Source of the DNA: Haloterrigena gelatinilytica | GTDB taxonomy: Archaea; Halobacteriota; Halobacteria; Halobacteriales; Natrialbaceae | Length of the DNA stretch: 64,000 nt | Reading direction: 5' to 3' | Assembly: GCF_013342145.1 (NCBI RefSeq) | Contig: NZ_JABUQZ010000001.1 | Span: 2,542,001-2,606,000, forward strand | Shown here: piece by piece, positions 1-64,000 of the stretch | How the letters are laid out: the number at the start of each line of letters is the position of its first letter | How positions within the stretch are numbered: the first letter of the stretch is position 1 | Program-made: the position numbers and the translations under genes | Notes under the pieces: model-generated | What the model was told of the DNA's origin: nothing | Seen by the model: only the letters and a program-made list of their open reading frames with translations | The model's database searches: none

Positions 1-690
1 GAGGCCGTGCTCTTCGGCGTACGCCTCGCTCGTGAGGACCACCGCGGCGGCGCCGTCGGAGATCGGACAGGAGTCGTACAGTCCCAGCGGGCTGGAGACC
101 TGGGGGGCCTCGAGGACGTCGCTGACCTCGATCGCGCTCTGGTACTGGGCCTTTTCGTTGTTCAGGGCGTTCTCGTGGTTCTTGACGGCGACGTGGGCGA
201 GGTCCTCGTGTTCGCCGCCGTACTCGTCGAAGTAGGCCTGGGCCATCAGCGCGTAGGCGCCGGGGAAGGTCATTCCCGCGCGGACCTCCCAGAGGTCGTC
301 GGCGGCGATCGCGAGCGCCTCGGTCGCGCCCGCGGTGCCGAGGTTGGTCATCCGCTCGGCGCCGCCGACGAGGATCACGTCGTCCTCGCCGTTGCGGATT
401 CGCATGACCGCGTCCCGGACGGCCGCCCCGCTCGAGGCGCAGGCGGACTCGTAGCGGGTCGCCGGCGCCCGTACGCCCGCGGCCTCGGCCATGAGGGGGC
501 CGTGGTGGCCCTGGTGTTCGGACAGTTCGCCCATGAAGTTCCCGTAGAGGAGGGCGTCCACGTCGTCTCGAGGGACGCCGCTGTCCTCGAACGCCGTGAT
601 ACTCGCTTCCGCGAAGAGGTCCCGGCTGGTCCGCTCGGGCGCGTTTCCGAACGGGGTCAGGCCGACACCTGCGACACGTACGTCACTCAT
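1..690 (-). CDS. Thiolase family protein (acetyl-CoA acetyltransferase-like), 3' end outside window
   Basis: The reverse strand reads from ATG at 690 as MSDVRVAGVGLTPFG and stays open to the window edge (230 codons seen). The segment YESACASSGAA carries the thiolase nucleophilic cysteine near residue 88, and the following GGAERM and GLYDSCPISDGAAAV segments are typical of the SCP2-like/archaeal thiolase branch. Such proteins condense or cleave acyl-CoA units. In archaea, members next to a DUF35 Zn-ribbon gene act in isoprenoid or acyl-CoA metabolism, but that neighbour would lie outside the window. The C-terminal half, with the second catalytic Cys/His, is not visible, so the exact reaction cannot be fixed. 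It is divergent from the M42 peptidase gene across a 180-bp spacer. Confidence 0.85.
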   Translation of the reverse strand, partial: MSDVRVAGVGLTPFGNAPERTSRDLFAEASITAFEDSGVPRDDVDALLYGNFMGELSEHQGHHGPLMAEAAGVRAPATRYESACASSGAAVRDAVMRIRNGEDDVILVGGAERMTNLGTAGATEALAIAADDLWEVRAGMTFPGAYALMAQAYFDEYGGEHEDLAHVAVKNHENALNNEKAQYQSAIEVSDVLEAPQVSSPLGLYDSCPISDGAAAVVLTSEAYAEEHGL

Positions 691-871
691 ATACACACGT
701 CTAGCGGACCACCGCGTTAATACTCCGCGGTTAATATGGAAACCCGCCACGACCGTCACGAGTAATTCGCACGCGTGGCCCGCGAACGACCCGCGAATCG
801 GTTTCGCGCACCGAACTCGCCGAGGGCTCGTCATCCGCGGGTTTATAATCGAACCCATCACAAGATCGGTC

Positions 872-1939
872 ATGGCATCCGCCCCGTTCGATTTCGAGTT
901 TCTCACGGAACTGACCGAGACGAGTGGCGTCCCCGGCTACGAGGACCGCGTCCGTGACCTCGTCGTCGACGCGTTCGAGGAGCACGTCGACCGGATCCGA
1001 ACCGACGCGATGGGCAACGTCGTCGGAACGCTCGAGGGCGATTCGGACTACTCCGTCGCCGTCGCGGCCCACATGGACGAAATCGGCTTCATGGTTCGCC
1101 ACCTCAAGGGCGACGACGAGGGCTTCGGGTTCGTCGAACTCGACGCGCTGGGCGGCTGGGACGCGCGCGTCCTCAAGGCCCAGCGAGTGACGATCCACAC
1201 CGACGACGGCGACCTGCCGGGGGTCATCGGCTCGCCGCCGCCGCACACCTTGAGCGACGAACAACGGGAGCAGACCCCCGAGGTCGAGGACGTCGTCGTC
1301 GACGTCGGCCTCCCCTACGAGGAACTCGAGGAGCGGGTCTCGCCCGGCGACCTCGTGACGATGGATCAGACGACCGAGCGCGTCGGCGAGACGGTCACCG
1401 GCAAGGCGCTCGACGACCGGATCTGCCTGTTCGCGATGCTCGAGGCGGCCGGCCGGCTCGAGGATCCCGACGTGACGATCCACTTCTGTGCGACCGTCCA
1501 GGAGGAGGTCGGCCTGCGGGGCGCCCGCGCGCTGGGCGTCGACGTCGACCCCGATCTGGCGATCGCGCTCGACGTCACCGTCGCCAACGACATCCCCGGC
1601 TTCGAGGCCGGCGACCGCGTCACCGAACTCGGCGACGGCGCGGCGATCAAGCTCAAGGACGGAAGCGTCATCACGAACCCGAAGGTCCACAAGCGGCTCC
1701 AGTCGGTCGCCGACGAGGCGGAGATCGACTACCAGCGCGAGATCCTCCCCGCCGGCGGCACCGATACGGCCGGCTTCCAGCTCTCGAACGGCGCCAAACC
1801 CGTCGGCGCGATCTCGATCCCGACGCGGTACCTCCACACGCCGACCGAGGCCGCCCACGTCGACGACGTCGCAGCGACGATCGACCTCCTCGAGGCGTTC
1901 CTCTCGAGCGAGGACGGCGGTGAGGACTACACCCTCTGA
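872..1939 (+). CDS. M42 family metallopeptidase (TET-like aminopeptidase)
   Basis: A 355-residue protein starting at the ATG in MASAPFDFEFL; upstream codons in the same frame are not protein-like. Family hallmarks are visible: SGVPGYE at the N terminus, AAHMDEIGFMV (first metal-binding His/Asp), ALDDRICLF, TVQEEVGLRGA (catalytic and metal Glu pair), and AGGTDTAGFQ followed by TRYLHTPTEAAHVDD near the C terminus. M42 enzymes are cytosolic co-catalytic dimetal aminopeptidases that form tetrahedral TET particles and trim peptides produced by the proteasome. Length matches the family (340-360). It appears monocistronic. Older databases call this family endoglucanase/cellulase M, which is a misnomer. 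Confidence 0.9.
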   Translation: MASAPFDFEFLTELTETSGVPGYEDRVRDLVVDAFEEHVDRIRTDAMGNVVGTLEGDSDYSVAVAAHMDEIGFMVRHLKGDDEGFGFVELDALGGWDARVLKAQRVTIHTDDGDLPGVIGSPPPHTLSDEQREQTPEVEDVVVDVGLPYEELEERVSPGDLVTMDQTTERVGETVTGKALDDRICLFAMLEAAGRLEDPDVTIHFCATVQEEVGLRGARALGVDVDPDLAIALDVTVANDIPGFEAGDRVTELGDGAAIKLKDGSVITNPKVHKRLQSVADEAEIDYQREILPAGGTDTAGFQLSNGAKPVGAISIPTRYLHTPTEAAHVDDVAATIDLLEAFLSSEDGGEDYTL

Positions 1940-2072
1940 GACCGACCCCGGGAGGTCTCGGGCGATCGTCGTCGATCACGCTATTTCGGTCCGCCCGTAT
2001 CGGGCGAAAAGACGGTGCCGTCGGCCGAACGATTTCAACAAAGCCTTTTGACATTCACCGCACCGACTACGT

Positions 2073-2324
2073 ATGACATCTTCTGACGTTCCGGATCTGG
2101 ATCTGGACCGGATCTCGCCCCTCGGCTGGCGGTTGCTTCGAGTGGCGGCCGGCTACGAGCAGCGGGCGGTCGAGCGGGAGGTTCCCGAGCTCATGCAGGC
2201 CCACATCTCGATGCTCGAGAGCGGAAACCGGTCCCTCTCTCGGTCCCGCCGGCAAACGCTCCTCGAACTCTACAGCGAGGAACTCACCGAAGAACAGATT
2301 CGCGCGATCGTGCGTCACTTTTAG
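2073..2324 (+). CDS. Small helix-turn-helix (XRE-like) protein
   Basis: An 83-residue acidic protein. The central part (about residues 22-70) has the layout of a Cro/CI helix-turn-helix: LGWRLLRVAAGYEQRAVER, then AHISMLESGNRSLSRSRR, where HISMLESG resembles the recognition helix consensus (xxIsxlErG) of XRE regulators. There is no other domain, so a DNA-binding regulator or accessory factor is inferred. It lies about 80 bp upstream of the SLC13 permease on the same strand and could regulate it, but nothing in the sequence proves a link. Confidence 0.65.
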   Translation: MTSSDVPDLDLDRISPLGWRLLRVAAGYEQRAVEREVPELMQAHISMLESGNRSLSRSRRQTLLELYSEELTEEQIRAIVRHF

Positions 2325-2403
2325 CGATTGGTCGGCGGCGCTTCGCAGGATGTGAGCCCATGACAAGACTTAAGGACGATAATGATAATGATCGACTGTA
2401 TCA

Positions 2404-4029
2404 ATGATACACGGTCGAATGAGCCAGTCTAACAAGCGAATCATCAAATTCCTCGTCGCAGTTGTCGGAACGATCGCCATCGCGGCCGCGCCGTCTCCGA
2501 CCGGCCTCTCGATGACGGGCCAGTACGCGCTCGCGACGATGTTCTTCGCGGGCTTCCTCTGGGTGACGGGCACCTTCCCGCTGGCGGTTACCGCGTTGAC
2601 GATCCCGCTGTTGCTGACCGGCACCGGCGTCTACGACGACATGGACGTCGCGCTATCGGGGTTCGCCGATCACATCATCTTTCTGTTTCTGGCGGGCTTC
2701 ATGCTCGCGAACGCGATCCAGAAGTACGACATCGACCGGCGGATCGCGCTGTACACCATCGCCAAGATGGGCAGTTCGCCGCGGCGGCTGATCCTCGCGA
2801 TCATGGTCGTGACCGCCACGTTGTCGATGTGGGTCTCGAACACCGCGACGACGGCGATGATGACGCCGATCGCGGTCGGCGTCCTCACGCAGGTGCTCGA
2901 CCGCGACGACCTCGCGTCGGCCGACGACCCGGTCCCCGACGACCGACCGAGCGAGACGGCCGCCGACGGCGGAACCGTCGAACCGGCGGCGACGAACGAG
3001 TTCACGAACATCCAGATCTCGATGTTGCTGGGGACCGCCTACGCGGCGAGCGTCGGCGGGGTCGGCACCATCATCGGCACGCCGCCGAACGCGATTCTCG
3101 TCGGCCAACTGAACGCCGTCCTGGACTACGAAGTCGGCTTCGCCGACTGGTTCCTCGTCGGCTTCCCGATCGTCGTCGTGACGCTGCCGCTGGTCTGGTT
3201 CCTCCTCACCTACGTCCTCTACCCGCCGGAGGTTCCGGACGTCACCGAGGCCCGAGCGACCGCCAGAGAGCAACTCGCTGCGGAGGGCGAACTCAGTACG
3301 CGCGGCAAGCGAGTCGCCGCGATCTTCGCCGCGACGGCCGGCCTCTGGATGATCGGCGGTCTCGGCGAGTTCTTCGAGCCGCACCTCTCGAGCGTCTGGA
3401 TGACGTCGCTGTTCGGCGGCGAGGGAGCGACGGTCTTCGGCGTCGACGGCCACCAGGGACTGCTGTACTACGTGTTGGTCGGCGTCGCCGCGGTGCCCGC
3501 GCTCGTGCTGGCCGACACGATGGAGTGGGACGAACTGGTCGATATCGACTGGGGAACGCTGCTGCTGTTCGGCGGCGGCATCTCGCTGGCGAACGCCCTC
3601 GCGGACACCGGCGCGACGGAGTGGATCGCCGAGACGGTCTTCAGCGGACTCGTCGGGTCGCCCATCGTCCTCATCATCGCCGTGGTCGTCCTGCTGGTCA
3701 TCTTCCTGACCGAGATGACCTCCAACGCCGCGACGACGAGCATCATCGTCCCCATCCTGATCAGTCTCGGGAGCGTCTTCTCGGCGACGCTCGGCCTCAC
3801 CGACTTCTCGACGTCGCTGTTCCTCGCCGTGGCCGGCACGATCGCCGCGAGCTTCGCGTTCGCGCTCCCGGTCGCGACGCCGCCGAACGCCATCGTGTTC
3901 GGGAGCGGCTACGTCGAGCAGCGCCACATGCTGCGAACGGGACTCGTCCTGAACGCCATCATGACGGCGGTTCTGACCGGGCTCATCTGGTTCCTGTTCA
4001 CCTTCGTCTGGCCGCACACGCTGTGGTGA
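2404..4029 (+). CDS. SLC13/DASS family divalent anion:Na+ symporter
   Basis: A membrane protein of 541 residues (536 if translation begins at the second Met, 2419, MSQSNKR, which looks more natural). The two signature motifs of the DASS/SLC13 fold are present in the two inverted halves: MWVSNTATTAMMTPIAVG near residue 150 and TEMTSNAATTSIIVPIL near residue 440. GTIIGTPPNAILVG and VATPPNAIVFGSGY mark the two substrate hairpins (the PPN motifs). About 11-12 hydrophobic segments are visible. Family members import dicarboxylates, sulfate or phosphate using Na+; the substrate here is not determined. A short acidic insert follows the first motif (about residues 165-200). It is single-gene, followed by a spacer of about 300 bp that holds no recognisable feature. 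Confidence 0.88.
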   Translation: MIHGRMSQSNKRIIKFLVAVVGTIAIAAAPSPTGLSMTGQYALATMFFAGFLWVTGTFPLAVTALTIPLLLTGTGVYDDMDVALSGFADHIIFLFLAGFMLANAIQKYDIDRRIALYTIAKMGSSPRRLILAIMVVTATLSMWVSNTATTAMMTPIAVGVLTQVLDRDDLASADDPVPDDRPSETAADGGTVEPAATNEFTNIQISMLLGTAYAASVGGVGTIIGTPPNAILVGQLNAVLDYEVGFADWFLVGFPIVVVTLPLVWFLLTYVLYPPEVPDVTEARATAREQLAAEGELSTRGKRVAAIFAATAGLWMIGGLGEFFEPHLSSVWMTSLFGGEGATVFGVDGHQGLLYYVLVGVAAVPALVLADTMEWDELVDIDWGTLLLFGGGISLANALADTGATEWIAETVFSGLVGSPIVLIIAVVVLLVIFLTEMTSNAATTSIIVPILISLGSVFSATLGLTDFSTSLFLAVAGTIAASFAFALPVATPPNAIVFGSGYVEQRHMLRTGLVLNAIMTAVLTGLIWFLFTFVWPHTLW

Positions 4030-4326
4030 GTCCGACCGCGCGGCGCCGCGAGAGGGGCGCCCGTCGCTGAACGCTCTCGCGACCGAATTCGGTGGAACCG
4101 AGTGCGAAATCGCTTGCGCAGCCGACCGGACCTCGAGACCGGCGAGCCACGCGAACTCCCCGTCACGATCGATGATCGACACGCAGCACCCGACGTCCGT
4201 CGCGTCGGCGCGACGGCACCGTAGTATCGACGATCCCGGATCGAACGCGGCGCTCTCCGCTCGAGCGCCGCGTACCCGCCCCGACCGAGACGACGACGCC
4301 GAACGGACGGAGGCAGGGACGAACCG

Positions 4327-5556
4327 ATGAACGGGCCGACCGAGTCCGCGCCGGGCGCCGCCCTCGATCTACAGCCGCGGAGCTGGAAGGGGTACACCGC
4401 CCTCATCCTCGTCTGGCAGGTCGCCGCGAGCGGCTGTTTCTACGCCGTCTACGCGGTCACGCCGTTCGTTCGAGCGCAGTTCGGCGTTTCGACGACCCGG
4501 ATCGGGTTCCTGTTGACCGCGCTGATGCTCGGCTACACGGTCTGCGTCGCGCCCGTCGGCCGCCTCATCGACCGGTACGGCGAGGCTCGAGTGCTGGTCG
4601 TCGGCCTGACCGGCCTCGGCGCGACGACCGTCCTCGTAACCGCCGCTTCGACGTACCCCCGTCTGCTGGGCGCCGTCGCCGTCCTCGGGGCCTTCTACGC
4701 GACGGCGATCCCCGGGACGAACAAGGCCGTCTTCAACGCGATCCCCGCCGAGCGGCTCAACGTCTCGATGGGAATCAAACAGATGGGCGTGACCGCCGGG
4801 AGCGGCCTCAGCTCGCTACTGGTGCCGCTCAGCGCCAGTCGCGTCGGCTGGGAAGTCGCGTTTCTCGGGGCCGGCGCGGTCGCGGCCGTCGTTACCGTCG
4901 CCTTCCGCGTCTGCTACGACGCCGGAACCGGCGACGCCGACGAGTCCGGGACGTCCCTCCGGACGCACGTCGGGGATCCGGAGTACGTGCTGCTCGTCGC
5001 CGCGGGGTTCTTCCTCGGCGCCGGGCTGTTCACCACGGTCGGCTACACGCTCCTCTACGTGACCGACGTCGTCGGCGCGAGTTCGGTCTTCGCCGGGGCG
5101 ACCCTCGCCGCCGCCCAGGCCAGCGGGAGCGTCGGCCGCATCGGGTTCGGCTGGATCGCCGACAACTGGTTCGGATCGCTGACGCGCTCGACGCTGGTGC
5201 TCCTGGCGATTCAGGCCGGCGTCTCGGCGATCCTCTTCGCGGCGATCCCGTTCGTCGAACCGCCGCTCGTCGTCCTGGGACTGTTCGCGCTGCTCGGCGC
5301 GTTCATCCTCGGTTTCACCGGCGTCTACTACTCGTGTATCGGCTCGATCGTGCCGAACGACGGGATCGGAAGCGCCACGGCGGGCGGACAACTCGCGCTC
5401 AATTCGGGCGCGCTCGTCGCGCCGCCGGCGTTCGGCTACCTCGTCGACGCTCGCGGCTACGACGACGCGTGGACGCTGCTCGCGTGCGCCACGCTCGTCG
5501 CGTTCATCCTGTTTCTGGTGCTCATCGGTCGTCGGGGCGTCGGCCGACGTCGGTGA
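4327..5556 (+). CDS. MFS transporter
   Basis: A 409-residue protein with 12 predicted membrane spans. The MFS loop 2-3 signature appears as APVGRLIDRYGEARVL after the second span, and a second-half equivalent is VGRIGFGWIADNWFGS. MGIKQMGVTAGSGLSSL resembles the substrate-pathway helix of nitrate/cyanate-type and other anion carriers. The substrate is unknown. The N terminus is cytosolic with no signal peptide. The gene converges with the SRPBCC gene across about 60 bp. Confidence 0.85.
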   Translation: MNGPTESAPGAALDLQPRSWKGYTALILVWQVAASGCFYAVYAVTPFVRAQFGVSTTRIGFLLTALMLGYTVCVAPVGRLIDRYGEARVLVVGLTGLGATTVLVTAASTYPRLLGAVAVLGAFYATAIPGTNKAVFNAIPAERLNVSMGIKQMGVTAGSGLSSLLVPLSASRVGWEVAFLGAGAVAAVVTVAFRVCYDAGTGDADESGTSLRTHVGDPEYVLLVAAGFFLGAGLFTTVGYTLLYVTDVVGASSVFAGATLAAAQASGSVGRIGFGWIADNWFGSLTRSTLVLLAIQAGVSAILFAAIPFVEPPLVVLGLFALLGAFILGFTGVYYSCIGSIVPNDGIGSATAGGQLALNSGALVAPPAFGYLVDARGYDDAWTLLACATLVAFILFLVLIGRRGVGRRR

Positions 5557-5615
5557 GAGTCCGTGTCGAAACCGAATTATCTGGCCGAAAACCGCCGCGC
5601 CGCTCGTCCCGCTGA

Positions 5616-6137
5616 TCAGGGCATCTCGTGAACCGTCAACTCGACGTCGCGGGGCTCGCCTTCGATGGCCGCGACGAGCCGTTCGACGACCTCTCGCGCC
5701 TCGCCGAGGAGTTTCGGCTCGACCTTCTTGACGACCCAGTCCAGCGAGACGAACCGGGGGAGCGAGAGCGCGTTCTCGTCGGCCGAGTGCGGGTCGTAGA
5801 CCGCTTCGAAGTAGATCCGACTCGCCGTCTCCTCGCCGTCGGGGGCCGATTCGGGCTCCGGTTCGACGCGCCACTCCCCGCGGGCGTCGAGGTCGTTGAC
5901 CAGCCGCCACTCGAGCGACGACGGCGCGTCGATGGCGACGACCTCCGAGCTGGCGGTGTAGCTGAGCTTCCACCACGCCAGTTTCAGGTCGTAGATCGAA
6001 CCGACGTCGCCGTCGCCGTGAACGCGAACCTCCTTGAGGTGTTCCGTGTACCGCGGGTAGTCGGTGAACGACCGCACGTACGGAAAGACCGCCTCGGGCG
6101 GGCGATAGGCGAGCGTACTGAGGAGAATTCTGTCCAC
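5616..6137 (-). CDS. SRPBCC (START/Bet v1-like) family protein
   Basis: A 173-residue protein beginning at GTG (6137). The pattern of an N-terminal strand (RILLSTLAYRPPEAVFPYVRSFTDYPRYTEHL), several beta strands with alternating hydrophobics (SIYDLKLAWWKLSYTASSEV, SSLEWRLVNDL, RIYFEAVYD) and a long C-terminal helix (EAREVVERLVAAIEG) fits the polyketide-cyclase/SRPBCC fold, which binds hydrophobic ligands. Haloarchaea carry many such paralogues of unknown function. It lies downstream of the aldehyde oxidoreductase homologue on the same strand (139-bp gap), so it may be the last cistron of that unit. Confidence 0.7.
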   Translation of the reverse strand: MDRILLSTLAYRPPEAVFPYVRSFTDYPRYTEHLKEVRVHGDGDVGSIYDLKLAWWKLSYTASSEVVAIDAPSSLEWRLVNDLDARGEWRVEPEPESAPDGEETASRIYFEAVYDPHSADENALSLPRFVSLDWVVKKVEPKLLGEAREVVERLVAAIEGEPRDVELTVHEMP

Positions 6138-6276
6138 GGCGGCGCTACGACGGGTCCGAAAGTAAGGATTACCCTTGGCGTCGAGTCGGCGACTGCGGGT
6201 CGCGGTCGACGTCGGTGACGACGACGAACGGGGTCACCCGCTCGCGGTCGGTCGGGATCGGACGTCTCCGTCCGCG

Positions 6277-8079
6277 TCACTCTTCGGGAACGGACGACGT
6301 CGAGGACGCGAGCAGCGAGTCGTCGTCGACCGCTTCGGCGAGGTCCAGTCGCTCGACGGTCGCTCGAGTCGGTCGCCCGTCGGGACCCCAGCCGCGCTTC
6401 CGGTAGTATCGGTCGAGGGTCGCCTCGAACCGCTCGCGGTCGACGGCCTCCCCGGCGTTGGGCCCGGACTCGAGGGGCTCTCGAAGCGGCGACGGCAGCG
6501 CGTCGTCGGACCGAGTCACGCCCTCCCGGACGTTGAACAGCCGCGTCAGGTTCCAGACCCGCTCGCCGACGGTCGCGAGGTCGCCCAGCGGCTCCAGCCC
6601 GACGGCGTCGAGCCACGCCGCGCCGAGGTCGTCGAACGCCTCGCCGACGAAGTCGTCGACGATGAGACACCACAGGACCGACCGTCGATCCTGCTCGGCG
6701 ACGACGGTCTCGGCCGTGCGGTCGGGGCTCCACTCCCCGTCGAACACCTCGCGCTCGATCGGCCGGGCCCGTCGGTGACAGGCCCCTCGGTCGCTGGTCG
6801 CGTACGCCAGCGCCATGCTCTGTGCGCCGCGGGGATCGTACGCCGGCAGCTCCATCGCCTTGACGGTCGGGGCGAGGTCGTCCCCGCCGAACCGCTCGGC
6901 GGCCGCGTCGACCCCGTCGGCGAGCGCGTCGCCCAGCGGCGTCTCCCGCGCGGCGATCTCCTCGAGCAGCCGCCGGGCGCCGTCGGGGTCGCCGAAGTCG
7001 AGCGAGCGCTCGATCAGGGCCGCGTCGGCGGCCTTGATCGCCCACGCGATCGAACTGCCGGCGCTGATGAGGTCCACCCCGAGCCGGTCGCAGGTCTGGC
7101 CCAGTTCCGCCACGGCGTCGAACTCGTCGATGCCGAGGCCGGCCCCCAGCGACATCGACGCGGCCCCGCGCGGGACGTAGTCGCCCTCGTCGGTCTCGAC
7201 GCGGAAGCCGCCCGGGTCGTCGGTGTCGGCGTCCGCGCTCTCGTTCTCCCGTCCGGTCGCCCGCTCCCTGACCGCGCCGACGCCGATCGCGTCGGCGTCC
7301 TCGAACCGGCCGTCCGCCCAGCCGCGGGTCGAGAGCGCGCCGACCTCGTTGGCGAAGTCGACGCTCTCGACCGTCTCGCTCGCTCGCAGCCAGCGGCCGG
7401 TCTCGTCGTCGCGGTACCGCTCGGCGGCGGCCTCGCGCAGGGCCGTCAGTCGCTCGTCCTCGAGGGCGGGCGGTTCGCCCCTCGCGACGACGGCCTTCAG
7501 GCGCTTCGATCCCATGACGGCGCCGGCGCCGCCCCGGCCCGCGTGGTGGTCGCCCTCGTCGGAGGCGATCGTCGCGTAGGCGACCTCCCGTTCGCCCGCC
7601 GGGCCGATGCAGGCCACCGACGCGTCGGGATGAGCCGCCGCCGTTTCGACGGTGTCTTCGCCCCACGCGTCGGTCGGTTCGACGGTCGCCGCGCCGTCCT
7701 CGACGACGACGCGGACGGGTTCGTCCGCTCGGCCGGTGACGAGCAGCCCCGCGTTGGGCCCGAGCGCGCCGACGAGCGCGTCCGGGAACGAGCCGCCCGC
7801 GTAGGAGTCGAGGAAGCCGCCGGTCAGCGGCGACTTCGTGACGGCGGCGTACCGCGACTCGCCGGGCAGGCGTCCCGAGAGCGGCCCGAGCATGAAGAGC
7901 AGGGCGTTCGACGGACCGAGCGGATCGACGCCGGCCTCGAGTTCCTCGTAGAGGTACCGGGCGCCCAGCCCTTTCCCGCCGACGTACCGGCGGAGCCACG
8001 CCTCCGGGACGGGGACGCTCTCGACCGTTCTCGTCGAGAGGTCGACGCGGAGGAGACGGTCCGGCGTATCGGGAGTCAC
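6277..8079 (-). CDS. Aldehyde ferredoxin oxidoreductase homologue lacking the usual Fe-S ligands
   Basis: 600 residues, the usual length for tungsto-pterin AOR enzymes, beginning at GTG 8079. Domain 1 features are present: RYVGGKGLGARYLYEEL (residues 31-47), LGPLSGRLPG, SPLTGGFLDSYAGGSFP and AGRGGAGAVMGSKRLKAV (179-197), which is the pterin-binding AFOR_N domain. Domain 2 retains TCDRLGVDLISAG (329-341), close to the DxxGLD pterin motif, and AYATSDRGACHRRA. The CxxCxxxC triad that normally binds the [4Fe-4S] cluster around residues 285-300 is absent. The protein has only four cysteines (157, 330, 434, 471), and the DxxGLC motif is replaced by DRRSVLWC. The family oxidises aldehydes to acids with ferredoxin as acceptor. 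Without the cluster, electron transfer must differ or activity may be lost. Frame and length are intact, so it is not an obvious pseudogene. Confidence 0.82.
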   Translation of the reverse strand: MTPDTPDRLLRVDLSTRTVESVPVPEAWLRRYVGGKGLGARYLYEELEAGVDPLGPSNALLFMLGPLSGRLPGESRYAAVTKSPLTGGFLDSYAGGSFPDALVGALGPNAGLLVTGRADEPVRVVVEDGAATVEPTDAWGEDTVETAAAHPDASVACIGPAGEREVAYATIASDEGDHHAGRGGAGAVMGSKRLKAVVARGEPPALEDERLTALREAAAERYRDDETGRWLRASETVESVDFANEVGALSTRGWADGRFEDADAIGVGAVRERATGRENESADADTDDPGGFRVETDEGDYVPRGAASMSLGAGLGIDEFDAVAELGQTCDRLGVDLISAGSSIAWAIKAADAALIERSLDFGDPDGARRLLEEIAARETPLGDALADGVDAAAERFGGDDLAPTVKAMELPAYDPRGAQSMALAYATSDRGACHRRARPIEREVFDGEWSPDRTAETVVAEQDRRSVLWCLIVDDFVGEAFDDLGAAWLDAVGLEPLGDLATVGERVWNLTRLFNVREGVTRSDDALPSPLREPLESGPNAGEAVDRERFEATLDRYYRKRGWGPDGRPTRATVERLDLAEAVDDDSLLASSTSSVPEE

Positions 8080-8188
8080 TACGACACGGAACGTCGCGGA
8101 TCGGAAAAAGCGTTATCACCGCCTTCGTCGGTGTCTACTCCGTGTCACGATCGTCACGTCGAGGCGTCGCGACGCCGTCCGCACCGGC

Positions 8189-8467
8189 TCACCGCAGTTC
8201 CATTCCCTCGGCGCGCTCGGCGGCGAGTTCCGCGATCTCGTCGACGGTGCTGTCGGAGCGATCGGCGAGAACGCGGGTCAGCATCCCCAGCTGGATCGCC
8301 GCGGCCTCGCGGAGTTCGGACGCCTCCTCGGTGTCGTTGCCGAAGTAGTACTCGTGGCGCCCGTCCTCGTGGACGAGCCCGGCGTACACCGAACGGAGCT
8401 CCGCCTCGTCGTCCGTGATCGCTGCGGCCGCTTCCGCCTTGACTTCCTCGAACTGGGGGTTCGTCAT
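8189..8467 (-). CDS. Small acidic protein of unknown function
   Basis: A 92-residue soluble protein starting at ATG 8467 (MTNPQFEEVKAEAAAAITDD). It is rich in Glu/Asp/Ala, probably all helical with a short central strand (SVYAGLVHEDGRHEYYFG). No cysteine, membrane segment or known domain is recognised. It precedes the AOR homologue on the same strand by about 110 bp and may share its transcript. It is too long and lacks the GG tail expected of the MoaD-like proteins that often neighbour AOR genes. Confidence 0.6.
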   Translation of the reverse strand: MTNPQFEEVKAEAAAAITDDEAELRSVYAGLVHEDGRHEYYFGNDTEEASELREAAAIQLGMLTRVLADRSDSTVDEIAELAAERAEGMELR

Positions 8468-8698
8468 ATCACGAACGCCGTTCTCGAGGGACTAAATCGG
8501 AACGGTCCGGAGCCCGCGACTCGAACGGCGTCGGCCCGATCGGCGAACGCGAGTATCGCGGACCGCTCCGCGCGGTCGCTCGGTGCGACCGATACCCGGC
8601 CGTAATTGAAAACCGAGAGACAGTATTCTCCGACGATGAACGCTGGATAGTTTAATTGGCGTTTTAACCTGTGATAATCTAATCGTTTAGGTCCACCA

Positions 8699-8707
8699 GT
8701 TATAAAC
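8699..8707 (+). promoter_or_regulatory. Archaeal TATA box of the OFA-type transporter
   Basis: GTTATAAAC lies 34 bases upstream of the ATG at 8741 within an AT-rich stretch that contrasts with the GC-rich surroundings. This spacing is typical for a haloarchaeal TATA box serving a transcript with a very short leader. Confidence 0.5.
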
Positions 8708-8740
8708 TGTTAAAAATGACCCGTCGTATTACGGTGGTGT

Positions 8741-10033
8741 ATGTCAGGGGCAGACACAGAGAAGAATCGATGGTTGATAGCGCTCTCCGCCGTCGCGATC
8801 CACCTGTCGATCGGTTCGATATACGCGTACAGTGTCTATCAGAATCCGCTCCAGGAACTCCACGGGTGGAGCATCTCCGACGTCACCTTCGCTTTCACCG
8901 TCGCCATCTTCGTCCTCGGTATCTCGGCGGCGTTCCTCGGCAAGTACGTCGAGAAGTACGGCCCGCGGCTATCCGGACTCACCGCGGCGGTGTTGTTCGG
9001 CGGCGGGACGATCCTCGCCGGCGTCGCGATTCAGGCCGGGAGTTACGTCGGCTTCCTCGCGACTTACGGCGTCCTCGGCGGTGCCGGCCTCGGTCTCGGC
9101 TACATCTCCCCCGTCTCGACGCTCGTCGAGTGGTTCCCGGATCGCCGCGGCATGGCGACCGGGATGGCGGTCATGGGCTTCGGTGCCGGCGCGCTCATCA
9201 CCGGGCCGGTCGCACAGGAGCTGATGACGTCCCTTTCCATCCCGATGAACTTCTACGTCCTCGGGACGGGCTACTTCCTCGCGATGGCCCTCGGTGCGAA
9301 CTACCTCGCCAAACCGCCCGCTAACTGGGTCCCCGAAGGGATGGATCCCGACGAACTCGAGAACACCAACAGCAAGGGCGTCACCGTCTCGAGCGATCTG
9401 GCACAGCTCACGGCCAACGAAGCGATCAAGACCAAGCGGTTCTGGCTCGTCTGGACGGCGCTGTTCATCAACATCTCCGCCGGGATCATGCTCCTGTCGG
9501 TCGCCTCGAACATGACCCAGGAGATCACCGGCGCGTCGGCCGCGCTGGCCGCCTCCATCGTCGGCGTCATCGGCGTGTTCAACGGTGCCGGCCGCATCGG
9601 CTGGGCGAGCGTCTCGGACTACCTCGGTCGGACGACGACCTACGCGGGGTTCTTCGCCATTCAGATCGTGGCGTTCGCGCTGATGCCGAACATCTCCAAC
9701 GTCTGGATATTCGCCGCGTTCATGTTCGCCATCGTCACCTGCTACGGCGGCGGCTTCGCCTGCCTCCCCGCGTATCTGGGCGACCTGTTCGGAACGAAGG
9801 AACTCGGCGCGATTCACGGCTACTCGCTCACCGCGTGGGCGCTCGCCGGCGTCGCCGGACCGACGCTCGTCTCCAAGATCGTCGAGCAGACCGGGAGCTA
9901 CTCGCTGTCGTTCTATATCGTCGCCGCCACGCTCCTCGTCGGCCTCGGCTGCATGGCGCTCCTGCGTTTCGACATCGAGAGCATCAAAGCGGAACAAACG
10001 GAGGGAAGCGCCGCACAGCCGTCGATGGACTGA
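8741..10033 (+). CDS. OFA-type MFS transporter (oxalate/formate antiporter family)
   Basis: A 430-residue, 12-span MFS protein. The OFA-family N-terminal motif SIGSIYAYSVYQNPL (residues 24-38) and the hallmark ISPVSTLVEWFPDRRGMATGMAVMGFGAGA are clear, as is the loop motif FLGKYVEKYGPR. The C-terminal half has GWASVSDYLGR and CYGGGFACLPAYLGDLFG. Family members exchange small monocarboxylates or oxalate for formate. The formate dehydrogenase genes follow immediately on the same strand after about 170 bp, so uptake or exchange of formate is a reasonable inference, not a proven one. Confidence 0.85.
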   Translation: MSGADTEKNRWLIALSAVAIHLSIGSIYAYSVYQNPLQELHGWSISDVTFAFTVAIFVLGISAAFLGKYVEKYGPRLSGLTAAVLFGGGTILAGVAIQAGSYVGFLATYGVLGGAGLGLGYISPVSTLVEWFPDRRGMATGMAVMGFGAGALITGPVAQELMTSLSIPMNFYVLGTGYFLAMALGANYLAKPPANWVPEGMDPDELENTNSKGVTVSSDLAQLTANEAIKTKRFWLVWTALFINISAGIMLLSVASNMTQEITGASAALAASIVGVIGVFNGAGRIGWASVSDYLGRTTTYAGFFAIQIVAFALMPNISNVWIFAAFMFAIVTCYGGGFACLPAYLGDLFGTKELGAIHGYSLTAWALAGVAGPTLVSKIVEQTGSYSLSFYIVAATLLVGLGCMALLRFDIESIKAEQTEGSAAQPSMD

Positions 10034-10145
10034 CGCCGCGAGCGACGCGGGGTCCGAGCGGAGACGGCCTCGTCCGTCGAGCGGCGACGAACGGAATCGC
10101 GAGCTTCCCCGATACGATCGCTGCGATACCACCGCAGACGCGGCC

Positions 10146-10170
10146 GCGACGGCCGCGTCGCGGCCGTCGC
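10146..10170. repeat. Perfect 12-bp inverted repeat between the transporter and formate dehydrogenase genes
   Basis: The arms GCGACGGCCGCG and CGCGGCCGTCGC are separated by a single T, which allows a GC-rich hairpin with a shorter stem and larger loop. It sits 112 bp after the transporter stop and 33 bp before the next start, so it could be a terminator-like hairpin or an operator. No T-run follows. Confidence 0.4.
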
Positions 10171-10202
10171 GAATACGGAAACTGAAATGACTCGAACGAG
10201 AA

Positions 10203-11741
10203 ATGGTACCGATGACTGATACGCGCGCGGTCGAGCGATCGACGGTCCTCCGGGTCGCAGCCGACCCGACCGCCGACCGCGAGATCGCGTACGAGACGGC
10301 CCGTAGTACAGCCGACGCCGTTCCGGTCGTCCGGACCGGACCGACCGGAATCGACGCGGTCGAGCCGCTGGTGCTCGCCACCGTCGACGGCCGGACGGCG
10401 TTCCACCCCGATCCGGACCGATCGACGGTCGCGGACGTCGTCGCCGCCCTCGAGGACGGCGACCTCCTCTCAGCGGAAGCCACCGCGGTCGTCGAACACG
10501 ACCCGGAAACGGGGTCACTTCCCGCCCCCGAGCGCGGCCCGCTGTCCGTCGGCCGCCGCGACGTCCTCGGCCCGTGCGGGTGGGTGAATCCGCTGGTCCC
10601 CGAGGACTACGACCTCGTCTCGACCGAACGGGACGCGGGGGACGTCGGTGGCGCCGGACTGCTCGGCCGCGGTCGCGGAGACGCGACCGCGAACGAGGAC
10701 GTCGGCGAGACGTGGGCGACGGTCCGCGAAACCGACGGCGACCCGATCGTCGTCGTCAACGCCAACGACGCCGACGACCGCCAGCGCGTCGACCGGACGC
10801 TGCTCGCGGCCGCGCCGATCGCCGTCCTCGACGGGATCGCGTCGATCGCCGAACACGTCGGCGCCGAGGACGCGGTGCTGTTCGTCGACGAGACCGACAC
10901 CGACCTCCACCGCCACCTGACGGCGGCCATCGACGCCGCCGCCGACGCGCTTCCCGTCGTCCCGCAACTGGTCGCCGGTCCGGACGAGTACCGCGCCGGC
11001 GCGCCGACCGCGGCGCTCGAGGCCCTCGAGGGCAACGACCGAATCGAGCCGCGGCGACAGCCGCCGTCGCCGGCGGTCCACGGGTTGTACGGCCGCCCGA
11101 CGGCGATCCACTCCGTCCGGACGGTACTGCAGGTGCGGCGACTGCTGACGGACGAGACGGACGGCGCGTCCACCGCCGACGAGACCGGCCGCGACCCCGG
11201 GACCCGCCTGTTCACCGTCACCGGCGACGTGGCGTCGCCGGCGACCGTCGAACTCGGACCCGAGGACGCCCTCGAGACGGTCCGCGAGGCCGTCGATCTC
11301 GAGGGCTCGTTCAAGATGGCCTGCGTCGGCGGCGTCCTCGGTGGACTCACCGAGTCGCTGGACGTGCCCGCGACGGCCGACGCGCTGACCGCGGCCGACC
11401 TCGGGACGGAGGGCGCGATCGAACTGCTGAACGACCAGCGGTGTGCGGTCGCGACCGCCGGCGAGCGGGCGCGGTTCGCCGCCGCCGAGAACAGCGGCCG
11501 GTGTGTCCCCGGCCGCGAGGGAACGAAACAGCTGACGGAACTCCTGCGGGACGTCTACGACGGCTCGCTCGAGAGCGACGCGATCCGCGAGCTCGGACGC
11601 GTCATGTCGCGGACGAGCAACTGCCGGATCGGCGCGCGCGCGCCGCGGCCGGTGCTCACGGCGATGGACGCGTTCGAACCGGAGTTCCGCGCGCACACCG
11701 ACGGCCGCTGTCCGAGCGGCACCTGTACCGAGAACCTATGA
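10203..11741 (+). CDS. NuoF/HoxF-like subunit of formate dehydrogenase, degenerate FMN and Fe-S sites
   Basis: A 512-residue protein; the start is ATG 10203, or 10212 (MTDTRAVERS). The architecture follows the 51-kDa diaphorase subunit: a thioredoxin-like N-terminal part, then GLLGRGRGD corresponding to the FMN loop GLRGRGGAGFPTG, then DPIVVVNANDADDRQRVDR corresponding to YVVCNADEGEPGTFKDR, and a C-terminal ENSGRCVPGREGTKQL corresponding to ESCGxCxPCREG, followed by TSNCRIGARAPRPV. Two of the three clustered Fe-S cysteines are replaced (Ser, Gly), and the FMN/NADH loops are disrupted. The tail GRCPSGTC resembles that of HoxF/FdsB-type subunits. The stop overlaps the ATG of the catalytic subunit (ATGA), so the two are translationally coupled. 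A structural or altered electron-transfer role is inferred; NADH reduction is doubtful. Confidence 0.75.
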   Translation: MVPMTDTRAVERSTVLRVAADPTADREIAYETARSTADAVPVVRTGPTGIDAVEPLVLATVDGRTAFHPDPDRSTVADVVAALEDGDLLSAEATAVVEHDPETGSLPAPERGPLSVGRRDVLGPCGWVNPLVPEDYDLVSTERDAGDVGGAGLLGRGRGDATANEDVGETWATVRETDGDPIVVVNANDADDRQRVDRTLLAAAPIAVLDGIASIAEHVGAEDAVLFVDETDTDLHRHLTAAIDAAADALPVVPQLVAGPDEYRAGAPTAALEALEGNDRIEPRRQPPSPAVHGLYGRPTAIHSVRTVLQVRRLLTDETDGASTADETGRDPGTRLFTVTGDVASPATVELGPEDALETVREAVDLEGSFKMACVGGVLGGLTESLDVPATADALTAADLGTEGAIELLNDQRCAVATAGERARFAAAENSGRCVPGREGTKQLTELLRDVYDGSLESDAIRELGRVMSRTSNCRIGARAPRPVLTAMDAFEPEFRAHTDGRCPSGTCTENL

Positions 11742-14700
11742 GTACGAACCTGAACACCGACGCGAACACAGATACGAACGCGAACGAGGCGCTTCCGGGC
11801 GTTCCGGACCTCAGCGACCCGCGAGCGGAGACGCCGGTCACGGCCGAGTTCGAGACCGGGACCGCGAACGATCCCGAGGCCGGCACCCGCGGCGACGAGC
11901 CGACGACGGTGACGGTCGACGGCGAGCGGGTGACCGTCCCGCCGGGCTCGACGGTCATCGACGCGATGGAGGCCGTCGACGACGACGTCGTCAGCGTCGG
12001 CTCCGGCGTCGACGGCATCGACGACGAAGACGATACCGACGTCCCCGCGCTCTGCCACTACGACCGCGACAGCGACTGCGGCGACGAGATCGGGCCGCGC
12101 AGCGAGTGCCGGACCTGCATGGTCGAGACCGACGAGCACGGGCTCGTCCCGTCCTGCTCGTTCCCGGCCGAGGACGGCCTCACCGTGGAGACGGACACGC
12201 CCGACGCGGAGGAGAGCCGCAGCGTCAACCTCGATCTGCTGCTCTCGAACCACAACCTCCGCTGTACGACCTGCAACGGTAACGGCCGCTGCGAACTGCA
12301 GGCGACGGCGATCAGCGAGGGCGTCGACCACCCGCGGTACGGCGTCTTCGACGACCGCGATCAGTACGAACCCTCGACGACACCTCGTCGTTCATCCAGA
12401 TCGACCGGAACAAGTGTATCCTCTGTAACCGGTGTGTCGAGGGCTGTAACGACGTGCAGGTCGAGGGCGTCCTCCGCATCGAGGGCCACGGCGAGGACAC
12501 CCGCATCGGCTTCCAGTCCGACGCCGAGACGATGGCCGACTCCGACTGCGTCTCCTGTGGCCACTGCGCGACCGTCTGTCCGACGGGCGCGCTGACTGAG
12601 AAAGACATCGGCGGCGCTGCGACGCTTCCGCTTCCGGGATTCACCCAGCGCAACTCGATCGGGACGGTCCTCGACGGCGAGGACGCGGAGACGCTCGACG
12701 ACACGACCGCGCCGAACCGGTCGCCGAACCCCGGTGGCGACGTCTCGGTCGGCACCACGGCGACCATGAACAACGAGAAGCGCGGTATCGCCGGCTTCAT
12801 GGAGCGGGCCAAGGAGAAGGCCGCCGACGCCGCCAGCGAGTACGGGAAACAGGCGTTCCTCGCGGCCGAACACACCGCCGAGGGAATCGCCGCGAACGTG
12901 CTCCCCGAGCGCTACATGTTCGATATCGCCGAGGCGGTCGGGAACCACCAGTTGGACAAGATCGATAAGGAAGAGACGACCTGCGGCTTCTGCGCCGTGG
13001 GCTGTCGCTTCGAGATGTGGGGCGAGGACGGCGACACGCTGGGCGTCGAACCCGTCGACGACCCCGCGGACGCGCCCGCCAACGACTTCTCGACCTGCGT
13101 GAAGGGCAAGTTCGGCCACGAGTTCGCCAACAGCGAGAACCGGCTGACCAGCCCGTTGATCCGTAACGACGACGGCGAACTCGAGGAGGCCTCCTGGGAC
13201 GAGGCCCTCGATCTGGTCGCCGAGCGGCTGACCGACATCCAGGACGAGCGCGGTATCGACGCGGTCGGCTGTCTCGCCTCCTCGAAGGGCAGCAACGAGG
13301 AGGCCTACCTCGTCCAGAAGTTCGCCCGACAGGTGCTGGGGACGAAGAACGTCGACAACTGCGCCCGGCTCTGTCACTCCTCGACGGTCGCGGCGCTCCA
13401 GCAGACGGTCGGCTACGGCGCGATGACCAACCGCATCAACGAGGACGTCGGCGAGGCCGACGCCTACCTCATCAGCGGGTCGAACACCACGGAGTCACAC
13501 CCGGTCCTCGCGACGCGGATCAAGCAGAACGTGCGGGACGGCGCCGACCTCGTCGTCTTCGACCCGCGGAAGGTCGACATCGCCGAGCACGCCGACCACT
13601 ACGTGCGGACGAACCCGGGCTACGACGTGACGTGGCTCAACGGGCTCATCCGCTACATCATCGAGCACGACCTCCACGACGAGGCGTTCATCGAACGCAA
13701 CACGAAGAACTTCGAGGAATTGAAGGAGAAGGTCCAGGCCTTCACCCCCGAGAAGGTCGAGGAACTGGCCGGCGTCTCGCCCGACGAGCTCGCCGAGGCC
13801 GCCGAGACCCTCGCCGAGGCCGACTCGGTCGTCTTCGGCTGGGCGATGGGCATGACCCAGCAGAGCACCGGCACCGAGAACCTGCTCGCGATGGCCGACC
13901 TCGCGCTGGTGCTCGGTCAGTTAGGGAAACCCGGCGCCGGCCTCTCGCCGTTCCGCGGCCAGAACAACGTCCAGGGCGGCGGCGGCGACATGGGGACGCT
14001 CCCCGGCAGCCTGCCCGGCTACCAGGACCCGTCCGACGAGGACGTCGCCGAGAAGTTCGCCGACGCGTGGGGCGAGCGACCGCCCGAGGAACCCGGTCTC
14101 ACGGTGCCCGAGATGCTCGCGGAGGCCCACGAGGGCAACCTCGAGGGGCTGTACGTCGTCGGCGAGAACCCCGCGCTCTCCGAACCCGACGTCGAACACG
14201 CCGGCGAGGCGCTCGCGGACCTCGAGTTCCTCGTCGTCCAGGACATCTTCATGACCGAGACCGCCGAGCACGCCGACGTGATCCTGCCGGCGGCGACCTC
14301 GCCGGAGAAACACGGCACGTTCACCAACACCGAGCGGCGGATCCAGCGGGTCCGGCCGACCGCGGAGCCACCGGGCGAGGCCCGCCAGGACTGGGAGATC
14401 ACGCAGGCGCTGGCGCGCCGACTCGGCTACGCGTGGGACTACGACCACCCGCGCGAGATCATGGACGAAATCAGCGATCTCACACCAATCTACGGCGGGG
14501 TCAGCTACGAGCGCCTCGAGTCGGGCGACGAGCACGGGCTCCAGTGGCCGGTCCCCGACGAGGACCACCCCGGCACGCCGTACCTCTACGACTACGAGGA
14601 GGGCGAGTTCAACTTCCCCGACGGCAAGGCGCGGTTCGTGCCCGCCGACGGGGGTCATCCCGGGGAACTCCCCGACGAGGACTACCCCCTCACGCTCACC

Positions 14701-15105
14701 TCCGGCCGGGTCCTCTACCACTGGCACACCGGCCAGATCACCCGCCGCGTCGAGGGGCTGATGAGCCACGTCGGCGAGAGCTTCGTCGAGATCAACCCGT
14801 CGACGGCCGACGAACTCGGCGTCAGCGACGGCGAGTACGTCCGCGTCGAGTCCCGCCGTGGCGAGATCGTCGTCAAGGCGCAGGTCACCGAGCGCGTCGG
14901 TGACGGGACGCTGTTCATCCCGATGCACTTCGCGGCCGGCGCGGTCAACAAGCTCACCCAGGAGACGTTCGACCCGCAGGCCGGCATCCCCGAGTACAAG
15001 ATCTCGAGCGTCCGGCTCGAGCCGCTCGGCCGAGAAACCGACGTGACGGTGCTGCAGACGCCGGACGTCGGCGCCAGCAGCGGGCCCGGCGTGGCCGACG
15101 ACTGA
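11738..15105 (+). CDS. fdhF: Formate dehydrogenase catalytic subunit (NuoG/FdhF type), interrupted by a 1-base frameshift
   Basis: Two consecutive frames together encode about 1,122 residues. The first (11738 to about 12373) has an N-terminal [2Fe-2S] ferredoxin domain (cysteines in ALCHYD, SECRTCMV) and the CTTCNGNGRC cluster motif. Loss of one C in the CCC run at 12371-12373 shifts the frame. The second frame begins with IDRNKCILCNRCVEGC and CVSCGHCATVCP (two [4Fe-4S] clusters). Then comes a linker of roughly 140 residues and the Mo-bisPGD domain, with TTCGFCAVGCRFEMW, ARLCHSSTVAALQQT (the Cys replacing selenocysteine of FDH), RGQNNVQGGGDMG and a C-terminal molydop-binding barrel. This is a cytosolic formate dehydrogenase electron-transfer chain on one polypeptide. 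Whether the frameshift is a sequencing error, a pseudogene or recoding is unresolved. The 3' part alone (from 12454) lacks the first clusters. Confidence 0.85.
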
Positions 15106-15214
15106 CGGTCGCCCGACGGTCCCGCGGTTCCGGAACTCGTTTTTCGCTCCGTCTCCGTCCCGCTCCGAACCCGAGACGGCAACCTTCTATACCGCCGCCG
15201 GGCAACGGACCCCC

Positions 15215-15961
15215 ATGCGAGACGTCTGTATCGTCGGCGGCGGCGTCGCCGGCCTCGCCGCCTCGATCTTCACCGCTCGCGCGGATCTGGACACCCTCGT
15301 CGTCGACGGCGGGGAGTCGATCCTCGCGCGCAACGCCAGCCTCGAGAACTACCCCGGGTTCCCCGACGGCGTCGACGCCCGGCGGTACCTGCGACTCACC
15401 CGCGAGCAGGCACGGACCGCGGGCGCCGAATTCGAGCTCGGACGCGTGACCCACGCCGAACCGGTCACCGAGGGGGAACTCGAGGACGGGTTCGTCCTCG
15501 AGACCGAGGGCGGCGATCCCATCGGGACGCGTCGCATCGTCGCGGCCTCGTGGCCGAACAGCGACTACCTCGAACCGCTGGACGTCGGGCGGATGCAACG
15601 GGGCAACAAACACTTCGTGAGCGTCGACGAGGGCGGACGGACGGCGGTCGACGGCGTCTACGCCGCGGGCCGAATCGCCGACGAACCCCATCAGGCCGTC
15701 GTCGCGGCCGGCCACGGCGCGAAAGTCGCCCTCGCGGTCATCTACGACGCCGACGTCGCCTTCTATCAGGACTGGGTCACGCCGGAGGGCTACTTCACCG
15801 GACGCAACCGCGACGTGCCGCCGGGCTGCGAGGAGATCGACGACGAGGAGCGCCGCGAGCGCGACGAGAAGGCCCGAGAGACGATGCGCGAGGCACTCGC
15901 CGAACCGTTAGACGAGCAGCCGACGATGCACCCGAGCGTCGACCTCGACGACGAGGACTGA
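15215..15961 (+). CDS. Short TrxB-like FAD-dependent oxidoreductase without redox CxxC
   Basis: A 248-residue protein with an N-terminal FAD Rossmann motif CIVGGGVAGLAASIFTARA, the ENYPGFPDGVDARRYL segment typical of thioredoxin reductases, and the C-terminal FAD motif DGVYAAGRIADEPHQAVVAAGHGAKVA. The central NADPH domain and the CxxC redox pair of TrxB are missing; the FAD halves are joined directly after IVAASWPNSDYLEPLD. Length is about 70 residues below TrxB. It follows the formate dehydrogenase by 109 bp. Function is unknown; an electron-transfer role with an unknown partner is possible. The C-terminal 60 residues are highly charged. Confidence 0.7.
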   Translation: MRDVCIVGGGVAGLAASIFTARADLDTLVVDGGESILARNASLENYPGFPDGVDARRYLRLTREQARTAGAEFELGRVTHAEPVTEGELEDGFVLETEGGDPIGTRRIVAASWPNSDYLEPLDVGRMQRGNKHFVSVDEGGRTAVDGVYAAGRIADEPHQAVVAAGHGAKVALAVIYDADVAFYQDWVTPEGYFTGRNRDVPPGCEEIDDEERRERDEKARETMREALAEPLDEQPTMHPSVDLDDED

Positions 15962-16063
15962 CGGCGACTGCACGGGACCGAGTCGGGCGGTCGCAACCAG
16001 TGTATCGCCGCCCGATGAGTTAACAGGTGGCACGTGGAAGGTCCGGTCCGTCGTCGCTCTACC

Positions 16064-18277
16064 ATGACCGGGACGAACCGCGGGCCTCGCGACCGCCCCA
16101 CACTCCGCACGGCGGCCGAACGGGCGACCGTCGGTACCGCGACCCGATACGCTCGGACGCACGACCTCTCGCAGCCGGCCGAGGCCGCCTATCTCGAGGC
16201 CCTCGAGGGTTCCCGACGCGAAATCTGCCATCGATTCGCCCGCGGGATACTCCGCGGCGATCCGGCCGGGTTTCCCGCGGCTCGGTTCGTCGACCTCGAG
16301 TCGACGTCGACGTCGGCCGTCGCGGACGCGATTCGGACGTCAGCGATAGCGTCGGTGCTCGAGGGAGGATCCCTCGAATCGGTCGCCGACGCCGTCGTCG
16401 CGGCGGTTCCCGAATCCTGTCGTCGACTCGCCGTCGTCCCGTGTTCCGACTCCAGGACCCTCCTGTTCGTTCCGATCGAACGGCGTCAGGGCTACGATCG
16501 GTACCAGCCCGTCGGGCCGCTCTATCGCTGGACGGCGGGAGACCTCACGGCGCTGGATCACCCCGTCGATCTCGTTCCGATCCTCGAGTGCGAGGGGGCG
16601 TTCAGCGACGCCGAGCAGGCCGAGCGGATCCGCGGTGAGGTGGCCGAGAGCGTCGCCAATCTCGCGCTCGCGCGACTGGCCGGCGACGCTCACGCGCGGA
16701 CCGTCGCTCGCGACGAGAACGACGCCGAGGCGGACGAATGTCCGCTCGAGACCGTCGCGGACGTGATTCCGGCGGCCGACGACGCCGCCGCGTTCGAGCG
16801 CATCGTCACCGACGGCCACCCGTTCCATCCGAGCGGCAAGATCCGACGCGGAATGACTCCGGCGGAGGGGCTGGCCTACGCGCCCGAGTTCACCGACCGG
16901 ATCGATCTCCGGTTCGTCGCGATCGACCGCGAGTACGCCCTCGAGACGCGCGCCGGAGAGCACGCGGACGGCGGGACCGGGGTCGACGGCGAGCGCCTGA
17001 CCGATCGCCTCTTCGCGACCTTCGACGGCCTCGAGGACGCGCTCGAGCGAGCGCTACCGGCCGACCGCGATCCGGACGCGTGCGCCGTCGTTCCCGTCCA
17101 TCCCCTCCAGTACCACCGAACGATCCCGGACCGCTACGCCGACCGGATCGACGACGGTCGCGTCGTCCCGATTCCCGACTACGCGCACCCGGCGACGCCG
17201 CAGTTGAACCTCCGCACGGTCGTTCCGTACGACATCGACCGAACGGCCCACGTCGACGGCCCGCTTCCGCACCTCAAACTCGCGATCCCCGTCCAGACGA
17301 CTAACGTCGTGCGGACGCTGTCGCCCCACGCGGTCGCCAACGGACCGCAGGTGACCGACGTCGTGCGGGCGATCGCCGAGCGGGTATGCCTCGAGTCGCT
17401 GGGGCTGCTGGCCGAACCCGCGGCGACCTGCTATCACGCGCCCGGCGGCCCCCATCCGTGCGGCGAGGCGTACGACGACGCCCGGCACCTGTCGGGATTG
17501 CTGCGAACGAATCCCGCGGCGCATCCGCTCGTCCGGAACGGTCCGGACAGCGCGTACCCCGTCGTCGCCTCGAGCCTCGTCGCCGACTCGCCGGTTTCCG
17601 GCCGACCGCTCGTCTGCGATCTGATCGAGCGGTACGCGACGGCGCGCGGTCGTTCGGACCGCGCGGACGCCGCGCTCGCGTTCCTCGAGCGCTACGCCGC
17701 GGTCGTCGTCCCCGAACAGTTGCGGCTGTGTTGCAAGTACGGGATCGCCCTCGAGAGCCACCTCCAGAACAGCCTGGTCGTCTTCGACGCCGCGGACGCG
17801 ACCCCGACGGCGACGCTGATCCGGGACCTCGGCGGCATTCGGGTGCACGAGGGGCGACTCGAGACCCGCGAACTCTCGCTCGAGCCGTATCCGGATTCGG
17901 ACCTCGAGGCCGACGGTGAGGCCGATCTCCACCGGAAACTGTACTACGCGCTCTTCCAGAACCACCTCGCCGAACTCGTCGCGACGGTCTGTCACGAACT
18001 CGGCGTCGACGAGCGCGCGTGTTGGGAGCGAATCCGGGAGCAGTGTGAGCGCGCGTTCGCTGACCTGCGCGCCGACGAGGGCGTCCCCGAGGAACGGATT
18101 CGGCGCGACGAACACGCGCTGTTCGACGAGCCAGCGACGCACAAGGCGCTGACCGCGATGCGACTGCGGGGGAAACGCCACGAGTACGTCACGAGCGAGG
18201 TGTCGAATCCACTGTCAGAACTGTCAGACGCGGCTCGAGCGGCCGGCCGCTCGGATCGTGCTCGTCACGGAGAATAG
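16064..18277 (+). CDS. IucA/IucC family NIS siderophore synthetase
   Basis: 737 residues from ATG 16064 (MTGTNRGPRDR); a GTG 30 bases upstream is a less likely start. The nucleotide-binding segment DGHPFHPSGKIRRGM (about residues 258-272) and VVPVHPLQYHRTIPD, followed by LNLRTVVPYDIDR and HLKLAIPVQTTNVVRTL, are hallmarks of NIS synthetases. LCCKYGIALESHLQNSLV and IRDLGGI mark the C-terminal FhuF-like/thumb domain. These cytosolic enzymes form amide or ester bonds between citrate-type carboxylates and amines, using ATP, to build hydroxamate or carboxylate siderophores. The last 22 codons (SELSDAARAAGRSDRARHGE) differ from a second copy of the gene's 3' end at 19555-19683, which ends SRFDR, indicating that DNA was inserted here. 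Confidence 0.88.
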   Translation: MTGTNRGPRDRPTLRTAAERATVGTATRYARTHDLSQPAEAAYLEALEGSRREICHRFARGILRGDPAGFPAARFVDLESTSTSAVADAIRTSAIASVLEGGSLESVADAVVAAVPESCRRLAVVPCSDSRTLLFVPIERRQGYDRYQPVGPLYRWTAGDLTALDHPVDLVPILECEGAFSDAEQAERIRGEVAESVANLALARLAGDAHARTVARDENDAEADECPLETVADVIPAADDAAAFERIVTDGHPFHPSGKIRRGMTPAEGLAYAPEFTDRIDLRFVAIDREYALETRAGEHADGGTGVDGERLTDRLFATFDGLEDALERALPADRDPDACAVVPVHPLQYHRTIPDRYADRIDDGRVVPIPDYAHPATPQLNLRTVVPYDIDRTAHVDGPLPHLKLAIPVQTTNVVRTLSPHAVANGPQVTDVVRAIAERVCLESLGLLAEPAATCYHAPGGPHPCGEAYDDARHLSGLLRTNPAAHPLVRNGPDSAYPVVASSLVADSPVSGRPLVCDLIERYATARGRSDRADAALAFLERYAAVVVPEQLRLCCKYGIALESHLQNSLVVFDAADATPTATLIRDLGGIRVHEGRLETRELSLEPYPDSDLEADGEADLHRKLYYALFQNHLAELVATVCHELGVDERACWERIREQCERAFADLRADEGVPEERIRRDEHALFDEPATHKALTAMRLRGKRHEYVTSEVSNPLSELSDAARAAGRSDRARHGE
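18119..18216 (+). repeat. 98-bp direct repeat, copy 1 (3' coding end of the siderophore synthetase)
   Basis: The segment encodes LFDEPATHKAL through SEVSNPLS in the synthetase. It matches 19570-19667 at 96 of 98 positions; the two differences are A/G transitions at third codon positions, both in CCN proline codons. A weaker match (RRD in both) extends another 15 bases upstream. Confidence 0.9.
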
Positions 18278-18350
18278 ACGATCGGAGGGCGACTATGCAG
18301 CGATTTCGAGATACTCGAAGACGTTGCTCGGTCCTGAACCGGTTCATCGA

Positions 18351-19487
18351 TCAGCAGCCGTTGTTCTCGTCGGCGTCGACGGTCCCCTCGACGGTCGCCG
18401 ATCCCTCGCACGTAATCGTGCTCGCCGTCGCATCTCCTTCGATCGTCGCGCCGTCTTTGAGCAGCACGTCCACGCCGGTTACGTCGTTCCGAACGACCGC
18501 GTTGCTCTTGAGCGTGACGTCGTCGTCGGCGTCGAGGGTATTCTCGACCGTCGATCTGGATTCGAGCGTCACTTCGCCTGCAGTAACCGGCCCCGTGATG
18601 ATGCTGTCCGATCCGATTCGAACCGTATTACGATCCGCGAGGACGTCGCCGTCGATCGACGATTCTCCCTCGAGTTTCAGTAGTTCGTCAGTGCCGGTCA
18701 CGGTTACACCGTCCCCGACGTATGCGTCAGTGAGAGAGACCGACCGTTTCTCGGACAGAATGCGCTCGCCCACTTCGGTGTCCCTCTTGAGCGCGACCGT
18801 ATCGCTTTCCGCGCTATCGGGAATCCTGAAATCGCCGGTGATCGTCCACTCGGTCTCTAGCTCGGAGATCCGTTCACTGTCGACATCGCCGTTGATCGTT
18901 CCACCGTGGAGATCGAGACTGCCGGCCATACTCAGATTGGCCATCCCGTTCAGTTCGCCACCGTGCATGGTCAGATCGACGTCGACCCGCTCCGAGTCGT
19001 CACCGAGGTTACACGTGAGTTCCTCGCCGGACGTGATCGTCAGTGACCCGTCGTCGATCGCTTCCTCGCACAGGCCTAACGACACGCCGCGTAACTCGTA
19101 CGTATCCACCAGCGTACCCGAACTGATCACCTGAATCACGTCGCCCTCCTCGAGCGAGTCCGGACAGTCGCTGCCCTCGAGAAGCGTGACCGAGCCCTTT
19201 CCGAGCGTCCCGTCGCCGTCCCAGGAGCCGCAACTCCCGGCGCCCCGCAGTTGGAGTTCGGTGTTCCCGGCGGACAGGCCTCGAGCGTCGGCCAACGCGA
19301 TCAGTACCGTCCCGTTCTGGTCCTCTTCGTAGACGATATCGGCCTCCGGCGACCGATCGATGAAGTCCGTCCCGAGAATCGCCGTCGCGAGGATCGCCAT
19401 CGTTATCGTCACGATTCCGACGAGCAGCACCGTCCCGATGACGATCGAGATGCCGCGGTCTCCCCACTGAAGCTGACGTATCCGCAT
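18351..19487 (-). CDS. Type IV pilin-like secreted protein with bactofilin-like repeat region
   Basis: 378 residues from ATG 19487 (MRIRQLQWGDRGIS); an in-frame TTG lies at 19502. The N terminus has the archaeal pilin pattern: basic leader, DRGIS, then the hydrophobic helix IVIGTVLLVGIVTITMAILA (residues 14-33), so prepilin peptidase processing and membrane or pilus insertion are inferred. The rest is Asp/Thr/Val-rich with many short strands of the type GxVTAxEVTLxSxSxVxxxVxADxDVTL, like polymer-forming (bactofilin-type) beta-solenoids, and contains about seven cysteines, which is unusual for a haloarchaeal protein. It is convergent with the siderophore synthetase and flanked by the 98-bp direct repeats, so it appears to have been inserted. 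Confidence 0.7.
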   Translation of the reverse strand: MRIRQLQWGDRGISIVIGTVLLVGIVTITMAILATAILGTDFIDRSPEADIVYEEDQNGTVLIALADARGLSAGNTELQLRGAGSCGSWDGDGTLGKGSVTLLEGSDCPDSLEEGDVIQVISSGTLVDTYELRGVSLGLCEEAIDDGSLTITSGEELTCNLGDDSERVDVDLTMHGGELNGMANLSMAGSLDLHGGTINGDVDSERISELETEWTITGDFRIPDSAESDTVALKRDTEVGERILSEKRSVSLTDAYVGDGVTVTGTDELLKLEGESSIDGDVLADRNTVRIGSDSIITGPVTAGEVTLESRSTVENTLDADDDVTLKSNAVVRNDVTGVDVLLKDGATIEGDATASTITCEGSATVEGTVDADENNGC

Positions 19488-19554
19488 CGGTCGTAGTTTC
19501 AATCACAGTGACTAACACTTTGTGGGTACAGTCTGTGATTCAGGTAGAAAGCGA

Positions 19555-19683
19555 CGCGACGGACGCGGACTGTTCGACGAGCCGGCGACGCACAAGGCGC
19601 TGACCGCGATGCGACTGCGGGGGAAACGCCACGAGTACGTCACGAGCGAGGTGTCGAATCCGCTGTCTCGGTTCGACCGGTAG
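19555..19683 (+). pseudogene. Duplicated 3' end of the siderophore synthetase gene (98-bp repeat, copy 2)
   Basis: Reading in frame gives RRDGRGLFDEPATHKAL and so on to NPLSRFDR and a TAG at 19681-19683. The near-identical core is 19570-19667. There is no start codon or 5' part, so this is a remnant. The most economical reading is that it is the original end of the synthetase gene, now separated from the rest by the inserted pilin region. Copy 1 would then have arrived with the insertion and restored the C terminus. Confidence 0.75.
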
Positions 19684-19734
19684 CGAACCGACTCGACGCC
19701 AGCCTTTTCCCCGTTCTCCGCGTCGATTCGCTCG

Positions 19735-20469
19735 ATGGAGGCCGCCATTCTCACCGTCGGCGACGAAGTGCTCGCCGGCGATATCGCGAATACGAACGCG
19801 AAGTGGCTCGCGAGCCGGTTGACCGATCGCGGCGCGACCGTCGATCGGATTCTCACCCTCCCCGACGACCGCGACCGCATCGCGGCGACGATCCGGGAGT
19901 GGACGGACGCCCTCGACGCCGTGATCGTGACCGGCGGGCTCGGCGGTACTCACGACGACGTCACCGCCGATTCCCTCGCGGACGCGTTCGACCGCGAGCT
20001 CGTCGTCGACGAGTCCGTCCGTCGAGACGTCCACGAGACCGTCGCGGAGTACCGCGATCTCGATCCCGAGTCGGTCGCGCCCGAGGAGCTCGACTTCGAC
20101 GTCGACGCTTGGGCGGCGCTGCCCGCCGGGAGCCGACCGCTGCTGAATCCCGAGGGGCTCTGCCCCGGCTGCGTCCTCGAGAATGTGTACGCCTTCCCGG
20201 GCGTGCCCGCGGAGCTGAAAGCGCTGTTCGGGCAGATCGCCGGGGAATTTAGCGGCGACGCCGTCTCGAGGACCGTCTACACGCCACAGCCGGAGGCGTC
20301 GGTCGTCGACGCGATCGCCGACGCTCGCGAGCGCTTCGACGTGACGATCGGCAGCTATCCGGACACGGAGCGGCGAAACCGCCTGAAGGTGACCGGTACC
20401 GATCCCGAGACCGTCGATCGAGCCCTCGAGTGGCTCGCCGACCGGATCGACCTCGTCTCGGAAGCGTAG
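19735..20469 (+). CDS. CinA N-terminal/MoCF-type domain protein
   Basis: 244 residues with an intact MoaB/Mog-like fold: AILTVGDEVLAGDIANTNAKWLA (residues 4-26), DAVIVTGGLGGTHDDVTADSLADAF (60-84) and the later PAGSRPLLNPEGLCPG/VYAFPGVPAELKALF. This corresponds to the N-terminal domain of CinA (competence-damage protein, ADP-ribose/NMN-related pyrophosphatase in bacteria) without the C-terminal amidase domain. Stand-alone versions are common in archaea. Its exact role, in molybdopterin-related or NAD metabolism, is not clear. It is followed by coaBC after about 50 bp on the same strand. Confidence 0.8.
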   Translation: MEAAILTVGDEVLAGDIANTNAKWLASRLTDRGATVDRILTLPDDRDRIAATIREWTDALDAVIVTGGLGGTHDDVTADSLADAFDRELVVDESVRRDVHETVAEYRDLDPESVAPEELDFDVDAWAALPAGSRPLLNPEGLCPGCVLENVYAFPGVPAELKALFGQIAGEFSGDAVSRTVYTPQPEASVVDAIADARERFDVTIGSYPDTERRNRLKVTGTDPETVDRALEWLADRIDLVSEA

Positions 20470-20522
20470 TTCCGGAACCGCCTCGCTACGCTTAACACGC
20501 ATCGAGAGAGAATAGCAGACGA

Positions 20523-21743
20523 ATGCTCGAGGGAGTCAACGTCGCGCTCGGAGTGACGGGGTCGATCGCGGCCGTCAAGACGGTCGAACTGGCCCACGAG
20601 TTGCGACGACAGGGGGCCGAGGTGCGCGGCGTCATGACCGGCAGCGCGCAGGGAATCATCCATCCCTGGGCCGTGGAGTTCGCGACGGACAACGAGGTCG
20701 TCACCGAGATCACCGGCAGCGTCGAGCACGTCGAACTCTGTGGCAACGACGGCTGGGCCGACGTGTTCCTGATCGCGCCGGCGACGGCGAACACGGTCGG
20801 CAAGATCGCCGGTGCGGTCGACGACACGGCCGTGACGACCTGCGCGACGACCGCGCTCGGTGCCGACACGCCGGTCGTCGTCGCCCCCGCGATGCACGAA
20901 CCGATGTACGACCACCCCGGCGTCCTCGAGGCCATCGACACCGTCGCCGAGTGGGGCGTCGACTTCGTCGATCCGCGCCTCGAGGAGGGGAAGGCCAAGA
21001 TCGCCAGCGAGGAGGCGATCGTCTGCGACGTGGCCCGCGCGGCCGGCGAGCGATCGCTCGAGGGCGAGCGCGTCGTCGTCACCGGCGGCGCGACCGCCGA
21101 GTCGATCGATCCCGTGCGCGTGATCACGAACCGGTCGTCGGGGAAGATGGGGCGTGCGGTCGCGAGGGCCTGCTACGCTCGCGGCGCGGACGTGACGCTG
21201 GTCCACGGCGTCGTCGGCCCGCGACCGATCGGGGACGGCGACGGGCCGCCGGAAACCGACGGCGACGGGAACCTCCCCTACGCCGCCGTCCGGCACGTCG
21301 AGAGCGCGAGCGAGATGCTCGCGGCGACCCGCGACGCCTGTGCGGACGCGGACGCGCTGGTTTCGGCGGCCGCGATCGGCGACTACACCGTCGAGGGCAG
21401 CGACGAGAAGATCCGCTCCGGCCAGCAGCTCTCACTCGACCTCGAGCCGACGCCGAAACTCATCGACGAGGTCCGCGAGGCGCGACCCGACCTGCCGATC
21501 GTCGGCTTCAAGACCGAGACCTCCGGCGACGAGGCGGCGATGATCGAGAAGGCCCGCGAGACGCTCGAGCGCGCGGGCCTGGCCTTCGTCGTCGCCAACG
21601 ACGCGGGCGTGATGGGATCGGATCGGACCGCGGCGCTGCTGGTCCACGACGCCGACGCCGCCCGCTACGAGGGAACGAAGGCGGGACTGGGCGGCGAAAT
21701 CGCCGACTCGATCGCGGCAGTCGTCGGAAACAACTCATTATAA
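20523..21743 (+). CDS. coaBC: Bifunctional phosphopantothenoylcysteine decarboxylase/synthetase
   Basis: 406 residues. The N-terminal flavoprotein CoaC domain shows NVALGVTGSIAAVKTVEL, the catalytic His region SVEHVEL, ADVFLIAPATANTVGKIA and PAMHEPMY (the PxMNxxMW-like substrate motif, with His for Asn). The CoaB domain begins at VVVTGGATAESIDPVRVITNRSSGKMG and has DALVSAAAIGDYTV, TPKLIDEV and FVVANDAGVMGSD. The protein makes 4'-phosphopantetheine from phosphopantothenate and cysteine in CoA synthesis; CoaC uses FMN and archaeal CoaB uses CTP. Length and domain order are normal. Confidence 0.93.
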   Translation: MLEGVNVALGVTGSIAAVKTVELAHELRRQGAEVRGVMTGSAQGIIHPWAVEFATDNEVVTEITGSVEHVELCGNDGWADVFLIAPATANTVGKIAGAVDDTAVTTCATTALGADTPVVVAPAMHEPMYDHPGVLEAIDTVAEWGVDFVDPRLEEGKAKIASEEAIVCDVARAAGERSLEGERVVVTGGATAESIDPVRVITNRSSGKMGRAVARACYARGADVTLVHGVVGPRPIGDGDGPPETDGDGNLPYAAVRHVESASEMLAATRDACADADALVSAAAIGDYTVEGSDEKIRSGQQLSLDLEPTPKLIDEVREARPDLPIVGFKTETSGDEAAMIEKARETLERAGLAFVVANDAGVMGSDRTAALLVHDADAARYEGTKAGLGGEIADSIAAVVGNNSL

Positions 21744-21786
21744 CCGAATTGACGTTTGCGAAACCGGGCAGAGCGGGGCAAGAGAA

Positions 21787-21795
21787 TTATATACG
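21787..21795 (+). promoter_or_regulatory. Putative TATA box ahead of the 31-codon ORF and HTH gene
   Basis: ATTATATAC lies about 30 bases upstream of the ATG at 21823, the usual distance for a leaderless haloarchaeal transcript, and 130 bases before the GTG at 21925. This supports the small ORF as the first cistron. Confidence 0.45.
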
Positions 21796-21822
21796 AGGCG
21801 TTCGTGCGACGACGTAACAGCT

Positions 21823-21918
21823 ATGCGAACAGTCTCAATTGGTGATTCGAGTGCGGGATGGAACGCCGTCGTCGCCCCCGACGGCGCCGAGCGGTACCCG
21901 GTTGGCACCACGAGGTGA
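21823..21918 (+). CDS. Possible 31-residue leader protein
   Basis: ATG to TGA encodes MRTVSIGDSSAGWNAVVAPD followed by GAERYPVGTTR. The ORF begins at leaderless distance from a TATA box and ends 6 bases before the GTG of the next gene, as expected for a translated first cistron. Composition is not membrane-like and no motif is recognised. Translation is an inference from position alone. Confidence 0.4.
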   Translation: MRTVSIGDSSAGWNAVVAPDGAERYPVGTTR

Positions 21919-21924
21919 TTCGAC

Positions 21925-22554
21925 GTGCCCCAACAACAGCACCGGCGGCCCGACGAAACCGACGGTACGGACGTGACTGACGAACCGGCAGACACCGAGG
22001 AGAGCGATCCGCTTTCGAAGGGCGAAATCTTCGAAGTGCTGCGCAACCAGCGGCGACGCTACGTGTTGCAGTACCTGAAACAGGACGGTCGACCCGTCGC
22101 GCTCGGCGACCTCGCCCAGCAGGTCGCCGCCTGGGAGTACGACACGATCCCCGAGAAGGTGACGCCCGAACAGCGAAAGCGCGTCTACACGACCCTCCAG
22201 CAGACCCACCTCCCGAAGATGGACAAGTCCGGAATCCTCGTCTTTGACTCCGAGACGGGCGTCATCGAGGCGACCGACCGAACGCGGGACATCAGCGTCT
22301 ACCTGGAGATCGTCCCCGGCCGCGAGTTCGCTTGGCGGGAACTGTACCTCTCGCTGGGGGCGATCAGTTCCGCGCTGGTGGCCGCGCTGTGGCTCGAGAT
22401 CTATCCGCTGACGCTCCTGTCCAATCTGACGTGGGCCGGGATCATCGCCGTGACGGTCACGCTGGCGGCGGTCGCCCACATCTACCACGAGCGGAACATG
22501 CGGCTCGGCCACGGCGATCAGCCGCCCGAGCTCAGTTACACGAGCGACAAGTAG
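21925..22554 (+). CDS. Winged-helix regulator with C-terminal membrane segments (DUF7344-like)
   Basis: 209 residues from GTG 21925. After an acidic disordered tail (1-30), residues 33-120 form a winged-helix domain: [57 protein letters not shown] (recognition helix) and a wing with [14 protein letters not shown]. Two membrane helices follow (about 139-160 and 167-186), and the C terminus is charged. Haloarchaea have many such predicted membrane-tethered HTH proteins, sometimes fused with signalling parts. Target genes are not evident. Confidence 0.75.
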
Positions 22555-22652
22555 CGCTCGCCGGCACACCGGCGCGCCGACCCACGGTGGGGGTCCGACA
22601 CACGGCTCGAGCGGATCGTCAACTTTTACTCCGCTACCGTCCGACCCACGAC

Positions 22653-23222
22653 ATGGATCAGTTGAAGCGGTCGCTTCTCGAGGCGCCGATCATCGAGAAA
22701 AACGGTTACCACTACTTCGTCCACCCGATCAGCGACGGCGTGCCGAAACTCGACCCCGGCCTGCTCCGGGAGATCGTCATCCGAATCATTCGGAAGGCGG
22801 AGCTCGAGGACGTCGATCGGATCGTCACGCCGGCGGCGATGGGGATCCACATTTCGACCGCGGTCTCGCTGATGACCGACATCCCGCTGACCGTCATCCG
22901 GAAGCGCCAGTACGGCCTCGACGACGAGGTCGCCATCTCCCAGCAGACCGGCTACTCGGAGAACGAGATGTACATCAACGACGTCCGCGAGGGCGAGAAG
23001 GTGCTCGTGCTCGACGACGTCCTCTCGACGGGCGGCACGCTCGCGGCCGTCCTCGACGCCCTCGACGAGATCGGCGCCGAGGTCATCGACACGGTCGCGG
23101 TCATCAAGAAGGTCGGCGGCGAGAACAAGGCCGCGGACGCCGGCCACGACGTCAAGACGCTGATCAACGTCGACGTCGTCGACGGCGAGGTCGTCATCGT
23201 CGACGAGGGCGGCGACTCGTAG
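22653..23222 (+). CDS. hpt: Purine phosphoribosyltransferase (hypoxanthine/guanine PRTase, archaeal)
   Basis: 189 residues from ATG 22653. The PRPP-binding motif [21 protein letters not shown] is at about residues 112-132, and the segment [20 protein letters not shown] precedes it as in archaeal APRT/HPRT-like enzymes; [28 protein letters not shown] is the flexible loop region. The enzyme salvages hypoxanthine/guanine (or adenine) with PRPP in the cytosol. The fold is certain; base specificity is inferred from the archaeal Hpt family. Confidence 0.85.
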
Positions 23223-23342
23223 GCGTCGCGCATCCGGTGCGTCAGTCGTTTCGAATCGATTAGAAATCACTAGTAGTTACTGAATGGGCAGCTGAGCGCT
23301 CGGTAACAAGGAATATAGTAGCGGACTGGGTATCCGTCACCA

Positions 23343-24986
23343 ATGGCACACACTGGTGAGGGTGATTTCGATCGATTCCCTCGTCGATCGGTGCTCGCCG
23401 GGCTGGGGGGGTTCGGCGTCGCCGGCGCGGCCGGCTGTATCAGCACCAACCCCGGGGTCGAACTCGAGAGCGACGCGGAAGAACTCATCTTCGAGGGCTT
23501 TCAGGAGGCGGGCGTCGAACCGCCCGTCGAGACGACGATTTACTCGAACGCCGAGAACGAGGGACGAAAGCGGTGGGCGCAGTTGGTCCAACGCGAACTG
23601 GACGACACCGATCTGTTCGACGTCTCGTTCGAGACCCTCGAGTGGACCTCCTACATCGATCTGGTCAACAACATGGCCGCCAACGAGGAGAACGCGCTCG
23701 TCTGTCTGGGATTTATCGGCGGCTGGGACCCGCACCAATACGTCTATCCGGGCTTTCACTCCGACAGTTTCACTCCGACCGGCCTCAACATCAACCACTA
23801 CGAGAACGAGCGGGTCGACGAGCTCATCGACGAGGGCGTCGCGACCGTCGACGAGGACGATCGCGTCGCGATCTACGAGGAGTTGCAGGAACTCCTCGTC
23901 GAGGAATCGCCGCTGTCGTTCGTTCGCGCGCCCGAGGAGATCGTCACCTACCGCGCCGACGCGGTCGACGGGTTCCGGACGTATCCGGTCCCCGGCGACG
24001 AGTACAAGTCGATCTACGCGCCGACGCTCGGCGTCTACACGGAACTCGCCGCCGACGAGACCGAACTCGTCGGCGACGTGGGGACGAAGATCGACAGCTA
24101 CGATCCGGTCCGAGCGGCCGACGACGTCTCGCACATGGCCACGGGCCTGCTCTACGAACAGCTCCTCGAGATCGACTTCGACGGGAGCGTGCGACCGCTG
24201 CTCGCGACCGACTGGCACCGGATCGACGAACGGACCTGGCGGTTCGAGTTGCGAGAGGGCGTCCGGTTCCACACCGGCGAACCGTTTACCGCCGCGGACG
24301 TCGAAGCGACCCTCGAGCGCTACGAGGGATCGCCCAGCGAACGGGACGTGTACACCTGGTACGAGAGCGCGGACGTCCTCGGCGACCACGAGATCGAGAT
24401 CACGCTCCGGCGGCCGTACGGGCCACTGGAAATAGCGGTCGCACAGGTGCCGATCCTCCCGAAAGCCGTCGCGGACGGCACGCACGACATCTCCGAGCGA
24501 CCGGTCGGAACGGGTCCGTACGCGTTCGAGAAGCACGAGCCCGCCCGGCTCTGGCGGCTGGTCGCCAACGAGGACCACTGGCACGACGGGAGCAACGGCG
24601 TCCCCGAAACGCCGCCGATCGAGACCGTAACGATGCGGATCATCACGGAAACGTCGGCCCGCCGCGGCGCCCTCGAGACGGGCGATATCCACCTGACGAC
24701 GGGCCTCCCGAACGAGAGCCTCGACGCGTTCGAGGACGACGACGGGTTCGTCGTCGACCGGACGACCGGCGCGGCCGTCGACTTCCTGGGCTATCCGAGC
24801 TACCGCGAGCCCTTCTCCAATCCGAAGGTCCGGCGCGGGATCGGGCGGCTCATCCCGCGCCAGCGGATCATCGAGGACGTGTTCAACGGCGCCGGCACTG
24901 CGGCCTACACGCCGATCTCCCCGACCCACGAGACGTTCGTCGATCCGGAGTTCGAAGCGCGCATCGTCGACGAGTACTTCAGCTAA
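23343..24986 (+). CDS. Circularly permuted family-5 solute-binding lipoprotein of the Dpp/Opp importer
   Basis: 547 residues. A Tat signal (FPRRSVLAG) and lipobox with Cys32 (VAGAAGC) predict a lipid-anchored exported protein. Residues 43-215 correspond to the C-terminal part of DppA-type proteins: SDAEELIFEGFQEAGVE (usually YDPEKAKxLLxEAG), the GxxGGWDPHQYV region, and YENERVDELIDEG. Residues 233-547 then correspond to the usual N-terminal two-thirds: SYDPVRAADDVSHMATGLLY, LREGVRFHTGEPFTAADVE, RPVGTGPYAF and FSNPKVRRGIGRLI, ending just before where YDPEKA would normally follow. The order of the two parts is swapped relative to the family, with new termini at the same hinge. Genes for the two permeases and two ATPases follow directly, so it is the receptor for a peptide-type importer; the ligand is unknown. 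Confidence 0.88.
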   Translation: MAHTGEGDFDRFPRRSVLAGLGGFGVAGAAGCISTNPGVELESDAEELIFEGFQEAGVEPPVETTIYSNAENEGRKRWAQLVQRELDDTDLFDVSFETLEWTSYIDLVNNMAANEENALVCLGFIGGWDPHQYVYPGFHSDSFTPTGLNINHYENERVDELIDEGVATVDEDDRVAIYEELQELLVEESPLSFVRAPEEIVTYRADAVDGFRTYPVPGDEYKSIYAPTLGVYTELAADETELVGDVGTKIDSYDPVRAADDVSHMATGLLYEQLLEIDFDGSVRPLLATDWHRIDERTWRFELREGVRFHTGEPFTAADVEATLERYEGSPSERDVYTWYESADVLGDHEIEITLRRPYGPLEIAVAQVPILPKAVADGTHDISERPVGTGPYAFEKHEPARLWRLVANEDHWHDGSNGVPETPPIETVTMRIITETSARRGALETGDIHLTTGLPNESLDAFEDDDGFVVDRTTGAAVDFLGYPSYREPFSNPKVRRGIGRLIPRQRIIEDVFNGAGTAAYTPISPTHETFVDPEFEARIVDEYFS

Positions 24987-25010
24987 CCGCCGCTCGAAAC
25001 TCGGCTCCAA

Positions 25011-25964
25011 ATGACGCTGGCCATCTACGTCCGAAAGCGGGTGCTGGCTTCGATCCCGGTACTGCTGGGTGTGACGGCCCTGACGTTTTCGCTCCTCCAC
25101 CTGACGCCGGGGGATCCGGTCGACGCCGTGCTCGGCTTTCGGGAGGTCGACCCGGCCGTCAGGGAGTCGCTGAAAGCCGAGTACAACCTCGACCGCCCGG
25201 TCTGGGAACAGTATCTGCTCTGGCTGCGCGACGCGCTCGTCCTCGAGTTCGGCCGGTCGCCGATCACGGGTCGCGACGTCGGGGCGACGATCGCCGACCG
25301 GCTGCCCTACACGCTCGTGCTCGGGGGCGCGGCGTGGCTCTGTTCGCTCCTGATCGGGATTCCGGCGGGGGTCGTCGCGGCCGTCAAGCGGGGCGAACCC
25401 GCCGACGAGGTCAGCCGCATCGCGGCCCTCGCCGGTATCGCGACGCCGAACTTCTGGCTGGGGCTGGTCCTCCTGTTCGTCTTCAGCGTCCACCTCGGCT
25501 GGTTCCGGGTCATTCCGCCCGACGCGCCGCTTTTGAGCCCCGCGACGCTGCGATTTCTGGTCCTGCCGACCATCACGCTCGGGACGGCCTCGGCCGCGCT
25601 CGTCGCGCGCCTGCTGCGCTCGTCGATGCTCCGGGAACTGAACGCGTCGTACGTCCGGACCGCCCGCGCGAAGGGGCTGCGCGAGCGAACGGTGATCTGC
25701 AAACACGTCCTTCGCAACTCCCTGACCGCCGTCGTCACCGTCGCCGGCCTCCAGTTGACCCTCCTCGTCGACGGCGCGGTCGTCGTCGAGCAGGTGTTCT
25801 CCTGGCCCGGCATAGGGCGGCTCCTGGTCGGCGCGATCGGACAGCGCGACCTCCCGACCGTCCAGGCGACGGTGCTGGTCGTCGCCGTCTCGGTCGTCCT
25901 CGCGAACCTGCTCGTCGATATCGTCTACGCCGTCCTCGACCCGCGGATCAGACACGAACGGTGA
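25011..25964 (+). CDS. ABC transporter permease, DppB/OppB type
   Basis: 317 residues with six membrane spans. The N-terminal VRKRVLASIPVLLGVTALTFSLLHLTPGDP is diagnostic of DppB-type permeases, and the EAA loop region reads YVRTARAKGLRERTVICKHVLRNSL (about residues 215-239). The C-terminal VDGAVVVEQVFSWPGIGRLL is also typical. It forms the membrane channel with the next gene product. It starts 25 bases after the binding-protein stop, and 11 bases separate it from the next gene. Confidence 0.92.
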   Translation: MTLAIYVRKRVLASIPVLLGVTALTFSLLHLTPGDPVDAVLGFREVDPAVRESLKAEYNLDRPVWEQYLLWLRDALVLEFGRSPITGRDVGATIADRLPYTLVLGGAAWLCSLLIGIPAGVVAAVKRGEPADEVSRIAALAGIATPNFWLGLVLLFVFSVHLGWFRVIPPDAPLLSPATLRFLVLPTITLGTASAALVARLLRSSMLRELNASYVRTARAKGLRERTVICKHVLRNSLTAVVTVAGLQLTLLVDGAVVVEQVFSWPGIGRLLVGAIGQRDLPTVQATVLVVAVSVVLANLLVDIVYAVLDPRIRHER

Positions 25965-25974
25965 CACACGACCC

Positions 25975-27030
25975 ATGACACGAGAGACACCGGATCGATC
26001 GACGACCGACCGCGGTCGGATTCGCATCGAGGGGTTCGACGAGGCGGTCGCGGCCGACCGCGACGACGACGCCGTCGATCCCTGGGCCGACGGACGGGCG
26101 AACGACGCCGAGACCCCGTCTCGAGGCCGTTTCGAGGACGCCTGGCGCCGCTTTCGATCGAACCGAACGGCCGTGCTCGGCCTCGCGATCATCGCGGCGC
26201 TCTCGGTCGTCGCGGTCTTCGCCCGCCCGATCGCGTTCTCGACGGCCGAGTACACGATCACGGTCCAGCCGTTCTCGCTGGCGCCGTACGATCCCGCCGA
26301 GATGTACGTCGGGCCGCCCAACGCCGGACCGTCGGCGGCCCACCCCTTCGGAACCGACTGGGCGGGCCGGGACCTGTTCTCCCGGGTCCTCGTCGGCGGG
26401 CGGTTCAGCCTCAGCATCGGGGTCGTCGCCGTCGCGCTCGCGCTGGTCGTCGGGATTCCGCTGGGCGCGATCGCCGGCTACTTCGGCGGCTGGGTCGACG
26501 AACTCGTCATGCGGGTCGTCGACACCCTCTACGCGTTCCCGTTTCTGGTGCTCGCGATCGCCGTCGTGGCGGTCGTCGGCCGCGGCTACTGGAACATCGT
26601 CGCCGCGCTCGCACTGACCGGCTGGATCGGCTACGCCCGCCTGCTGCGCGGGGAGATCCTCTCGGTGAAAGAACGCGAGTACGTTACCGCCGCGAGGGCC
26701 CTCGGGACGCCGGACCGGACCATCATCGCCAGACACGTCGTTCCGAACGCCGTCGCCCCCGTCGTCGTCCAGGCGACGCTGAACGTCGGGACGGTCGTCC
26801 TGACGGCCGCGGCGCTGGGCTTTCTGGGCCTCGGCCTCGAGCCGAGCACCGCCGAGTGGGGATCGATGCTCGCGAACGGCCGCGATTCGATCGCCGCCGG
26901 CCACTGGCACCGCACCGTCTTCCCCGGGCTGGCGATCTTCCTGTTCGTGATGGCGATCAACCTCGTCGGCGACGGGATCAACGACGCGCTCGATCCGCAG
27001 GGCGAGACCGCCGAACGGAGGCGTCGGTAG
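25975..27030 (+). CDS. ABC transporter permease, DppC/OppC type
   Basis: 351 residues. A hydrophilic acidic N-terminal tail of about 55 residues precedes the OppC core with RFRSNRTAVLGLAIIAALSV, AHPFGTDWAGRDLFSRVL, and the EAA loop YVTAARALGTPDRTIIARHVVPNAVAP. GFLGLGLEPSTAEWGSML near the C terminus is a family hallmark. It pairs with the upstream DppB-type permease. The stop is followed one base later by the GTG of the first ATPase, implying coupling. Confidence 0.92.
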   Translation: MTRETPDRSTTDRGRIRIEGFDEAVAADRDDDAVDPWADGRANDAETPSRGRFEDAWRRFRSNRTAVLGLAIIAALSVVAVFARPIAFSTAEYTITVQPFSLAPYDPAEMYVGPPNAGPSAAHPFGTDWAGRDLFSRVLVGGRFSLSIGVVAVALALVVGIPLGAIAGYFGGWVDELVMRVVDTLYAFPFLVLAIAVVAVVGRGYWNIVAALALTGWIGYARLLRGEILSVKEREYVTAARALGTPDRTIIARHVVPNAVAPVVVQATLNVGTVVLTAAALGFLGLGLEPSTAEWGSMLANGRDSIAAGHWHRTVFPGLAIFLFVMAINLVGDGINDALDPQGETAERRRR

Positions 27031-27031
27031 C

Positions 27032-28092
27032 GTGGCGCTGCTCGAAGTCGAGGACCTCGTCGTCCAGTTCTACACCGAGGACGGCGTGGTCCGCGCGGTC
27101 GACGGGATCAGTTACGAGATCGAGCGCGGCGAGCGCCTCGCGCTCGTCGGCGAGAGCGGCGCCGGCAAGACCGTCACCAGCCTCGCCCTGCTGGGGCTGA
27201 TCGAGGACCCCGGCGAGATCGTCGGCGGCGAGATCCGCTTTCGGGGACGGAACATCTTGGAGTGCTCCGATTCGGAGCGGCGATCGCTCCGCGGCAACGA
27301 GATCGCGATGGTGTTCCAGGACCCCGAGACGGCGCTCAACCCCGTCTACTCCGTCGGCGAACAGATCGCCGAGGCGATCCGCGCCCACGGGGACGTCACC
27401 GACGAGCAGGCCCGCCGACGGACGGTCGAACTCTTAGAGCGCGTCGGCATTCCCGACGCCGAGCGCCGCTACGCGGACTACCCCCACGAGTTCTCCGGCG
27501 GCCAGCAACAGCGGATCGTCATCGCGATGGCGCTGTCCTGCGAGCCCGACCTGCTGATCTGCGACGAGCCCACCACGGCGCTGGACGTCACGGTCGAAGC
27601 CCAGATCCTCGAGCTGCTCGAGGAACTCGCCGCGGAGTTCGAGACGGCGATCCAGTTCGTCTCCCACGACCTCGGCGTCGTCGCCGAACGCTGCGATCGC
27701 GTGCTCGTCGTCTACGCCGGGCAGGTCGTCGAGCGCGCGTCCGTCGACGACCTGTACTACGATCCCAAACACCCCACACGGTCGGGCTGATGGCGTCGAT
27801 CCCCCGCCTCGGCGACGACCGCGATCGGCTGCCGACGATCCCCGGCACCGCGCCCGACCTCGTCGATCCCCCGACGGGCTGTCGGTTCCACCCGCGCTGT
27901 CCGTACGCCGAGTCCTGCTGTGCGACCCGCGAGCCGTCGCTCGTCGACGCGGAGACCGGGACGGCCGCGACGCCGCTCGAGGCCGCCCCCGATTCCCACC
28001 TCGCCGCCTGCCACGAGTACACCGGCGCCCTCGAGGACGGACTGGACTACGACGTCGTCGTCAGGGGCGAGGACGGAGGTGAGCCCGAATGA
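27032..28092 (+). CDS. ABC transporter ATP-binding protein, DppD/OppD type, with 1-base frameshift near its C-terminal third
   Basis: From GTG 27032 the first frame gives Walker A GESGAGKTVTS (about residues 39-49), Q-loop MVFQDPETALNPVYSVGEQI, signature FSGGQQQRI and Walker B LLICDEPTTALDVT, then terminates at 27790 as DPKHPTRSG. The expected HPYTVGLMASIP continues in another frame to 28092 with PTGCRFHPRCPYAESCC, the oligopeptide/dipeptide C-terminal Cys domain. One base is missing at about 27775, where CACCCCACACGG would be expected to read CACCCCTACACGG. With that correction the protein has about 353 residues, normal for DppD. The truncated form still has all ATPase motifs. Sequencing error or real lesion cannot be told apart here. 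Confidence 0.85.
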
Positions 28093-29399
28093 GCGACGAC
28101 CCGCTGCTCCGCGTCGAGGGCCTCGAGAAGGAGTACGCGACGGCCGACGGCCTCCTCGACCGCCTGTTCGGCTCCGGGCGCACGGTCACGGCCGTCGACG
28201 GCGTCGACCTCGAGGTCCGCGAGGGGGAGACGCTCGGACTGGTCGGCGAGAGCGGCTGCGGCAAGAGTTCGCTGGCCCGCTCGCTGCTCCGACTCACCGA
28301 GCCGACCGCCGGTACGGTCTCCTATCGCGGTACCGACCTGACCGCCTGTTCCCGATCCGAACTCCGAGCGGTGCGGGCGAACGTCCAGTACGTCCCGCAG
28401 AATCCCGGTGCGAGCCTGAACCCGCGGCTGACCGTCCGCGACATCGTCGGCGAACCCCTCGAGGTCCACGACGTCGTCCCGCCGTCGGAGCGCGACGCCC
28501 GCGTCCGGGACTTACTCGAGACCGTCGGGCTCGCACCGGGCCACGCCGAGCGGTACCCCCACGAGTTCTCCGGCGGCCAGCAACAGCGGATCGCCATCGC
28601 CCGCGCGCTGGCCGTCGAGCCCGAGTTCGTCGTCTTGGACGAACCGGTGTCGTCGCTGGACGTCTCGGTCCAGGCCCAGATACTCAACCTGCTGGCCGAT
28701 CTGCAGGACGAATTCGGGCTCGCCTACCTCTTCATCGCCCACGACCTCTCGGTCGTCGCCCACGTCGCGGACCGCGTCGCCGTGATGTACCTCGGGAAGA
28801 TCGTCGACGTCGGCCCGACCGAGGCGGTCTTCGACGACCCGTCGCACCCCTACACGGCGGCGCTGCGCTCGGCGATCCCCGAACCCGACCCGCGCTGGGA
28901 GGGCGACCGAATCGTCCTCGAGGGCACCGTCCCCTCCCCCGACGACTGTCCGTCTGGCTGTCGGTTCCACACGCGCTGTCCGAGAGTGCTCTCGCCCGCC
29001 GAGTACGACCTCGAGTCCGAGACCGTCCGGGCGATCCGTCATCTACGGAAACGGCTCGCCGACGGCGAGGACGGCCTCGAGTCGGTACTCGCCACTTCCG
29101 GGGCCGACGATGACGTTCCCGCGGCGATCCGCGACGAATTCGGTCTCCCGGCCGAACTCGAGGACGACGACGCCGAACGCGTCCTCGCGGACGCCCTCGA
29201 GGCCGTCGCGGCCGGCGAGATCGACGACGGGCGGGCGCGACTCGCGTCCGCCTTCGCGACGCCGTGCGAGACCGATCGACCGCGACTCGAGCCGGTCGGC
29301 GACGACGGCGACGACCGTTCGATCGCCTGTCACCGATTCGACGACGCGTACGCGGACCACCTACCGGATGACTCCGAGACGAGGACGCCCGAACGATGA
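28089..29399 (+). CDS. ABC transporter ATP-binding protein, DppF/OppF type, with long C-terminal extension
   Basis: 436 residues. Walker A GESGCGKSSLARSLL, Q-loop YVPQNPGASLNPRLTVRDIVGEP, signature FSGGQQQRIAIARAL, Walker B FVVLDEPVSSLDVS and the C-terminal Cys motif PSGCRFHTRCPRVL identify the second ATPase of the importer. About 120 residues beyond the usual end (from about 315) are acidic and unlike canonical DppF. Similar tails occur in haloarchaeal homologues, but their role is unknown. The ATG overlaps the end of the preceding gene, and its own stop overlaps the next start (ATGA). Confidence 0.9.
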   Translation: MSDDPLLRVEGLEKEYATADGLLDRLFGSGRTVTAVDGVDLEVREGETLGLVGESGCGKSSLARSLLRLTEPTAGTVSYRGTDLTACSRSELRAVRANVQYVPQNPGASLNPRLTVRDIVGEPLEVHDVVPPSERDARVRDLLETVGLAPGHAERYPHEFSGGQQQRIAIARALAVEPEFVVLDEPVSSLDVSVQAQILNLLADLQDEFGLAYLFIAHDLSVVAHVADRVAVMYLGKIVDVGPTEAVFDDPSHPYTAALRSAIPEPDPRWEGDRIVLEGTVPSPDDCPSGCRFHTRCPRVLSPAEYDLESETVRAIRHLRKRLADGEDGLESVLATSGADDDVPAAIRDEFGLPAELEDDDAERVLADALEAVAAGEIDDGRARLASAFATPCETDRPRLEPVGDDGDDRSIACHRFDDAYADHLPDDSETRTPER

Positions 29400-29926
29400 C
29401 GCGAAAACGAGTCGACGACTCGAACGCGCTCGAGCGGGACGCGGAGGATCCGTTCGCGCCCGCGGCGAAGCCGGACGGAACCGGTCGGACGATCGACTGG
29501 GACGCGTTCAGCCACGCGTTCGTGCCCGTCGCGCTCCGCACGTGGGCCGTCGCGGTCTCGATCGCGACCGACCGCGACGTCTACGAGCGCGGCGACCCCG
29601 TCGCCGTTCGCGTCGAGTTCCGAAACCGGCTCCCGTTTCCGATCCGGCTGCGGACCGACTCCCCGGAGCGGTGGGTCTGGGCCGTCGACGGAGCGACGGC
29701 CGCCTCGCGGCTCGAGCGCCCGGTTCCCGACCGGCCCGACGTCTTTTCCTTCGCCCGCGGCGAGCGCAAGCGGTTCAGTCGCGAGTGGTCCCAGCGCATC
29801 CGGGTCGCCGAGGACGAGTGGGACCCCGTCGATCCCGGACGCTACAAGCTCACGGCGCGGGTCAACCGAGAAGACGCGGCCGACCGCGGCCTCGTCGCCG
29901 CGACCGAGATCGAAATCCGGGAGTGA
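29396..29926 (+). CDS. BsuPI-like beta-sandwich protein, last gene of the importer operon
   Basis: 176 residues, no signal peptide, no cysteine. Residues 55-175 (ATDRDVYERGDPVAVRVEFR, RWVWAVDGATA, FARGERKRFSREWSQRI, DPVDPGRYKLTARV) follow the pattern of the BsuPI/intracellular proteinase inhibitor-like immunoglobulin fold (YxxGEPVxVxxxVxN, then W and PGxY). The start overlaps the ATPase stop, placing it in the importer operon. The similarity is weak, and a protease-inhibitor function should not be assumed. Confidence 0.55.
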   Translation: MTRKRVDDSNALERDAEDPFAPAAKPDGTGRTIDWDAFSHAFVPVALRTWAVAVSIATDRDVYERGDPVAVRVEFRNRLPFPIRLRTDSPERWVWAVDGATAASRLERPVPDRPDVFSFARGERKRFSREWSQRIRVAEDEWDPVDPGRYKLTARVNREDAADRGLVAATEIEIRE

Positions 29927-29976
29927 GCCTCGGGCGCGAACGACCGCTCGGATGCGCGGGTACCGACCGCGTCCCG

Positions 29977-30945
29977 TTACGACCGGCGACCCGTCGACGG
30001 CTCGTCGCTCGAGGGGCCCTCGACGTCGGCCCCGTCGGCCTCGCCGTACTCGTCGTCTTCGGCGGGCGAGGTGGGATCGGCCGGCGCGCTCGTTCCGGCG
30101 ATCCGCCGAATCCGGGCCGCGTACTCGTCGACTTCGATGCCGAAGTCCTCCGCGAGCGACCAGCGGCCGACGAGACGGTCGGCGGCGTATACCGTCCCGA
30201 CCGCGAGCGCGATGCCCGCGACAACGTCGATCGCCCAGTGGATCCCCAGGTACATCGTCGACACCGCGATACTCGCCGCCAGCGGCGCCGCGACGGCGAA
30301 CCAGATCGGGTACTCGTCTCTGGTTCGGTAGGCGAAGATCGCGATCGTCGCCGACAGCGAGGTGTGCAGCGACGGGAAAACGTTGGTGTTGTGGTTGACC
30401 TCCCGCGTCAGGTACTGATACTGCGGGCGGAAATCGTACAGCACGGTCTCGATCGCGGTGGGCATGATGTTTCGCGGCCCGTAGGCGATCACCAAGAGGT
30501 AGAGGAACAGTCCGATCAGGTAGTTCAGCGCGTACGCGGACAGCAGCTCCCGGAGCGGGCGCGTATCCGACAGCGCGAAGTACGCGATCACGGGGAAGAC
30601 CAGAATGAAGACGTAGCCGTAGATGTAGACGAACGAAAAGTACTGGGTCACCGGCGGGCTGGCGAACTGCTGAAACCAGATGATCGCCTCTCCTTCGATG
30701 GCGTAAAACGTCGGCGTCAGGTTCCAGTCGATCGCCCAGGAGATATCGGGCAGGCGCTGTCGAGTGAATCGGTTCGCGAGTAACACGACGAGCACCACGC
30801 CCGCGACGGGCGCGGCCTCTCGCATTCGGTCCCGCCACTCGCGGCGGGTCGCCCGCAACCGGCGTCGGCCGATACAGACGGGGACGAACCCGACGAGCAG
30901 GACGACGATGATGACCGTTACCTGCGTCAATAGCTCGGCGAGCAT
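29977..30945 (-). CDS. PAP2/inositolphosphotransferase-like integral membrane protein
   Basis: 322 residues with about six to seven membrane spans. Phosphatase motifs of the PAP2 superfamily are present: NVFPSLHTSLSATI (motif 2, His in SLH) and YLGIHWAIDVVAGI (motif 3, HxxxD). Motif 1 is reduced, as in the Aur1/Ipt1-like branch. The enzyme probably acts on membrane lipid phosphates or transfers a head group at the outer face. The C terminus is a hydrophilic acidic tail of about 60 residues. Its ATG overlaps the stop of the second binding protein by one base, so the two are cotranscribed. Confidence 0.75.
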   Translation of the reverse strand: MLAELLTQVTVIIVVLLVGFVPVCIGRRRLRATRREWRDRMREAAPVAGVVLVVLLANRFTRQRLPDISWAIDWNLTPTFYAIEGEAIIWFQQFASPPVTQYFSFVYIYGYVFILVFPVIAYFALSDTRPLRELLSAYALNYLIGLFLYLLVIAYGPRNIMPTAIETVLYDFRPQYQYLTREVNHNTNVFPSLHTSLSATIAIFAYRTRDEYPIWFAVAAPLAASIAVSTMYLGIHWAIDVVAGIALAVGTVYAADRLVGRWSLAEDFGIEVDEYAARIRRIAGTSAPADPTSPAEDDEYGEADGADVEGPSSDEPSTGRRS

Positions 30946-32720
30946 CAGGATCTCACGATGTATTCTCCGTCTTCGTCGTACTGGAAGCCGTGTCGTTCGA
31001 ATTCGCGCTTCGCCCGTTCCACGTCCAGTTCTCCCGTATCCCCACTGTTCGTTTCGTCACGGAAAAAGGGCGCGTATGGGGCCGCACCGTCCCACTCGAG
31101 GTCGTCCGGAACCCACTCCTCCGTAACCGGCGTGACGCTCGGGCTCGCCTGCCCGTTGAAGACGTCCGCCACGAGCGACTCCCTGTCGATCAATCGCGCG
31201 ACGTTTCGCCGGAAGTGGAGGTTGCTGAACGGCGAGTTCCTGACATTGAACCCGATGTGGTAGAACGTCCACGATTCGGACTCGACGAGTTCGAGGCCGT
31301 CCGGTACGTTTCCGACCGTCTCCGAGCCGAGAATGGAGGCCGTCACGTCGGCGTTCCCCGCCTCGAGCTGGTCGACGGCCGCGCTACTGTTCGGTTCGAC
31401 GTGGAAGGCGAGCTCGTCGACGCGGGGCTCCGGCAGGTCGACGTAGCCGCGGCGGGTGAAGTGGTCGTCGAAGCGCTCGAAACGGAGGTGCGAGCGCGGC
31501 TCCTGCTCGGTGAGCGCGAACGGCCCGCTGCCGATCGGCGGAATCTCTTCGGTGGTCACGAGATCCCACGTCCCCTGGATGGGCTCTGTGCCGTTCTCGA
31601 GCCGGTCTTCGACCGCCGTCTTCCAGATGTGTTTCGGGAGGATCGGGACGGTAAAGGCCAGTTTGCCGACCTCGTCGCTCGTCCCGAATCGCATCCGAAC
31701 GGTTCGGTCGTCGACGGCCGTCACCGATTTGACGGCGTCGCCCAGCCCGCGGTATCTCGGCGCCGGCGACTGTCCGTCGCGGTCGCCGAGCGAGGTGTCG
31801 TCCAGAAGGTCGTACGTAAACTTGACGTCGTCGGCGGTCACCGGCTCGCCGTCGTGGAACAGGCAGTTCGATCGGAGCGTGATCGTCGCGACCGACTCGT
31901 CCCACTCCCAGGACTCGGCGAGCCACGGCCGGAGCTCGCCGTCGTCTCGGGTCGCCACCGAGTCGTAGAGCAGATCGACGAACGGACCCCGATAGCGGTA
32001 CGCCGCGGCGAGGGGGTTGATGTTTCTCGAGGGGCTCGAGTCGGTGATCACCGCGTTCAGGACGACCTCGTCCTCGAAGTCGTCCTCGTCGGGCTCGAGA
32101 CCGAGATAGCCGAGTCGGGTCCCGAGGTGGTGATCGTTCCAGCCGTCGAACCGATCCGTTCTGACGAGCCGCCGCTCGTCGGGAACGCAGATCGGCACGA
32201 TCGGATGCGTTTGCGCCAATCGATCGAGCGCTTCGCCGACGACTTCCTTCCGCTCCGACCCCGTCGTCGAGCGCTGTCGCTCGAGTAACTCGTCGAGCTC
32301 GGTGTCCACGAACCCGTAGGGGTTTTGCCAGCCGGCTTCGGGGGCGAACTTCGAGTGGAACGTCTCGTACAGAAAGTCGGGGTCGTATCCGCTCGGATGG
32401 CGACTGATGTAACAATCGAAGTCGTGCTCGAGCAAGACCGTCTGCAGCAACTCGGCGTCGGCGCGGGGCTCGATCCGGACGTTGATCCCGACCGCCTTGA
32501 GGTTCTCCTCGAGTTGGCGGGCGATCTGGATCGCCTGTCGGTCGTTGTCCGTGGGCAGCGTTAGGATGGTTATCGAGAGTTGATCGCTGGCGGCGCCGGT
32601 GATGAGTCGCTGAATGCGGTCCATACAGCCGGCTACGGAACCGGCGATTCCAGTACTTCCAGCGGCGAGCACGGCACGTCTACTTACTCGGTCGTCAGAC
32701 CGATCCGACGGGAGGGTCAT
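30945..32720 (-). CDS. Second circularly permuted family-5 solute-binding lipoprotein
   Basis: 591 residues. Tat motif SRRAVLAAG and lipobox Cys32 (GSVAGC). Residues 47-200 match the usual C-terminal part of DppA-like proteins (LSITILTLPTDNDRQ, QLEENLKAVGINVRIE, SGYDPDFLYETFHSKF, VDTELDELLERQR). Residues 219-591 match the usual N-terminal part (LNAVITDSSPSRNINPL, LAESWEWDESVATITLRSNC, FHDGEPVTADDVKFTYDL, IGSGPFALTEQEPRSHLRF, FSNLHFRRNVARLIDR). It ends with LDVERAKREFERHGFQYDEDG, the DPEKAKxLLxEAGYxxDxDG hinge that usually precedes the first segment. The break therefore lies about 25 residues after the one in the partner protein at 23343. It faces the importer operon across the BsuPI-like and PAP2 genes. 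Ligand unknown. Confidence 0.87.
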   Translation of the reverse strand: MTLPSDRSDDRVSRRAVLAAGSTGIAGSVAGCMDRIQRLITGAASDQLSITILTLPTDNDRQAIQIARQLEENLKAVGINVRIEPRADAELLQTVLLEHDFDCYISRHPSGYDPDFLYETFHSKFAPEAGWQNPYGFVDTELDELLERQRSTTGSERKEVVGEALDRLAQTHPIVPICVPDERRLVRTDRFDGWNDHHLGTRLGYLGLEPDEDDFEDEVVLNAVITDSSPSRNINPLAAAYRYRGPFVDLLYDSVATRDDGELRPWLAESWEWDESVATITLRSNCLFHDGEPVTADDVKFTYDLLDDTSLGDRDGQSPAPRYRGLGDAVKSVTAVDDRTVRMRFGTSDEVGKLAFTVPILPKHIWKTAVEDRLENGTEPIQGTWDLVTTEEIPPIGSGPFALTEQEPRSHLRFERFDDHFTRRGYVDLPEPRVDELAFHVEPNSSAAVDQLEAGNADVTASILGSETVGNVPDGLELVESESWTFYHIGFNVRNSPFSNLHFRRNVARLIDRESLVADVFNGQASPSVTPVTEEWVPDDLEWDGAAPYAPFFRDETNSGDTGELDVERAKREFERHGFQYDEDGEYIVRS

Positions 32721-33159
32721 CCAGGGCTACTAGTTGAGTCTGCGTTTCAAATATAACAATTTTGCGAACCGGTGCCGTGATATTTATCTTCGTATGGGAC
32801 GCACACCGGAGCGAGCGGTACGAGACGCCGTCGTGAGCACTGATCGGTGCGGAACGCCGATCGCGTTCTTATCCTTCCGTTGTTCGGACGCCCGCCGGTT
32901 AAACGACCACCATGCTATCGATGGCTCGGGAGGGAGATGTGAACCACGCCGGCGCCCTCACTCCGTTCGGGCGCCGTCTGGTTCAAACGACCATCGTGCT
33001 ATGGATGGCGCTCACGAATTTGTTCGCGCCAAAACATAGCGGGAGGTAGATTTGAACCACGGTCGCAGCGAAGCTGCTCCCTGCTTCAAATCTACTCGAC
33101 TATTTTCGAGACTCACGAAACGCCTCGCTCTGGTCGGCGTTAGTGTTCGTCTCGAAAAG
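32721..33159. other. Intergenic region with tRNA-end-like repeats and palindromes
   Basis: No gene is supported here. The first 180 bases are AT-rich next to the binding-protein start (ATATTTATCTTC at about 32778 may be promoter sequence). From 32901 the region is built of repeats. The imperfect direct repeat AAACGACCACCATGCTATCG (32901) recurs at 32985 with a few changes and encloses a GGCGCC-containing palindrome. A 21-bp copy of the tRNA 3' end lies at 33037, followed by an inverted copy of its T-arm sequence. Confidence 0.6.
33037..33057 (-). repeat. Exact 21-bp duplicate of the initiator tRNA 3' end
   Basis: The 21 bases match 33160-33180 exactly; they comprise the discriminator, the acceptor 3' strand and most of the T-arm 3' strand of tRNA-iMet. 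Eleven bases of it (GTAGATTTGAA, 33046-33056) are repeated in inverted orientation at 33085-33095 around an inner GCAGC-GAA-GCTGC hairpin (33065-33077). Copies of a tRNA 3' end are typical attachment-site footprints. Confidence 0.8.
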
Positions 33160-33234
33160 TAGCGGGAGGTAGATTTGAACTACCGGTCTGCGGGTTATGA
33201 GCCCGCCGGAATCTCCTGGCTATCCCATCCCGCT
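33160..33234 (-). tRNA. Initiator tRNA-Met (CAT)
   Basis: The reverse strand folds as a complete tRNA of 75 nt without intron: acceptor AGCGGGA paired with TCCCGCT, discriminator A, anticodon stem GCGGG-CTCATAA-CCCGC, and T-loop GTTCAAATC. The anticodon is CAT. The three G:C pairs at the base of the anticodon stem and the A1:U72 end pair identify the archaeal initiator rather than the elongator, which carries an intron in haloarchaea. CCA is not encoded. Confidence 0.93.
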
Positions 33235-33300
33235 ACTACATCATACCCGAGTGCACTAGTTAAGGGTTATGATTCGGGCGCCGTATGGGGATTTCTACCG

Positions 33301-33747
33301 TCAGTCGTGATGGACTTTCCACGTGTAGAGGCTTTCGCAGGTGTAGTTGACGAAGAAGCCGACCGCGATGCCGACGACGTTCGCCGCTAGATACCAGACG
33401 CCGAACCGATCGACCAGCACGCCGTAGACCGTCAACGTGACCAGGAAACCGGCGAACCGAACCGCGTTCGAGCGCAGGAATCGCCGGACCAGCGCTCGAG
33501 GCGTCATGTCGCCGTAGGTGGCGAACGTCCAGCGTTCGTTGATCGCGAAGATGACCACGATCGACAGCTCCCACGAGATCGTCTTCGCCCCCAGATACCA
33601 GAGTTCGAACGCGTCGACCAGCAGCGCGAGACCGACGATATCGACGGTCGCACCGACGATCCCGACGCCGGCGAACTGGCTAAACCGCGCCGTCGAGAGC
33701 AACGCGCGAAGTCGGGTCCGAACGGCCTCCCCGAGCGAATCGCTCAT
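33301..33747 (-). CDS. GtrA family small membrane protein
   Basis: 148 residues with four membrane spans. The GtrA/DPMS signature reads FSQFAGVGIVGATVDIVGLALLV at the N terminus, and INERWTFATYGDMTP after the second span matches the family N-x-x-(W/F)-T-F loop. VGFFVNYTCESLYTWKV is the second FxxNYxxxxxWxF signature. Family members assist polyprenyl-linked sugar transfer across the membrane in cell-surface glycosylation. It is the first gene left of the initiator tRNA. Confidence 0.8.
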   Translation of the reverse strand: MSDSLGEAVRTRLRALLSTARFSQFAGVGIVGATVDIVGLALLVDAFELWYLGAKTISWELSIVVIFAINERWTFATYGDMTPRALVRRFLRSNAVRFAGFLVTLTVYGVLVDRFGVWYLAANVVGIAVGFFVNYTCESLYTWKVHHD

Positions 33748-33947
33748 CGTGGACTCCGTCGGCGGCTCGGCCGGTGGTCTCGGTCGGTGAACACGGCTCT
33801 AACGATCAGTGACCGGAGCATCGGTTTCGGATTTTCGATCCCTGCGGATCGCGGCAGCGACGCATCTGTCCGTGGTCGCGACAGTATCGACCGCGCACAC
33901 AAAAGATTTCGGAGAGACTCGGCGCCCGTGCCGAATCGGCGGGCGGT

Positions 33948-34214
33948 TCAGACCGCGAGGTCGGCCTTCGCTCGGATGACGTCGACGTCTTCGGCGTCGA
34001 CGCGGTCGACGTCGAGGAAGTGGGGCGTGTAGTTGCGCTTCTCGTAGTCCTCGTACTCGTCTTCGGTGCCGACGGTACACCACAGCTGGACCTCCTCGGG
34101 ACCGTGCCACTCGCCGTTGCGGTTGATCCCGAAGCAGACCAGTTCCGTCCCGTCGTAGTCGACGATGGCCCCCTTCCGGATCCCGGGATCGCCGTGGATG
34201 ATGAGCCGCTTCAT
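33948..34214 (-). CDS. HAH_0734 family protein, conserved haloarchaeal
   Basis: 88 residues starting MKRLIIHGDPGIRKGAIVDYDG. The sequence (FGINRNGEWHGPEEVQLWC, TEDEYEDYEKRNYTPHFLDVD) is the small conserved haloarchaeal family I recall as HAH_0734. It is soluble and acidic. No enzymatic motif is known to me, and neighbouring genes give no functional hint. Confidence 0.75.
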   Translation of the reverse strand: MKRLIIHGDPGIRKGAIVDYDGTELVCFGINRNGEWHGPEEVQLWCTVGTEDEYEDYEKRNYTPHFLDVDRVDAEDVDVIRAKADLAV

Positions 34215-34364
34215 GTCGGCGACTTCTCGCGAGAGTGGATTAAGCCTTCTGTCTTTCGGCGTTAGTCGCGTTCTCGAGCTACTCGACGGCGAGAGGGCGA
34301 AAGCCGAACCAGCGAACCGCTTCGATGCGCCTCGACTCTCCGATACCCGTCGTTCAGATTGGGG

Positions 34365-37040
34365 CTACGTCGCCTCGAGTCGCCGCGTTCGGGCGTCCCG
34401 GAGGTGGCGTATCGACGCCGCGGTAAAGGCGAGCGCGCCGAGGATCATCGGCGTGTCGCCGAGCGTTCGCGCCCACAGCAGCGTCTGGACGTGGTCCTGG
34501 TCGTAGAACTCGAGGCTGCGCGCGGCGGCGTAGCCGTCCCGGTAGGACGTCCGGAGCTGCAGGAAGCCCACGGGGAGCAGCGAGGCGACGGTCATGACGG
34601 TGAGGCCGATGTTGGTCAGCCAGAACGCGCCGCGGAACCACGCGGGATTCCAGGCCGATTCGGGGGTCACCACGCGCAGGATGTACGTGCCCAGTCCGAG
34701 CGCGAGCAGGCCGAAGGCGCCGAACGTCGCCGTGTGGGCGTGGGCGACGGTCAGGTACGTGCCGTGCTCGTAGTAGTTGATCAGCGGCAGGTTGATGAAG
34801 AAACCCAGCACCCCGCCGCCGACGAAGTTCCAGACGGAGGAGCCGACGATAAAGAGTAGCGGCAGCGTGTAGGGGAACTCCTCGCCTTGCGCCCGCAGCG
34901 AGCGGTACTCGCCGAGGCTCCGGTAGAGGACGAACACGAGGGGAACGAACTCGAGCGTCGAGAAGGTCGTGCCGATCGGGACCCAGATATCGGGGAGGCC
35001 GACCCACCAGTAGTGGTGGGAGACGCCGACGATGCCGGCGGCCATGATCGCGAACACCTCGAAGAGGATCGCCCGCTCGGCGTCGGCCTTCTCGATCAGG
35101 TCCATCGAGACCAGCGCGGCCGAGATGACTGCGGTGACGAAGAACTCGAAGACGCCCTCGACCCACATGTGGACGACCCACCAGCGCCAGAACTCCGTCA
35201 CGGCCATGTTCGTCTCGGGCGTGTAGAGCATGCTCGCGGCGAACATGAGCGCGATGGAGCCGCCCGCGTAGGTCACGAAGTGGCCCAGTCCCGTCGCGGG
35301 TTCGTCCAGCTGGCGCACGCCCCGGAGCACCAGCCCCGTCCAGGTGGCGAACCCGGCGAGCAGGCCCAGTTTCCAGACGCGGCCGACCTCGAGGTACTCG
35401 AGGCCCTCGCTGCCGAGCCACCACCAGAGATCGCCGTCGTCGCCGGATCCGGGCGAACCGAACGCGCCGCGGGTACCGAGCCAGACGCCGGCGAACGCGC
35501 CGACCGTGATGGCGACGAGCACGCCCAGCAGCGCGGTCGCGCCCTCGGCCTGCCACGGCGGATCCCGCTCGGTGAACAGCCCCGGCAGGAAGAGCCCGCC
35601 GGCGAGCCACAGCGTCGTGATCCAGAGGATGCCGAGGTTGATGTGCCAGGCGCGGCCCCCCGAGAACGGCAGCAAGGAGATGAGGTCGACCCCGAGCGCG
35701 TCGCCGATGCCGTAGAACCCGGTGCGCTCGACGTAGTAGTGGGCCAGATAGGCGCCGACGAGGGCCTGAGCGACGAACAGCGCGCCCGCGACGGGGACGT
35801 ACCGCGCCGCGGCGTACTGGGCCGGCGTGACCGACACCGAGTCGGGCGAGGGGACGTCGACGAGTTCGGTCGTCGGCTCGGCGACGTCGAAGGTGTGGTA
35901 GGCCCAGACGCCGAGCCCCCCGCCGGCGATCAGCAGGACGACGCTGATCGCGCTCCAGACGACGACCTGTCCGGTCGGTCGGTTCCCGGCCCCGGGCACG
36001 TACGGCCAGTCGTTCGTGAAGGAGTGGTCGGAATCCGGCCGGTTGGTGTGGGCCATCCACGCCGTCCAGCAGGCGAAGTCGGCGATCCGGGCGGCCTCCT
36101 CGGGCGAGTCGACGTAGCCCTGCGGGATCCCCCGTTCGGGGGCGCCCCCGTAGTAGCGGTCGACGTACGCCTCGCGGAGCCGCCGGTGGGCGTAGACCGC
36201 CGCCGCCGAGTAGCGAGCGACGTCGCCCTCGGGTGCGTCGGCGTCGAGTTCCCGCTCCACGCGCCGTTCGACGGCCGCCCGGTCGTCCTCCGAGAGGGAG
36301 TCGAAGGAGTCGCTCCCGCGCTGGCGCGCGTAGTACTCCCGCATGTACTCGGCTTTCGACTCGAGCGCGTCGGCCGTCAGATCGACGCCGAAGTACGAGC
36401 CGTTGCCCAGGACCGACCCCTGATTCATGAGCCCGTTGGCCTGGAACGCCTTCTTTCCCGTCCGGACTTGTTCGTCGGTCACGACGGTCTCCTCGTTCGG
36501 CCCGCGGATCTCGTCGGGGATCGGTGGCGCCCGCTCCCGGGAGACGTAGGCTCCGAGCGTCATCGCGGCGAGGTTGGCGACGAACAGCCCCACGAGCGCC
36601 AGCGACCCGGCCGAGTTCGAGCGGAGCGCGTCGAGGCCGAGGTCGCGCTCCGCCCCCGTCCGAACCAGTAACGGGACCAGATCGGTGAGCACGCGGTCGA
36701 TCGGAACGCCCCCGTCGCCGACCTGCAACAGGCTCGTCGCCAGTTCCCCGACCGCGGGGTCGATGCCGTCGCCGTCGGAAAGCAGCGTCGTCGCCGCGAC
36801 GGCCATCGCGACGGCCGACCGGAGATTCACCGACCGACCGCGTCCCGCGGCCCCCTCGCCGAGGTCGTCGTTCGAACCCGCGTCGAGCGCCCTCGCTCTC
36901 GAGGCCGCCGAACCGCTCGTCTCCATCCGCGCCAGTTCCGCCTCCAGGTCCGCCGCGAGCGCGGGCAGTTCCTCGGCGAGCGCGCGCTCGAGTTCGTGGC
37001 CGACGACTACGGCGTCGCGCTCGAGCAAATCGGTGAGCAC
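34365..37040 (-). CDS. norB: Quinol-dependent nitric oxide reductase (NorZ/qNor type) with unusual N-terminal extension
   Basis: Up to 891 residues from GTG 37040. The qNor core starts at about residue 143 with a first membrane helix (AGSLALVGLFVANLAAM), then ERAPPIPDEIRGPN and TGKKAFQANGLMNQGSVLGNGSYFG, the haem-less cytochrome-like domain of quinol-type enzymes. The catalytic subunit follows: VVHMWVEGVFEFF (FeB His and the conserved Glu), VSHHYWWVG (two FeB His) and TVAHAHTATFGAFG (haem ligands). It reduces 2 NO to N2O with electrons from menaquinol in the membrane. The first 140 residues, open in the same frame, are acidic/Ala-rich and unlike known Nor proteins. An internal GTG near residue 117 could be the true start. 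Upstream coding continues in another frame (37007-37651). Confidence 0.88.
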   Translation of the reverse strand: MLTDLLERDAVVVGHELERALAEELPALAADLEAELARMETSGSAASRARALDAGSNDDLGEGAAGRGRSVNLRSAVAMAVAATTLLSDGDGIDPAVGELATSLLQVGDGGVPIDRVLTDLVPLLVRTGAERDLGLDALRSNSAGSLALVGLFVANLAAMTLGAYVSRERAPPIPDEIRGPNEETVVTDEQVRTGKKAFQANGLMNQGSVLGNGSYFGVDLTADALESKAEYMREYYARQRGSDSFDSLSEDDRAAVERRVERELDADAPEGDVARYSAAAVYAHRRLREAYVDRYYGGAPERGIPQGYVDSPEEAARIADFACWTAWMAHTNRPDSDHSFTNDWPYVPGAGNRPTGQVVVWSAISVVLLIAGGGLGVWAYHTFDVAEPTTELVDVPSPDSVSVTPAQYAAARYVPVAGALFVAQALVGAYLAHYYVERTGFYGIGDALGVDLISLLPFSGGRAWHINLGILWITTLWLAGGLFLPGLFTERDPPWQAEGATALLGVLVAITVGAFAGVWLGTRGAFGSPGSGDDGDLWWWLGSEGLEYLEVGRVWKLGLLAGFATWTGLVLRGVRQLDEPATGLGHFVTYAGGSIALMFAASMLYTPETNMAVTEFWRWWVVHMWVEGVFEFFVTAVISAALVSMDLIEKADAERAILFEVFAIMAAGIVGVSHHYWWVGLPDIWVPIGTTFSTLEFVPLVFVLYRSLGEYRSLRAQGEEFPYTLPLLFIVGSSVWNFVGGGVLGFFINLPLINYYEHGTYLTVAHAHTATFGAFGLLALGLGTYILRVVTPESAWNPAWFRGAFWLTNIGLTVMTVASLLPVGFLQLRTSYRDGYAAARSLEFYDQDHVQTLLWARTLGDTPMILGALAFTAASIRHLRDARTRRLEAT

Positions 37041-37651
37041 GTGATCGACGGGACGCTCCGGCGCATCGTCCAGTCGCGCGCGGAGCCGGGAACACGCCTC
37101 GGCGAGCGGACGTCGATCGGACGGTCGGTCTCGCCGTTCGAGCGGGATTCCGCGACCGCGCTCGAGTCGCGATCCGCGGGACCCACAGCGCTCGCGGTCC
37201 CGTCCGACGCGGCCGACCGCTCGCTCAGGACTTCCGCAAGCAGGTCGGCCGCGTCCGCGTCGGCGCCGGCGACCGACAGCCGGGTTCGGATCGCGTCCAG
37301 CGTGCGGTCGTCCAGCCGATCCTCGTCGAGGCCGTACCGCCGCAGGAAGTTCTCGAGCGCCCGATCGAGCGGGTCGTCCGATCCGAACTCGGCGGCGCCC
37401 TCACCGCCGCCGAGGTCCGACGCCGCGAGCAGGTCGTCAGCGCTTCGGTCGAGCGCGCGTTCGAAGAGTTCGTCGACGGCGCGCTCGGCGACGTCGCTCG
37501 CCCGTCGATTCGCCGCGTCGCGAACCCGCGTCGACAGGTCGCCGACCGCTTCGGCGCTCGACTCGAGTCGATCCGTTACGGAGTCGGTCGCTTCACGGCG
37601 ACTGTGCGTCCCGAGACGGCCGGAATCCGGGAGGAGATTGCTGAGTCCCAT
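37007..37651 (-). CDS. Hydrophilic ORF upstream of norB, probably joined to it by a 1-base frameshift
   Basis: From ATG 37651 (MGLSNLLPDSGRLGTHSRRE) a helical, Asp/Arg/Ala-rich sequence with repeated ERAVDELFERALDRS-like amphipathic segments runs to about residue 180 (GETDRPIDVR). It then loses coding character. From the same point the norB frame reads PLAEACSRLRARLDDAPERP and continues without a stop into the reductase. GC-rich third positions switch frames at about 37108, where GTCCGCTCGCC would read GTCCGCCTCGCC if one C were restored. The combined protein would have about 1,095 residues. No domain is recognised in this part. Confidence 0.5.
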   Translation of the reverse strand: MGLSNLLPDSGRLGTHSRREATDSVTDRLESSAEAVGDLSTRVRDAANRRASDVAERAVDELFERALDRSADDLLAASDLGGGEGAAEFGSDDPLDRALENFLRRYGLDEDRLDDRTLDAIRTRLSVAGADADAADLLAEVLSERSAASDGTASAVGPADRDSSAVAESRSNGETDRPIDVRSPRRVPGSARDWTMRRSVPSITCSPICSSATP

Positions 37652-37828
37652 CCGTGCTGTCACGCTCCGTTACCGTGCTACCAGTTTCCAAACATCGAGG
37701 TAAGCGTACAGACGTCAGTCGCCGGTCACTTATTTCCGGGTGACAGTTTCCGCGCCCGATCGACTGACGGCGACGAACCAAACGGGTTTTAAACAGCGCT
37801 GCCTTAGCCCACGCCAAGTGAGATAACC

Positions 37829-38110
37829 ATGCAGATGCCACGCCGATTCAATACGTACTGTCCGCACTGCAACGAACACCACGAACACGAAGTCGAAAAG
37901 TCCCGAACGGGCCGCTCGAGCGGTCTCAAATGGGACGCTCGCCGCACCCGACGAAGCACCTCGAGCATCGGTAACTCCGGTCGCTTCTCGAAGGTGCCGG
38001 TCGGCGAAAAGCCTACCAAGAAGACCGACCTCAAATACCGCTGCAGCGAGTGCGGCAAGGCCCACCTCCGCGAGGGATGGCGCACCGGCCGACTCGAGTT
38101 CCAGGAGTGA
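37829..38110 (+). CDS. rpl44e: 50S ribosomal protein L44e
   Basis: 93 residues. The zinc-ribbon cysteines are in [17 protein letters not shown] and [15 protein letters not shown], and [18 protein letters not shown] is diagnostic of L44e/L36a-type proteins. It binds the large ribosomal subunit near the E site. It heads a translation cluster (L44e, S27e, aIF2-alpha, Nop10) conserved across archaea. An alternative start two codons downstream (MPRRFN) is possible. Confidence 0.96.
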
Positions 38111-38115
38111 TACCA

Positions 38116-38289
38116 ATGGCAGGAAATTTCTACAGCGTTCGATGCGGTGACTGCGAGAACGAACAGACCGTCTTCGGCAAAGCCTCCTCGGAGGTCGCCT
38201 GTGCCGTCTGTGGCACCACGCTGGCGCGACCGACCGGTGGCAAAGCCGAGATCGAACACGAGATCATCGAAACAGTCGAGTCACGATGA
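38116..38289 (+). CDS. rps27e: 30S ribosomal protein S27e
   Basis: 57 residues from ATG 38116 ([21 protein letters not shown]). The zinc finger CGDC plus CAVCG matches S27e, and [16 protein letters not shown] is the conserved tail. It starts 5 bases after the L44e stop, and its stop region overlaps the aIF2-alpha ATG by four bases, so these genes are one translationally coupled operon. Confidence 0.95.
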
Positions 38290-39086
38290 AGTACAGCGGC
38301 TGGCCCGACCCCGGCGAACTCGTCGTCGGGAAGATCGACGAAATCGAGGACTTCGGCGTCTTCGTCGATCTCGAAGAGTACCGGGACAAGCGCGGCCTGA
38401 TCCACATCTCCGAGGTCGCCTCGGGATGGATCAAGAACGTCCGCGATCACGTCCGCGAGGGCCAGATCGTCGTCTGCAAGGTCCTCGAGATCGACGAGGA
38501 ATCCCAGCAGATCGATCTCTCGCTGAAAGACGTCAACGACCATCAGCGCTCCGACAAGATCCAGGAGTGGAAAAACGAGCAGAAAGCCGACAACTGGATG
38601 GGTATCGCGCTGGGCGAGGACGTCGACGACGAGAGCTACACCGCGATCGCCAACGAGCTGATCGGCGCCCACGGCAGCCTCTACGACGGCTTCAAGCAGG
38701 CCGCGATCCACGGCGAGGAGGCACTCGAGAACACCGATCTCTCCGACGACGAGATCGAGTCGATCGTCGACACGGCCCGCGAGAACGTCTCGGTGCCGTA
38801 CGTCAACGTCACCGGCTACGTCGACCTCGAGAACCCGTCGCCGAGCGGCGTCGACGGCATCCGCACCGCCCTCGAGGCCGCCGAAGGGAACGGCGAAGTG
38901 CCCGAGGAAGTCGACCTCGAGGTCAGCTACGTCGGCGCGCCCGAGTACCGCATCGAGGTGCAGGCGCCCAACTACAAGACCGCCGAGAGCCAGCTCGAGG
39001 AGAGCGCACAGCGCGCGGTCCGGGCGATCGAGTCCGAAGGCGGTTCGGGCGAGTACCACCGCGAGCGTCGCACCGACGACGAGTAA
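38286..39086 (+). CDS. eif2a: Translation initiation factor aIF2 subunit alpha
   Basis: 266 residues. The N-terminal S1 domain reads [24 protein letters not shown] and [24 protein letters not shown] (residues 1-85), followed by the helical domain, and the C-terminal alpha/beta domain ends with [24 protein letters not shown]. It is one of three subunits of the factor that brings Met-tRNAi to the small ribosomal subunit. The initiator tRNA itself lies 5 kb upstream. Length is standard. Confidence 0.96.
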
Positions 39087-39089
39087 CGC

Positions 39090-39269
39090 ATGAAGTCGGA
39101 TATCCGGGTGTGTTCGGCGTGGCGCGACGCACACGACCGCCCGGTGTATACCCTCTCTGACTCCTGTCCCGACTGCGGCGCCGACGCGGAAAACAGCGCT
39201 CCGGCCCCGTTCGATCCGAACGACCCGTACGGCGAGTACCGACGCGCTCTTAAACGTCGCCGTCGCTGA
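39090..39269 (+). CDS. nop10: H/ACA RNA-protein complex component Nop10
   Basis: A 59-residue ORF beginning MKSDIRVCSAWRDAHDRPVY. The zinc-ribbon and C-terminal pattern (VYTLSDSCPDCGADAENSAP, then PFDPNDPYGEYRRALKRR) is the Nop10 signature. It is a structural component of box H/ACA pseudouridylation particles. It sits 3 bases after aIF2-alpha, as in most archaea. Confidence 0.95.
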   Translation: MKSDIRVCSAWRDAHDRPVYTLSDSCPDCGADAENSAPAPFDPNDPYGEYRRALKRRRR

Positions 39270-39275
39270 TACGGT

Positions 39276-40052
39276 ATGGACGAACTCGAGATCGACGCAG
39301 TCGCCGAGGTCGAACTAGACGACCCCGTCCTCGTCGAGGGGCTGCCGGGTGTGGGACACGTCGGAAGCCTCGCCGTCGAGCACCTGCTCGAGGAACTCGA
39401 GGCCGACAGCACGCTCGTGCGCCGGGTCTACTCCCAGGAGTTCCCGCCGCAGGTGAGCGTCGAAGACGGCGTCGCGGACCTCACGTGCGCCGAAATTCAC
39501 GCCGTCACCGTTCCCGACGGCCGCGATCTGTTACTGCTGACCGGGGATCACCAGGCCCAGACCAACGACGGCCACTACGTGCTGACCGACGCCTTCCTCG
39601 ACATCGCCGAGGAGTTCGGCGCGAGCGAGGTCTACGCGCTGGGCGGCGTCCCGACCGGCGAACTCATCGAGGAGTACGCCGTCGTCGGCGCCGTCAGCGA
39701 CGAGTCGCTGCTCGAGGAGCTAGAGGACGTCGGCGTCGAGTTCCGCGAGGACGAACCCGCCGGCGGAATCGTCGGTGTCTCCGGACTCCTGCTCGGCCTC
39801 GGCGGCCGCCGCGGGTTCGACGGGGCGTGTCTGATGGGCGAGACCAGCGGCTACCTGGTCGACCCCAAGAGCGCCCGCGCGGTCCTCGAGGTCCTCGAGG
39901 AAACCCTCGGCTTCGACCTCGAGTACGAATCCTTAGACGAGCGGGCCGACGAGATGGAGGAAGTCATCGGCAAGATCCAAGAGATGGAACAACAACAGCA
40001 ACAACAGCAGATGGACGTCCCGACGGACGACGACCTGCGGTACATCGGCTGA
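39276..40052 (+). CDS. PAC2 family protein (proteasome-assembly-chaperone-like)
   Basis: 258 residues. PVLVEGLPGVGHVGSLAVEHLL (residues 17-38), LLLLTGDHQAQTNDGHY, VYALGGVPTG and VGVSGLLLGLGGRRGFDGACLMGETSGYLVDPKSA are hallmarks of the archaeal PAC2 family. Its archaeal function is not established; the eukaryotic relatives chaperone proteasome assembly. The C terminus has a charged coiled-coil stretch and a run of seven Gln (EMEQQQQQQQMD) before DVPTDDDLRYIG. It starts 6 bases after nop10 and belongs to the translation cluster. Confidence 0.88.
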   Translation: MDELEIDAVAEVELDDPVLVEGLPGVGHVGSLAVEHLLEELEADSTLVRRVYSQEFPPQVSVEDGVADLTCAEIHAVTVPDGRDLLLLTGDHQAQTNDGHYVLTDAFLDIAEEFGASEVYALGGVPTGELIEEYAVVGAVSDESLLEELEDVGVEFREDEPAGGIVGVSGLLLGLGGRRGFDGACLMGETSGYLVDPKSARAVLEVLEETLGFDLEYESLDERADEMEEVIGKIQEMEQQQQQQQMDVPTDDDLRYIG

Positions 40053-40157
40053 GCGCGCCGCCGACTCGAGTTCCCGTCGACGAGTTTTCCGGACGGGCCG
40101 GCCGAACGCGCGCCGCTGTGGTGACGGAACAGTACGCAGCACACAGCGGCCGCCGTC

Positions 40158-40289
40158 CTATCCGACTACGACCACGGCGAGGAAGCCGACGGCGATCGCC
40201 GCCGCCAGCGTGATCGCGACGGCGAGGCCGACGCCGATAACCGGTGAAATTGGGCGTGCCGAACCGCGCGTCGCAGATCTCGAGGCCAT
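40158..40289 (-). CDS. 43-residue pilin-N-terminal-like membrane peptide
   Basis: ATG 40289 to TAG at 40158 encodes MASRSATRGSARPISPVIGV followed by GLAVAITLAAAIAVGFLAVVVVG. This is exactly the N-terminal module of haloarchaeal type IV pilins/archaellin-like proteins (basic leader, RPISPVIG, then a hydrophobic helix), but the protein ends right after the helix. Codon use is normal (GC-rich third positions). It could be a minimal pilin-like or membrane peptide, or the surviving start of a deleted pilin gene. Confidence 0.6.
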   Translation of the reverse strand: MASRSATRGSARPISPVIGVGLAVAITLAAAIAVGFLAVVVVG

Positions 40290-40508
40290 CTCTTCAGTAC
40301 TAGTCTCTCGAGTCTCCCGCGGCAAGAACGTCCGCATCGACTCAGCGTTCGATTCGTGGGCTGTATCCGCCAGTGTTCGGTACCACTCGTGCCCGCCGAT
40401 CGTCCCGTATCGGAGACGGGTACCGCAGCGAGAGGAATCGGAACGTCGCTCAAAGGGACATTTCAGTTTGGGATAGCTTCGTTGGGTCCGGGCGAGCACG
40501 GGCAGACG

Positions 40509-41171
40509 ATGTACCGACGAACGTACGCGATCGGTCTCGGAAGCGCACTCGCCGCCGGAATCGGCGGCTGTTCGCGACTCAACGGCGACGGTCCCGACGA
40601 GGAGACGGATCCGGACGAGACCACGGCTCCCGAGAACGAGACGGACGATCCGAATAACTCGCCTCAGCAACCGGCTCAAGCCACCCTTCGCAATCCCTCG
40701 TTCGAGGAGGAACTGTCCGGACGGACGATCGGAAAAGACCTTCCGGCGACCCCCGGAGCGGAGGACGAACCGGTCGACCACTCCGCCTCGACCACCGCCG
40801 ACGACGCGTCGGACGGCGACCGGTCGCTGGAGTTGTACATCGACGGCGTCGCCGACGACGGGACGATCTGGGTCGAGCAGTCCGTCGACGTCACCGACGT
40901 CGAGACCGTGACGATCGACGTCTACAGTCGAACGAACTCGGCGAACCGGATGTCTCAGGTAGCGTTTTTCGCCGGCGAGAAACCCGACGACGGGCTCTCG
41001 GAGGGGGACTTCGACCGCGAGAAGGACATCGAGGACCACAGCGGGTGGAAACCCTACTCGTACTCGGTCGGCGAACTCGAGGGCGACGTCACGGTCGCGA
41101 TCGGGATGAACGTCGTCTGGGAGACCGAGATCACCCGTCGCTTCGACGACGTTCGGCTCGAGACGGCCTAG
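40509..41171 (+). CDS. Predicted lipoprotein of unknown function
   Basis: 220 residues from ATG 40509 (MYRRTYAIGLGSALAAGIGGCSR). An N-terminal signal with a lipobox Cys at residue 21 (AGIGGC) predicts a lipid anchor. A low-complexity Asp/Glu/Thr/Pro linker (24-60) is followed by a beta-rich domain: NPSFEEELSGRTIGKDLP, SLELYIDGVADDGTIWVEQSVDV and DVTVAIGMNVVW. The NPSFE start and overall pattern resemble carbohydrate-binding-module-like jelly rolls, a weak impression only. Confidence 0.65.
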   Translation: MYRRTYAIGLGSALAAGIGGCSRLNGDGPDEETDPDETTAPENETDDPNNSPQQPAQATLRNPSFEEELSGRTIGKDLPATPGAEDEPVDHSASTTADDASDGDRSLELYIDGVADDGTIWVEQSVDVTDVETVTIDVYSRTNSANRMSQVAFFAGEKPDDGLSEGDFDREKDIEDHSGWKPYSYSVGELEGDVTVAIGMNVVWETEITRRFDDVRLETA

Positions 41172-41278
41172 CGACGGGGTTCGGAACGAGACGGACCGGG
41201 GAGACGAACCCGTAGCCGACCCGCGGCGTCGGCGGCGACTTCGATCGATCGGTCACCGTCGAGCGGACGGGTTCCGGG

Positions 41279-41398
41279 TCACGGTTTCGGCGTCGTCGGC
41301 CGAAACAGCGCGCAGTTCGGACACCAGATCGAGCCGTCCGCGCGTCGCTTTTGCTTCCCGTTGCAGTCGGCGCATCGCTCGGCCGCGTACTCTGCCAT
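41279..41398 (-). CDS. 39-residue zinc-ribbon microprotein
   Basis: ATG 41398 to TGA 41279 encodes MAEYAAERCADCNGKQKRRA followed by DGSIWCPNCALFRPTTPKP. Two CxxC knuckles spaced by 14 residues form a complete zinc-ribbon. Haloarchaea encode many such one-domain zinc-finger microproteins. Strong motif content makes this a real gene in spite of its size. It lies alone between the lipoprotein gene and the metal-dependent hydrolase. Confidence 0.8.
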   Translation of the reverse strand: MAEYAAERCADCNGKQKRRADGSIWCPNCALFRPTTPKP

Positions 41399-41478
41399 GC
41401 GAGATCGAAGATATCTTCGTCCGTTGAGACATGAGCCTTTCGACCAATGGGCAAATAGTTGTCAATAGGCGGACGCGG

Positions 41479-42306
41479 TCAGGCGCCGCCGGCCGGCGCG
41501 AGCGCGTCGATAACGCGGGATGCGTTCTTCGAGAAGACGCGCCACAACTTGTCCTCGGAGACGTCGAGCGTGAGAATTTCCATGACGGCGACGTCGGGGT
41601 GGCAGGCGGGCGCGCCGCTGCCGAACAGGACCCGGTCGGGGTGCTCGAGCAGCGCGCGCTCGAGGGGGTCGCGGTAGCGGACGAAACTCGTCTCCAGGTA
41701 ACAGCCGTCGTACTCCTCGAGCAGGTCGATCAGGCCGTGCATGAGCGACCGGTCGAGGGGATGGCCGCCGAAGTGGGCGACGACGACGGGAAACGAGCGC
41801 TCGAGCAAGGTGGACGCGAGGATTTCGAGGGCGGCGTCGGCGCCGCCGCGAACGATGACGGGGAGGTCGACTGCCTCGAGGGCCGCGAGGACGTCCTCGT
41901 CGGGGTAGTCGTCGACCTCGGGATCGAGGACGAAGCCGTGGAACCGGTCGTCGTAGGCGTAGCGCTCGATATCCGCCGGCGACGTGTGGTGGTCGTCGCG
42001 GCTCCGGACCGCGTTGCGCAGGCGGTCGGTCGCCGACGCCGTCGGCCGCCGCGTGCCGTTGATCCGCGCGAAGGCGACGAACGGACGATCGACGCTGCGG
42101 CGGGCGACGCCGTTGTTCGGTGCGAGGTAGCGCCGGTTCGGGCGCGCGGGCGGAAAAACGATCGATTTCGTGATTCCCGCCTGGTGCATCTCTCGTTCGA
42201 GCTGGTCGGGCGTGACCGAGCGACCGTCGACGCGGGGGCCGGTATCGCCGGGCGAGAGCCGCGCGTAGACGTCGACGATGCGAAACCCGTGTTCCAGCTC
42301 GAGCAT
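41479..42306 (-). CDS. Amidohydrolase-like TIM-barrel protein
   Basis: 275 residues from ATG 42306 (MLELEHGFRIVDVYARLSPG). The pattern fits the amidohydrolase-2 (ACMSD-like) family: FRIVDVYARL replaces the usual xIDxHxH strand, FHGFVLDPEVDDYPDED (KLHP-like strand), PVIVRGGADAALE, FPVVVAHFGGHPL (His of strand 5), CYLETSFV and RVLFGSGAPACHPDVAVMEI (the C-terminal GSDxP-like strand). The HxH metal pair at strand 1 is replaced (DVYAR), so the usual metal centre is incomplete. Substrate unknown. Its start is divergent from the thermosome gene with about 260 bp between. Confidence 0.7.
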   Translation of the reverse strand: MLELEHGFRIVDVYARLSPGDTGPRVDGRSVTPDQLEREMHQAGITKSIVFPPARPNRRYLAPNNGVARRSVDRPFVAFARINGTRRPTASATDRLRNAVRSRDDHHTSPADIERYAYDDRFHGFVLDPEVDDYPDEDVLAALEAVDLPVIVRGGADAALEILASTLLERSFPVVVAHFGGHPLDRSLMHGLIDLLEEYDGCYLETSFVRYRDPLERALLEHPDRVLFGSGAPACHPDVAVMEILTLDVSEDKLWRVFSKNASRVIDALAPAGGA

Positions 42307-42520
42307 TCGTGGCGGCTCTTTCCACCGGAGCCATATTTCCCTACCGGCCCGCGGAGCCGTCGGCGTCGGCGGTGGGGAGTCGCGTCTCGGGGCGGCCGAC
42401 CGCCACTGGCGCGCCGAACCCGACACCGGAATCCGCGATTCGCGGGACGAAAACGGGGCCCCGGGGGCATTGGGTACCGTTCTCATTCGCGCAATCGCCA
42501 GAGGGAGCGGTGGCGAGTGG

Positions 42521-42536
42521 GAAACTTTTATATAGA
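42521..42536 (+). promoter_or_regulatory. Core promoter of the thermosome gene (BRE and TATA box)
   Basis: GAAAC followed by TTTTATATAG is centred about 38 bases before the ATG at 42570. It forms a purine-rich BRE plus an unusually strong TATA box for this GC-rich sequence. Thermosome genes in haloarchaea are heat-inducible and their core promoters look like this; induction here is inferred. Confidence 0.65.
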
Positions 42537-42569
42537 AGTGCTGACGACATAGGTAGTGAGGATTCAACT

Positions 42570-44147
42570 ATGGCACAACAGCGACGCATGGGCGGACAGC
42601 CTATGTTCATTATGAGCGAGGATAGTCAGCGAACGCAGGGCCGCGACGCCCAGTCGTCGAACATCATGGCCGGCAAGGCCGTCGCCGAGTCGGTACGCAC
42701 GACACTGGGTCCCCGCGGGATGGACAAGATGCTCGTCGACTCCAGCGGCGAGGTCGTCATCACGAACGACGGCGCCACGATTCTCAACGAGATGGACATC
42801 GAGCACCCCGCGGCCCAGATGATCGTCGAGGTCGCCGACTCCCAGGAGGAAGAGGTCGGCGACGGCACGACGACCGCGGCCGTGATCGCTGGCAACCTGC
42901 TCGGTGAGGCCGAGGACCTCATCGAACAGGACGTCCATGCGACGACGATCGTCGAGGGCTACCACGAGGCCAGCGAGATCGCCCTCGAGGCGATCTCGGA
43001 GCAGGTCAGCGAAGAGGTCGTCGACGACGAGGTGCTCAAGCAGGTCGCCGAATCGAGCATGACCGGCAAGGGCACCGGCGGTCTCACCGCCGAATCGCTG
43101 GCCGAGACGGTCGTCGAAGCGATCCGCCACGTCGAACTCGAGGACGGCGTCGCCCGCGACAACGTCACCGTTCACACCCAGATCGGCGCCTCCTCGAACG
43201 CGACGGAGCTCGTCCCGGGTATCGTCATCGACGAGGAGCCCGCCCACGACGGCATGCCCAGCGAGGTCGAGGACGCGTCGCTCGCCGTCCTCGACGTCGA
43301 GCTCGGCGTCCGAACCGGCGAGATCGACGCGGAGTACTCGATCGACTCGATCGACCAGCTCAACAGCGCCATCGACGCCGAGGAGAGCGAGGTCCGCGGC
43401 TACGCCGAGACCGTCGCCGAGAGCGGCGCCGACGTCGTCTTCACGACCGAGGACGTCGACGACCGCGTCGCCTCCTATCTCGCCACTGAAGGCGTGCTCG
43501 TCTTCGAGGGCATCGGCGACAGCGACGCCAAGGACATCGTCTCCGCGACCGGCGCCACCCGCGTCGGCGCCCTCGACGACCTCGAGGAAGCCGACTTCGG
43601 TCAGGCCGACCGCATCAGCGCCGAGAACTACGGCGACGACGACCTCGCGTTCGTCGAGGGCGGCGCGGCGGCCGAGACGGTCACCGTCTTCGTCCGCGGC
43701 GGCACCGAACACGTCGTCGACGAACTCAAGCGCGCCATCGGTGACGCGCTGGACGTCGTCGCGACCGCGCTGGCCTCGGGTGAGGTCGTCCCCGGCGCCG
43801 GCGCGACCGAGATCGCCATCGCGGACAAGATCCGCGAGGAAGCCGCCGGCATCGAGGGCCGCAAGCAGCTGGCCGTCAACGCCTTCGCCGACGCGCTGGA
43901 CATCGTCCCGCGCACGCTGGCAGCCAACACCGGCCGAGACCCCATCGACGCGCTCGTCGATCTCCGCTCCGCCCACGACTCGACGGGACGAGCCGGTCTG
44001 ATCACCAGCGGCGAGGAAGTCACGATCGACGATCCGTTCGACTACGGCGTCATCGATCCGGCCGACGTCAAGCGCGAGGCCATCGAGAGCGCCACCGAGG
44101 CCGCGACGATGATCGCCCGCATCGACGACGTCATCGCCGCCGAGTAA
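42570..44147 (+). CDS. Thermosome subunit (group II chaperonin)
   Basis: 525 residues from ATG 42570 ([20 protein letters not shown]). Signature segments: [15 protein letters not shown]-like [59 protein letters not shown] (ATP-binding GDGTT), and at the C terminus [21 protein letters not shown] with [23 protein letters not shown]. It folds cytosolic proteins in an ATP-dependent double-ring complex. Compared with some haloarchaeal paralogues it lacks a long Gly-Met-rich tail and ends at [10 protein letters not shown]. It is monocistronic behind a strong TATA box. Confidence 0.95.
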
Positions 44148-44222
44148 CGCCGCCGAGCCGTCGCTGAACCCCTCTTTCTTTTCGCGACCGCGTACGGACG
44201 CCGTCTCGCCGCGAGCGGTAGC

Positions 44223-44516
44223 CACCCGTTCGCGACGACGAGACGGCCCGGCCTCGAGGCCGTCCACAGCGGGACGGTCCTCGGCGTCGAAGCGGCCGGA
44301 ACCGACGACGGCACCGACGTCGTCCAGCAGTCGTGGAACGGTGCGGACGGCCAACGGTGGTTCGCCGTCGCGCTCGCGGACGACCGCTACGGCTTCGTCA
44401 ACGCGAACACCGGCCGCGTCCTCGACGCCGAGGACGCCGGCGAGAACGTCGTTCAGTGGCACTGGACGAGCGGCGCGAATCAGCGGTGGGAACTCGTCGA
44501 CCGCAGTTCGGACTGA
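44223..44516 (+). pseudogene. Remnant of a ricin-type beta-trefoil lectin domain gene
   Basis: Reading in the frame that ends with TGA at 44514-44516 gives LEAVHSGTVLGVEAAGTDDG, then VVQQSWNGADGQRWFAVALA, then YGFVNANTGRVLDAEDAGEN, then QWHWTSGANQRWELVDRSSD. These are two successive QxW repeats of a ricin-B/CBM13-like trefoil (SGxxLxVxxxGxxxGxxVxQxxWxGxxxQxW). No start codon or signal peptide exists upstream in frame before the thermosome stop, so it is the 3' tail of a lost secreted glycan-binding protein. The remaining bases to 44746 hold no gene. Confidence 0.7.
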
Positions 44517-44746
44517 CTCGTCTCCCTCGGTCGGACACTCGCAAGCGACGGACAGTCGACGGCGGTCTCGCCGAACGAGGACGACGGCCACGATAACCCG
44601 CGCGAAGAGAATGACACATATCGTGGTGTCAGAGATGTGATGTAGGTCGGGAACGAACGGGCGCCTCGATCGCCTGCGTAATTATCGGTCCGGCCGACAG
44701 TCCGGCCAACAATGATAAGTGTTAACACACGATATCTAGAGGCGTT
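44517..44746. other. Non-coding spacer before the HalOD1 gene
   Basis: No gene is supported. Two tandem GTCCGGCC octamers occur at 44688-44705, and TGTTAACACACGATATC precedes the ATG at 44747. Nothing further is recognised. Confidence 0.4.
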
Positions 44747-45115
44747 ATGTCCCGACCCGCTCGGAGGAGAAACCTGACGCCGGTCGACGACGACGGGGGG
44801 CAGACGATCTACTACGACGAAGACCGCGGGACCTACCACACCTGGTGCGACGACGACGCCTACGAGCTAGCGAGCACGGCCGTAGTGATCACCGTCGCGT
44901 CGGTGCTCGAGGTCGATACGGACGACCTCGAGCGGCTCTCGGCGGCCGTCGAACCGGACGCACTGAACTCGCTGATCGGCCATTGGCGACGGGCCGACGT
45001 GGCGGACGCCGACGGGAGCATCACCTTTCCGTTCGCGACGTGTGTCGTCACGGTCCACTCGAGCGGCGAGATCGTCGTCGATCCCGAGCAACGCGTCCCG
45101 TCGGTCGGCCGCTGA
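44747..45115 (+). CDS. HalOD1 output domain protein
   Basis: 122 residues. The segment TYHTWCDDDAYELASTAVVITVASVLEVDTDDLERLSAAVEPDALNSL is split over residues 29-77, and together with ITFPFATCVVTVHSSGEIVV it matches the HalOD1 domain, which occurs alone or at the end of haloarchaeal bacterio-opsin-activator-like sensors. No DNA-binding part is visible. A role in signal output is inferred from the family only. Confidence 0.8.
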   Translation: MSRPARRRNLTPVDDDGGQTIYYDEDRGTYHTWCDDDAYELASTAVVITVASVLEVDTDDLERLSAAVEPDALNSLIGHWRRADVADADGSITFPFATCVVTVHSSGEIVVDPEQRVPSVGR

Positions 45116-45124
45116 AACTGCGGC

Positions 45125-46012
45125 TCAGTTCGCGCGGTCCGTCCCGGCCGACTCGAGGACGACTTCGTCGCCGACCGCGAGGCCGAACGCCTCGTCGCCG
45201 CGCCCCCGATTGACGTCCAATTCGACGTAGCCGTGGCTCCCGACCGTCGCGAGTCGCTCCCCGACCGGCACAGCGGCGAAGGTCTCCCCGACGGGAACCG
45301 TCTCGCCGTTGGCGACGATCCGATCGCGGCCGGCGAGGACGTCGCCGGGAACGTTCGTGATGACGTTGCCGAAGTCGTCGACGACCAGCACCTCACCGAC
45401 GGCGCGGTCGTCCTCGAGCGTCGGCTCCGGAAGCGAACAGTCGACGGGATCGCCGTCGAGCGGATCGAGCCACTCGAGGTCGGCCAGCGCGTCGACGCCG
45501 GCCTCGTGGACGTCGGCGGCGGCGGGCGCGAAGACGTCCCGGCCGTGGAAGGTGGCGCTGGCCGGTCCCTCTCGGCCGCCGCCTTCGTTCTCACCGGCGT
45601 CGGAGTCCGCCGAGAGCGCCGTCGCGCTCGGACCGAACGAGCCGCCCGCGGGCTCGACCGGATCGAGTCTCGTCTCGTCGACGACGTACGTCTCGAGGGC
45701 GGCGTCCCGACCGCCGACGAGCCGACGGGCGGCGGGGAGCAAGACGCCGTTGTCGGGCCCGACGAGCGCGTGCTCGCCCGCGCGAACGACGATCGCGTTG
45801 CGGTCGGTGCCGACGCCCGGGTCGACCACGACGAGGTGCACGGCCGGCGGAAAGTACGGTAGCACCTCGCGGAGCCAGAACGCGGCGGCGCGGACGTCCT
45901 GCCGGGGGAAATCGTGGGCGACGTCGACCAGTCTGGCGTCCGTTCGCCGACAGAGCACTCCCTTCATCGCCGCGGGGTACGGCGTCCCGAAATCCGACGC
46001 GAGCGTGATCAT
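45125..46012 (-). CDS. SAM hydroxide adenosyltransferase (DUF62 family)
   Basis: 295 residues from ATG 46012 (MITLASDFGTPYPAAMKGVL). Typical motifs: TLASDFGT (SAM-binding Asp), VDVAHDFPRQDVRAAAFWL, PAVHLVVVDPGVGTDRNAIVV, HALVGPDNGVLLPA and FHGRDVFAPAAADV, with a C-terminal beta-barrel containing VDDFGNVITNVPG. The D-R-H triad typical of the hydroxide adenosyltransferases (related to chlorinase/fluorinase) is consistent with hydrolysis of SAM to adenosine and Met. A Gly/Glu-rich insert lies at about 140-165. Convergent with the HalOD1 gene. Confidence 0.87.
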   Translation of the reverse strand: MITLASDFGTPYPAAMKGVLCRRTDARLVDVAHDFPRQDVRAAAFWLREVLPYFPPAVHLVVVDPGVGTDRNAIVVRAGEHALVGPDNGVLLPAARRLVGGRDAALETYVVDETRLDPVEPAGGSFGPSATALSADSDAGENEGGGREGPASATFHGRDVFAPAAADVHEAGVDALADLEWLDPLDGDPVDCSLPEPTLEDDRAVGEVLVVDDFGNVITNVPGDVLAGRDRIVANGETVPVGETFAAVPVGERLATVGSHGYVELDVNRGRGDEAFGLAVGDEVVLESAGTDRAN

Positions 46013-46130
46013 GGGCGGCGGTAGGAGGCGGGCAGTGAAAATCGATACGTCTCGTTGTCGGCCGGCCGTCTCGAGGGCTCCGGCGGCCGCGGTCACAGCT
46101 CGTTCCGCCGGGGACGGGACTCGAGGGCGG

Positions 46131-46649
46131 TCAGTCGCCGTTCGAATCCGAGTCGCTGATCATCTGGATGCGTTCGATGCCGCCGATCTCGTCGACGGTG
46201 TCGACGACCGGTTCGGGGACCAGCGACTCCCAGTCGCCGCCCGTGATCATCCGCTCGCGGACCTCGCTACCCTCCAGAACCTCCCGGTTGAACATCGGGG
46301 ACTGGCGGATGTCGATGTCGGCCTCGCGGAACAGCTGGATGACCAGCGGATTGTTCGAGTAGGCGACGTCGAAGTCCGGGCTCATGCTCTGGACGTGGCT
46401 CACCCACACCGAGTTCCGTTCTAAGTCCTCGATCGGCACGGCGTAGGTGACGAGGTCGTAGTCGACGAGCGACTTCGTGATCATCATGATGCGTTCGCCC
46501 GCCGTGAACGGGTTGCGCACGGTGTGTGAGTCGTCGGCGCTCCCGATCCCGAGCACGAGCTCGTCGACGTCCTCGGCGATCTGTTCGACCATGCTGAGGT
46601 GGCCGTTGTGGAAGGGCTGAAACCGGCCGATGTAGAACCCCCGGGTCAT
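46131..46649 (-). CDS. nadM: Nicotinamide-nucleotide adenylyltransferase
   Basis: 172 residues from ATG 46649 (MTRGFYIGRFQPFHNGHLSM). The nucleotidyltransferase HxGH motif is FQPFHNGHL; GSADDSHTVRNPFTAGERIMMI and the C-terminal RMITGGDWESLVP (ISTxxR-like) region match archaeal NadM. It adenylates NMN with ATP to form NAD+ in the cytosol. The length is standard. It neighbours the SAM-hydrolysing enzyme on the same strand with about 120 bp between. Confidence 0.93.
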   Translation of the reverse strand: MTRGFYIGRFQPFHNGHLSMVEQIAEDVDELVLGIGSADDSHTVRNPFTAGERIMMITKSLVDYDLVTYAVPIEDLERNSVWVSHVQSMSPDFDVAYSNNPLVIQLFREADIDIRQSPMFNREVLEGSEVRERMITGGDWESLVPEPVVDTVDEIGGIERIQMISDSDSNGD

Positions 46650-46865
46650 GCCGGAACCTGCTCGGGCGGCGTGCATAAGCGTGGCGAGTTCGCCGACGCG
46701 TCGTCGGGGTAGCGGTCGTCGCGATCGTCGGAGTAATGTGATCTATGCTACCATACAATATCCGCCGAAATAGCGTTCGACGAGGACGACGCGTCGAATC
46801 GCTGAACCACCCCGTCGGCCGCTGTGGGGCCGATATTCAGCCACTGTCACCATCCTCCGCATGGA

Positions 46866-46876
46866 GAAAGTATATC
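46866..46876 (+). promoter_or_regulatory. TATA box of lonB
   Basis: GAAAGTATATC lies 40-50 bases upstream of the ATG at 46916 in an otherwise GC-rich area, with a purine-rich BRE-like flank. It supports 46916 rather than the upstream in-frame ATG at 46745 as the translation start. Confidence 0.5.
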
Positions 46877-46915
46877 AGTCCCAATCCCTTCGAATCAGGT
46901 ACTGAACAGAGTTCT

Positions 46916-49108
46916 ATGAGTAACGATACGAACGTTGACGACCCTCCCGAAGACGCCACCGACGCTGGACCTGACGAGGAGCAGGGCCAGCCGCGGCCCC
47001 AGGACACGGAGCCGGAGTCGGAGCGTCAGGGAGAACGGTCGCCGCTCGAGGAGGACGGTGACCAGCGCGACGACGTCGACGACGGGGACGAGTTCGACGA
47101 TCCGATCGACGAGTTCGAGCCGGATTCGAGCGAGGACGACATCGAAACCGTCGAAGATCTCGGCAGCGAAGTCGAGGTCGATCCGGGCGTCGAAATCGAC
47201 GAGGATATCGCCGAGGACGATCTGCTCGGCGGTCTCAAAATCGATTCGACGGAGGAAATCGAGGTTCCCGACCGGCTCGTCGACCAGGTCATCGGCCAGG
47301 ACGAAGCACGCGATATCATCATCAAGGCAGCCAAGCAGCGTCGCCACGTCATGATGATCGGCTCGCCGGGGACCGGCAAGTCGATGCTGGCGAAGGCGAT
47401 GAGTCAGCTGCTCCCCCAGGAGGATCTCCAGGACGTCTTAGTCTACCACAACCCGGACGACGGCAACGAGCCGAAGGTCCGAACCGTCCCGGCGGGGAAG
47501 GGCGAACAGATCATCGACGCCCACAAGGAGGAGGCTCGCAAGCGCAACCAGATGCGCTCGATCCTGATGTGGATCATCGTCGCGATCATCCTCGCGTACG
47601 CGATCCTCGTCGCCGGGAACATTCTGCTCGGCATCCTCGCGGCCGGGATCGTCTGGCTGATCTTCCGCTACACCAACCGCGGCAGCGACGCGATGGTGCC
47701 CAACATGATCGTCAACAACGGCGACAAGCGCACCGCGCCGTTCGAGGACGCGACCGGCGCCCACGCCGGCGCGCTGCTGGGCGACGTCCGTCACGACCCC
47801 TTCCAGTCCGGCGGCATGGAGACGCCGAGCCACGACCGCGTCGAACCCGGCTCGATCCATCAGGCCAACAAGGGCGTGCTGTTCGTCGACGAGATCAACA
47901 CGCTCGACATCCGCACCCAGCAGAAGCTGATGACCGCGATCCAGGAGGGCGAGTTCGCCATCACGGGCCAGTCCGAGCGCTCCTCGGGCGCGATGGTCCA
48001 GACCGAGCCCGTCCCCTGTGACTTCATCATGATCGCGGCCGGCAACCTGGACGCGATGGAGAACATGCACCCCGCGCTCCGGAACCGTATCAAGGGGTAC
48101 GGGTACGAGGTGTACATGGAGGACACCATCGAGGACACCCCCGAGATGCGGCGCAAGTACGCGCGCTTCATCGCTCAGGAGGTCGAACGCGACGGTCGTC
48201 TGCCCCACTTCACCGACGACGCCGTCGAGGAGGTCATCCTCGAGGCCAAGCGTCGCTCGGGTCGGAAGAACCACCTCACGCTGCACTTCCGGACGCTGGG
48301 CGGGCTCGTCCGCGTCGCGGGCGACATCGCCCGCTCGGAGGATCGGGAGTTCACCACCCGCGAGGACGTCCTGCAGGCCAAGGGCCGCTCGCGCTCGATC
48401 GAGCAACAGCTCGCCGACGACTACATCGAGCGCCGCAAGGACTACGAACTCGAGGTCGCCGACGGCGGCGTCGAGGGACGGGTCAACGGTCTCGCCGTCA
48501 TGGGCGAGGACTCGGGGATCATGCTCCCGGTCATGGCCGAGATCGCGCCCGCACAGGGCGGCGGTCAGGTGATCGCCACCGGGAAGCTCAAGGAGATGGC
48601 CGAGGAGTCGGTCCAGAACGTCTCCGCGATCATCAAGAAGTTCTCCGACGTCGACCTCTCGGAGAAGGACATCCACATCCAGTTCGTCCAGGCCGGCCAA
48701 CAGGGCGTCGACGGCGACTCCGCCTCCATCACGGTGGCGACCGCCGTCATCAGCGCGCTCGAGGACATCCCGGTCGATCAGTCGGTCGCGATGACCGGCT
48801 CGCTGTCGGTCCGGGGCGACGTGCTCCCGGTCGGCGGGGTCACCCACAAGATCGAGGCCGCCGCGAAGGCCGGCTGCTCGAAGGTCATCATCCCGAAGGC
48901 CAACGAGCAGGACGTGATGATCGAAGACGAGTACGAGGAGATGATCGAGATCATCCCGTGTTCGAACATCAGCGAAGTGCTCGACGTCGCGCTGATGGGC
49001 GAACCCAAGAAGGACTCCCTGGTCGATCGCCTCAAGTCGATCACCGGCTCGGCGTTCGACGGGAGCCAGGGCACCGTCGGCAGCGGCTCCAACCCGAGCC
49101 CGCAGTAA
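46916..49108 (+). CDS. lonB: Membrane-anchored ATP-dependent protease LonB
   Basis: 730 residues from ATG 46916. A very acidic, disordered N-terminal tail (1-105) precedes the AAA+ module: Walker A IGSPGTGKSMLAKAM (about 148-162) and Walker B VLFVDEINTL (about 320). Two membrane helices between them (LMWIIVAIILAYAILVAGN and ILLGILAAGIVWLIFRY, about 217-254) are the archaeal LonB hallmark. The protease domain has Ser in QQGVDGDSASITVATA (about 600) and Lys in GGVTHKIEAAAKAGC (about 645). LonB is the essential membrane quality-control protease of archaea and in haloarchaea controls carotenoid levels. A CPBP protease gene follows 13 bases later. Confidence 0.95.
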   Translation: MSNDTNVDDPPEDATDAGPDEEQGQPRPQDTEPESERQGERSPLEEDGDQRDDVDDGDEFDDPIDEFEPDSSEDDIETVEDLGSEVEVDPGVEIDEDIAEDDLLGGLKIDSTEEIEVPDRLVDQVIGQDEARDIIIKAAKQRRHVMMIGSPGTGKSMLAKAMSQLLPQEDLQDVLVYHNPDDGNEPKVRTVPAGKGEQIIDAHKEEARKRNQMRSILMWIIVAIILAYAILVAGNILLGILAAGIVWLIFRYTNRGSDAMVPNMIVNNGDKRTAPFEDATGAHAGALLGDVRHDPFQSGGMETPSHDRVEPGSIHQANKGVLFVDEINTLDIRTQQKLMTAIQEGEFAITGQSERSSGAMVQTEPVPCDFIMIAAGNLDAMENMHPALRNRIKGYGYEVYMEDTIEDTPEMRRKYARFIAQEVERDGRLPHFTDDAVEEVILEAKRRSGRKNHLTLHFRTLGGLVRVAGDIARSEDREFTTREDVLQAKGRSRSIEQQLADDYIERRKDYELEVADGGVEGRVNGLAVMGEDSGIMLPVMAEIAPAQGGGQVIATGKLKEMAEESVQNVSAIIKKFSDVDLSEKDIHIQFVQAGQQGVDGDSASITVATAVISALEDIPVDQSVAMTGSLSVRGDVLPVGGVTHKIEAAAKAGCSKVIIPKANEQDVMIEDEYEEMIEIIPCSNISEVLDVALMGEPKKDSLVDRLKSITGSAFDGSQGTVGSGSNPSPQ

Positions 49109-49121
49109 CGAGTACCGATCA

Positions 49122-50222
49122 ATGGCCCAGTGGGCGACGTTCGCGGGCGTTACGGGCGTCGTCCTCGTTTTGCTGCTCGTTCTCTCACACCTGACACAGA
49201 GCGCGTTTTCCGACGACGATTCGACCGCCAGCGACGGCGCCGATACTGCGTCCCCGCAGTCCGCGTCCGCCTCGAGCGCTCGAGACGACAGCCCCGAGTT
49301 CGACTCGGAGAGCGATCGTCGCGATTCACACGACCCGGCCGCGCCCGCCGACGGCGAGGCGGGGGGCGCCGACTCGAGTGCGGGTGCGGATGCAGATACG
49401 GACGCGGAGACTGCGGCCGAATCGGAGTCCGATGCGACGGCCGATCGCGACGGCCGTTCTGCGGCCCCTGACCGTCCGACCACCGCGAACGATCCGACGA
49501 CTTCGGAGCGGGCGGTCGGGCCGCAACGGACGGAGTCGCCGTCCGACCCCGCGAGAATAACCGAGCCCGGTGCGCACTCCGACGGACGGCCGCAACAGGA
49601 ACTCGATCCGCGGTCGCTGTCCGCGGGGGAACTCCTGGCGAACGTCGCGCTCTCGCAGGGGCTGTTCGCGAGCGTCCTCCTCGGGGCGGTCCTCTACACC
49701 GGGATCCCCGTCGGCGCGCTGGGGATCGAGTTCTCGACGGCGTTCCTCCGACAGGGCCTCGTACTGGGGACGGCGGCCGGACTCGTCCTCTACGCGGCCA
49801 ACGAGATCGGCGCCGCGGCGGCGACGCACATCGGGTTCGACCACGACGAACGGCTGCGGACGCTGCTGGCGCCCGACACGACCTGGGAGTGGCTGGTGCT
49901 GCTGGCGTTCGTGCTCCCGCTGATCGCCGGCTTCGAGGAACTGCTGTTCCGGGCGGCGCTGATCGGCGCGCTCTCGACCGGCTTCGGCGTCGATCCGTGG
50001 CTGCTGGCGATCGTCTCCTCGATCGCGTTCGCCCTCGGCCACGGGATGCAGGGGTCGGTCGGCATCCTCGTCACCGGGCTGCTCGGGTTCGTCCTCGCGG
50101 CGGTCTTCGTCGTCACCGGGAGCTTTCTGGTCGTCTTCGTCGCCCACTACCTGATCAACGCCCTCGAGTTCGTCGTCCACGAGGGCCTCGAGTTCGACTG
50201 GGCCGAGACCCTCGAAAGCTAA
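49122..50222 (+). CDS. CPBP family intramembrane glutamic endopeptidase
   Basis: 366 residues. One N-terminal membrane segment (GVTGVVLVLLLVLSHL) is followed by a long disordered acidic Ser/Ala/Asp region (about 25-160) and then a multi-span CPBP/Rce1 core. The catalytic motif GFEELLFRAALIGAL (EExxxR, about residue 271), the FALGHGMQG motif (second His) and VFVAHYLINALEFVVHE (third motif) are intact. Such proteases cleave prenylated or membrane substrates; the target is unknown. The 13-bp gap behind lonB suggests cotranscription with that protease. Confidence 0.85.
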   Translation: MAQWATFAGVTGVVLVLLLVLSHLTQSAFSDDDSTASDGADTASPQSASASSARDDSPEFDSESDRRDSHDPAAPADGEAGGADSSAGADADTDAETAAESESDATADRDGRSAAPDRPTTANDPTTSERAVGPQRTESPSDPARITEPGAHSDGRPQQELDPRSLSAGELLANVALSQGLFASVLLGAVLYTGIPVGALGIEFSTAFLRQGLVLGTAAGLVLYAANEIGAAAATHIGFDHDERLRTLLAPDTTWEWLVLLAFVLPLIAGFEELLFRAALIGALSTGFGVDPWLLAIVSSIAFALGHGMQGSVGILVTGLLGFVLAAVFVVTGSFLVVFVAHYLINALEFVVHEGLEFDWAETLES

Positions 50223-50247
50223 GGGGGTGGGCTCGGTCGGTATTGGT

Positions 50248-50607
50248 ATGGCTACGAACGGGCCCGACGAGGTTCCGGCGGCGATCTACCGCGGGATCTT
50301 CCTCGCCGTCGTCTTCTACTTCGTCCTCCTGATCTACGGGCAGGTCGCCGGCGAGCCGCTGGCGACCTACGCCGCCGAGTTCGTCTTCGCCGTGATCGCG
50401 ATCGGCGTCGGCACGATTCTCTTCCTGCAACGGGGGACGCGAGTCGCCCCGCGGGCGACCCTCGGCGCGGCCGCCTGTCTCGTCGCCGGCGGCGTCCTCC
50501 AGTTGACGTTCCTGTTCACCCGGGTGCCGTCGCTCGATCAGGCGTCCTCCTTCGCCGTCTTCGCCGGCATCGGGCTCTACATCTACGCCGTCTGGATCGT
50601 CGACTAA
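50248..50607 (+). CDS. Small four-span membrane protein of unknown function
   Basis: 119 residues from ATG 50248 (MATNGPDEVPAAIYRGIFLA). Four hydrophobic helices at about 14-35, 42-60, 71-88 and 97-117 with short charged loops; no motif is recognised. It starts 25 bases after the CPBP gene and may be part of the lonB transcription unit. Confidence 0.65.
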   Translation: MATNGPDEVPAAIYRGIFLAVVFYFVLLIYGQVAGEPLATYAAEFVFAVIAIGVGTILFLQRGTRVAPRATLGAAACLVAGGVLQLTFLFTRVPSLDQASSFAVFAGIGLYIYAVWIVD

Positions 50608-50726
50608 CGAAGAGAGCGGTGACTACTGAGGTCGTGTCGACTGCCGCGAAGGCGATCTGGTCGAACCGACGGAGCGGCGAGAAACCGGTTCCGTGTCTCG
50701 AGTGCCGCCACCGAACTCGAGAGCGG

Positions 50727-51197
50727 CTACAGTTCCTCGAGCGAGCGCAACTTCTGTTCGACGGCCGGGGGCGCGGCGCTGGGCCCGTCGCGCACGCGAT
50801 GGTCCGGAATAAGGATCGGCGCCGGATTCTGGTCCAGGGCGGTTCGGACGAGGATGACGTCGTCCTCGTCCTCGTGGTCGAGTCCGGAGGTCATCCGCGC
50901 GAGCGTGTCGACGGTGACCTGATCGCCGTAGGGAATCTCCCGGACCGATTCGAGGACGGCCCGCTGGTCGGTCGGCACCGTCAGGGCGACCTGCACGTCG
51001 TCGAAGATGATCTCCTCGAGTCCGTCGAGGTACTCGAAGATGCGGTCGAGCACGGGGTGGTCCGCCTCGGCGTCGTCGTCGGGTCGCTCGGGAAACGTGA
51101 CGCTCAGCACGCGCCCGCTGGCGGCCCCGAGCTGGACGTGTCGATCGAGGTACGACGATTCCCGCGCGTAGATTCCGGCGTCCGTGACGTCCTCCAT
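50727..51197 (-). CDS. MGMT-fold protein with Asp in place of the active-site Cys
   Basis: 156 residues from ATG 51197. The C-terminal half follows O6-alkylguanine-DNA alkyltransferases: VREIPYGDQVTVDTLARMTSG (residues 85-105), VRTALDQNPAPILIPDHRVRDG (117-138) and a final KLRSLEEL. In MGMT the core is NPxxxxIPCHRV; here Cys is Asp132, so alkyl transfer is impossible by the known mechanism. Alkyltransferase-like (ATL) proteins have Trp at this position and act as damage sensors; this protein may be an analogous sensor. The DNA-recognition Arg (HRVR) and the upstream helix-turn-helix appear retained. Confidence 0.75.
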   Translation of the reverse strand: MEDVTDAGIYARESSYLDRHVQLGAASGRVLSVTFPERPDDDAEADHPVLDRIFEYLDGLEEIIFDDVQVALTVPTDQRAVLESVREIPYGDQVTVDTLARMTSGLDHEDEDDVILVRTALDQNPAPILIPDHRVRDGPSAAPPAVEQKLRSLEEL

Positions 51198-51591
51198 ACG
51201 TCGTCGTAAGCGATAGGGACTTGAATAATCGCCGGTCGACGCGCTCGAGCGAAACGCGGCTGCGCGAAACGCGGTTCCGCACGACCTCATTGCAACGAAG
51301 ACACGAGCGCTCCGCCACTTCTGGCGACGGTGAGCGCCACGCCCACTCCAACGATTGCGGTCCTCGCTCCGTCGGGTCGCTGCGGTTCTCATCCCTCACG
51401 GTGTTATCGACCGGCCTCGCTACCGCTCACGCGTCACTCCGTCCCCCGTTCGCAGTCGAGGTGCGACCGACGGGCGCACCTCGCTTTGCTCGGCCGATCG
51501 ACAGCGCGCGCCACCGCAAGATCGAACTGCTCGAGAATCGCGCCCCGATGGCGCAAGCCTTTTGTACATATGAGTACGTCGATGTACAACA
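51198..51591. other. Spacer between the MGMT-like gene and trpC
   Basis: No coding region on either strand shows a plausible protein. TTTTGTACATATG at 51560-51572, about 25 bases before the trpC start, is AT-rich and probably holds its promoter. Nothing else is recognised. Confidence 0.4.
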
Positions 51592-52431
51592 ATGGAGACT
51601 GATACGGATCTCGCACCGGCGGTCGAGTCGATCCTCGAGGCCGCCCGGGAGCGCCCCGGAGGCGACGAGGTCGTCGACGTCGACGCGCGGTCGCTGCCCG
51701 ACGCCGTCGCGCGGGCCGAGGCCGACGGCCGCGTTCCGGTGATCGCCGAGGTAAAGCCGACGAGCCCCACCGCCGACGGAACTCGCGACGACGACCCCGT
51801 CGAACTGGCGGAGGCGATGGTCGCGGGCGGCGCGACGGCGATCTCGGTGCTCACCGAGCCGAGCCACTTCGGCGGATCCGCCGAGTCGCTGACCCGGATC
51901 CGCGAGGCCGTCGACGTCCCCGTCCTCCGGAAGGACTTCCTCCTCCGCGAGGCGCAGTTGGACGCCGTCGCGGCCGATCTCCTGTTGCTGATCGTCCGCT
52001 TCCTCGAGCCCGAGACGCTCGAGGACCTCGTGGCCGCGGCCCGCGAACGCGGCTTCCAGCCGCTCGTCGAGGTCCACGACCGGGCGGAACTCGAGACCGC
52101 CCTCGAGGCGGGCGCCGAGATTATCGGCGTCAACAACCGGGATCTGGCGCGACTCGAGGTCGACCTCGAAACCTTCGAGTCGGTGGCGCCCCACGCGAGA
52201 CGTGTGACACGTCACGATGGAGCGAACGGCGACACCGCGAGCACCGCTCCGGACGACGTGACGCTGATCGCCGAGAGCGGCGTGTCCTCGCCCGCGGACG
52301 TCCGCCGGATGCGCGCGGCGGGTGCCGACGCCCTGCTGGTCGGCAGCGCCATCATGGACCACGGCGCGGGCGACAGCGACGTCACCGAGAACACCCGGCG
52401 ATTGGTCGAGGCGGAGGACGACGAGACATGA
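51592..52431 (+). CDS. trpC: Indole-3-glycerol-phosphate synthase
   Basis: 279 residues. [14 protein letters not shown] (the catalytic Lys region xEvKxxSPS), [46 protein letters not shown] (catalytic Lys and Glu), IIGVNNRDL and [16 protein letters not shown] are the TrpC signatures. It closes the indole ring from carboxyphenylaminodeoxyribulose phosphate in tryptophan synthesis. A 12-residue insert with [17 protein letters not shown] precedes the second Glu motif. It heads trpCBA. Confidence 0.95.
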
Positions 52432-52462
52432 GCGAGTACACACCCACCGACGGAGACGAGCA

Positions 52463-52466
<4 letters not shown>
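52428..52466 (+). CDS. 12-codon minicistron between trpC and trpB
   Basis: ATG 52428 overlaps the trpC stop (ATGA) and reads [12 protein letters not shown] to a TGA at 52464-52466, which overlaps the trpB ATG at 52463 (again ATGA). The exact overlaps on both sides suggest that ribosomes are handed from trpC to trpB through this short frame. No other evidence of expression is available. Confidence 0.35.
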
Positions 52467-53724
<1,258 letters not shown>

Positions 53725-53728
<4 letters not shown>

Positions 53729-54588
53729 CCGACGATTCGAACGCCGCCCCAGAAAGCGACATCGAGACCGCCATCCGCGAGAACGACCCCGCGCTCATCA
53801 CCTACATCACCGCGGGCGATCCCTCGCTCGAGGACACCAAGCGATACGTCGAGGCCCTCGATCGGGGCGGCTCGGACCTGATCGAACTCGGCCTGCCGTT
53901 CTCGGAACCGGTCGCCGAGGGCGCGACGATCCAGGCCGCGATCAACCGGGCGCTCGACGCGGGGACGACCCCCGAAGGCTTCTTCGAGCTGGTCGACGAC
54001 CTCGAGACCGAGGCGCCGCTGCTGGTGATGACATATTACAACATGATCCTGCAATACGGATCCGAGCCCGACGTTCGGCCGTTCGTCGAGCGCGCGGCCG
54101 AGGCCGGCCTCTCGGGGATCATCGTCCCCGACCTCCCCGCCGAGGAGGCCGACCCGCTGCGCGAGGCCTGCGACGATCACGGCCTCGATCTGGTCTTCAT
54201 CGTCGCGCCGACGACCGAAGGCGAGCGCCTCGAGACGATCATGTCGCAGGTCTCGGGCTTCGCCTACGTCCAGGCCCGCCTCGGGACGACGGGCGCCCGC
54301 GCGGACGTCTCGACGGCGACCCACGAGAGCTTGGAACGCCTCTCGGAGTACGACGTCCCCAAGGCGGTCGGCTTCGGCGTCAGCGAGGGCGATCACGCGG
54401 CCGAGATCGTCGAGGCCGGCGCCGACGGCGTCATCGTCGGCAGCGCGCTGATAGACATCGTCGCCGGCAGCGACGATCCGGCGGCCGACCTCGAGGCCAA
54501 AGCCGAGGAACTCAAACGCGGCGCGGTTCGAGGAGCGGAGTCTCTCACGGTCGATACGGAAGATACACCGGAACCAGAACAGCCATAA
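53725..54588 (+). CDS. trpA: Tryptophan synthase alpha chain
   Basis: 287 residues. [45 protein letters not shown] (catalytic Glu in ELGLPFSEP), [18 protein letters not shown] (catalytic Asp), [22 protein letters not shown] and [14 protein letters not shown] with [12 protein letters not shown] identify TrpA. It cleaves indoleglycerol phosphate and channels indole to TrpB. It overlaps trpB (ATGA) and is followed 24 bases later by the shikimate-pathway gene. Confidence 0.95.
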
Positions 54589-54612
54589 CCGCAAGATTGC
54601 TACACACTCGCA

Positions 54613-55410
54613 ATGACTACTACAGGTATTGACGCGCGACTCGACAGAATCGGCACAGACGACTCCTACGTGATCATCCCGATGGACCACGGGATCACGA
54701 TGGGGGCCGTTCAGGGACTGAAAGACATCGAAGCGACCATCGACGGCGTGACCCGGGGCGGCGCGGACGCCGTCCTCACCCAGAAGGGGATCGCCTCCCG
54801 CGTCCACGAGCACAAAAACGACAAAGGGTACATCGTCCACCTCAACGGCTCGACGACGATCGGTCCCGACGAGCAAGACAAACGGATGACCGGTACCGTC
54901 GAGGAGGCCGTCCGCGTCGGCGCCGACGCCGTCTCCTTCCACATCAACGTCGGCTCCGATCACGAACCCGACCAGATCTCCCAGCTCGCGGAGGTCACCG
55001 AAGACGCCCAGCGCCTCGGCATGCCGGTCCTCGCGATGGCCTACGCCCGCGGTCCGGGCGTCGACTCCGAGGATCCCGAGGCGCTCGGCCACGCCGTCCG
55101 CCTCGCCGAGGAACTCGGCGCCGACATCGTCAAAACGGGCTACAGCGGCGACGCCGAGAGCTTCGAACACGTCGTCGAATCGACGCGGCTGCCGGTCGTC
55201 ATCGCCGGCGGCTCGAAGGGCACCGACCGCGAAACGATCGAGATGGTCCGGGGCGTCATGGACGCCGGCGGCGCCGGCATCTCGATGGGGCGCTCGGTCT
55301 TCCAGCACGAGGATCCCGAAGCCATCGCGACCGCCGTCTCCGGCGTCGTCCACGACGATCTGTCGACCGACGAAGCGCTGGAAGCGGCCGGGCTGGCGCT
55401 TCAGGCCTGA
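54613..55410 (+). CDS. 2-amino-3,7-dideoxy-D-threo-hept-6-ulosonate (ADH) synthase
   Basis: 265 residues of the class-I aldolase (DhnA/FbaB) fold: YVIIPMDHGITMGAVQGL (Asp-His near residue 25), GGADAVLTQKGIASRV (Schiff-base region), ADAVSFHINVGSD, VLAMAYARGPGV, DIVKTGYSGD (catalytic Lys) and VIAGGSKGTDRETIEM. In archaea without DAHP synthase this enzyme performs the first step toward dehydroquinate for aromatic amino acids. Its position directly behind trpCBA supports this over a glycolytic aldolase. The partner dehydroquinate synthase II gene is not in the window. Confidence 0.88.
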   Translation: MTTTGIDARLDRIGTDDSYVIIPMDHGITMGAVQGLKDIEATIDGVTRGGADAVLTQKGIASRVHEHKNDKGYIVHLNGSTTIGPDEQDKRMTGTVEEAVRVGADAVSFHINVGSDHEPDQISQLAEVTEDAQRLGMPVLAMAYARGPGVDSEDPEALGHAVRLAEELGADIVKTGYSGDAESFEHVVESTRLPVVIAGGSKGTDRETIEMVRGVMDAGGAGISMGRSVFQHEDPEAIATAVSGVVHDDLSTDEALEAAGLALQA

Positions 55411-55770
55411 ACCGTACCCGTCTGCGATCGCTCCCACATCGACTTCACATCGACTCGAGGCGCGATCCGTGTTCCACCGCGACGAGTACCGGCCTCTAGT
55501 CGACGTACGTCGAGCGCTGTGAGGTGATCTCCGTCGCTTCGTTCTCTCGGTGACTCCCGGGTAGCCGGTTCCGCGTAACTCGTCTCGAGATCGACTGTCC
55601 GGCTCGCTTTGATGTCCGAGCGGTTGCAGTTGCCGGGTACTTATCCGTCGGTGGCCGGTGCAAGCCGAACCCACTCCCCCATCTTGCCTGTTTGGTGGGT
55701 ATGGAATCACGATTCGCTGCGGTCACCCATCACATCACGCGCGCCGACCCACGTCTGGAGGTGGTCGCCG
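55411..55770. other. Spacer before the Nramp-like gene
   Basis: No protein-like frame is present on either strand. The Nramp-like frame stays open upstream to 55609, but the sequence before ATG 55771 is not membrane-like. No recognisable regulatory RNA was found. Confidence 0.4.
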
Positions 55771-57012
55771 ATGGCGAGTGAAACGTACGAGGTCGGCGGC
55801 GTGCAGGCGACGGTCGCCGATCTACTGGAAACGTACGGGCTCGGCGTGCTGTTCGCCGCGAACGTCTTCGGCGCGGGTTCGGTCTACATCCTGGCCGACA
55901 CCGGCGCGAACTTCGCGTTCGCGCTGCTGTGGGTGCTCCCGCTGGCCTTTCTCATCGACATCGCGCTCCACGACATGTCGGCCCGGCTGGCGGTCTCCCG
56001 GGAACCGCTGACCGACTACGTCGTCGACTCCCTGCCCGGCCTCAGCGGCCGCGCCCTCATCGTCACGATGGCCGCGATGAGCGCCCTCTGGTCGATCTCG
56101 AACTACGCGATCGCCGGCGCTGCGCTGGCGTGGCTCGTCCCGGGACTGGACAACGTCCTCATCGGGATCCTGGTGGCGGCCGGCGTCGGCGTCGCGCTGG
56201 TGCAACTGCGGGTCTACGAGCGCATCGAGGGCGCGATCGCCGCGATGGTGATCACCGTCTTCGCCTCGTACGGCCTCCTGCTGGTCGGACTCGACATCCC
56301 CGTCGGCGACGTCGCCGCCGGACTCGTTCCGGCGCTGGTCAGCGATATCGGCTACCTCACGGCCGTCATCGCGCTGCTCGGAACGACGGTCTACTGGCCG
56401 AACTTCTTCATCCAGTCGAGCATGGGCCCGACCAAGGAGTGGACCGACGTCAACGCCTACCGGCGGGACAACGCCGCCGGGATCATGACGACGCTCACGA
56501 TCGGCGCGTTCGTGATGATCGTCTCGGCGATCACGCTGACCGAAGGGACGATGACGCTCACCGGTCCCGGCGAACCGCTGGCGGCCACGCTCGGCCAGGG
56601 CGCGCTCTACGTCTTCCTGATCGCGGCGCTGTTGGCCAGCTTCAGTTCGGCGACCGGGACGCTGTTCGGCGCCGGCTACATGGTCCCGCAGGCGCTCGGC
56701 CACCACACCGTCTTCGGCGACGCGCGCTTTCGCGCGACCGTCGTCGGCCTCATCGTCTGCTCGGCGCTGGCCGCGTTCTGGCTGCTCGTCAACACCGGTC
56801 TCACCCCCGTCAGAATGGCGATCATCATGCCCGCGATCAACGGGCTGATCGCCCTGCCGGTCACCGTCCTCGGACTCATCGGCGCCGTCAACCGATACGG
56901 CGACGTCTCGAGGAAAGAGAACGTCGCCTTCGCGCTCGTCGCGCTCGTCCTGCTGGTCGGCAGCGCCCTGACGGCCGAGTCGCTCGCGACGACCCTCGCC
57001 GGCTGGCTCTAG
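55771..57012 (+). CDS. Nramp-like membrane transporter without the canonical metal-binding motifs
   Basis: 413 residues with about 11 spans. The Nramp fold is recognisable from LGVLFAANVFGAGSVYILAD and GANFAFALLWVLPLAFLID in helix 1-2, TVYWPNFFIQSSMGPTKEW in helix 6 and FSSATGTLFGAGYMVPQALG in helix 7-8. The metal ligands of true Mn/Fe carriers are absent: DPGN of helix 1 aligns with GAGS (residues 34-37), and MPHN of helix 6 aligns with YWPN (208-211). Nramp-related proteins with such changes transport other cations (Mg2+, Al3+) or unknown solutes. Start chosen at ATG 55771 because upstream codons are not protein-like. Confidence 0.78.
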   Translation: MASETYEVGGVQATVADLLETYGLGVLFAANVFGAGSVYILADTGANFAFALLWVLPLAFLIDIALHDMSARLAVSREPLTDYVVDSLPGLSGRALIVTMAAMSALWSISNYAIAGAALAWLVPGLDNVLIGILVAAGVGVALVQLRVYERIEGAIAAMVITVFASYGLLLVGLDIPVGDVAAGLVPALVSDIGYLTAVIALLGTTVYWPNFFIQSSMGPTKEWTDVNAYRRDNAAGIMTTLTIGAFVMIVSAITLTEGTMTLTGPGEPLAATLGQGALYVFLIAALLASFSSATGTLFGAGYMVPQALGHHTVFGDARFRATVVGLIVCSALAAFWLLVNTGLTPVRMAIIMPAINGLIALPVTVLGLIGAVNRYGDVSRKENVAFALVALVLLVGSALTAESLATTLAGWL

Positions 57013-57053
57013 ACGGGCCGGGAATTTTTTCGGTCGGTCGCGTACCCGGCGTC

Positions 57054-57650
57054 GTGACTCGAGCGACGGTTCGGACCCACCGACTCGAGGAGACCGACAC
57101 CGGCCACTACACCGAGTTACTGTCCGACGACGGGGCGAACGACGAGGTGCTGGTCTGTGCCGCCCACGGCGGGCAGGTCGAGCCCTGGACCGCCGAGCAG
57201 GCGATCGCGCTGACGGCCCGTCTCCCGTCGGCCAGCTGTTGGGCCTGTCTCGGCTACGACGATCGGCGGAAACCGTTCGAGCTGTGGCATCCGCCGTCCA
57301 GCGCCTTCTCTCCCGAGGAGTACCCGCTGCTCGGCGAGATCGCCGACCGCGGGTTCGAGACGGTCGTCAGCTTCCACGGTCTCGGCGACGACCGCGTGCT
57401 CGTCGGCGGCGCCACCGACGCCGAGACGAAACGCCGCGTCAGCGACCGCCTCGAGACGGCTGTCTCGACGCCCGTCGAGTCGGTCTCCTCGGGCCCCTAC
57501 GCCGGCGTCAGTCCGAACAACTTCGTCAACTGGCTCTCGCGGGACGGCGCGGGCGGCCTGCAACTCGAGCAGAGCCGAGCCGTCCGCGACGAGGAGCGCG
57601 CGGCCGTCGTCGGCGCCCTCGAGGCGCTCCGGAGCGACGGCGTGCTCTGA
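57054..57650 (+). CDS. Poly-gamma-glutamate hydrolase family protein (DUF867-like)
   Basis: 198 residues from GTG 57054. The pattern VLVCAAHGGQVEPWTAEQA (His-Gly-Gly with Glu zinc ligands), SCWACLGYDDRRKPFELWHPPS, FETVVSFHGLGDDRVLVGG (second His) and VSPNNFVNWLSRDGAGGLQLEQS (Glu) is the DUF867/phage PghP family of zinc-dependent poly-gamma-glutamate hydrolases. Haloarchaea of this type can make poly-gamma-glutamate, so turnover of that polymer or of gamma-glutamyl peptides is a plausible role. It starts 41 bases after the Nramp-like gene. Confidence 0.75.
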   Translation: MTRATVRTHRLEETDTGHYTELLSDDGANDEVLVCAAHGGQVEPWTAEQAIALTARLPSASCWACLGYDDRRKPFELWHPPSSAFSPEEYPLLGEIADRGFETVVSFHGLGDDRVLVGGATDAETKRRVSDRLETAVSTPVESVSSGPYAGVSPNNFVNWLSRDGAGGLQLEQSRAVRDEERAAVVGALEALRSDGVL

Positions 57651-57681
57651 CTCGCGCGGGTACGCTACTGGATCGAGGACG

Positions 57682-58659
57682 TTACGCGGAGCCCTCCGCG
57701 CCGATACCGAGCGGATCCGCCGCGATCAGATCCTCGACGATCGCGCTGCCAACGCGGGCGGCGTTGTCGATCGCCAGCGCCAGACTCGCCGGATCGCCGT
57801 CGAAACTCTCGGTGACGGACTCGCCGGGCGCCGGCCGGTCGTAGTTCGAGACGGCGCGGACGCTCAGGTACCGATCGCGCAGGTCGAACCGCTCGAGCGC
57901 CCGCGCCGTCGCGGCGTCTTCCATCTGAGTCGTCACGTAGGGACCGACGCCGTAGGCCTCGCAGAGCTCCGCTACCTCCCGCGCGTAGCGAGGGCCGTGC
58001 CAGAACTCGTCGCCGCAGACGGTCGTTCCGCGCTCGATCGTCGGTCCCGAATCGGGCGCCGCGGGATACGTCCGCTGGTACTCGCGAGCGGTCTCGTCCT
58101 CGAGCAGGTCGACCTCGCGGGCGGCCGCGAGCGCGCGCTCGACGAGGGCGTCCTCGAGCCGGTGGACGTAGTCCCGCGGTCGGTAGGCCAGCAGGTCGAT
58201 GGGGCGCTCGTCGGTCGCTTCGCCGCGTTCGTCGTCCCCGTTCGCGTCCCACTCCCCGTGATCCCACCGGTGTTTCCGGTCCCAGTCGACGACCGCGTCC
58301 GCGACGGCGACCGATCCCAGCGCGGCGGTCTCGGGCGACGACCCCGCGATGCCACAGGAGACGACGTAGGCCGACTCGAGGTCGATCCCCGGGGTTGCGA
58401 GTAAAGCGGTGACGGTCGTCGCCGCGTCGCTCTTGCCGATGCCGGTGGTCGTGACGGCGATCCCCGAGTCGGTCAGGTAGACCGGCGTCTCGGCGCCCGG
58501 AATCTCGAGGGCGTCGGTGATCTCGGAGCGCTCGAGCCACGGTCGGCGCTCGTCGAGGGGGTCCTCGAACGCCGCGGTGAGGACCAGCGCGGCCGGGGCG
58601 ACGGGATCGTCCGGGTCGGGATCCCGCGGCGTCGGGAGCGTGTCATCGCTGGCGGTCAC
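57682..58659 (-). CDS. NUP family purine nucleoside permease/phosphorylase-like protein
   Basis: 325 residues. LVLTAAFEDPLDERRPWLER at the N terminus, GIAVTTTGIGKSDAATTVTALL, YVVSCGIAGSSPETAALGSVAVADAVVDWDRKHRWD and TTQMEDAATARALERFD match the NUP family (eukaryotic purine nucleoside permeases), which is related to the nucleoside phosphorylase fold. There is no signal peptide or membrane span, so enzymatic cleavage or binding of nucleosides in the cytosol is more likely than transport. The window 135-165 is an acidic insert. Confidence 0.75.
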   Translation of the reverse strand: MTASDDTLPTPRDPDPDDPVAPAALVLTAAFEDPLDERRPWLERSEITDALEIPGAETPVYLTDSGIAVTTTGIGKSDAATTVTALLATPGIDLESAYVVSCGIAGSSPETAALGSVAVADAVVDWDRKHRWDHGEWDANGDDERGEATDERPIDLLAYRPRDYVHRLEDALVERALAAAREVDLLEDETAREYQRTYPAAPDSGPTIERGTTVCGDEFWHGPRYAREVAELCEAYGVGPYVTTQMEDAATARALERFDLRDRYLSVRAVSNYDRPAPGESVTESFDGDPASLALAIDNAARVGSAIVEDLIAADPLGIGAEGSA

Positions 58660-59009
58660 GGTCGGTCCTCGACGAGGTAAACGGACGTTCGTTCAGTTGC
58701 ACGACTACCGAGAAACACATCCCCGCGAGACGATAAATCATTTGAGCGCGGTATTTATCTTCGGTGCCGATCTGATCGTGCGGTGTAGATCGGTTCTCTC
58801 GCATCGACCTCGTCTCTGAGATCACCGATACACGGGTGATATGCGGGTTTGCTCACGATGGTGTGAGCGGGATGGGTCCCAATTACACCCGTATAACGAG
58901 ATGTGAGTAGATTGCAGATTTTTACCGACGAATACGTAGAATATTACCGGTAGAACGTTTAGAACACCATCGAATAAGTATAACCCTTCCAGGAAGTACT
59001 TTCTATGGT
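58660..59009. other. AT-rich spacer with promoters of two divergent genes
   Basis: No gene is supported. The sequence is clearly AT-richer from 58880 to 59000 than its surroundings (for example GATTTTTACCGACG and AATAAGTATAACCC), with a likely TATA box AAGTATAAC at 58975-58983, about 27 bases before the ATG at 59010. The segment GGTATTTATCTTCGG at 58751 resembles the one at about 32776 near the second binding protein. Confidence 0.45.
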
Positions 59010-60857
59010 ATGGGAAGACAAGGCACGAAAGACGACCTTCGAAACGTCAGTAGACGTCGATTCGTCGCGGCGTTGAGCGTCGCGACGGGGAGCGCCCTCG
59101 CGGGCTGTTCGGACGGGAGCGTCGAAGGGCAGTCGGAACCGGACGATCCGCCCGAACCGGGCGATCGGATCACAGAGGCGCGTCGCATCGGTCCGCGCGA
59201 CGTCAGCGACTTCGGATACAAGGATCTGTGGGGATACCGAAAGCGACAGGCAGTCGAAACGCTACTCGCTGACTCAGCGGTGAACGACGTGGCGAGCGAG
59301 TGGATCGCGTCGTTCGAAGCCTACGATCCGCTAACCAACGATCTCGACGCCATCAGCGTCCAGGGAACGACCGGAATGAGCGTCGACGGTGGCCGCGAGT
59401 CCGGGGAGTTCGAGGTCACGGCGGAGCAACGGCGGGTCGCTTACGGTCTCGTCGATCGGCACACGGAGGAGCTACAGGCACTCCACATCACCGATCCGGT
59501 CGACGTAACGTGGAACCGCGACTATCCGGACGAAGAGGGGCGTCGACGCCACGAGTACGTCCTCGACCACGACGAGGTCTGGCAACACCTCGAGGGGAAC
59601 GACTGGTATCCCATGGAGAAGGCGGCGGAGATCATCACCGCCTACGGCGACTACGCCCACGGTGAGGTCTCGCCTTCGATGTACTACGTGATGCGGGACG
59701 GCGAACTCAACGTCGTAAGCACGTTCATCGACGTCGCGGGCGACGATATCGAACTCCTGGACGTGGTTCTCGTCGAGGATTTCGCCGAACATCCACCGCA
59801 GCAACTCGCGAGAGAGATGAATCCGGACGGAGAGACGGTTCTCGGCAGCGTCCCGGAACCGCCGACGATGCAACGGCCACAGATCACTGCACCGGAAGGA
59901 TACCACCGCGTCGAAAGCGTCGACGACGTCATCGAGGACGCGGGGTGGTCCGTCGAGTGGTCGGGTCCGCGAACCGTCGGTGCGGAGGTCAGCGCGACCT
60001 ACAACGGGAAACCGGCGTTCGAGTACATCGCACCGGTGAGCACGTCGACCGGCTACGCCCTTCCGGAGCGGAACGGCCGCAACACGCGCGAGTTCATGTT
60101 TCCCGACGACGAGCCCGTCTTCAGCGGGGAACTGCTCTACTGGGACATCCACAGCAACGACTTCGGCGGACCCGGTGTGCTCGGGACGACCGAGTATCCG
60201 GAGACTCCCGAGCATCCGCGCGGATTCCGACTCCGGACGCACTTCCACACGGGCGCGGTCCCGAACGCCCGTGACTTCCACTCCGGGCATCGGTTCGCCC
60301 CGTACAACTACTATATCAACTACGACTTCTACGAGGACGGCGTCTTCATGCCGGTCTGGCAGCGTCAGGGCCCCGGCTATGTAACGGAGTTCCAGACCTA
60401 CCGCGACGCGGAGTACGACGGGCCGACGATCTTCTACGTCTCGAAGTGGGTCACCCGACCGACTCCCGGAACGACGGACGGCGTCGAGACACAGATTTTC
60501 GACGGGAGCGAGTGGACCACGCCGGAGACGGAATTCTACCTCACGGGCGACGAGGAGACGCTGGTCCGGTTCCGGAACCCCGACGGCCCCGAGAGCATCA
60601 CCCTCGCGCTCGACGATCTCAAGGAAGTTGTCGTCGTCCGCCCCAAAGAAGGCGAGATCGGCGAAGCCATCCGCGCCCTCGATCCGGAAGCCGAGTTCGA
60701 GTTCTATCATCCAGCCCAGTACGTCGACGACGAACCCATCCAGGGCGAGGAGGTCTTCGCCTGGCTGCTGATGGAAGGCCGACCGGACGAGGTGCCCCAT
60801 CCGTCGGGGATAACCACGTACACGAGGCTCGGCGAGTTCACGCTCAGGGGATATTGA
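59010..60857 (+). CDS. Large Tat lipoprotein, weakly resembling copper amine oxidases
   Basis: 615 residues. Tat motif VSRRRFVAA and lipobox Cys33 (GSALAGC) predict export and lipid anchoring. The C-terminal two-thirds (from about 290) has the order seen in copper amine oxidases: EWSGPRTVGAEVSATYNGKP, then a long loop, then RTHFHTGAVPNARDFHSGH, then a NYDF tetrapeptide in NYYINYDFYEDGVFMP that could correspond to the TPQ-forming Tyr (N-Y-D/E-Y/N), and a beta-rich region. The HxH copper pair position is not certain, and the N-terminal domains differ. It may be a divergent or inactive member. No neighbour clarifies its role. Confidence 0.5.
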   Translation: MGRQGTKDDLRNVSRRRFVAALSVATGSALAGCSDGSVEGQSEPDDPPEPGDRITEARRIGPRDVSDFGYKDLWGYRKRQAVETLLADSAVNDVASEWIASFEAYDPLTNDLDAISVQGTTGMSVDGGRESGEFEVTAEQRRVAYGLVDRHTEELQALHITDPVDVTWNRDYPDEEGRRRHEYVLDHDEVWQHLEGNDWYPMEKAAEIITAYGDYAHGEVSPSMYYVMRDGELNVVSTFIDVAGDDIELLDVVLVEDFAEHPPQQLAREMNPDGETVLGSVPEPPTMQRPQITAPEGYHRVESVDDVIEDAGWSVEWSGPRTVGAEVSATYNGKPAFEYIAPVSTSTGYALPERNGRNTREFMFPDDEPVFSGELLYWDIHSNDFGGPGVLGTTEYPETPEHPRGFRLRTHFHTGAVPNARDFHSGHRFAPYNYYINYDFYEDGVFMPVWQRQGPGYVTEFQTYRDAEYDGPTIFYVSKWVTRPTPGTTDGVETQIFDGSEWTTPETEFYLTGDEETLVRFRNPDGPESITLALDDLKEVVVVRPKEGEIGEAIRALDPEAEFEFYHPAQYVDDEPIQGEEVFAWLLMEGRPDEVPHPSGITTYTRLGEFTLRGY

Positions 60858-60879
60858 CTGGAACACTCCGGACCAATCA

Positions 60880-60899
60880 CGATCGGGTCTTCCCGATCG
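60880..60899. terminator. Hairpin downstream of the Tat lipoprotein gene
   Basis: CGATCGGG-TCTT-CCCGATCG forms a perfect 8-bp stem with a 4-base loop, 22 bases after the stop codon at 60857. It is well placed for transcript termination or 3'-end stability. No T-run follows, so function is uncertain. Confidence 0.4.
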
Positions 60900-61006
60900 C
60901 GCTTCGGCCAACCCGCTTCGCACGATTCGAGAATCGCGAAGTCCCACCCTCGTCGCGATCGAGTTCGATCGAAACGCTCTCGAAATCCGCCTTCGTTCGT
61001 CGGTCC

Positions 61007-61585
61007 GTGACCGACGACGACGAGGACGCCCTCACGGTCGACGACGAAATCGTCGCCCGGGCGCGGATCCACGCCCGCGAAGTCCTCGAGGCCCACGATC
61101 TCGAGGTCGACCGCGACGCCCTCGAGTGGGACGTTTCGACGCGCGCTCGCCGCCGCGCCGGGGCGTGTCGCTGGGACGCCGACCGCGAGGTGGCGACGAT
61201 CGTGCTCACGCGGGCGGCCTACCGGCAGTACGACTGGGAGACGTTCGCCGGCGTCGTCAGACACGAACTCGTCCACGCCTGGGAGTTCCAACAGTTCGGC
61301 GAGTCGGGACACGGATCGCGCTTTCGCGAGCGGGCGTCGCGACTCGAGGCGCCGCGCTACTGCGAGTCGTTTTCGGACCCCCGGTACGTCCTCCGCTGTC
61401 GCGACGACGACTGCGACTGGGAGGCGCGGCGCCACCGCGCCTCGAAGCCCGTGAAGGCGCCCGACCGGTACCGCTGTGGCGCCTGCGGCGGCGCCTACGA
61501 GGTCGAGCACGCGGCGAGCGGCCGGACGTGGACGACCGCGAGCGGGTTCGGCGGCGTGAAGGCGGCGCTCGGCGCCGAGTGGTGA
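61007..61585 (+). CDS. SprT-like metalloprotease
   Basis: 192 residues from GTG 61007. The zinc motif HELVHAWEFQQFGESGHGSRF (HExxH plus downstream H) and a C-terminal zinc ribbon RYRCGACGGAYEVEH (CxxC) with an earlier CRDDDCDW pair are characteristic of SprT/Spartan-type proteins, which cleave DNA-protein crosslinks. The N terminus is acidic and short. Membership is clear; crosslink repair is inferred. Confidence 0.83.
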   Translation: MTDDDEDALTVDDEIVARARIHAREVLEAHDLEVDRDALEWDVSTRARRRAGACRWDADREVATIVLTRAAYRQYDWETFAGVVRHELVHAWEFQQFGESGHGSRFRERASRLEAPRYCESFSDPRYVLRCRDDDCDWEARRHRASKPVKAPDRYRCGACGGAYEVEHAASGRTWTTASGFGGVKAALGAEW

Positions 61586-61694
61586 GCGGTCGGCGTCCGC
61601 GACGGCCGGGAACGGTGGCCTCGAAGCAGACCTCGATTACGAACCGCGAGACGGCCACGGAACACTTATTCGACTTCCGGTGTCTCTTTCGAGT

Positions 61695-62231
61695 ATGGGC
61701 ATACTCGAGTTGATGCTGGGCGAATCGGGTCCCGGCGAGAGCGGCGTGGACGGGCGATCGTACAAACTGCCGAAGGAGACCCACGACTTCGTCTACCCCG
61801 TCGCCGTCCGACGGTCGGAGATCGAGGCGTTTCGCGAGTTGCTCGCGGCCGACGCCGACGCGCCGTCGCCCGCCGACGACGCCGAGGAACTCGAGGCGGC
61901 CTTCGATCAGGTCCTCGGCGAGACCGATATCGACGCGGCGGAGTTGGCCGAGAAACAGCGGAAACCGCGGGTCGAGACGGAGGCGATCGTCGACCACTGG
62001 ACCGAGCAGGTCGGCGACGGGATCGGCGTCGTCTACGCCCGGCCGGGCACCTACCCGACCCTGCTCTCGTTCGTCAAGCGCTGTAAACGGCGCGACGAGG
62101 ACGCCGATGACCCCTTCGAACTCCCCGAGAGCGTCGCCGAGGGCACCGCCCTCCTCGGCCGACTCGAGGCCGCGACGAACGAACAGTACCGGGCCGTCGT
62201 CCACACGGATCTGTTGCCGTCGGACGCGTAG
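61695..62231 (+). CDS. Conserved hypothetical protein
   Basis: 178 residues from ATG 61695 (MGILELMLGESGPGESGVDG). No membrane segment, cysteine pair or known motif is recognised. The central part (HDFVYPVAVRRSEIEAFREL, EAAFDQVLGETDIDAAELAE) is helical and acidic; the end, ATNEQYRAVVHTDLLPSDA, is compact. A soluble cytosolic protein of unknown function is all that can be said. Confidence 0.65.
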   Translation: MGILELMLGESGPGESGVDGRSYKLPKETHDFVYPVAVRRSEIEAFRELLAADADAPSPADDAEELEAAFDQVLGETDIDAAELAEKQRKPRVETEAIVDHWTEQVGDGIGVVYARPGTYPTLLSFVKRCKRRDEDADDPFELPESVAEGTALLGRLEAATNEQYRAVVHTDLLPSDA

Positions 62232-62264
62232 CGATCTCGTCGCCGGGCCGCGGCCGTCGACCCC

Positions 62265-62552
62265 TCAGATCTCGTCGACCAGGTTCGCGAAGTCGTCTGT
62301 GTCGACGATCTCCATCGTCTGGGCCGACAGACCGTGCCGACGGAGGGTCAACGCCGATTTGAACGCCGACTCCCGGTCGGCCGCGTCGAAGAGAACGAGA
62401 AAATCGTGTTCTCCCAGGATCGCGTACGAGTCGAGCACTTCCGCCTCGTGGTCCTCGAACTCGGTTCTGATCTCGCCCCAGATCGACGATAGTTCCTGCG
62501 CGTTCTGGACGGATCGGTCGTCGACGTCGACGAGCGACGCGTAGGTTGCCAT
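62265..62552 (-). CDS. GYD domain protein
   Basis: 95 residues starting MATYASLVDVDDRSVQNAQE. The pattern of a short ferredoxin-like fold (TYASLVDV, IWGEIRTEFEDHEAEVLDSY, ILGEHDFLVLFDAADRESAF, MEIVDTDDFANLVDE) matches GYD-type proteins with the GxxDFxxxxExPD-like segment here GEHDFLVLFDAAD. The biochemical role of the family is unknown. It is divergent from pyruvate kinase with about 120 bp between. Confidence 0.7.
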   Translation of the reverse strand: MATYASLVDVDDRSVQNAQELSSIWGEIRTEFEDHEAEVLDSYAILGEHDFLVLFDAADRESAFKSALTLRRHGLSAQTMEIVDTDDFANLVDEI

Positions 62553-62672
62553 ACGTCGGCGTCCGGCAAACGAGCGGAAAACGGTTCGCGTGGCACAGGA
62601 CGGCACGAACGAGAACTCGAGTGCGAGTTACCGACCCCACCATTTTTGGCCGTACTCGCGCAACGTCGACCC

Positions 62673-64000
62673 ATGCGAAACGCGAAAATCGTCTGTACGC
62701 TGGGGCCCGCCTCGAGCGATCGGGGCACGATTCAGGAGCTCGCCGAGGCGGGGATGTCGGTCGCGAGGCTGAACGCTAGCCACGGCAGCCGGGAGGATCG
62801 CGCCGAGTTGATCGACCGCGTTCGGGCCGTCGACGAGGAGCGGCCGGAGCCCGTCGCGGTGATGCTCGACATGCAGGGCCCGGAGATCCGGACCGCGCCG
62901 CTTCCCGACGGCGAGACGGTCTCCCTCGAGACCGGCTCCGAGATCCGGTTCGTCGAGGGCGACGAGGCGAACTCGGAGACCGTCGGCCTCTCCCTGCCCA
63001 TCGGCGCCGTCGAAGAGGGCGACCGAATCCTGCTCGACGACGGCCTGATCGAGACGACCGTCCTCGAGCACGACGGCGACTCGGTTCGGGCCCGCGTCGA
63101 CGCCGGCGGCGAACTGGCCGGCCGCAAGGGCGTCAACGTCCCCGGCGTCGATCTCGATCTGGATATCGTCACCGAGAAAGACCGGAAGGACCTCGAGCTG
63201 GCCGCCGAGAAGGAGGTCGACTTCGTCGCGGCGAGTTTCGTCCGCGACGCCGAGGACGTCTACGAGGTCAGCGAAGTCTTAGAGGAGTTGGGCGTCGAGA
63301 TCCCGCTGATCGCGAAGATCGAGCGAGCCGGTGCGGTGGCGAACCTCGAGGAGATCATCGAAGCGTCCTACGGGATCATGGTCGCCCGCGGCGACCTGGG
63401 CGTGGAGTGTCCGATGGAGGACGTCCCGATGATCCAGAAGCGGATCATCCGGAACTGCCGCGAGGCGGGGTCGCCCGTGATCACCGCCACGGAGATGCTC
63501 GACTCGATGGTCCACGCCCGGCGGCCGACCCGCGCCGAGGCCTCCGACGTGGCGAACGCCGTCCTCGACGGCACCGACGCGGTGATGCTGTCGGCCGAAA
63601 CCGCCATCGGCGACCACCCCGCCGAGGTCGTCGACGCGATGGACAGCATCATTCGCGAGGTCGAGGAATCGAACGAGTACGACGAACTGCTCGAGCAGCG
63701 CGTTCCCGCCGCCGGCGAGGCGCGAACGGACGCGCTGGCGCGCTCGGCGCGCTTCCTCGCGCGGGATATCGACGCGGACGCCGTCGTCGCCGCGACCGAA
63801 TCCGGCTACACGGCGCTGAAGACGGCCAAGTACCGGCCGGGCGTGCCGGTCGTCGCCTCGACGCCGAGCCACCGCGTCCGCCGACAGCTGTCGCTTACGT
63901 GGGGCGTGACGCCGCTGTACGCCCGCGTCTCCGATCAGGGGGCCGACGCGGTCGTCGAACGAGCCGTCCAGGCGGCCTTAGACGCCGGCGTCGCCGAGAG
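62673..64000 (+). CDS. pyk: Pyruvate kinase, 3' end outside window
   Basis: 442 codons seen, ATG 62673 (MRNAKIVCTLGPASSDRGTI). All catalytic blocks are visible: VARLNASHGSREDR, AVMLDMQGPEIRTAPL, KDRKDLELAAEKEVDFVAASFVRDAED, IPLIAKIERAGAVANLEEII (active-site Lys in AKIE), GIMVARGDLGVECPMEDVP and SPVITATEMLDSMVHARRPTRAEASDVANAVLDGTDAVMLSAET. The C-terminal regulatory domain is cut. The enzyme forms pyruvate and ATP from PEP in glycolysis. Confidence 0.96.
   Translation, partial: MRNAKIVCTLGPASSDRGTIQELAEAGMSVARLNASHGSREDRAELIDRVRAVDEERPEPVAVMLDMQGPEIRTAPLPDGETVSLETGSEIRFVEGDEANSETVGLSLPIGAVEEGDRILLDDGLIETTVLEHDGDSVRARVDAGGELAGRKGVNVPGVDLDLDIVTEKDRKDLELAAEKEVDFVAASFVRDAEDVYEVSEVLEELGVEIPLIAKIERAGAVANLEEIIEASYGIMVARGDLGVECPMEDVPMIQKRIIRNCREAGSPVITATEMLDSMVHARRPTRAEASDVANAVLDGTDAVMLSAETAIGDHPAEVVDAMDSIIREVEESNEYDELLEQRVPAAGEARTDALARSARFLARDIDADAVVAATESGYTALKTAKYRPGVPVVASTPSHRVRRQLSLTWGVTPLYARVSDQGADAVVERAVQAALDAGVAE

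Follow-up and report, generated by a model that had tools for sequence, protein, structure and literature searches.

The locus

The window analysed here is a stretch of 64,000 nucleotides from Haloterrigena gelatinilytica (Natrialbaceae; contig NZ_JABUQZ010000001.1, positions 2,542,001 to 2,606,000). It carries a gene, P0001, for a circularly permuted solute receptor of the SBP_bac_5 family, which is followed on the same strand by genes for two permeases, two ATPases and a small conserved protein (Table 1). Receptor, permeases and ATPases together constitute an importer operon of the Dpp/Opp/Nik type. A sequence-only reading of this DNA had described the operon as standard apart from its receptor. 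The permease-permease-ATPase-ATPase series is indeed present (25011-29399), but the reading frame of ATPase 1 is shifted near 27780, so that its oligo_HPY part is found in another frame. In four congeneric genomes and in Natronolimnohabitans, the same gene is contained in one frame. The frameshift may reflect a sequencing error or a genuine defect of the gene; in the latter case, the transporter encoded in the window may be impaired.

Table 1. Features of the P0001 operon and of the second permuted receptor gene in the window (aa, residues of P0001)
Feature	Position	Strand	Basis or remark
P0001, circularly permuted SBP_bac_5 receptor gene, 547 aa	23343..24986	+	Pfam, phmmer, orthologs, model
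Signal region (aa 1-32) with Tat RR at 14-15 and a lipobox, AAGC, ending in C32	23343..23438	+	sequence
Short tether, aa 33-44, from the (predicted) lipid-anchored Cys to the first helix	23439..23474	+	first model helix from aa ~44
Normal C-terminal part, here first, aa 45-235; starts at the EKAKxLLxEAG-type helix	23475..24047	+	
Junction of old C-terminus and old N-terminus, aa 236-239; about 5 residues (AADET)	24048..24059	+	
Normal N-terminal part, here last, aa 240-547; new C-terminus is the cut loop	24060..24983	+	
Permease 1 (BPD_transp_1; nearest NCBIfam Opp2B/NikB-type)	25011..25964	+	Pfam, NCBIfam
Permease 2 (BPD_transp_1 and OppC_N)	25975..27030	+	Pfam, NCBIfam
ATPase 1 (OppD-type)	27032..27790	+	C-terminal part in another frame, to 28092
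ATPase 2 (OppF-type, ABC_tran and oligo_HPY)	28089..29399	+	Pfam, NCBIfam
Small conserved operon gene	29396..29926	+	no Pfam match above cut-off, no NCBIfam match
P0003, second circularly permuted SBP_bac_5 lipoprotein, 591 aa, class B	30945..32720	-	

Order of the parts in P0001

P0001 matches the Pfam profile of its family, PF00496, with 209.4 bits against a cut-off of 32.4, in two stretches, of which the better one pairs residues 283-534 with positions 2-256 of the 368 in the profile. A collinear match over the whole protein is absent; the order is swapped, which is the defining trait of the variant. A phmmer search against the PDB returned the same picture: residues 268-527 align with 73-331 of 5u4o and residues 55-201 with 356-496, again in swapped order, and 1uqw and 1xoc match the same two stretches, equally reversed. 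No NCBIfam receptor model reaches its cut-off on P0001. When compared with a canonical-order ortholog (L042), residues 241-545 correspond to 39-343 at 50% identity and residues 45-235 to 351-540 at 41%. Moreover, a doubled copy of the mature P0001 sequence aligns with this ortholog in a single alignment of 512 residues (46% identity, 8 gap columns, E 1e-151), and it is such collinear alignment of a doubled copy with a canonical protein that defines a circular permutant. The swapped order is thus far beyond chance and the homology of both parts beyond doubt, and P0001 belongs to SBP_bac_5, that is, to the cluster C receptors of the Dpp/Opp/Nik type.

These comparisons, including the separate alignment of the two parts, which were matched to the C- and N-terminal family parts respectively, bear out the swap that had been proposed from the letters of the sequence. 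The limits of the segments had to be corrected, from 43-215 to about 45-235 and from 233-547 to 240-546. At the join, the old C-terminus (..YAPTLGVYTEL) runs through AADET into the old N-terminus (ELVGDVG..), while the loop at which the chain is cut reads GYDPE in canonical orthologs and lies just ahead of the EKAKxLLxEAG-type helix. The Tat and lipobox signal that was said to precede the swapped parts is also in place: R14, R15 and C32 are present and, together with G31, invariant in 13 orthologs of the same class (class A, see below). With its twin arginine and lipobox cysteine, P0001 is predicted to be exported as a Tat-dependent archaeal lipoprotein.

Fold model and lobes

AlphaFold2 yielded a pLDDT of 31 when given the P0001 sequence alone. 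With an alignment of 80 unaltered sequences, consisting of permuted relatives and of canonical relatives entered as separate halves, it produced one compact fold with a mean pLDDT of 95.3 and a pTM of 0.92, and not a normal protein with an extra domain of 200 residues, in agreement with what the sequence-only reading expected of a permutant. Residues 207-516 of the model superpose on residues 3-308 of GsiB (1uqw; Z 25.1, rmsd 2.2 Å over 298 residues), and likewise on DppA 1-328 and OppA 1-338. As the structure aligner is sequential, the first 200 residues of P0001 are not placed in the same superposition; judged by their homology, these roughly 200 residues are the C-terminal part of the solved structures. 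The two-lobed fold of the family is thereby accounted for in P0001, with 310 model residues superposing on DppA, OppA and GsiB and the other 200 assigned by sequence homology.

An unrelated N-terminal domain fused to a C-terminally truncated receptor, which the single best Pfam stretch seems to suggest at first, has practically no chance of being the correct description, since residues 45-235 match the C-terminal part of canonical orthologs at 41-45% identity as well as 5u4o, 1uqw and 1xoc, a homology by which fusion with a foreign domain and truncation are ruled out, and since the model forms one compact unit.

Both termini of OppA are situated in domain I, which is lobe I, and roughly residues 271-486 make up domain III, which is lobe II. 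The cut in P0001 corresponds to OppA residue ~338, a position within domain III and hence in lobe II. Because the chain is joined in one lobe and cut in the other, neither hinge strand should be interrupted, and the opening and closing of the receptor should consequently be unchanged. The lipid anchor, on the other hand, would have moved from lobe I to lobe II.

Orthologs of either order

Among 391 haloarchaeal genomes scanned, 36 contain a receptor of class A, the class of P0001, in 35 of them as a single, full-length permuted open frame with 41-96% identity to P0001 and in one as a split gene. The hosts are nearly all members of the Natrialbaceae, the family of the window (for example Natrinema, Natrarchaeobius, Natribaculum and Natronolimnohabitans), and also include Natronomonas. 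The split receptor, from Natrinema versiforme (L067 4859-6593 / L182), occupies two overlapping frames and is possibly a pseudogene or the result of a sequencing error.

Orthologs in canonical order are found in other genera, in Haloferacaceae and other haloarchaea (Halolamina L184 and L185; L042-L052, with Halolamina among the close kin of L042), at 44-50% identity. They belong to the same family and sit in the same operon as P0001, but have their parts in normal order, with signal and anchor before the lobe I part. Their operons show the same gene order: permeases 1 and 2 (62-66% identity) are followed by the two ATPases and by the small gene, which is thus kept alongside receptors of either order. 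Being found in the same operon with an orthologous transporter, these canonical receptors indicate that one and the same transporter functions with permuted and canonical receptors alike. One further canonical-order ortholog (L060 5206-7025, genome G280) is spread over two overlapping frames.

All 36 class A loci that were inspected have permease 1 directly downstream of the receptor gene. In comparisons of the window with its relatives, dN/dS ranges from 0.20 to 0.44 in both modules, indicative of purifying selection, and many residues of the binding fold do not vary within class A. This selection and the conserved linkage in the operon argue that P0001 is probably a working receptor; as a member of cluster C, it would be expected to bind a peptide, nickel, a sugar or similar. 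The swapped order could in principle also stem from an assembly error or mark a decaying pseudogene, and the frameshift in the neighbouring ATPase 1 and the split frames in Natrinema versiforme might be cited in its favour. We regard this as very improbable given the open frame in 35 haloarchaeal genomes, the dN/dS values in both modules, the invariable position of permease 1 and the occurrence of the gene in named records from Natrinema, Natronomonas, Natrarchaeobius, Natribaculum, Natronolimnohabitans and others. For the family as a whole, open frames, selection and operon linkage exclude both an assembly error and a decaying pseudogene.

Spread and classes of permuted receptors

To classify chain order, we used a family profile in canonical order built from reassembled parts, against which permuted genes appear as two complementary domains and were resolved cleanly. 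As a control, the bacterial loci among the 80 loci kept by a scan of the whole collection were all canonical, indicating that the classification of order is unbiased. In the genome of Haloterrigena gelatinilytica, five of the nine receptor genes of the family are permuted and four canonical; across 15 haloarchaeal genomes, the count is 39 permuted genes out of 97. One of the five in the Haloterrigena gelatinilytica genome, P0003, is likewise located in the window, about 6 kb from P0001, and is cut some 15 positions later in the profile. No gene for an ABC permease was noted adjoining P0003, which is followed by a gene of the PAP2 family.

The permuted receptors fall into classes that differ in the position of the cut. 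It lies at profile position ~354 in class A, at ~370 in class B, which contains P0003 and many others, at ~387 in a subgroup made up of L107, L133 and L134, at ~367/373 in class D and at ~370 in class E (L009, L160). Class C, with L111 and L122 as members and L094 assigned to it by inspection, is cut at ~477, meaning that only the last ~57 residues were moved to the front, where they follow a long acidic linker; the respective loci are an open reading frame at 157-2652 in L111, 1355-2983 in L122 and 925-2655 in L094, and a close canonical relative is L118. Without exception, the normal chain is cut somewhere in its second half, and the lobe II loop that is cut in P0001 is the most frequent site.

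Outside haloarchaea, we searched with the permuted profile at strict thresholds. Permuted receptors were obtained in 4 of 250 Thermoproteota (L252, L253, L254, L256, L257), in about 13 of 199 Bacillota (L270-L279) and in 2 of 198 Actinomycetota (L280-L282), the host assignment being less sure for those bacterial loci that come from metagenome bins; they also exist in non-haloarchaeal Halobacteriota (family f15). In 200 Pseudomonadota, the strict threshold returned canonical order only and no permuted receptor. Likewise, no PDB chain with permuted order was among the 60 best of a profile search, in which the best stretches all fell into the second module only.

Number of origins

Trees were computed from the reassembled modules after removal of the breakpoint columns. 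In a tree of 82 rows, class C nests with the canonical receptors L118, L002 and L090, class D with L120, L205 and others, and class E with L131, L136, L139, L141 and L144, each with 100/100 support; class A is part of a 100/100 clade that it shares with its canonical operon orthologs and class D. AU tests rejected single clades of A and D (lnL difference 403, p 1.8e-44), of B and E (p 9.6e-51) and of C and B (p 8.6e-11), and were marginal for F and B (p 0.023). Class D as a single clade received a p of 0.025 and so possibly has two origins itself. In a tree of 64 rows that includes bacteria and Thermoproteota, the starred branches force nine changes of order, and the permuted f15 receptors L165 and L291 are sister to canonical L255 (100/100); these, and the Bacillota receptors L278, L275 and L277, seem to represent additional origins. 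Five separate permutations (A, B, C, D and E) are well supported as a minimum, and there were probably seven or more.

It is also conceivable that one ancient permutation was inherited by all permuted members, and that canonical receptors among them arose by later reversion. The number of changes on a tree does not distinguish gains from losses, and a single origin of class A is unrejected on the receptor tree (p 0.167) and marginally rejected on the tree of permease and ATPase sequences (p 0.034). We nevertheless consider a single ancient event unlikely. The breakpoints differ by class (profile ~354, ~370, ~387 and ~477), each of the classes A, C, D, E and F has canonical relatives of its own with which it nests at support values of 99-100, and the AU tests speak strongly against uniting A+D, B+E or C+B in one clade. 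Furthermore, reversion would itself require further permutations, and the 200 Pseudomonadota, at the strict threshold, have canonical order alone. Separate permutations remain our preferred reading for the family. Within the operon family of P0001, the permease and ATPase tree places permuted operons in three positions among canonical ones; the 11-row operon clade of the window, for instance, has canonical L042-L049 as its sister group (99/99). Such a scatter hints that receptor order switched repeatedly or reverted.

Proposed mechanism and possible selection

In the mechanism that we propose, P0001 would be exported through the Tat pathway, anchored by its lipid and, as a two-lobed 'Venus flytrap', hand over its ligand to the ABC importer whose genes lie downstream. 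Whereas a normal chain has its start and its end in lobe I, the permutant has the two fused by some five residues and is cut in the lobe II loop before the EKAKxLLxEAG-type helix. With this cut, mature P0001 begins with the second half of lobe II, and its lipid would be expected on this lobe and no longer on lobe I. The rearrangement likely proceeded by duplication, fusion and loss: a tandem duplication of the receptor gene inside the operon may have been followed by in-frame fusion of the two copies, after which the outer halves would have been lost and a signal peptide captured. Tandem receptor genes are present in several genomes (L201, L241, L110); no fused duplicate intermediate was seen among the loci examined. 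Overall, we are highly confident in this proposal, namely that P0001 is a genuine circular permutant of cluster C, in a family with recurrent permutations. The swapped order, the canonical orthologs in the same operon, several origins, the confident model of a single fold and purifying selection are shown by the analysis; the lobe that carries the anchor, the duplication route, a working receptor and the class of ligand are inferred.

A separate question is whether permuted receptors were favoured by selection. The swap may simply be neutral, in that the lobe I termini are close to each other, tandem duplicates are common and the rearranged protein works equally well, without any benefit from the relocated anchor; we would give this explanation an even chance. 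The tandem receptor genes and a junction that needs only about five residues are in keeping with it. So are the permuted forms that lack a lipobox: while haloarchaeal permuted receptors are typically lipoproteins, the Bacillota receptors L272 and L278 are devoid of the lipobox cysteine, and a move of the anchor can therefore not explain all cases. Against neutrality stands the contrast between 39 of 97 receptor genes in haloarchaea and the rarity of permuted forms in most bacteria sampled, thresholds and sampling being different in the two cases, which suggests that something about anchored archaeal receptors favours permutation. The most far-reaching form of the selective reading would be that cluster C receptors were permuted at least seven times, nearly always with a transfer of the anchor from lobe I to lobe II, because a turned-round receptor pays off in anchored archaeal importers, and that the order in the P0001 operon switched up to three times with the transporter unchanged. 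We put this forward tentatively and rate it as rather doubtful.

Relation to known systems

As a rule, a natural circular permutation is a single, old event that came to light by chance in a structure. The present case concerns one receptor family with at least five independent permutations, some of which have a canonical relative that occupies the same operon in a sister genus. Such pairs of permuted and canonical receptors in the same operon make the effect of chain order on export, lipid anchoring, folding and delivery accessible to testing. Standard domain annotation hides the swap, because PF00496 is satisfied by either order, and plasmid records name such genes only 'ABC transporter substrate-binding protein'. 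In functional work and biosensor design, assuming the normal order would assign termini and tags to the wrong lobe in about four in ten haloarchaeal receptors.

Our literature searches in open-licence full texts found no permuted family-5 receptor, in line with the sequence-only reading, which knew of no description of one. With DppA, OppA, NikA and GsiB (all PF00496), P0001 shares the family, the fold, as judged from the sequence of both parts and the model, and the type of operon; it departs from them in chain order and in its anchor, which is expected on lobe II. The closest case that came up, TpMglB-2 (Tp0684), is a permuted glucose receptor of cluster B, for which the designations 'Cluster Bc' and 'Type Ic' have been introduced (PMC4990184). 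In this protein, the first three strands of the N-lobe have been moved to the C-terminus, necessitating a fourth hinge crossing; it is lipid-anchored, binds its ligand and closes normally, and its authors proposed membrane tethering as a possible reason for the permutation (PMC4990184). P0001 resembles TpMglB-2 in being a natural circular permutant of a solute receptor of an ABC importer and in its lipid anchor, which for P0001 is predicted. Assignment of P0001 to Cluster Bc can be dismissed, as its Pfam and structure matches are to cluster C and its cut is a different one. Unlike TpMglB-2, it is cut in lobe II and joined in lobe I, no extra hinge crossing is expected, and the permuted receptors of its cluster have several origins; by analogy with Cluster Bc, they would be 'cluster Cc'.
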